This document shows positions 1-23,365 of a stretch of DNA of 23,365 nt, piece by piece (positions within the stretch are counted from its first letter, which is position 1; every line of letters starts with the position of its first letter). Below the pieces are notes generated by a model. The model saw nothing but the letters and a program-made list of their open reading frames with translations, searched no databases and was not told the DNA's origin. The DNA is from a virus, in the IMG/VR virus record IMGVR_UViG_3300005581_000140, positions 1 through 23,365 of that record; one strand, 5' to 3'. A program made the position numbers and the translations under genes.

Positions 1-1
1 G

Positions 2-334
2 CTTGGCTTCTCTTCATTTATGCGTGGCTCTTACACCTTCCACAAGCACAGCTGGAAGCTCCTCAACGATCCTACGTTGTTGGGCGCTAGCAACTTCCAA
101 GGTGTTATGATTCCGTTGACTAATGTTGCTGATCCTCGCACTGGAGAGAAGTCTCCAGCTCTTGAGCTCAACTACAAGGCAACGAATGGCTACAACCGCG
201 AAATGGAGCACTGGATGACAGGTTCTATCTTGGGTGTTACCAACACCAACACGGACGCTTTGCAGTTTAACTACCGCTCAGAGTTCGCATTGGTTACTCG
301 CGCTGCTAACCAGCACGTTTTGCTCACAAAGTAA
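2..334 (+). CDS. Major capsid protein, C-terminal fragment (probable)
   Basis: The reading frame is open from the window edge, so this is the last 110 residues of a gene that starts outside. An ATG at position 20 is internal and is not taken as the start. The end is rich in Asn, Thr and aromatic residues (EHWMTGSILGV, LQFNYRSEFALVTRAANQH) and closes on QHVLLTK, which reads like the final beta-strands of a phage shell protein. It is followed directly by a strong terminator, as is common for highly expressed capsid genes, and then by connector, nozzle and internal-protein genes in usual virion order. The capsid call rests on this position and on remembered similarity, not on a diagnostic motif. 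Another abundant head protein is the main alternative. Confidence 0.6.
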   Translation, partial: LGFSSFMRGSYTFHKHSWKLLNDPTLLGASNFQGVMIPLTNVADPRTGEKSPALELNYKATNGYNREMEHWMTGSILGVTNTNTDALQFNYRSEFALVTRAANQHVLLTK

Positions 335-360
335 TTAGTTTCAACTAGTTACGTAATGAG

Positions 361-385
361 AGAGGGGGCTTCGGCCCCCTTTTTT
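361..385 (+). terminator. Rho-independent terminator after the capsid gene
   Basis: A perfect 6-bp stem GGGGGC/GCCCCC (364-369 with 374-379) encloses a TTCG tetraloop and is followed by six T (380-385). It lies 30 bp after the capsid stop codon and should insulate capsid transcription from the next gene. Confidence 0.93.
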
Positions 386-401
386 ATTGCCAAATTTTCG
401 C

Positions 402-427
402 TTTGCATAGAAGTGTAATTTTGCATA
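402..427 (+). repeat. Direct repeat TTTGCATA overlapping a promoter
   Basis: TTTGCATA occurs at 402-409 and again at 420-427, 18 bp apart. The second copy includes the TTTG of the -7 box at 416-423. The repeat could be a duplicated promoter end or a regulator half-site. With only two short copies in A/T-rich sequence it could also be chance. Confidence 0.35.
415..423 (+). promoter_or_regulatory. Bacteroidetes-type promoter, -7 box GTAATTTTG
   Basis: TAATTTTG (416-423) matches the Bacteroidetes -7 consensus TAnnTTTG and is preceded by G, as at the five other boxes in this window. No good TTG/TTTG element lies about 20 bp upstream. If the box is centred at -7, transcription starts near 427, giving a leader of about 27 nt to the ATG at 454. 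Confidence 0.6.
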
Positions 428-453
428 ATTATTAATTATAATTCTATTTAACT

Positions 454-1212
454 ATGGCACGTCCAGCACGAGCGTCTGCAGCTCCTAAAGCAGAAGAAAG
501 AAAGGGAAAGATTTTCTCCATCCCTAGCGGAGGAGGAATCATTGCCACGATAAAGTCAGAGGCAATCATCTATGATCCCGAGACTAATACCAACAGACAG
601 ATACGTTACTGCCCCAACGAGTCTTCTATCTTTGCCGACGAGCAGAGCAGCCTAGCTGTTCGCCGTCACGTTATCTTCGAAGGTGGGCTACTCTACGCTC
701 CAGCTAACCAGCCTAACCTGCTTAGCTTTTTAGACCTTCACCCCGCCAACCGAGCAAACGGTGGAGGCTTGTTCGAAGAGGTAAACACCGAGCACAACGC
801 AGAGATTGATATCAACGTAGAGTTCCTTCTCCACGACGCTATCGGTCTTATCCGTAGCAAGTCCGTAGACGAGCTTATTCCTGTCGCTATATGGTTAGGT
901 ATCGACACTGGTCAGAAGAACGCCGAGATTAAGCGTGAGCTACTCCTAGAGGCTAAGGGAAACCCTAAGCGCTTCATTAGTCTGTTCGATAACCCAACAG
1001 TTACCACTAGGGCTAATGTTAAGAAAGCTGTTGACTTTCAGATGCTACTTGCCCGTGAGGACGGTATGTATTGGTTCGACAGCAACCGCTTGATTGTCGC
1101 TACACCAGTAGGTCAGGACACCATCAGTGTTATGACTCAGTTCTGTATGACCGAAAAAGGCGGAACAGTATACGAAACTTTAAAGACAGAGTTGCAGAAG
1201 TTGGAGCAATAG
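454..1212 (+). CDS. Conserved phage structural-type protein, 252 aa
   Basis: Function not recognised with certainty. The first 20 residues are basic and Ala-rich (ARPARASAAPKAEERKGK) and look flexible. Next comes a compact domain with a predicted site SIFADEQ near residues 58-64, then FEGG and SFLDLHP. A helical second half (NAEIKRELLLEAKGNPKRFI) ends in the charged helix TLKTELQKLEQ. The mixture DEQ...FEGGLL...LDLHP recalls a family of unassigned proteins near capsid genes of marine and Bacteroidetes phages; this is from memory. Its place between capsid and connector genes fits a minor head protein or assembly factor. The ATG at 454 follows an A/T-rich leader with no Shine-Dalgarno sequence. 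The gene has its own promoter and its stop lies just before another promoter. Confidence 0.8.
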   Translation: MARPARASAAPKAEERKGKIFSIPSGGGIIATIKSEAIIYDPETNTNRQIRYCPNESSIFADEQSSLAVRRHVIFEGGLLYAPANQPNLLSFLDLHPANRANGGGLFEEVNTEHNAEIDINVEFLLHDAIGLIRSKSVDELIPVAIWLGIDTGQKNAEIKRELLLEAKGNPKRFISLFDNPTVTTRANVKKAVDFQMLLAREDGMYWFDSNRLIVATPVGQDTISVMTQFCMTEKGGTVYETLKTELQKLEQ

Positions 1213-1222
1213 CGTATATTTG
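1191..1222 (+). promoter_or_regulatory. Bacteroidetes-type promoter with both elements
   Basis: GTTG at 1191-1194 serves as the -33 element and TATATTTG at 1215-1222 as the -7 box, separated by 20 bp. This is the best match to the TTTG-N19-21-TAnnTTTG consensus in the window. It overlaps the end of the upstream gene. The predicted start is near 1226, and a terminator lies only about 45 bp further on. Confidence 0.72.
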
Positions 1223-1225
1223 CAC

Positions 1226-1301
1226 CCTACATTGGACCTCGTTTCATAGGTTAATTGTTGATTGGTTGGAAAGGGCTCTAGAAATAGAGCCCTTTTCTTT
1301 T
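1226..1301 (+). ncRNA. Candidate small RNA of about 75 nt, or terminated leader
   Basis: This stretch is bounded by the two-element promoter at 1191-1222 and the terminator hairpin at 1271-1294. It holds no start codon followed by a convincing reading frame. A weak internal hairpin is possible (ACCT and AGGT around 1236-1250). The next gene has its own -7 box downstream of the terminator, so the unit looks independent. It may be a small regulatory RNA, or a leader whose terminator meters read-through into the connector genes. The ends are inferred from promoter geometry and the T-tract. Confidence 0.45.
1271..1301 (+). terminator. Rho-independent terminator with GAAA loop
   Basis: A 10-bp perfect stem AAGGGCTCTA/TAGAGCCCTT (1271-1280 with 1285-1294) has a GAAA tetraloop and runs into TTTTCTTTT. 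It lies between the small-RNA promoter and the promoter of the next structural gene. Confidence 0.92.
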
Positions 1302-1304
1302 GTC

Positions 1305-1313
1305 GTACTTTTG
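1305..1313 (+). promoter_or_regulatory. Bacteroidetes-type promoter, -7 box GTACTTTTG
   Basis: TACTTTTG (1306-1313) directly follows the terminator T-tract and fits TAnnTTTG. No clear -33 element is seen; that region is occupied by the terminator stem. Its predicted start, near 1316-1317, lies downstream of the ATG at 1315, which supports 1336 as the translation start of the following gene. Confidence 0.62.
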
Positions 1314-1335
1314 TATGAACTACAGACATCAATAT

Positions 1336-2070
1336 ATGGCAAGTGTAAATAGAGTATATTCAGCGTTACGTGATTTGGTCAACAAGGACCAGCGTGGCTT
1401 TGTTACGCCTGCCGTGTTCAACAACTTTGCTCAGGTGGCACAGATGAACATATTTAACGATATGTTTTCAAGCCTTGACCGATCCAAGGTAGTACGGCTA
1501 CGCAACGCAGACCCAAAGTCGGAGAAGTCTACGACCAAGAGGCTAGAGGAGGATTTGTCTGTGTTTGTCAAGAGAGCAACAATAACTCAGGCAAATGCTG
1601 TTTTCGCTAAGCCAACAGATTTAGCGAGGACTATATCGGCAACATCCTCCGGCTCTATTCTATTGGATAGGACCACTAAGATTAACATACCCTTTGAGTA
1701 TGATACCTTTAAGCTAGACTACATCTTAAGCAGCAGGCTGTCTATGCCTACTGAGAGTGCCCCTATGGCTACGATGTTAAGTGATATCGAGGTTTACCCT
1801 GGGTCTATCAAGAAGATTATCTTGACTTACTACAAGCAACCACAAGGTCTTGTGCCCTCTACGGGGGCCAAGACCACCGCTATGCCGAAATTCGGATATA
1901 CAGTAGTAGCTGGCAAGGAGCTGTACAGCGCCACAAACAGCGTAGACTTTGAACTTCCAGAGCACTACTTTGCTGAGATTGTTATTGAAATTGCAAAGTT
2001 GATTGGGGTAAACCTTCGCGATAGTGATGTCTATCAGTTCGCATCACAAGAAAAACAACAGCAACAATAA
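1336..2070 (+). CDS. Connector/ring-type virion protein, 244 aa
   Basis: The N-terminus MASVNRVYSALRDLVNKDQ continuing into RGFVTPAVFNNFAQVAQ, and the C-terminal block FGYTVVAGKELYSATNS then VDFELPEHYFAEIV, resemble a protein family found before the gp4-like connector in Bacteroidetes podoviruses and crAss-like phages (recollection, not a search). It probably sits in the portal-tail junction as a ring or adaptor protein. The start at 1336 is preferred. The upstream ATG at 1315 is only 1 nt after the promoter box and would add NYRHQY, whereas 1336 gives a leader of about 20 nt and an N-terminus that matches the family. The C-terminus ends in a run of Gln. The next ATG is 3 bp after the stop, so the genes are in one operon. 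Confidence 0.82.
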   Translation: MASVNRVYSALRDLVNKDQRGFVTPAVFNNFAQVAQMNIFNDMFSSLDRSKVVRLRNADPKSEKSTTKRLEEDLSVFVKRATITQANAVFAKPTDLARTISATSSGSILLDRTTKINIPFEYDTFKLDYILSSRLSMPTESAPMATMLSDIEVYPGSIKKIILTYYKQPQGLVPSTGAKTTAMPKFGYTVVAGKELYSATNSVDFELPEHYFAEIVIEIAKLIGVNLRDSDVYQFASQEKQQQQ

Positions 2071-2073
2071 GCT

Positions 2074-2817
2074 ATGGCACAGAGTTACGTAACGGTTGAC
2101 CAAGTAGTAAAGGACTTTATCATTGGGATAGAGTATGACGATTTTGCCAATAGCGCATCAGACGTCGTCATCAGGAGCCTTGCCAAGCGAGGAGTTAGGG
2201 AGATGGGCTTTGACCTACTAAAGAGGCTCAAGGCTACGGAGCTTACTATTGATCTGTCCACTAATACCGTAGAGCTACCTTGCGATTATGTTGATTTAGT
2301 AAAAATTGGAATAGTAGGAGCAGATGGACTTGTATATATATTCGGTGAGAACAAAAATAAAAACATCCTTCCCAACCAGCAGCCATATCAGGTTCCTGAT
2401 TACCTGCTTGGCTTTGATGACTTTATTTACCGCAACTATGTGTACGCCACAACCAATGGCCGCTTATACGGCTATGGTGGTGGCCACTACAGCGGAGAGT
2501 ACAGAATAAACCTAGAGCAGAACAGGATAGAACTCACCACTGGCACTAGCGTAGACAGTGTCTACCTTGAGTACATCGGTGACGAGGCCTTAGCGGAAAA
2601 CCCATCCATCCACGTATATGCAGAGCAGGCGCTTAGGTCCTATATGTACTACCACTTAGTGGAGCGCAAGAGTAATGTACCCCTAGGGGAGAAGGCTCGC
2701 GCTCGTCAGGAGTACTACAACGACAGAAGGCTTGCTAATTCAAGATTGAAGTCATTCTCTAAGGATGAAGCACTGAAGACGATTCGAAAATCGTTCAAGC
2801 AAAGCCCTAAGTATTAA
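2074..2817 (+). CDS. Tail tubular / head-tail connector protein (gp4-like), 247 aa
   Basis: A helical N-terminus leads into a beta-rich stretch VELPCDYVDLVKIGIVGADG (about residues 67-86). A Gly/Tyr-rich loop YGYGGGHYSGEYRI follows, and the second half is helical: HVYAEQALRSYMYYHLVERK, then ARQEYYNDRRLANSRLKSF. This layout is that of P22 gp4/T7 gp11-like connector proteins, which stack under the portal and carry the nozzle; in Bacteroidetes phages they are often called tail tubular proteins. The position fits: 3 bp after the previous virion gene and 6 bp before the giant nozzle gene. No promoter is visible in either gap. The family-level call is fairly secure, but which ring of the connector it forms cannot be told. 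Confidence 0.78.
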   Translation: MAQSYVTVDQVVKDFIIGIEYDDFANSASDVVIRSLAKRGVREMGFDLLKRLKATELTIDLSTNTVELPCDYVDLVKIGIVGADGLVYIFGENKNKNILPNQQPYQVPDYLLGFDDFIYRNYVYATTNGRLYGYGGGHYSGEYRINLEQNRIELTTGTSVDSVYLEYIGDEALAENPSIHVYAEQALRSYMYYHLVERKSNVPLGEKARARQEYYNDRRLANSRLKSFSKDEALKTIRKSFKQSPKY

Positions 2818-2823
2818 GCACTT

Positions 2824-5800
2824 ATGATTGATAAACTCATACCTAAATACCTCAACCTAGAGGACGACGAGCGATTGGTTAAGTCTGTTGAGATGACTAA
2901 CGCCATAAACGTCAGGTTTTCTTCTGAGCAGGATGGTGATGGCAACATCGTAAAGAATGCCTATGGCAACCTGCCCGTGACTTTTGCCACTGGCAGTTCC
3001 CTAGCGGCAGGTAGTAATGAGGTTATTGGGGTTGTTGAAAATAGCGAGAAGGGTGAGATATTCTACTTTGTATGGAACAGCAATGACGACCACACAATCT
3101 ACCGCTACTCTACATCATCCGATGAGGTGCAGATTGTTTACCGCGATAGCATACTAGCGTTCTCTAAGTTTTACCACGTCCGATCATCGATTATACAAAA
3201 TCTTGCAGGAGAGACTCTTTTATACTTCACGGACGCTAACAATGCTCCCAAGAAGATAAACGTAACACGAGCGCTCCTAGGCCTATATCCTGCCTCGTTT
3301 ACCTCTGGTACCGATGCAGAGAAGCTAACCAACATAGCGGTTGCTAAACAACCGCCTATGACGCCTCCTACGTTTACGTTCTCCACCAATGTAAACCTAA
3401 AGCAAAACAATATATACGAGTCTACGTTTCAGTTTGCTGCTCAGTATATATATCAAGACGGAGAGCGTTCTGCAATATCTGCGTACTCTGAATTAGCTGT
3501 TGCCCGAAATCAGTTCTTTGATGGCATTATCGACGAGGAGCAGAAGCTTGCAAACAATACCTTAACGATATCCGTACCAACTTCTGTTGCTGACGTAAAG
3601 GAGATTCTCGTTCTTGCCCGTAATGGTAATGCAGGTGCATTCTATGAAATTGGCACTATTGTAAACAGCCCGTCTGTGACTACGCAGACAATATCTTTTG
3701 ATAACTCTAAGCTTTACTCTGCTGTTTCTCAGGACGAGGTCAATAAGTTGTACGATAACGTACCGCAAACAGCAGAAGCTCTTGATATTGCTGGTAATCG
3801 TCTTATGATGGGTGGATACACTGAAGGGTATCCAAACATAAGGACCGACGTAGATGTTTTACCGAATTACTTCCCTCAGCCGACAGACTATGCAATAAGC
3901 GTAACATATCCATCAGTAACTGGACTCCCAATCAATATTGAGCGAAGAAAAGCATTTGATATTGACATTAGCACACTTCCAAATGTTACTACCGAGAATT
4001 CTATATTAAATATAACGTTTGCGTTAAATTTAGGTAGAATTACAATTGACGGAGGTCAGGTTTATTGTCAGTGGGTGCAAACCGATAAGGCCACTCAAAC
4101 TGACCTCGACTACGCAGGAATTACGCAGCAATACGTTGAAATTGGAACGCCTAATCTTCCAATTGGCGGAGGAATTAAGGTTAAAGCGTCTCCAGTATCT
4201 ATATCCGAAACAATTCAAGTTCCAATTGGAACCACAAAGGCACAAATCATTAGTATGATTAAGGCCGCTATTGTTGGCAACTACAACTTAGTTCTTGATT
4301 CCGATGTGACGGACTTCGACTACGCTACGAAAATTACTGGCGTAAAACAATTAGGACCCGGGACTACCAATTCTAATAAGTGGATGTTTTTTGCAGGCTC
4401 AGGCCAATTGCAGATTACTGATGATACTGGAGCGCTTGTAAACAATTTAAGGTTTACGATGAGCATTACTAGTGCGGCGCTATCCGCTAAACTTGGGTAT
4501 AATTTCAACATATCTAGCCTTGTGGATTCTGTCACGAATATGATAGTTCCACTTTCGATGATTAAGTCTTTGTTTACAAAGGGGCGCACTCTTGGTGAAA
4601 AATATCCCGCAACAAATGTTTTATTCAATCAAATAGATTTTGTAAATACGCCGTCTATTATATATCCAGGTGACAACAATCCATATAGAGGATTTACTGA
4701 TATCAATATATCCAACGATGAATTTGTTCCAAACGCTGGCCAAAATGATTTTCTCCCATTAACTGGCGATACTACGTTTTTAACTAAAAGTGAAGACTTA
4801 GATAATCCGCCAGTATCTTTTGACTCCAATGTATTAACCAAGGGAGATGTTGATGGATACCAAGCATTTAAAGCTGGCGCAACTCACTCCTTTGGAATTG
4901 TATACTACGACCAGTTTAATAGAAACGGGGGCGTGCAGACCGTTTCGGATATGTATGTCAAATGGTTCGATGACCGAGGGTCTGAGAATGATTTGTATGG
5001 CCGAGTAAACTCCATATTCAGGGTAAAGCATAACGCTCCACTTTGGGCGGTAAAATGGGCGCCTGTTTATGTGCCAATAAATACTATTATCAATAAGTTT
5101 CAATACTCCATTACGTCTGCGTTTACGGCAACAAACCTTCAAGCAAAGCCATTTGCTGGCATTTCTTCATTCGAGGAGGTAACATATCTGTCCTTGCGTT
5201 CACTTGAGGGTAAGAGTGACTCCTATAGAGAGTTATTTTCTGCCAACATTGATTATTCATTTCAGCGAGGAGACAGACTTAGAATAATACAATACGGACA
5301 ACTAGAGCGTTCAAGTATTAATCTTGAGGTTCTTGGCTATTTTGATTTCATAAACGACATTGACACGAATCCAATCCTTGACCTTACTAGCGATGAGGAT
5401 ACATTTAATACTACGGGTAAATTTATTGCCGTTCGCTCTAGCGAAGAGCCCGAATGGGACAATTATAGCATTATTACAGGAGTAGACAACTGGAGAAATC
5501 AATGCATTATTGAAGTTTATAGGCAAAACCTACCAGCAACGGAGCAGATTTTCTATGAAATAGGCGATAACTTCCCCGTAGTAAACGGAATTCACCAGGG
5601 TCAAAGGACTACGGTTAGTCCAGTTAGTGTTGAAGTTGTTGCTGATGGTGATGGACTTATATTTTATTCAGATATTATTGTCTATAAGGGGGATACATTA
5701 ACTGTTTCAGGGAATACGCTTAGCGTTGGAAATGTATATCTTCAGGTAAATGGTATTTACAACTATGTGTTCTACGCAAGAATTATTAGCGGCTCTTTTG

Positions 5801-7737
5801 CTGTCGGATCCTATACATTAACTTTATCCAACAGCACTGATGCTGTTATTCAGTTTTCACAAGGTGACAGCTATTATCGCCCTAGGCTTCTAAAGATGGG
5901 AGATAAAGCCTATTCTAATAACTTTAAATTGTTTTTTATCGAGGACTATTCCGTAAGCGATTTTTTCTCTTCTAAGTCTACATCTGCTGGCCGTCCTCAC
6001 GCTGTACAGCCAGATGCCCAGACTGTGTTTCGCAGCGGCTCTGTAACGTATTCTGACGCATTTGTAATCGACAGCAAATACCTAGGCCTATCTAGCTTTA
6101 ACCTATCCCTTGCTAACTTCTACGACTTCGAGTACCTACACGGCACCATCAAGCAAATCGTTGGTGACGATGACCGTATGTACATCATACAGGAACGTAA
6201 GGCAGGATGGGCTCCAATTGGCCGTAATATAATAGAGTCTAGCGACGGAATTCAGTCAATTACCTTGTCGAGAAATGTAATTGGTTCACCAAATTACTAT
6301 CTCGGCAACTACGGCATCAACGACAACCCAGAGTCTTTGGCTGTGGACAGGGGTCGCATATACTTTGCTGACATCCGTACTGGTAAGGTTGTACGTATAT
6401 CTAGGGACGGCATCACCCTAATTAGTGAACAGCTGATGGATGCCTTCTTTAAGGAGAACTTTAGGTTCATATCATCCCAAGCATCACGTCAAAAGGTAAT
6501 CGCAGGCATTGACTCCGAGTCTGATCAGTACATCATATCAACAGACTTTATATCAAACGCTACCATCGACATAGATAGTTCAGACCCTGAGGCTGCTAGC
6601 TATTCTTATATCGCCCAGACAAATGCTGACGGTGATGCTATCGTTGTTGAGCTAGAGTTTGATGACGATGATTTGTTTACCTTCTCTACGGAGATTAGAG
6701 AGTTTCAAGTTCTTTGCGACGAGTTTGACGATAGCCTAAATGCTATCGTCTTCTTAGATAAGATAATAGATGGCCAGCCTGCGTATGTAGGAGAGGAGTT
6801 CTTAGGACTTGGTGGAGTCATATACGGTGTTGCAACAAACACATCGTATGACTTTTTTGTGACTATAGCACTTGACCTATCTATTGGGGAGTTTTACTTT
6901 ACCAATGATTGTGGAAACTACTCGGGCACGATAGGAACTCCTAGTGTTTTAGTCAACGATTTTACCGCTGCATACGACGTAACAGACAACGTATGGACCA
7001 CTCTATACTCGTTTAGGCCAGAAGCTGTTGCTTCTATTGATGATAATATGTTTAGCTTTAAGGGTGGTACTATGTACAATCACTCTAGCGCCGCGCCAAG
7101 GTCTCGCTACTATGATGATGCAACATCCTACACGGAGATAGAAGTCATCAGTAATAACAACCCATCGATGGTCAAGAGCTACGAGTCCATTAGCCTAGAG
7201 GGTAACAGCCCTTGGTCCGCTGAGTTCTTTAACACAGACCAATCGACGTCTTTATTGACGTCTGACTTTAGCGAGAGGGAGCGCAACTACTACGCATACA
7301 TACCTAGGGACTCTAGTGTAAACACCGGAACTTCTACTATCACAGCACTAAGTGGAAGCTCTGAAGTGTTCTCCCTTGGCGAGGTAGCTACTGGAGGAGT
7401 AAGTGGTTCTACAATCACGTTTACCACACCTGTGGGAGACATACCATTCCCAATGGGAGCAACCCTCTACAGGGTTGTTGGCGCTACACTTGTAACCCTT
7501 AACGTAACTGTTACTGCCATCAGTGGTAATAAGCAGATTACTGCAAGCGGAGCCATAGTTAATGTTAGCAATGGCAACACAATTGTTGCTATTGGCAATG
7601 GAGCGATAGAGGGAGACCAGATGAGGGACTACTACATTAAGACAAAGCTTGTGAATACGTCTTCTAATAACGTTGAGCTTTATGCAGTAAACCTTGTATA
7701 CGCTAAAAGTAACCTACACAACCAACTGGAACAATAA
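2824..7737 (+). CDS. Giant tail nozzle (stabilization/muzzle) protein, 1637 aa
   Basis: It begins MIDKLIPKYLNLEDDERLV followed by an early conserved NAINVRFSSE. At residues 134-146 is YFTDANNAPKKIN, a motif I associate with the P22 gp10-like stabilization proteins (muzzle proteins) of crAss-like and other Bacteroidetes podoviruses. Such proteins form the tube beneath the connector, consistent with the gene upstream. The rest is beta-rich with many Asn, Ser, Thr and Asp residues and no signal peptide. At 1637 residues it is longer than the roughly 700-900 I recall for simple relatives, suggesting inserted domains. Residues about 340-1055 are coded by clearly more A/T-rich DNA than either end (see findings), suggesting a swapped or expanded region. 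It may carry receptor-contact functions as well as a structural one. It ends just before a new promoter. Confidence 0.8.
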   Translation: MIDKLIPKYLNLEDDERLVKSVEMTNAINVRFSSEQDGDGNIVKNAYGNLPVTFATGSSLAAGSNEVIGVVENSEKGEIFYFVWNSNDDHTIYRYSTSSDEVQIVYRDSILAFSKFYHVRSSIIQNLAGETLLYFTDANNAPKKINVTRALLGLYPASFTSGTDAEKLTNIAVAKQPPMTPPTFTFSTNVNLKQNNIYESTFQFAAQYIYQDGERSAISAYSELAVARNQFFDGIIDEEQKLANNTLTISVPTSVADVKEILVLARNGNAGAFYEIGTIVNSPSVTTQTISFDNSKLYSAVSQDEVNKLYDNVPQTAEALDIAGNRLMMGGYTEGYPNIRTDVDVLPNYFPQPTDYAISVTYPSVTGLPINIERRKAFDIDISTLPNVTTENSILNITFALNLGRITIDGGQVYCQWVQTDKATQTDLDYAGITQQYVEIGTPNLPIGGGIKVKASPVSISETIQVPIGTTKAQIISMIKAAIVGNYNLVLDSDVTDFDYATKITGVKQLGPGTTNSNKWMFFAGSGQLQITDDTGALVNNLRFTMSITSAALSAKLGYNFNISSLVDSVTNMIVPLSMIKSLFTKGRTLGEKYPATNVLFNQIDFVNTPSIIYPGDNNPYRGFTDINISNDEFVPNAGQNDFLPLTGDTTFLTKSEDLDNPPVSFDSNVLTKGDVDGYQAFKAGATHSFGIVYYDQFNRNGGVQTVSDMYVKWFDDRGSENDLYGRVNSIFRVKHNAPLWAVKWAPVYVPINTIINKFQYSITSAFTATNLQAKPFAGISSFEEVTYLSLRSLEGKSDSYRELFSANIDYSFQRGDRLRIIQYGQLERSSINLEVLGYFDFINDIDTNPILDLTSDEDTFNTTGKFIAVRSSEEPEWDNYSIITGVDNWRNQCIIEVYRQNLPATEQIFYEIGDNFPVVNGIHQGQRTTVSPVSVEVVADGDGLIFYSDIIVYKGDTLTVSGNTLSVGNVYLQVNGIYNYVFYARIISGSFAVGSYTLTLSNSTDAVIQFSQGDSYYRPRLLKMGDKAYSNNFKLFFIEDYSVSDFFSSKSTSAGRPHAVQPDAQTVFRSGSVTYSDAFVIDSKYLGLSSFNLSLANFYDFEYLHGTIKQIVGDDDRMYIIQERKAGWAPIGRNIIESSDGIQSITLSRNVIGSPNYYLGNYGINDNPESLAVDRGRIYFADIRTGKVVRISRDGITLISEQLMDAFFKENFRFISSQASRQKVIAGIDSESDQYIISTDFISNATIDIDSSDPEAASYSYIAQTNADGDAIVVELEFDDDDLFTFSTEIREFQVLCDEFDDSLNAIVFLDKIIDGQPAYVGEEFLGLGGVIYGVATNTSYDFFVTIALDLSIGEFYFTNDCGNYSGTIGTPSVLVNDFTAAYDVTDNVWTTLYSFRPEAVASIDDNMFSFKGGTMYNHSSAAPRSRYYDDATSYTEIEVISNNNPSMVKSYESISLEGNSPWSAEFFNTDQSTSLLTSDFSERERNYYAYIPRDSSVNTGTSTITALSGSSEVFSLGEVATGGVSGSTITFTTPVGDIPFPMGATLYRVVGATLVTLNVTVTAISGNKQITASGAIVNVSNGNTIVAIGNGAIEGDQMRDYYIKTKLVNTSSNNVELYAVNLVYAKSNLHNQLEQ

Positions 7738-7740
7738 TTA

Positions 7741-7749
7741 GTACCTTTG
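7741..7749 (+). promoter_or_regulatory. Bacteroidetes-type promoter GTACCTTTG, leaderless geometry
   Basis: TACCTTTG (7742-7749) is separated from the ATG at 7754 by only TAAT. If the box is centred at -7, the first transcribed base falls at 7752-7753, so the mRNA would have almost no leader. The core TAGTACCTTTG differs by one base from TAGTATCTTTG before the 2271-residue gene and before rusA. No -33 element is evident. Confidence 0.62.
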
Positions 7750-7753
7750 TAAT

Positions 7754-8725
7754 ATGCGATCAAAGAAGAGTAAAGAACCAAAAAAATATGTAGCCGGAGG
7801 CTTTATTGCCGCTGGTGCTTTAGGGGGGCTCCAGGGATTAATTGGTGCTGGACAATACATAGCTGGTAAGTCTGCCGCTAGCCGAATCAAAGAGGCCTCA
7901 ACAGCTAGTCCATCTGAGTATGCGGAGATGCTAAAGCAGGCTCGCAATGCAGAGCTAGAGCAAAAGCGTCTTGAGGAACTTAACCGCTCTATAGCCACAG
8001 GAATCGCTGCCGCCCAAGGGGCTGGCGGTCGTGCTGTTATCGGGGCGTTACCGGGTATGGTTCGCGCATCAGATGCTGGTGCCTTAGATATCTTAGGTCA
8101 GCGTCAGGCTCAGACTATGCAGGCCCTTGGCTTTGCAGCAAAGGGAGCAGAGAATAAGATTGAACGTGATATGTATCGTGAGATGATGGAGCGTCAAGCT
8201 GCTCAGGCCGCCATTGAGGGCGGCCTCCAGAACATCTCTGGAGGTCTTGGACAGATTGGCTCTGCTGCTGTCTATGGGCAGATGGAGAAAAACAAGATGG
8301 GTAAAGACTTTGGAGGAGTGGAAGCGGCAAGTGTGCAACCTAAAGGACTTGCTAGTGTACTTCCAGAAAAACCAGGAGCAGGTAGGATTGGAAGATCTGA
8401 AGCTCCTATTGCACTTCCTGACTTAGGCATTAAAAAACCAGGACCTGGAAATATTATGCGAGCATTACCACCATTTACGCTTCCAAATGAATTAGAGGAA
8501 TCACTTAGGGGCATAAGCAGGACCTCCTTCTTAAAAGAAGGCGGTATGGTCACAGGCGGTAAGTTTGACCACAAGACCAACCCAATTGACATCGTAAAGA
8601 AAGGTCAGAAGATTGGCGAGATGACGGGCGGAGAGGTTATCCTCAACCCAGCCCAACAGCAAAAGCTCAGCAAAGAAAGTGCTTACTTCCGTCAGCTGTT
8701 AAAGAAATTCAATAAGCAAAAATAA
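7754..8725 (+). CDS. Putative internal/ejected virion protein, 323 aa
   Basis: After a basic start (MRSKKSKEPKK) comes a Gly/Ala-rich hydrophobic stretch, residues 13-38 (VAGGFIAAGALGGLQGLIGA), that could enter a membrane. Charged helices rich in Gln, Glu, Arg and Ala follow, about residues 50-180. A Pro/Gly-rich low-complexity part is next, and the C-terminal motif is EMTGGEVILNPAQQQKLS. A TGGEV.LNP block near the C-terminus recurs in unassigned virion proteins of phages. Together with its place between the nozzle and the polyvalent giant, this suggests a protein packed in the head and delivered with DNA, as T7 internal core proteins are. No enzyme motif is visible. The stop and the next ATG overlap by one base (TAATG), so translation is coupled. 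Confidence 0.72.
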   Translation: MRSKKSKEPKKYVAGGFIAAGALGGLQGLIGAGQYIAGKSAASRIKEASTASPSEYAEMLKQARNAELEQKRLEELNRSIATGIAAAQGAGGRAVIGALPGMVRASDAGALDILGQRQAQTMQALGFAAKGAENKIERDMYREMMERQAAQAAIEGGLQNISGGLGQIGSAAVYGQMEKNKMGKDFGGVEAASVQPKGLASVLPEKPGAGRIGRSEAPIALPDLGIKKPGPGNIMRALPPFTLPNELEESLRGISRTSFLKEGGMVTGGKFDHKTNPIDIVKKGQKIGEMTGGEVILNPAQQQKLSKESAYFRQLLKKFNKQK

Positions 8726-10173
8726 TGGCTAAACTTATCCCGAGTGGCGTAATTAATCTGCCAAACTTTGCGGAGCTTCAGTACAAGCTCAATGAGCGTG
8801 AACGCGAAAAGCAGCTTCAGTTTGACGATTGGTCCTCTCAGTTCACGAAGAAGTCAGGAACATATCTTGATGGAGACAGAGAGGCTGTTCAGACAGCCTA
8901 TGGTGCGGTAGAGAACTCACTTAAAGAACTTGCTCGTGACCCAGACAATATAGATCTACGACGTAAGGTCCGTGAGGCTAATGCTGGGTATAATGAGATA
9001 GCAGGAACAGCTCAGTTTATTGCTGACAACTACCGACAGCAGTGGTCTGCATACAATACCAATCCAGACCAGTTTGACTTGGGCGGGAAAAACGCTATTG
9101 AATTATTTGATTCCGAGCGCACCACTAAGCGTGATGCTAATCAGATTATGTCGTTAGCTTCAAACCCGTTTACCCTACTGCCTCGCTACAAGTACGATAT
9201 GCAGAGCCCTAATCAAATTGCTGATGAAATGGTTGCAACATTTGAACGCAATAAGAATGATTATATCAATCGTGATGGAACCATTGACCAAGCAAAAGCC
9301 GGGAAATGGGCATCAGAATATCTTCTTGCTAGAAACATTGATCCAGCACAGTTAAAAAATGCTGTTGTATTTGAGGGTGTGTCTCAGGGCAAGATAGGAC
9401 GTAACGGTCAAATCACAAGCCGAGCTGACTTAGACATCATTGATTCAGAAGGGTTTGCTACACTAAAAGATGGATTGGTTATAGACTATAACAACAAAGC
9501 TATTAATGCTTTCTTAAAGAAAATTCCTGAGCGTGGAATTTCAGCTTACGATAAGGCTGTAAATGATCAGAAGATTGCACTTGAGTACGCTAAGCTTAAC
9601 CAAAATGCAACTGAAAATCAGCGTAAAAATAAGTATTTCGGAATTGATCCAGCTCCATATACTCAAAAGGTTGGGGACAAAGAAATCGGTAGTGGATTTA
9701 TGGTGCCAATTGACTTTGCACCAGTTGCCTCTGCGGGAGGCAAGATTGTTCGCTTTGGCAAAATTAACGGCTCCCCATATGTAATTGAGATAGTCAATGA
9801 AAAGAAAATGGTCCAAAGCGCTGAAGGCTTACCTATTCAGATTGACGTCCCTAGAGAAAAGGGCAGGGTCGCAAAGGAAAGCGACCTATCACTACTAAGA
9901 AAGGCAACAGATGGTCTTTCTGACGAGTACTTTAAGATTCTTCCATCATCGCAACGCACTGGACGTAGTACAACTCAATCTGCAGCGTCTGGACAGTTTG
10001 ATGTAACTGGGGCAATGGAGTCACTTGGGATAACAGAAGAACAGGCACCACAGGATGGAGAAGTATGGTCATCAGAGATGTTTGGGGCCGACTTATTTAG
10101 CCCAACTACACAAGGAAAGACTAGATATGGTGAGCCAATAACATACCAGAGGTTCCCATATTTTCCTGAGTAG
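8725..10173 (+). CDS. Putative internal virion/cargo protein, 482 aa
   Basis: Not recognised as a named family. The N-terminus (LPNFAELQYKLNEREREKQL) is strongly helical and charged, as is most of the first 280 residues. The middle contains a small beta-rich part near GSGFMVPIDFAPVAS and GKIVRFGKINGSPYVIEIVN (about residues 323-357). The C-terminal 80 residues are polar and look flexible (SSQRTGRSTTQSAASGQ). No catalytic motif, signal peptide or membrane segment is seen. It is coupled to the preceding gene by a one-base overlap and is followed by a promoter and the polyvalent giant, so it most likely belongs to the ejected or cargo protein group. An assembly role cannot be excluded. Confidence 0.7.
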   Translation: MAKLIPSGVINLPNFAELQYKLNEREREKQLQFDDWSSQFTKKSGTYLDGDREAVQTAYGAVENSLKELARDPDNIDLRRKVREANAGYNEIAGTAQFIADNYRQQWSAYNTNPDQFDLGGKNAIELFDSERTTKRDANQIMSLASNPFTLLPRYKYDMQSPNQIADEMVATFERNKNDYINRDGTIDQAKAGKWASEYLLARNIDPAQLKNAVVFEGVSQGKIGRNGQITSRADLDIIDSEGFATLKDGLVIDYNNKAINAFLKKIPERGISAYDKAVNDQKIALEYAKLNQNATENQRKNKYFGIDPAPYTQKVGDKEIGSGFMVPIDFAPVASAGGKIVRFGKINGSPYVIEIVNEKKMVQSAEGLPIQIDVPREKGRVAKESDLSLLRKATDGLSDEYFKILPSSQRTGRSTTQSAASGQFDVTGAMESLGITEEQAPQDGEVWSSEMFGADLFSPTTQGKTRYGEPITYQRFPYFPE

Positions 10174-10179
10174 CATTTA

Positions 10180-10188
10180 GTATCTTTG
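10180..10188 (+). promoter_or_regulatory. Bacteroidetes-type promoter GTATCTTTG, leaderless geometry
   Basis: TATCTTTG (10181-10188) lies 5 nt before the ATG at 10194. The 11-base core TAGTATCTTTG is identical to that on the minus strand before rusA at the far end of the window. The predicted start, 10191-10192, leaves 2-3 nt before the ATG. Confidence 0.64.
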
Positions 10189-10193
10189 TCATA

Positions 10194-13100
10194 ATGAATG
10201 AAGAGCTACAATCTTTAATCGATCGCGCAATAGCTGCTGGTCGTAGTCCCGGGCAAATTATTTCAGCCTTAAAGCAGAATGGTCTTGATGATGGCGGAAT
10301 AATGTCCGCAGATTCCTATATTAAAAAAAAAAGTCCAAGCGATTTAGGGGAGTCAAGTTCTCCATTGGATCTGCGACCATCTGTATCGGAATCATTAGGT
10401 AGCGAGCGAGTACAGATAGGCTTTGATGATGCTGCTATACAGCAGAAGAAAAAGGCTATCTCTGACGCTGCAGCGGCTCAGGTATACACTGCTGTTGCTA
10501 AGACTGGTGGTGACCTAAACAAGATTCAAAACAAGCAGGATTTTGCAGATGCCTACACCACGTATCGTTCTATGTCGGACGATCCTATGGTATCGTCGCT
10601 CCCTCAGAATCCAGTAGCTCAGAACGGTCAGATTGATTTTGCTGTTGTTCCTGCGCTAAAGAAGGGTGCTACTGAATACATCAACGACTTAATCAAGCAA
10701 GAAGAAGCTCGCAAAGCAAAACTTGGAGATAAATTTACAGTTATAGGGCTAAGTGAAGCAGCTGCGGGTACAAGCGCTCTTATTGGTGGTGTCTTGAAGT
10801 TCAATGAAATGATTACTGGAAAGGACAGCGAGCTTGCTGATTTCTTCCTAGATGATGCAGCAACCAGAAGTCGTGATGCCCTTATTGACTATGGACTTAC
10901 TGAAGAAGACATTAGTAAGGGTCTTATCGGAAATATGTCAGAAGGCAATATCGGAACTGGTTTAGCAATATTTGGTTCTACCTTGGTTCAGCAGGTCCCA
11001 CAGCTTGCTGCTGTCGCTCTGACTGGAGGTGCTGGACTTCCACTTCTTGCTGCATCTGCAGCTGGTGGTGGATACGCTTCGCTTGAAGATCGCTCCGATC
11101 TCAGCGAAGGGGAGAAAGTGCTTTATGGTATTGGTGTAGGAGCTGCTGAATATTTAGCAGAACGGCTATTCCTAGGTGACATAAACGCAATCCGAAAGGC
11201 CCTTGGTAAAGAAGGTATAGAAGGCCTCACTAAAAAAGAGCTGGGCGATATGATGTTTGGCGCACTACCGAAAGGAGTGCGTGGAGTAATGGAAGAAGGA
11301 ACAGAAGAACTTCTTACCAGTGTAGCTCAGCAGACTCTCGGAAAGATTATTGCGGGAGAGGAGTTCAACCCTATTGAGATCGCAGAAAGTGCAATCTATG
11401 GCGGAACTATGGGCGGAGGCGTATACTTACTTAGTCGCGGTAGTGGTGCTATTGTAGATCCAGAGAATGAAGCTAAGATGCGTGGGCTAAAAGATATCCT
11501 TAAACGCACCAAACAAGCTGAGGAACAGCCAGATATTACTGAAGCCGAGAAGGAAGCACTTCGTAGAAAAACTCAAGAAACTCAAGAGGCTATTAATGCA
11601 CTAAAAGTAAAAGACGATGAGCTTGTAGCTCGTATGAGCGAAGAAGATCGTGGAACCCTAAAGGATATCCAGACTCAGATTAAGTCAAATATGCGCGATA
11701 TTCGCTCGGCTAAAACTGAGGAAGGACAAGAGCAATTAAGAAGTGAGCTAAGAAAAAATCTAGATAAACTAACCGAACTAAGAAAAAGCTATGATCGTCA
11801 AGAAGAAGCAGGGATACCAAGTCCTATCGTCGAAGGGGAAGCCCCTATCGAAGCCCAACCTATCGAAGGAGCAAGCCAAGAAACGCCTGAAGCAGGTGGA
11901 GTTCTTCAAGTACCTATCGAAGAAGCGGTAAAAAAATTATCAGAAGTAACCGCTGACGACATACTTTCATCTATAGAGTCTCAAGAAATCTATGATAAAA
12001 AATTAGATGATGCTATACGCTTAACCTTTGACTCAATTAGAACACTTGATGACATTAAGTTTTTATCAGAAAGATTGCCAAATTATGGCAAAAGAGTTAA
12101 GGGTCTAGAAAAAGAAGGCTCCTTTTACCCACCCCGCACTATTAAGGACTTATCGCTATTAAATGAAAGTGAGTCTAATGAAATTGATTCAATTGATGCA
12201 AAAATCAATGAAGGTTTAATAGAATTATCTAAAATACTTAACGAACCGCGTTCACCGGAAACATATGGGGATGGCAAGAGGCTGGTTAACGAATTAAATA
12301 ATTTATCTGGAAGGATAGACTCAATAGTGAAGTCTGTCAACGATAGGTATAACGAAATTTCTGGGGATTTATATAAATTTGATATCGTTAGGTATCAGAT
12401 GTCTGAAGAAGACGCAAAAGAGTATACTGCTCTAAATGAAAGGCTTAGTGAGGTAAATAAATATCGAGAAGCCAAACAAATTAAGGCAAACCTAAGTAGG
12501 AATAAAGCCTTTAAGGCTCAAGCGGAAGAAAGTCAGCGTTTAGGCGTTGCCTTTAGGCAGACGCCTGAGCAGGTGCAAGAGACTATAGATATCTTAAATG
12601 CCAAGTTGGAAGCTTTAGGAGATGTTGTTGAGATTCCAGAGGGCTCTGGTCCAATAGAACTTAGAATCAAGGACAGCATAAAAGATATACTTTCAAAGTA
12701 TAAGACTGAAGAAGGGGTTCAAGAAGTAACACTAACAGCTATTGAAGAGGCTCCAGTAGGAGTCACTGAAGAAGTAAAGACGTCTCAGCCAGAACCAAAT
12801 AAACTATTTGAAGAAGAAAAAAAACGACTACAGACAGAGATAATTCGTTTGCAAGAAATACAAGTAGATGAAATTTCTCGTGCACGGCAAGCCATAAGGG
12901 ATGTACAAGGAACTGATAAATTAGCAAAAATTGATGGAACTGTTGTTAATGAGGGGACAATTGAACGAATTTATGACTATTATGATCCCCTTATAGCGAA
13001 TCTAGAAAAGGAACTTAGGGACTTATTAAAATCATCTAAACCTGCAGAAGAGACAAAGGTATCTCCAGTTGCTGAGCCAGTTGCTGAGGTTGTAACTCCT

Positions 13101-16100
13101 ATTGCCGAACCAACTGCTGAGGTCGAAGCGACCACAGCGCCAGTTGCTGTTCCCGAGGCAGAACCCGCTAAAGAGGCACCATCTGCTGTTTCCACTAACT
13201 CAAGTGGTGATGCATTTATTTCTCAGCAAAACTTTAGAACTTCATATCCCAATTTGTTTTCTTTCTTAAATACTGGAGAGATATTCCGGAGAGAACGAGG
13301 TGCATCCGATACTAGAAACAAATACCTAAAAGAAAATCAGGGTACTACTAATCAAATATTACGCTTGCAAAACGTAGGGATATTTGATGCCAAGGATATA
13401 TTGGTGATGATGTCATCATATACACCAAGAACAAAGGCTGATATAGATAGATTTAATCAGGCCTATCTTGAGACTGAACAATTGCTTGCGGATATGCAAA
13501 AGGCTCAGAAGAATGATACGATATATAAAACTAAAGCTCAAGTTATAGCCGTAATAAACCGACAGCAGTCATTAAGCCAAAAGCAAAAGGACGTTCTTAC
13601 TTCTGTAATAAATACAGTAAAAGCCGATAAAGTTTTTAACATAAACTTTATGGGAAACAGGGATTTTTATGCTTTTGCCACAAACTTATTAAAAGCAAAT
13701 CACGGAAGTACGTTCATACACGAAATAGGTCACTGGGGATATTTTAACTTGTTGAGCCCACAAGATCGTATTGACTATATGAACTATATGTCAGAAAAAT
13801 TCCTTAATAGAGAACTAACTGGCTTGGTATATCCAGCTGCAGTTGGCGTTAGTAGTACTGGCGGCACAAATGCAAAAGACAGTTACCAAGAGTACTTTGC
13901 TAATCAATTTGATCAATGGTTTACTAACGAGGTTGGGGCCGAAGGAGTATTGCTTGATATCTACAATACTCTTAAAAGTATTGTAGACAATCTAATCAAC
14001 CTGTTTAAAGAGAAGGGATACAATCCCGATCTAGTACGATACTTTGACAAGATTGCTGATACCACTAAATATGGTATGGACAAGGCTCAAATCGAAAAGA
14101 TTGACAGCCAGTTAAACGAAGACTTAAATGTCGGAGATAATTCTGTTGGTAATCCGGGAAGGTTATCTGAAAGTATTTATGATCAAGAAGATGAAAGCGA
14201 ACTAGATATACGTCAGGAAACTATGAAGGACAGAGCCAAGAAATCTTGGCGGTCTATGTGGTGGAGTGACGAGCAGAAGAAAATCCGAACCTTCAAGGAA
14301 AGTCTTAGTTCTATGTTGAGCCGAGAGGGTATGAAGATTCAAGAGTTTGCTGTTGGGTTAAACCGCATCTTGAAGAACGCAGACCAGTCAACCATTGATC
14401 TTGTATCAAAGGTTATGGATGGATCTATTGAGCCAGATCAAAAGGTTGAGCTAACTCAAAAGAAAGACGGAGAGCTAATCTTTGGATTGAGCAATGCAAT
14501 GCGTGAATACATTGATTCGCTTAGTGAAGACATCATATTTGACCCTGCATTTAGCAAGCTGTCTGATGATTTACAAGATACTATCATTAAGAACTTAGGA
14601 ACCTATCTTCGTGGTACGTACCGCTTCTGGAAGGATAAGCGTTTCTTCCCGGGTGAAGAGACAATCAAAGCTGCAATCGAGGAAGTGTACAATACAATGT
14701 ACAACGAGAAGTTTTTGGAGCTCGAGCAATTGTTTGACGTAGATGGCTTAGAGAGCAACATTGCGAAACTAGAAGACCAATACGAGCAGCTTCGTGAGGA
14801 TATCATCGAACAAGAGCGTAAGCTTCCAGCTGGAGAAAAGACAGTTGAGATTAAAGCAATGATTGCTAACCTTGACGCTTTAGGTAAAGAACTTAATGAG
14901 GCGCGTAAGCTTGTTGTTGAGCAGAAAAAGGTAATGAAGGAGCTTCTCAAAACGGATGAGATGACTCCAGAAAACATACGTGCATTCAAAGCTCTAAAGA
15001 ACAGCTATATTGATAGCCAACTTGAGTTCTTAGCACCAGCGATTAAGTCAGAAGCTAAAGACTTTGTTAAGGCTTATCTCGAAGAGGCAAAGAAGATTCG
15101 CGAACGTGATGACTTCAAAGGTCTTGGTATGATTAGCCCATCATCTATCAAGATTCCAAACAAGCAATTCAGTCAGCGTAAGAACTTACCAGAGACAATC
15201 AAGGCCCTACTTGGGGAGGAGAAGGATCCAATCATTAGGTTTGTCGACAGCGCACTTTCGCTCAGCAACATCAAGTACAAGGGCGATATGATCTACAAGA
15301 TTGCATCCCAGTTTAACGGGACTGACTTTGTTAAAAATAATGCCACTCGTGCTGAGATGGCATCTGGAGAATATCGAATTGTAACTGACAAGTTTTCTCC
15401 GCTAAACGGTAAGTACGTACACAAGGATGTATTTGAGGCCATTACTGACCCACAGCTATATTCTGCTGAAACCGCTTGGTTCCAGACATACCTAAACATA
15501 TTGCTATTGGCTCGTAAGTCGAAAGTTATTTATAACTTACCGACTTGGCGTAAGAACCTTACTGGAGGTTGGTACACTATGATGGCGAATGGCGTGATCA
15601 ATCCATCGTTCTTTAGCGATATGCGTCGCAGGACTGAACTTCTTTTTGATAAGCGAACCGACCCGGAGACGGAAGCTCTGTTGGATCTTATGGCTCAATA
15701 TGGACTACTTGGTCAGGGCGTAGACGCTAATCTTATTGGTGCTGTTAATGTAATGTACACCCGTCCATCTACAGGTAGTGATATGGAGTACTTAAGTACT
15801 TTAGAGAAGCTAGTTGAAAAGGGAAAGGGTATTGATAGTTGGCTTGGGGGAAAGTACGCATCTGTGGATGACTACACTAAGCTTGTGGTGTTCCGTTCAG
15901 AAATTGAAAGCTTTGCAGTTAAGTTGTTTGACAAGAAATACAGCGACCTTAGCGATTCTCAAAAGGAAACTGTTCACGAACAAGCAGCAGAGCGAGTAAA
16001 GCAATCTACTCCTACGTTCTCTCGTCTTCCGCCATTCTATTACAAGTTGGCACAAATGCCACTTGGTGACTTCTTGTCGTTTGAATTTGAAGCCTTCCGT

Positions 16101-17009
16101 AGCTTCACCGCAAACTTCGCCAATGGATATAAGGATATCCAGAAGGCTATTCAGGACAAGACTTTGTCTACAACTCAGAAGGCTGCATATATGAAGGCTG
16201 GTGTTGCTCGACTTATGGGTACTGCAGCTGTATTCGGTGCTCGTGCCGCTGTTCCAGCTATACTTGCTGGTCTTGCACTTGGAGATGACGATGATCTAGA
16301 AGAGGATTTAAAAGCACTGCGCCCAAACTGGATGGAAGGACATAGTATTGTACCAACAAACATCACTAAAGATGGTATGGCTACAGTGTATGACTACTCG
16401 ATGGAAGATCCGTATGGAACAATCTTCGACGTAGCTACTGATCCGTTATCCTTTCCATCGCATATGATTAGTATGTTGAACCCGAATATGGCAATTACGT
16501 TCCTATTCAATCTTCAAGATTCTAAGGACGTATATGGAAAGGATATTGTAAACAGCTACGATAGCCCATTTACGAAAGCATACAAGTATGGTGGTTACAC
16601 TCTCAAATCATTGATAGTGCCTCCTTTCGCGTCGTCAGCACTTCGTGATGAACTTCGCACATATGAGTTAGAAGCTGAAAAGTATAGTCCTTTAGATATG
16701 GTTGGGCGTGTTGCTTCACGTGCAGTCATCCGCGACTACAAATATGACGTTGCTTCTCAACTTTATTACTTCGGTCAAGAGTTTGCCACTAAAAAAGAAC
16801 AATACAGTGATCTTTCTGGAATAGCTAGAGGCAATCGTTTAGCTCAGCTTGATGAGGTGCGAAATATGTACAAAGGTTTGATTAACATTGCCATTAAGAA
16901 GGGCAATACGAAATTAATCTTTGACGCAAATAAGAATATTAAACGCCAGTTTAAGCCATTTGAAGAAGCATACATTTTATACGGATACGAAATACCAGAG
17001 AAAAAATGA
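10194..17009 (+). CDS. Polyvalent ejected virion protein with zinc metallopeptidase, 2271 aa
   Basis: Parts seen in order: a short N-terminal helical motif (ELQSLIDRAIAAGRSPGQII); Gly/Ala-rich hydrophobic segments at about 254-297 and near 395-412; charged coiled-coil-like helices at about 420-540; a PIE-repeat linker at about 543-580; more helices; a Pro/Ala/Glu linker at about 950-1002. A zincin follows with H1176-E1177-I-G-H1180 as two zinc ligands and catalytic Glu, and E1233 in YQEYFANQF as the likely third ligand. A long helical region ends in a hydrophobic segment (2002-2031) next to GDDDD. The C-terminal third resembles the large polyvalent protein-associated domains of phage proteins injected with DNA; that is recollection. 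The peptidase could mature virion proteins, cut the peptidoglycan or periplasm barrier, or act on host targets. No DxDGD polymerase motif was seen, so it is probably not the crAss-like virion RNA polymerase. It has its own promoter. Confidence 0.82.
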   Translation: MNEELQSLIDRAIAAGRSPGQIISALKQNGLDDGGIMSADSYIKKKSPSDLGESSSPLDLRPSVSESLGSERVQIGFDDAAIQQKKKAISDAAAAQVYTAVAKTGGDLNKIQNKQDFADAYTTYRSMSDDPMVSSLPQNPVAQNGQIDFAVVPALKKGATEYINDLIKQEEARKAKLGDKFTVIGLSEAAAGTSALIGGVLKFNEMITGKDSELADFFLDDAATRSRDALIDYGLTEEDISKGLIGNMSEGNIGTGLAIFGSTLVQQVPQLAAVALTGGAGLPLLAASAAGGGYASLEDRSDLSEGEKVLYGIGVGAAEYLAERLFLGDINAIRKALGKEGIEGLTKKELGDMMFGALPKGVRGVMEEGTEELLTSVAQQTLGKIIAGEEFNPIEIAESAIYGGTMGGGVYLLSRGSGAIVDPENEAKMRGLKDILKRTKQAEEQPDITEAEKEALRRKTQETQEAINALKVKDDELVARMSEEDRGTLKDIQTQIKSNMRDIRSAKTEEGQEQLRSELRKNLDKLTELRKSYDRQEEAGIPSPIVEGEAPIEAQPIEGASQETPEAGGVLQVPIEEAVKKLSEVTADDILSSIESQEIYDKKLDDAIRLTFDSIRTLDDIKFLSERLPNYGKRVKGLEKEGSFYPPRTIKDLSLLNESESNEIDSIDAKINEGLIELSKILNEPRSPETYGDGKRLVNELNNLSGRIDSIVKSVNDRYNEISGDLYKFDIVRYQMSEEDAKEYTALNERLSEVNKYREAKQIKANLSRNKAFKAQAEESQRLGVAFRQTPEQVQETIDILNAKLEALGDVVEIPEGSGPIELRIKDSIKDILSKYKTEEGVQEVTLTAIEEAPVGVTEEVKTSQPEPNKLFEEEKKRLQTEIIRLQEIQVDEISRARQAIRDVQGTDKLAKIDGTVVNEGTIERIYDYYDPLIANLEKELRDLLKSSKPAEETKVSPVAEPVAEVVTPIAEPTAEVEATTAPVAVPEAEPAKEAPSAVSTNSSGDAFISQQNFRTSYPNLFSFLNTGEIFRRERGASDTRNKYLKENQGTTNQILRLQNVGIFDAKDILVMMSSYTPRTKADIDRFNQAYLETEQLLADMQKAQKNDTIYKTKAQVIAVINRQQSLSQKQKDVLTSVINTVKADKVFNINFMGNRDFYAFATNLLKANHGSTFIHEIGHWGYFNLLSPQDRIDYMNYMSEKFLNRELTGLVYPAAVGVSSTGGTNAKDSYQEYFANQFDQWFTNEVGAEGVLLDIYNTLKSIVDNLINLFKEKGYNPDLVRYFDKIADTTKYGMDKAQIEKIDSQLNEDLNVGDNSVGNPGRLSESIYDQEDESELDIRQETMKDRAKKSWRSMWWSDEQKKIRTFKESLSSMLSREGMKIQEFAVGLNRILKNADQSTIDLVSKVMDGSIEPDQKVELTQKKDGELIFGLSNAMREYIDSLSEDIIFDPAFSKLSDDLQDTIIKNLGTYLRGTYRFWKDKRFFPGEETIKAAIEEVYNTMYNEKFLELEQLFDVDGLESNIAKLEDQYEQLREDIIEQERKLPAGEKTVEIKAMIANLDALGKELNEARKLVVEQKKVMKELLKTDEMTPENIRAFKALKNSYIDSQLEFLAPAIKSEAKDFVKAYLEEAKKIRERDDFKGLGMISPSSIKIPNKQFSQRKNLPETIKALLGEEKDPIIRFVDSALSLSNIKYKGDMIYKIASQFNGTDFVKNNATRAEMASGEYRIVTDKFSPLNGKYVHKDVFEAITDPQLYSAETAWFQTYLNILLLARKSKVIYNLPTWRKNLTGGWYTMMANGVINPSFFSDMRRRTELLFDKRTDPETEALLDLMAQYGLLGQGVDANLIGAVNVMYTRPSTGSDMEYLSTLEKLVEKGKGIDSWLGGKYASVDDYTKLVVFRSEIESFAVKLFDKKYSDLSDSQKETVHEQAAERVKQSTPTFSRLPPFYYKLAQMPLGDFLSFEFEAFRSFTANFANGYKDIQKAIQDKTLSTTQKAAYMKAGVARLMGTAAVFGARAAVPAILAGLALGDDDDLEEDLKALRPNWMEGHSIVPTNITKDGMATVYDYSMEDPYGTIFDVATDPLSFPSHMISMLNPNMAITFLFNLQDSKDVYGKDIVNSYDSPFTKAYKYGGYTLKSLIVPPFASSALRDELRTYELEAEKYSPLDMVGRVASRAVIRDYKYDVASQLYYFGQEFATKKEQYSDLSGIARGNRLAQLDEVRNMYKGLINIAIKKGNTKLIFDANKNIKRQFKPFEEAYILYGYEIPEKK

Positions 17010-17419
17010 AATATCTATCAACCCTACTAGTCGCTGCACTTCTTTCAGGATGCAGCGCCACTTATCATCTCAACAAAGCAGTAAAGAAGGACCCTTCAAT
17101 ACTTAAGCCAACCATTGTTACGGTATGGGACACCATCATCACTCCACCGGTGTATATGGTTGACACAGTCGAGGTCATCGCTGAAGGCGATTCCTCGGTG
17201 ATTGACAACGACACAGTGCGTATTGTCATCACGAAGTACAAAGACAAGATGATAGTGAAGACCTTGATTAAGGAAGTTCCCTACGCGGTAAGCGTTCAAG
17301 CCGAGTGTCCACCGCAATTAGTTCAGCCGGAAAGCAAAACGGGTAAGGTAAAAGATTACTTACTTTTGTTCCTAGCGGCAGCACTTGTCGTTATGATGTT
17401 TTTATACCGATTTAGATAA
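17006..17419 (+). CDS. Unimolecular spanin (u-spanin), 137 aa
   Basis: A signal peptide (residues 1-15, KYLSTLLVAALLSG) ends in the lipobox L13-S14-G15-C16. C16 is followed by Ser, favouring outer-membrane delivery. The C-terminus has one transmembrane segment (about 118-134, YLLLFLAAALVVMMFLY) followed by a positive R-F-R tail. A lipoprotein anchor at one end and an inner-membrane anchor at the other is the signature of u-spanins such as T1 gp11. These join the two membranes and fuse them in the last step of lysis. The periplasmic part (about 17-117) is predicted mainly beta-rich (PTIVTVWDTIITPPVYMVDT), as in known u-spanins. The ATG overlaps the preceding stop by 4 bp (ATGA). No holin or endolysin is seen nearby, so other lysis genes must lie elsewhere. 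A structural lipoprotein is less likely. Confidence 0.85.
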   Translation: MKYLSTLLVAALLSGCSATYHLNKAVKKDPSILKPTIVTVWDTIITPPVYMVDTVEVIAEGDSSVIDNDTVRIVITKYKDKMIVKTLIKEVPYAVSVQAECPPQLVQPESKTGKVKDYLLLFLAAALVVMMFLYRFR

Positions 17420-17559
17420 TGGCGAAGACCAAAGCACAAACAGCATCAACCTTCCAAGCAAAGCCTAAAGTAAGCAGGCCAGGCGTACATTCCAAGACCA
17501 AGAGCAGTAAGCTCAAGACCTCTAAGCTGTACTCTAAGTCCTACCGTGGCCAGGGCTAA
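17419..17559 (+). CDS. Small Lys/Ser-rich basic protein, 46 aa
   Basis: The ORF starts at an ATG sharing one base with the u-spanin stop (TAATG). The sequence is highly basic: KVSRPGVHSKTKSSKLKTS leads into KLYSKSYRGQG. A short protein ending in a K/S-rich run and Y-R-G-Q-G is one I associate with several marine and Bacteroidetes phages, function unknown (memory only). The charge suggests binding to nucleic acid or to acidic surfaces. The tight coupling and absence of any other use of this stretch support it as a real gene. Confidence 0.72.
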   Translation: MAKTKAQTASTFQAKPKVSRPGVHSKTKSSKLKTSKLYSKSYRGQG

Positions 17560-17680
17560 AGAGAAAGACCCGTCTTATGAAGGCAGGCCCCTCAATCCAG
17601 CAGTAGTTGGATGGTGTGAAATCCGACCAACAGCTTGTGATGGTAACTGCCCCCACGCTTCCTGCAGCAGCAAGAAGTAA
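17546..17680 (+). CDS. Small Cys-rich protein, 44 aa (candidate)
   Basis: From a GTG inside the end of the previous ORF, a frame runs to a TAA 5 bp short of the convergent nrdA stop. It reads ARAKEKDPSYEGRPLNPAVV and then GWCEIRPTACDGNCPHASCS. Four cysteines (24, 31, 35, 40) and His37 crowd the last 21 residues, which could hold a zinc ion or two disulfides. There is no ATG in frame, so the GTG start, probably coupled to the upstream stop 14 bp later, is an assumption. The regular Cys spacing and a plausible protein sequence favour coding. No function is assigned. A chance frame cannot be excluded. Confidence 0.5.
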   Translation: MARAKEKDPSYEGRPLNPAVVGWCEIRPTACDGNCPHASCSSKK

Positions 17681-17685
17681 AACCT

Positions 17686-19464
17686 CTAGCCGTCGCAAGC
17701 GCTGCACGAAGGATCCATAGCCTTTACGGCTATATCACCACGAAGCACAGACTCTGTTCGCATATAGTACAGCGTCTTGATTCCTTGGTTCCACGCCTCC
17801 ATATGTACCTGATTGATCCACTTAGGGGTAGCCTCAGTAGGGAACGCAAGGTTCAATGATACAGACTGATCTATGTACTGCTGTCGGATCCCCGCTTGGT
17901 AGATTAGGTCCAGCTGATTGATTTCCTTAAAGGTCTTGTAGACCTCCTTTACTAGAACTACGTCCATCATAGGGTCAGCCTCATTGCTTTGCATCAGCTT
18001 CCCCTTCTGGTAAATCCATCCGTCAAGCTCACCTATGTTCTGAACAGATCCTTCGTCGGCGAGTATCTGGTCCCAGGTCTCCTTGTTGTTGATGCCTATC
18101 TTACGCAGAACCCGCTCTAAGGTTGGGTTCTTGCGTATGAATGTACCCTTGGCGGACTGCTCGGTAAATACGTTGGCAGCCCAAGGCTCGATGCCTGCAC
18201 TCACGTTACCGCTAAGCTTGGAGTTGGACACCGTAGGTGCTATCGCACGTAGGTGGGTGTTGCGAACACCGAAGCCACGACACCATAGAGGCTCTCCGAA
18301 CATCTTAGCCATATCGCGGCTAGCACGCTCTGATTCCATCTTGATGTGTGAGAAGATACGGCGCGTCTCGATCTGCGCCTGTAGCCCCTCAAATGGGGCT
18401 CCACGTTGCTGCAAGTAGGTGTGCCATCCGAGTACTCCCAGTCCAAGTGCCCGTCCCTTTTCAGCGGAACGAACCGAATTTTCGAAGCCCCTCATATTCT
18501 TGGCTTTCTGGATGAACTCCTCTAGTACGCCGTCCAAGAAGAACGTGGAGTAGTATACAACGTCTGTGTCCTTCCACTCGTCATACTTGGCGAGGTTTAG
18601 TGAAGATAAACAGCAAACAAAGCTGTGGGACTCGTCGGTGTATAGGGTAATCTCAGAGCAGATGTTGGTCATAAATACCTTAAGTCCGTTGTGCTTGTAC
18701 ATCTCGGGGTTCTGCTTGTTGACGTTGCCTCGGTACATAATGTACGGCTGGCCTGTGGCCTTGCGCTTCTGCAGTACTTTAGACCAGCGACGGCGTGACT
18801 CATCATCGCCGTCCTCTAGCTTCCGCATAAACTTATCGGAGACAATAACTGACTGGTTTAGGTTAAGACACTGGCGGTTTACGTCGCCCTTTGGCTCGCG
18901 GATTTCAATCCACTCCCAAAAGTCTCCGTGCTCTATGCTTAGGTTCACCGATGCAGCACCCCTGCGTACGTTGCCCTGTGAGGTGGCGAGTATCGTTGAG
19001 TCGTATATCTTACAGAAGGGGACCACACCATCGGTAGTCCCATTGCTGTTGGAGATAGGTGACCCTGCAGGACGTAGCATATTAAGGCCGATGCCTACGC
19101 CTCCGCCGTGCTTGGCAAGAAGCATAGTCTCTAGGTTCTTCATCCCGATGTCGTGGATGCTGTCGCCGATGTCAACGCCAAAGCAAGAGATTGGAAGCCC
19201 ACGATCTGTTCCCATATTGGCAAGCACTGGTGTGGCAAGGCCAAGCCAGTTGTTCCATATGTATCCGTAGAACTTGCTGGCAAGCTCGGGTCGATTTAGG
19301 CGGTATGCTGCCGCCTTAGCGACCCGTAGGTACGCATCCTTAGGCTTCTCGTCGTTGATGAGGTAGCCACGTGATATGGTCTTCACGTACTCCTCTGTGT
19401 TTCCCCATTCGGGGAAGTCAACTCCGACTTCCCACCCTAGGCTCTCTGCAAAATTCTTAGACAT
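17686..19464 (-). CDS. nrdA: Class I ribonucleoside-diphosphate reductase, large subunit
   Basis: It reduces ribonucleotides to deoxyribonucleotides for phage DNA synthesis, together with NrdB upstream. Numbering is from the ATG at 19464 (592 aa); a TTG two codons earlier is less likely. Active-site residues are present. C94 (GLPISCFGVD) and C284 (SFVCCLSS) form the redox pair. N267, C269 and E271 form the N-x-C-x-E site with the thiyl cysteine. Y566-Y567 (TLYYMRT) are the radical-transfer pair. C587-S-A-C590 is the mobile C-terminal thiol pair recharged by thioredoxin or glutaredoxin. At 592 residues it is much shorter than E. coli NrdA (761). It begins directly at the ten-strand barrel region and so lacks the N-terminal ATP-cone, predicting loss of dATP feedback, as in many phage enzymes. 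It overlaps the DnaA-like gene by 8 bp and is last in the minus-strand operon. Confidence 0.96.
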   Translation of the reverse strand: MSKNFAESLGWEVGVDFPEWGNTEEYVKTISRGYLINDEKPKDAYLRVAKAAAYRLNRPELASKFYGYIWNNWLGLATPVLANMGTDRGLPISCFGVDIGDSIHDIGMKNLETMLLAKHGGGVGIGLNMLRPAGSPISNSNGTTDGVVPFCKIYDSTILATSQGNVRRGAASVNLSIEHGDFWEWIEIREPKGDVNRQCLNLNQSVIVSDKFMRKLEDGDDESRRRWSKVLQKRKATGQPYIMYRGNVNKQNPEMYKHNGLKVFMTNICSEITLYTDESHSFVCCLSSLNLAKYDEWKDTDVVYYSTFFLDGVLEEFIQKAKNMRGFENSVRSAEKGRALGLGVLGWHTYLQQRGAPFEGLQAQIETRRIFSHIKMESERASRDMAKMFGEPLWCRGFGVRNTHLRAIAPTVSNSKLSGNVSAGIEPWAANVFTEQSAKGTFIRKNPTLERVLRKIGINNKETWDQILADEGSVQNIGELDGWIYQKGKLMQSNEADPMMDVVLVKEVYKTFKEINQLDLIYQAGIRQQYIDQSVSLNLAFPTEATPKWINQVHMEAWNQGIKTLYYMRTESVLRGDIAVKAMDPSCSACDG

Positions 19465-19765
19465 TTTCAATTTTTGATTCTATGTTAAACTTCATCTTAC
19501 TATAACGATTTCGATATAATGCGTTTGTATCTAGCTCACGTCTTACTGCCTTTGTGGTGGCTATCACTGTGGAGTGGTCTCTATTTACTAGTCTGCCAAT
19601 CTGCGTGGTACTCATTGATGAGTGCTCTCTCATAAGCTGAGTAAACACCTGACGTGCCTCACGTACGTAGGATATACGAGTCTTGTTACGTATATGGGAA
19701 ATGCTAAGACCATACTCATTTCTTACCTCGTTAAAAACGATGGATTTGATTGTATTGTTGTCCAT
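19457..19765 (-). CDS. Stand-alone DnaA domain IV-like DNA-binding protein, 102 aa
   Basis: Residues about 31-77 match the helix-turn-helix domain IV of the replication initiator DnaA: YVREARQVFTQLMREHSSMS, then TTQIGRLVNRDHSTVIATTK. The R62-D63-H64-S65-T66-V67 block equals the DnaA signature (RDHTTV/RDHSTV) whose residues read the DnaA box, and E-A-R37-Q38 matches the start of the recognition region. The AAA+ ATPase and other DnaA domains are absent, so it can bind DNA but not open an origin by itself. It lies 11 bp after nrdB and overlaps nrdA by 8 bp, so all three genes should be co-expressed. Possible roles are repressor or activator of the nrd operon, competitor of host DnaA, or phage origin recognition. 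No TTATNCACA-type DnaA box was seen in the intergenic stretches of this window. Confidence 0.85.
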   Translation of the reverse strand: MDNNTIKSIVFNEVRNEYGLSISHIRNKTRISYVREARQVFTQLMREHSSMSTTQIGRLVNRDHSTVIATTKAVRRELDTNALYRNRYSKMKFNIESKIENV

Positions 19766-19776
19766 AAATTTAATTC

Positions 19777-20766
19777 TTACCAGATGTTTTCAAAGTCTTC
19801 TCCCTCGTTGGCCTTCGAATAGTCGGTAGGACGGATAGAGAAAAAGTCAGTATGGGTATGGCCACCAGTGAGATGGTAGAACCAATCAAGCTGCGAAGCC
19901 TTCGACTCATCATACTCAAAGATACCATCGTATCCCAACTCCCGCAACTTTTCGTTGCCTCTTTTTTTAATAAACTCTTTTAGGTCCGAAGCCCTTAGGT
20001 TCTCGAGGTCTCCCATCTCAAACATCTTATCGATAAAGTTTATCTCCATATCAACAGCTACCCTAGCAGCCTCCTCAATCTTTTCCTTTACGCCAGCTCG
20101 GATGTACGGATCCTCTTCACACATATGGTTGAACAGGATGCATCCCATCTTGGAGTGGAGCGACTCATCCCTTACGGACCACTTCATCTGTTGACCGATT
20201 CCCTTCAGCAGGTTACGCATCTGGAAGGAGTAAAGAACAGCAAAGGAAGAGTAGAGCGCCATACCTTCGGCGAAGGCAGAGAAGACCGCTATAGAGCGGG
20301 CGACGTCCTGACGTGCCTTAGGGTCTATCTTAAGCATCTTGTGGTTGTAATCAGCCTTAGTGTCTACTAGGTTTTCAAACCTAGCGACCGTTGAGGGCTC
20401 GCGAAGGAACGCCTCAAAGTCCTCAAGTCCTAACGTCTCGTTGAGGTAGCTGTAGGCTGTGGCGTGGATGGTCTCCTGTGATCCGAACATCATAGCCATC
20501 TGCTTGATCTCGTGCTTAGGGAACCACTTGGTAACCATACCAGTCCAGTAGTCTGCAACAGCAGTCTCTGTCTGGGCGAAGCCTAGCAGGATGTTGCCTA
20601 CGAGGTTCTTCTCGCTAGGGGTTAGGTTCTCCCTAAAGTCCTTGACATCGTTCTGCATAGATATCTCTGTGTGCAGCCAAAACGCTTGGGCCTGCTTGAG
20701 CCAACCCTCGGTATAGTATATTGGATATTCGAAAGGTTTGAAAGGAATGCGCTCGTCAAATAGCAT
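19777..20766 (-). CDS. nrdB: Class I ribonucleoside-diphosphate reductase, small (radical) subunit
   Basis: This is the ferritin-like subunit that makes and stores the radical used by NrdA. The di-metal ligands are E67 (QTETAV), E98 and H101 (SQETIHATAY), E167 (FAEGMALY), and E201 and H204 (RDESLH). Tyr105 is at the radical-tyrosine spacing (E-x2-H-x3-Y), so a Tyr-type enzyme is expected. At 329 aa it is of usual length. The C-terminus, DFENIW, is the acidic and aromatic tail that docks on the large subunit. Radical formation in this class needs oxygen, which argues for an oxic host niche. It starts at an ATG 29 bp after a terminator hairpin, with no clear -7 box between, so its transcription probably relies on read-through or an unrecognised promoter. 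Unusually, nrdB precedes nrdA with a DnaA-like gene between. Confidence 0.96.
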   Translation of the reverse strand: MLFDERIPFKPFEYPIYYTEGWLKQAQAFWLHTEISMQNDVKDFRENLTPSEKNLVGNILLGFAQTETAVADYWTGMVTKWFPKHEIKQMAMMFGSQETIHATAYSYLNETLGLEDFEAFLREPSTVARFENLVDTKADYNHKMLKIDPKARQDVARSIAVFSAFAEGMALYSSFAVLYSFQMRNLLKGIGQQMKWSVRDESLHSKMGCILFNHMCEEDPYIRAGVKEKIEEAARVAVDMEINFIDKMFEMGDLENLRASDLKEFIKKRGNEKLRELGYDGIFEYDESKASQLDWFYHLTGGHTHTDFFSIRPTDYSKANEGEDFENIW

Positions 20767-20782
20767 AGGATTATTGTTTAGG

Positions 20783-20813
20783 TTAGAAAAGAAAGGGCCA
20801 CACTCGGTGGCCC
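20783..20813 (-). terminator. Rho-independent terminator between nuclease-like gene and nrdB
   Basis: On the minus strand a perfect 7-bp stem GGGCCAC/GTGGCCC (20813-20807 with 20801-20795) has a 5-nt loop and is followed by TTTCTTTTC. It follows the stop codon at 20836 by about 22 bp. It should end, or reduce, transcription coming from rusA before the nrd genes. Confidence 0.85.
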
Positions 20814-20835
20814 AAAACGGATTGCGAAGATAGTG

Positions 20836-21249
20836 CTACTTGCTCAATCCTAGCAACTCTGTGATGTCTTTTCCCAAAGAAATATTGTAGTAACCCACCA
20901 TCTTGACAATCATATTGTTATTGGTAAAGTGTGTAGTCTTTGGCATCCTTCGCTCCTCCCACTCAGGCTCTGGGAGTTCGCTTAAGCGGAACGACCAGAC
21001 CCCAATAGGGGTTGAGTTGATGTAAACTGGGATAGTACCAAACATTGCCGCCCTTTCGATAAGGGCGTCATACTTCGACTTCTCAATGACTAGGTTATCG
21101 TAGTGAATGTTGCGGCACTTAAGTTCTATGTCCGAGTTATGGACAAGGGAGTAGCAATCGTACTTAGACATCTTATGCTCGCTGACCTGAAGGTCATCGG
21201 CAATTCTCTCCTTAATGAGGTTGAAGAGCTCCCTCTCGTACTTGATCAT
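20836..21249 (-). CDS. Putative PD-(D/E)XK-type nuclease-like protein, 137 aa
   Basis: No named family recognised. Residues 31-44 fit a PD-(D/E)XK core: D31 (KYDCYSL), then E42-L-K44 in SDIELKCRN, with an acidic residue (E14) in the preceding helix, as often seen in this fold. After it come a helix with VIEKSKYDALIERA and beta-strands IPVYINST and GVWSFRL, consistent with a restriction-endonuclease-like fold at minimal size. Candidate roles are end processing, host DNA degradation or recombination; the operon also holds a RusA resolvase. The D31 position lacks the usual preceding Pro, so the call is tentative. It starts by an ATGA overlap with the GT-A gene and ends before a terminator. Confidence 0.5.
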   Translation of the reverse strand: MIKYERELFNLIKERIADDLQVSEHKMSKYDCYSLVHNSDIELKCRNIHYDNLVIEKSKYDALIERAAMFGTIPVYINSTPIGVWSFRLSELPEPEWEERRMPKTTHFTNNNMIVKMVGYYNISLGKDITELLGLSK

Positions 21250-21779
21250 ATGTAGTTATAGTAGCTCACATAGCTGTTTAGGGCTAACACTCTTCCTCTT
21301 GTCGAGCACTCTTCAGCATATTCGCCATCGTGGACGTAGCCGTCGTTACACCTAATGTCCTTAACATACTTCCATTTGACCATAAAAGAGGCAGAGTCGA
21401 TTTCTCCAACATTTGGAATATCTACAGGGATAAGTCTAACACTTCCATCCTTTGATAATTGTCCCCAGGTTAGCATTGCTAAGTCCTTATTTAGGTGAGG
21501 CTTTACCGTCTTATACCAATCTGGGTGGATAATGTTGTCACTGTCTAGCCATAAAATCCAGTCGTTGTCTTCAAACGGGAAATTGTCAAACGCATAGTTT
21601 CTGTTGTGTGATCCAAATCCTCCAGTCATATTTGAATTCATACATACAGCACCATCAACAATAGGAGGATTCTCAACCAAGGAATCAAACACTATAATCC
21701 AATTACAATCTGTTGGTATAGACTTCTTTATTGTCTCAAGATTTTCCGGCCTATGGCAAGGTGTTATAATGTAAATCAT
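21246..21779 (-). CDS. GT-A fold glycosyltransferase, 177 aa
   Basis: The N-terminus MIYIITPCHRPENLETI is the nucleotide-binding start of GT2-like enzymes. The metal-binding DxD motif is D79-S80-D81 within DWILWLDSDNIIHPDW. GSHNRNYAFD (about 56-65) matches the conserved G...N.g...A segment before it. A late acidic site DGEYAEEC may supply the catalytic base. At 177 residues it is a minimal GT-A domain. It should transfer a sugar from a nucleotide sugar, with target unknown: virion protein, DNA base or host surface glycan. It overlaps both neighbours by ATGA junctions, directly after a GT-B enzyme, so the two probably act in sequence. Confidence 0.85.
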   Translation of the reverse strand: MIYIITPCHRPENLETIKKSIPTDCNWIIVFDSLVENPPIVDGAVCMNSNMTGGFGSHNRNYAFDNFPFEDNDWILWLDSDNIIHPDWYKTVKPHLNKDLAMLTWGQLSKDGSVRLIPVDIPNVGEIDSASFMVKWKYVKDIRCNDGYVHDGEYAEECSTRGRVLALNSYVSYYNYI

Positions 21780-22738
21780 AGCAAGTGCTTTAATCTTTTT
21801 TCGTTAATCAAATCAAGGTTATGATTAGGACAATCCTTCAGCATATCGTGCAGATTGTCTCCGAGCATTTTAGCCTTTTTTTTCGTCATAGACTCAATTG
21901 CTTCAGCCCAATCTTCCTTGGTTCTGACCAGCAAACCGGTCTCGTTGTGGATAATGCTTTTGCTGTAGGGCATTGTATTGGAAGCAATGACTGCTGTTCT
22001 TGTATGTGCCGCCTCGGTTATCTTTAAATCGCTTTTACTCCAATTGAATTTATTGCCAACCAATGGCACAAGGCTTACATCAAAGTTTCTATACATACTT
22101 GCATAACTGTATATAGTCCTTGGCGACATAACATACTTTGCCCCAAGCTTTTCTGGGTAGTCTGATACCTGTACGCAATACAATTCTTTTTTTGAAAAAT
22201 CATACCCAATACTTTGTACATCGTGGTCGTGACCTAGTGCACCAACATACCCGAAGGAAACAGTCTTGCTTTTGTACTTTTCTTGATCAATCCATTGACT
22301 ATCTCGATCATCAACAGCATTGTTTATAATCTCAACTATTGCCCTTGGGTTTACGTCAAGCATAAGTTTAGCTAAGTAGTGGGACGGCGTCCAGATGACG
22401 TCGGCGATACGTATGGTCTTCTTGATGTCTGGGCCGTAGTACACCTCGTAAAGACCCTTGGCAGGATTTCCGTTGTTGAGGTCCCAGTAGTCATCGTTGT
22501 CAAGTATCAACTTAACTCCGCGACTCTTAAGCATTTGACTGAACTTCTTATGGTTATTAACCGATAACTTGCGTGATACAATTAAGCTTGTTACAACATC
22601 TAAATTAATATCCTTTAGTTCGTTCAGTGATTGTATCCAGTGTATATTGACGCCTTGATTAGCAAGGCGTCTCAATGGGACGATCAGCCTATGGTAGTTT
22701 ATACCACTAAGCCCATCGATATGCACCAAGGTTATCAT
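21776..22738 (-). CDS. GT-B fold glycosyltransferase (GT4-like), 320 aa
   Basis: An N-terminal Rossmann half (HIDGLSGINYHRLIVPLRRL, residues 7-26, then KLILDNDDYWDL) is followed by a junction (GYVGALGHDHD, 163-173) and a C-terminal half. The latter carries the donor-site block S234-K-S-D-L-K239-I-T-E242-A-A-H (SDLKITEAAHTRTAVIASNT), matching the K..E-A.....PVIA signature of GT4 enzymes. Distinct from the usual family, the first Glu of the E-x7-E motif is not evident. The 320-residue length is slightly short for GT-B (about 350-400). It is coupled by ATGA overlaps to the small ORF before it and to the GT-A gene after it. The acceptor is unknown. Confidence 0.84.
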   Translation of the reverse strand: MITLVHIDGLSGINYHRLIVPLRRLANQGVNIHWIQSLNELKDINLDVVTSLIVSRKLSVNNHKKFSQMLKSRGVKLILDNDDYWDLNNGNPAKGLYEVYYGPDIKKTIRIADVIWTPSHYLAKLMLDVNPRAIVEIINNAVDDRDSQWIDQEKYKSKTVSFGYVGALGHDHDVQSIGYDFSKKELYCVQVSDYPEKLGAKYVMSPRTIYSYASMYRNFDVSLVPLVGNKFNWSKSDLKITEAAHTRTAVIASNTMPYSKSIIHNETGLLVRTKEDWAEAIESMTKKKAKMLGDNLHDMLKDCPNHNLDLINEKRLKHLL

Positions 22739-22953
22739 CGCTGCTGCTCTGCGTACTCCGTAAGTGCGGAGCGAATCATATCAAGCTCAAGACGAAATGA
22801 TCGAGAGTACTTATTTGTTATCTCGCTTACCTGTTTTGGGTCTAGCAGAGGGCTTCCTTTTTGGTCGTGTAGGTCTTCGTACAGTTCCGCGCTCCCCGCT
22901 GAGATCCTCGAGGTCGCTATGAAGTACACTCGGCTTAGTTGCTCTAATGTCAT
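22735..22953 (-). CDS. Small helical protein overlapping rusA, 72 aa
   Basis: No family recognised. The sequence is mainly helical with mixed charge (VYFIATSRISAGSAELYEDL at 9-28, LELDMIRSALTEYAEQQR at the end), soluble, with no cysteine. Its first 143 nt lie inside the 3' part of rusA in another frame. Its stop forms an ATGA overlap with the GT-B start, the same junction used by the next genes, which supports real translation. A Pro-Leu-Leu-Asp-Pro-Lys-Gln-Val segment reads like the start of a helix-turn-helix, but this is weak. It may be a small regulator or accessory factor. Confidence 0.6.
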   Translation of the reverse strand: MTLEQLSRVYFIATSRISAGSAELYEDLHDQKGSPLLDPKQVSEITNKYSRSFRLELDMIRSALTEYAEQQR

Positions 22954-23341
22954 TATCGTTATTGTTTTGAATTAAATTATAGTTATAACAGATTATTTTA
23001 GCAAGGTATTCATCCTTTTTGAGTTGCGCGTCAAACGTGATTCTAAGTTCCAAGAAATGTTTAGGAGTATCATCGATAACGTATCCATTATAGCGTAGAT
23101 AATCTGCAAGGAACTTAACAGCAACAACAGAATTGTCAACGTCGAATTTAGAATTATACCGTAGGTGGATAGCAAAGCGGTCCGTAGACCACTTGTCGTG
23201 TCCTTCAAGCGCAGCGGTAAGGCCATTAAAATACTTTTCTTTTTCCCTGTGGCGGAACGTCCAAAACTTGCCAGCGTAGAGCTGATTAAGTGACGGAGGC
23301 TTTGGTATTGATATCTCAATTTCATTATAATTATTTATCAC
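22811..23341 (-). CDS. RusA-like Holliday junction resolvase with basic tail, 176 aa
   Basis: RusA enzymes cut four-way DNA junctions during recombination and before packaging. The typical N-terminus P-K-P-P-S-L-N-Q-L-Y is at 13-22. The metal-binding core is D67-V-D69-N70, with K76 and D80 one turn apart and D90-D91 in GYVIDDTPKH. The N-to-K spacing of six is the variant common in phage RusA proteins. The fold should end near residue 124. A further 50 residues are very basic and Pro-rich (PTRPKRKPSARPKTGK) and may clamp DNA. This tail is encoded where a second ORF also reads, so one of the two may not be functional. The start is GTG at 23341, chosen because it continues the domain and sits 4 nt behind a promoter box. 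It is first in the minus-strand operon. Confidence 0.9.
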   Translation of the reverse strand: MINNYNEIEISIPKPPSLNQLYAGKFWTFRHREKEKYFNGLTAALEGHDKWSTDRFAIHLRYNSKFDVDNSVVAVKFLADYLRYNGYVIDDTPKHFLELRITFDAQLKKDEYLAKIICYNYNLIQNNNDNDIRATKPSVLHSDLEDLSGERGTVRRPTRPKRKPSARPKTGKRDNK

Positions 23342-23345
23342 TAAT

Positions 23346-23354
23346 CAAAGATAC
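23346..23354 (-). promoter_or_regulatory. Bacteroidetes-type promoter of the minus-strand operon, leaderless geometry
   Basis: On the minus strand GTATCTTTG (23354-23346) is followed by ATTA and then the GTG start of rusA. The core TAGTATCTTTG is identical over 11 bases to the box before the polyvalent-protein gene on the other strand. A start centred on the -7 box falls at about 23342-23343, giving a 1-2 nt leader. The -33 region lies outside the window. Confidence 0.62.
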
Positions 23355-23365
23355 TAGAAAGCATC

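Follow-up and report, generated by a model that had tools for sequence, protein, structure and literature searches.

Organization of the nrd cassette

The window is an entire IMG/VR record (23,365 bases), classed as a fragment. Its minus strand carries a small gene, D4, between the genes for the two subunits of a class I ribonucleotide reductase (RNR), in the order nrdB, D4, nrdA (Table 1). The stop codon of nrdB and the start of D4 are separated by 11 bp (19766‒19776), and the start codon of nrdA sits within the last eight bases of D4, ATGTCTAA. The overlap between D4 and nrdA is also short in the relatives, where it is the same or similar, and translational coupling through the 8-bp overlap is possible. 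The 102-residue reading frame, its strand and its spacing to both neighbours are as the initial annotation had given them from the sequence.

NrdA of the window is short, and Pfam assigns it only the lgN and lgC domains; no ATP-cone match was obtained from Pfam in this protein. Upstream of the nrd genes are a RusA-like resolvase gene and two glycosyltransferase-like genes, and two very long late ORFs lie on the plus strand. Judging from the form of the promoter, a BT4734-like primase-helicase and the nearest RNR relatives, the host of the uncultured phage group with D4 is probably a member of the Bacteroidota.

Table 1 Features of the window, in window coordinates
Feature	Position	Strand	Basis
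Very long late ORF, 1637 aa	2824‒7737	+	Match to PHROG virion structural protein
Very long late ORF, 2271 aa	10194‒17009	+	
nrdA, class I ribonucleotide reductase large subunit, 592 aa	17686‒19464	-	Pfam PF02867 Ribonuc_red_lgC, E = 9.8e-92
D4/nrdA overlap, 8 bp, ATGTCTAA	19457‒19464	-	Read from sequence
D4, 102-aa stand-alone DnaA domain IV (Bac_DnaA_C) protein	19457‒19765	-	Pfam PF08299, E = 1.8e-14; PDB profile matches; AlphaFold2 model; residue map
nrdB, class I ribonucleotide reductase small subunit, 329 aa	19777‒20766	-	Pfam PF00268 Ribonuc_red_sm, E = 2.9e-57
Leader stem-loop GGGCCAC(CGAGT)GTGGCCC, followed by T-rich run (20794‒20787); candidate regulatory site	20795‒20813	-	RNA fold, -13.9 kcal/mol, z -2.39
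-7-like promoter element TATCTTCG, TTG 21 nt upstream (20856‒20854)	20825‒20832	-	Sequence; Bacteroidota consensus TAnnTTTG
RusA-like resolvase and two glycosyltransferase-like genes	22811‒23341; 21246‒22738	-	

D4 is a DnaA domain IV without the ATPase

Residues 10‒73 of D4 match the Pfam family Bac_DnaA_C with 53.9 bits, above the curated cutoff of 31.5. Since the sole other Pfam match is HTH_38, below its cutoff, D4 lacks the ATPase. The full-length DnaA models of NCBIfam align to D4 over their last ~90 positions only and score far under their cutoffs (TIGR00362, 48.8 bits against 343.9), so that D4 consists of domain IV only, with no AAA+ ATPase domain III. Every match in a PDB profile search with D4 was a DnaA. 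The AlphaFold2 model of D4 (pLDDT 91.6, pTM 0.84) has the domain IV fold and superposes on the DNA-bound DnaA domain of M. tuberculosis (3pvp; TM-scores 0.84/0.90) and on E. coli domain IV bound to its box (1j1v; 0.76/0.83). The profile search and the superposition both bear out the initial annotation, which had read D4 as a DnaA domain IV devoid of ATPase.

E. coli DnaA reads its box with R399 in the minor groove and with the helix of residues 434‒451 in the major groove (PMC5742627). Alignment to 1j1v places R30, R38 and Q39 of D4 at R399, R407 and Q408 of E. coli DnaA, and R62-D63-H64-S65-T66 at R432‒T436, with T435 replaced by S65. R30, R38, Q39, R62, D63, H64 and T66 are invariant in an alignment of nine D4 sequences, in which the T435 position is Ser or Ala. 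Among the base-contact residues, R30, D63 and H64 are kept, and D4 departs from E. coli DnaA by R405 to Glu, T435 to Ser, H439 to Ala and K443 to Ala. Its fold and contact residues indicate that D4 very probably binds DNA.

D4 recurs in an insertion slot between nrdB and nrdA

Among 89 distinct phage nrd loci, the slot separating nrdB from nrdA is filled by a DnaA domain IV protein in 21, with precise junctions, so the gene order noted in the initial annotation is a recurrent one. A search for relatives of D4 returned 19 contigs (48‒100% identity), all of which have the nrdB-D4-nrdA order; the copy in L002 is identical to that of the window. Since the same position is kept in 19 contigs and dN/dS is mostly 0.11‒0.23, D4 is not a chance ORF. 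When the search was started from nrdA, the closest RNR relatives also had a D4-like protein in the slot. The exception is L100, which has cleanly lost D4 and has nrdB and nrdA just a few bases apart. The divergent occupants in L095, L099, L102, L108 and L282 each exceed the Bac_DnaA_C cutoff.

Slots without D4 measure 3‒14 nt or are filled by a MazG-like, GIY-YIG or collagen-like gene or by an unknown one. The junction of nrdB and nrdA serves as an insertion slot whose cargo varies. Cargo genes (collagen-like, GIY-YIG/NUMOD3 endonuclease and MazG-like pyrophosphohydrolase) are located at L104 3731‒5001, L110 792‒1502, L126 4677‒5001 and L094 4356‒5001, and L094 has an additional endonuclease-like gene beside D4. 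D4 was not found in the examined stretches of the named phages with the nearest RNR (Flavobacterium phage immuto, Cellulophaga phage phi14:2 and Flavobacterium phage MaF61). The best 80 matches in bacterial genome contigs are all full-length DnaA-sized ORFs without nrd neighbours and include no prophage or host copy of D4.

D4 moves with the cassette and alone

While dN/dS of D4 is mostly 0.11‒0.23, that of nrdA and nrdB is 0.01‒0.07, and D4 is therefore constrained by purifying selection, yet changes faster than its neighbours. The D4 proteins from the main RNR clade cluster together (96/90). The L102 protein joins a phage D4 that is unlinked (97/89), and that of L108 is a long branch. A common origin for every slot D4 (AU test on D4, p = 0.19) was not rejected, and neither was a single D4-bearing RNR clade (RNR, p = 0.0975).

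G004, the genome behind L006, resembles G018/G020 in its structural genes, ERF, exonuclease and origin repeats. Its nrdB, D4 and nrdA are nearer to those of G011, G007 and G012 (nrdA, 92% versus 84% identity; D4, 49‒58% versus 39% to G018/G020), and outside the RNR cassette the flanks revert to G018/G020 affinity. In L013, a segment with the end of nrdB and D4 resembles L015/L012, and the remainder resembles L096. These mosaics show that D4 moves both with the cassette and alone. The initial annotation had described D4 as locked into RNR expression; a lasting link with RNR stands, but the wording is too strong since L100 has lost D4 and L013 has exchanged it without most of nrdA and nrdB.

DnaA boxes and candidate origins

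The canonical DnaA box, of which TTATCCACA is an example, was searched as the pattern TTATNCACA with the reversed pattern as a control. Across 25 records, TTATNCACA was not enriched, with 25 matches versus 21 for the reversed pattern. In the near-complete genomes, 13 boxes were observed against a permutation median of 30, again without enrichment. This deficit is suggestive of avoidance when compared with the permutations, but avoidance is not claimed because the reversed pattern is nearly as rare (16 matches). The boxes are not clustered in the phage genomes, and none was found near nrdB except in L018, which has a match 218 bp upstream.

G004 and G020 contain 4‒5 direct repeats of 20 bp in the non-coding region that separates their divergent arms, and G018 has the same repeat motif. 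After the repeats of G004 and G020 comes a conserved stretch, AT-rich and GC-rich, that ends in CCCAGAsGTATGG. The G004 repeats read TTATCTxGG, in which TTATC is common to the DnaA box. In G007, G011 and G012, by contrast, the repeat unit is ~26 bp long and occurs about 4.5 times. We consider these direct-repeat arrays candidate phage origins. In relatives of the window phage, iteron-like arrays with a 20-bp or ~26-bp period were located at L163 14805‒14890, L171 11439‒11529, L168 12516‒12629, L178 12935‒13052 and L174 14635‒14751.

The type of repeat does not track the type of D4. Since the G004 repeats are those of G018/G020 while its D4 has affinity to G007, G011 and G012, the arrangement argues against D4 as an origin-specific initiator, and D4 as the reader of the origin repeats was set aside as the preferred reading because the two types are discordant. 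With its cassette nearer to one lineage and its origin repeats to another, G004 also suggests that D4 works with different origins. The suggestion in the initial annotation that D4 marks the phage origin is not supported if canonical DnaA boxes are meant, since the genome scan gave box numbers at or below chance, and the candidate origin repeats do not follow the D4 type.

A terminator-like leader upstream of nrdB

The sigma-factor consensus of Bacteroidota is TTTG/TAnnTTTG (PMC7366714), and D4 phages have the closely similar TTG-N20/21-TAnnTTCG upstream of nrdB. Most D4 loci have this promoter element, and so do four relatives without D4. In most D4 loci, a GC hairpin directly follows the TAnnTTCG promoter and lies between it and nrdB. 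A hairpin with a T-run upstream of nrdB was found in 20 of 21 D4 loci versus 5 of 68 D4-less loci; the five are L100, which has lost D4, and four loci with unrelated hairpins. The D4-less L107, L112, L131 and L134 share the promoter and lack the hairpin insert, so that CGCAnCCC joins TTTAACC directly. L094 is a D4 locus with neither a hairpin nor a promoter match upstream of nrdB.

The co-occurrence of D4 and the leader hairpin is a new, suggestive observation. The association was not significant in paired tests and corresponds to 2‒3 changes on the tree, and the link is only suggestive because so few independent changes underlie it. A G-U pair is found in most of the hairpin stems, as would be expected if RNA pairing, and not a DNA palindrome, were under selection, but the counts are no higher than in shuffled sequences. 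Compensatory evolution was not detected in the hairpin, where no pair has changed on both sides, and Rfam gave no match in the window. Since similar terminators are present elsewhere in these genomes and no pair covaries, the leader element may be an attenuator, an operator or a plain terminator. The proposal in the initial annotation that D4 feeds back on nrd transcription is thus plausible, given that the leader hairpin co-occurs with D4, but this association draws on few evolutionary events.

Possible function of D4

D4 has lasted in the RNR cassette and functions in phages with different origins, which suggests a target that either accompanies the cassette or is found in the host. We tentatively favor a role of D4 in reading DNA to regulate the RNR cassette that encodes it, possibly through the nrdB leader, while giving this reading somewhat less than an even chance. 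D4, presumably derived from DnaA domain IV, would be a free-standing, sequence-specific binder of double-stranded DNA, and it would be co-expressed with the phage RNR. It would bind near the nrdB promoter and leader, at a putative site there, and its rising level would adjust transcription of the cassette in one direction or the other. The complete domain IV fold, the base-contact residues, the slot kept in 21 of 89 loci and the co-occurrence with the hairpin together suggest such regulation. Full-length DnaA of E. coli is both a repressor and an activator of nrdAB (PMC8203912), which makes autoregulation by D4 reasonable as an analogy, not as evidence. Against regulation of the cassette, the hairpin may simply terminate transcription of the upstream gene, a canonical box lies near nrdB in L018 only, L100 has the hairpin without D4, and L094 has D4 without the hairpin. 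A two-part RNR switch, in which an ATPase-free DnaA domain IV autoregulator reads the terminator-like leader and the whole cassette is mobile between phages, is a more specific proposal that we regard as rather doubtful.

If D4 does control RNR, a DnaA has been cut down to its DNA-reading domain and wired to the dNTP supply without control by ATP. This would echo in a phage the link between DnaA and nrdAB of the host, and it would give a testable function to the very common, uncharacterised stand-alone DnaA C-terminal domains of phages.

We rank three other readings below regulation of the cassette: competition with host DnaA, then neutral cargo of the slot, and lastly phage initiation. As a competitor, the ATPase-free D4 would occupy host DnaA boxes at oriC or at the dnaA or nrd promoters and would block or redirect host DnaA, turning replication and the flow of dNTPs to the advantage of the phage; its position in the RNR operon would then serve early co-expression. 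We consider this reading as a whole unlikely, though it is the foremost of the three. The kept equivalents of R399, D433 and H434 would suit it, the fast divergence of D4 and its swapping between lineages fit adaptation to hosts, and the phage genomes show no enrichment of canonical boxes. However, the rarity of the reversed pattern leaves box avoidance unestablished, and the major-groove side of the recognition helix is partly changed at H439 and K443.

Slightly less likely still, D4 may be accessory cargo in a permissive insertion slot, functionally unrelated to RNR, with the hairpin as the terminator of the upstream gene. The slots of relatives that hold MazG-like, GIY-YIG or collagen-like genes or nothing are consistent with this idea, as are the unrelated hairpins upstream of nrdB in four D4-less loci and the homing endonucleases known between phage nrd genes (PMC3653736). 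The purifying selection on D4, its long retention with exact junctions and its co-transfer with the cassette argue against mere cargo. It is improbable that D4 recognises the phage origin and helps to load the phage primase-helicase: other phage D4 proteins neighbour DnaB-like helicases, primosomal/DnaD-like proteins and RecE/YqaJ/ERF/Sak, that of G023 lies beside ERF, PD-(D/E)XK exonuclease and SSB-like genes, and the candidate origins have 4‒5 direct repeats with the TTATC of the DnaA box in G004, but the 20-bp repeats of G004 go with the less similar D4 of G018/G020 and not with that of the ~26-bp genomes, the slot gene was lost in L100, G024 has no D4 detectable by the profile used, and canonical boxes are not clustered.

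Comparison with known systems

D4 shares with DnaA domain IV (PF08299; 1j1v, 3pvp, 1l8q) the fold, the helix-turn-helix, the R399/R407/Q408 equivalents and the RDH(S/T)T signature. Unlike DnaA, it has no domains I‒III and therefore no ATPase, oligomerisation or helicase loading. The DnaA control of nrdAB in E. coli (PMC8203912) likewise associates a DnaA-type DNA reader with a class I RNR; there, full-length, ATP-switched DnaA of the host acts at DnaA boxes, whereas D4 is ATPase-free and phage-encoded, and no canonical boxes were found for it. Genes between phage nrdA and nrdB, such as the mobE homing endonucleases (PMC3653736), represent the same concept of an insertion site, but these occupants are nucleases and D4 is not. 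That survey mentions no DnaA-type occupant, and "DnaA" is absent from its text. No earlier description of a DnaA C-terminal protein between nrdB and nrdA was found in the open-licence papers searched.

Stand-alone DnaA C-terminal proteins are already known to be abundant in phages, and the embedding in the RNR cassette is what is new here. Those in many BFVD entries of uncultured Caudovirales and in PHROG 27829 and 5617 have the same isolated domain and fold as D4, whose own PHROG matches are weak (E = 0.007‒0.07). Unlike D4, the stand-alone proteins that we fetched lie away from nrd genes, often with replication or recombination genes, which hints at a role of the wider family in replication. 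At about 29 unlinked phage D4 loci, the neighbouring genes encode, among others, DnaB-like helicases, primosomal proteins, annealing proteins and RecE/YqaJ exonucleases, and DnaB_C was found in 4 of 87 cases near these loci and in 2 of 78 far from them. In G023, which has a collagen-like gene in the nrd slot, the DnaA domain IV protein has 155 residues (L191 2266‒2733, minus strand). G022, which has a D4 in the slot, encodes a second, weak DnaA domain IV-like protein (L187 7070‒7363, minus strand; E = 0.0013), the gene of which overlaps an ERF-like gene.
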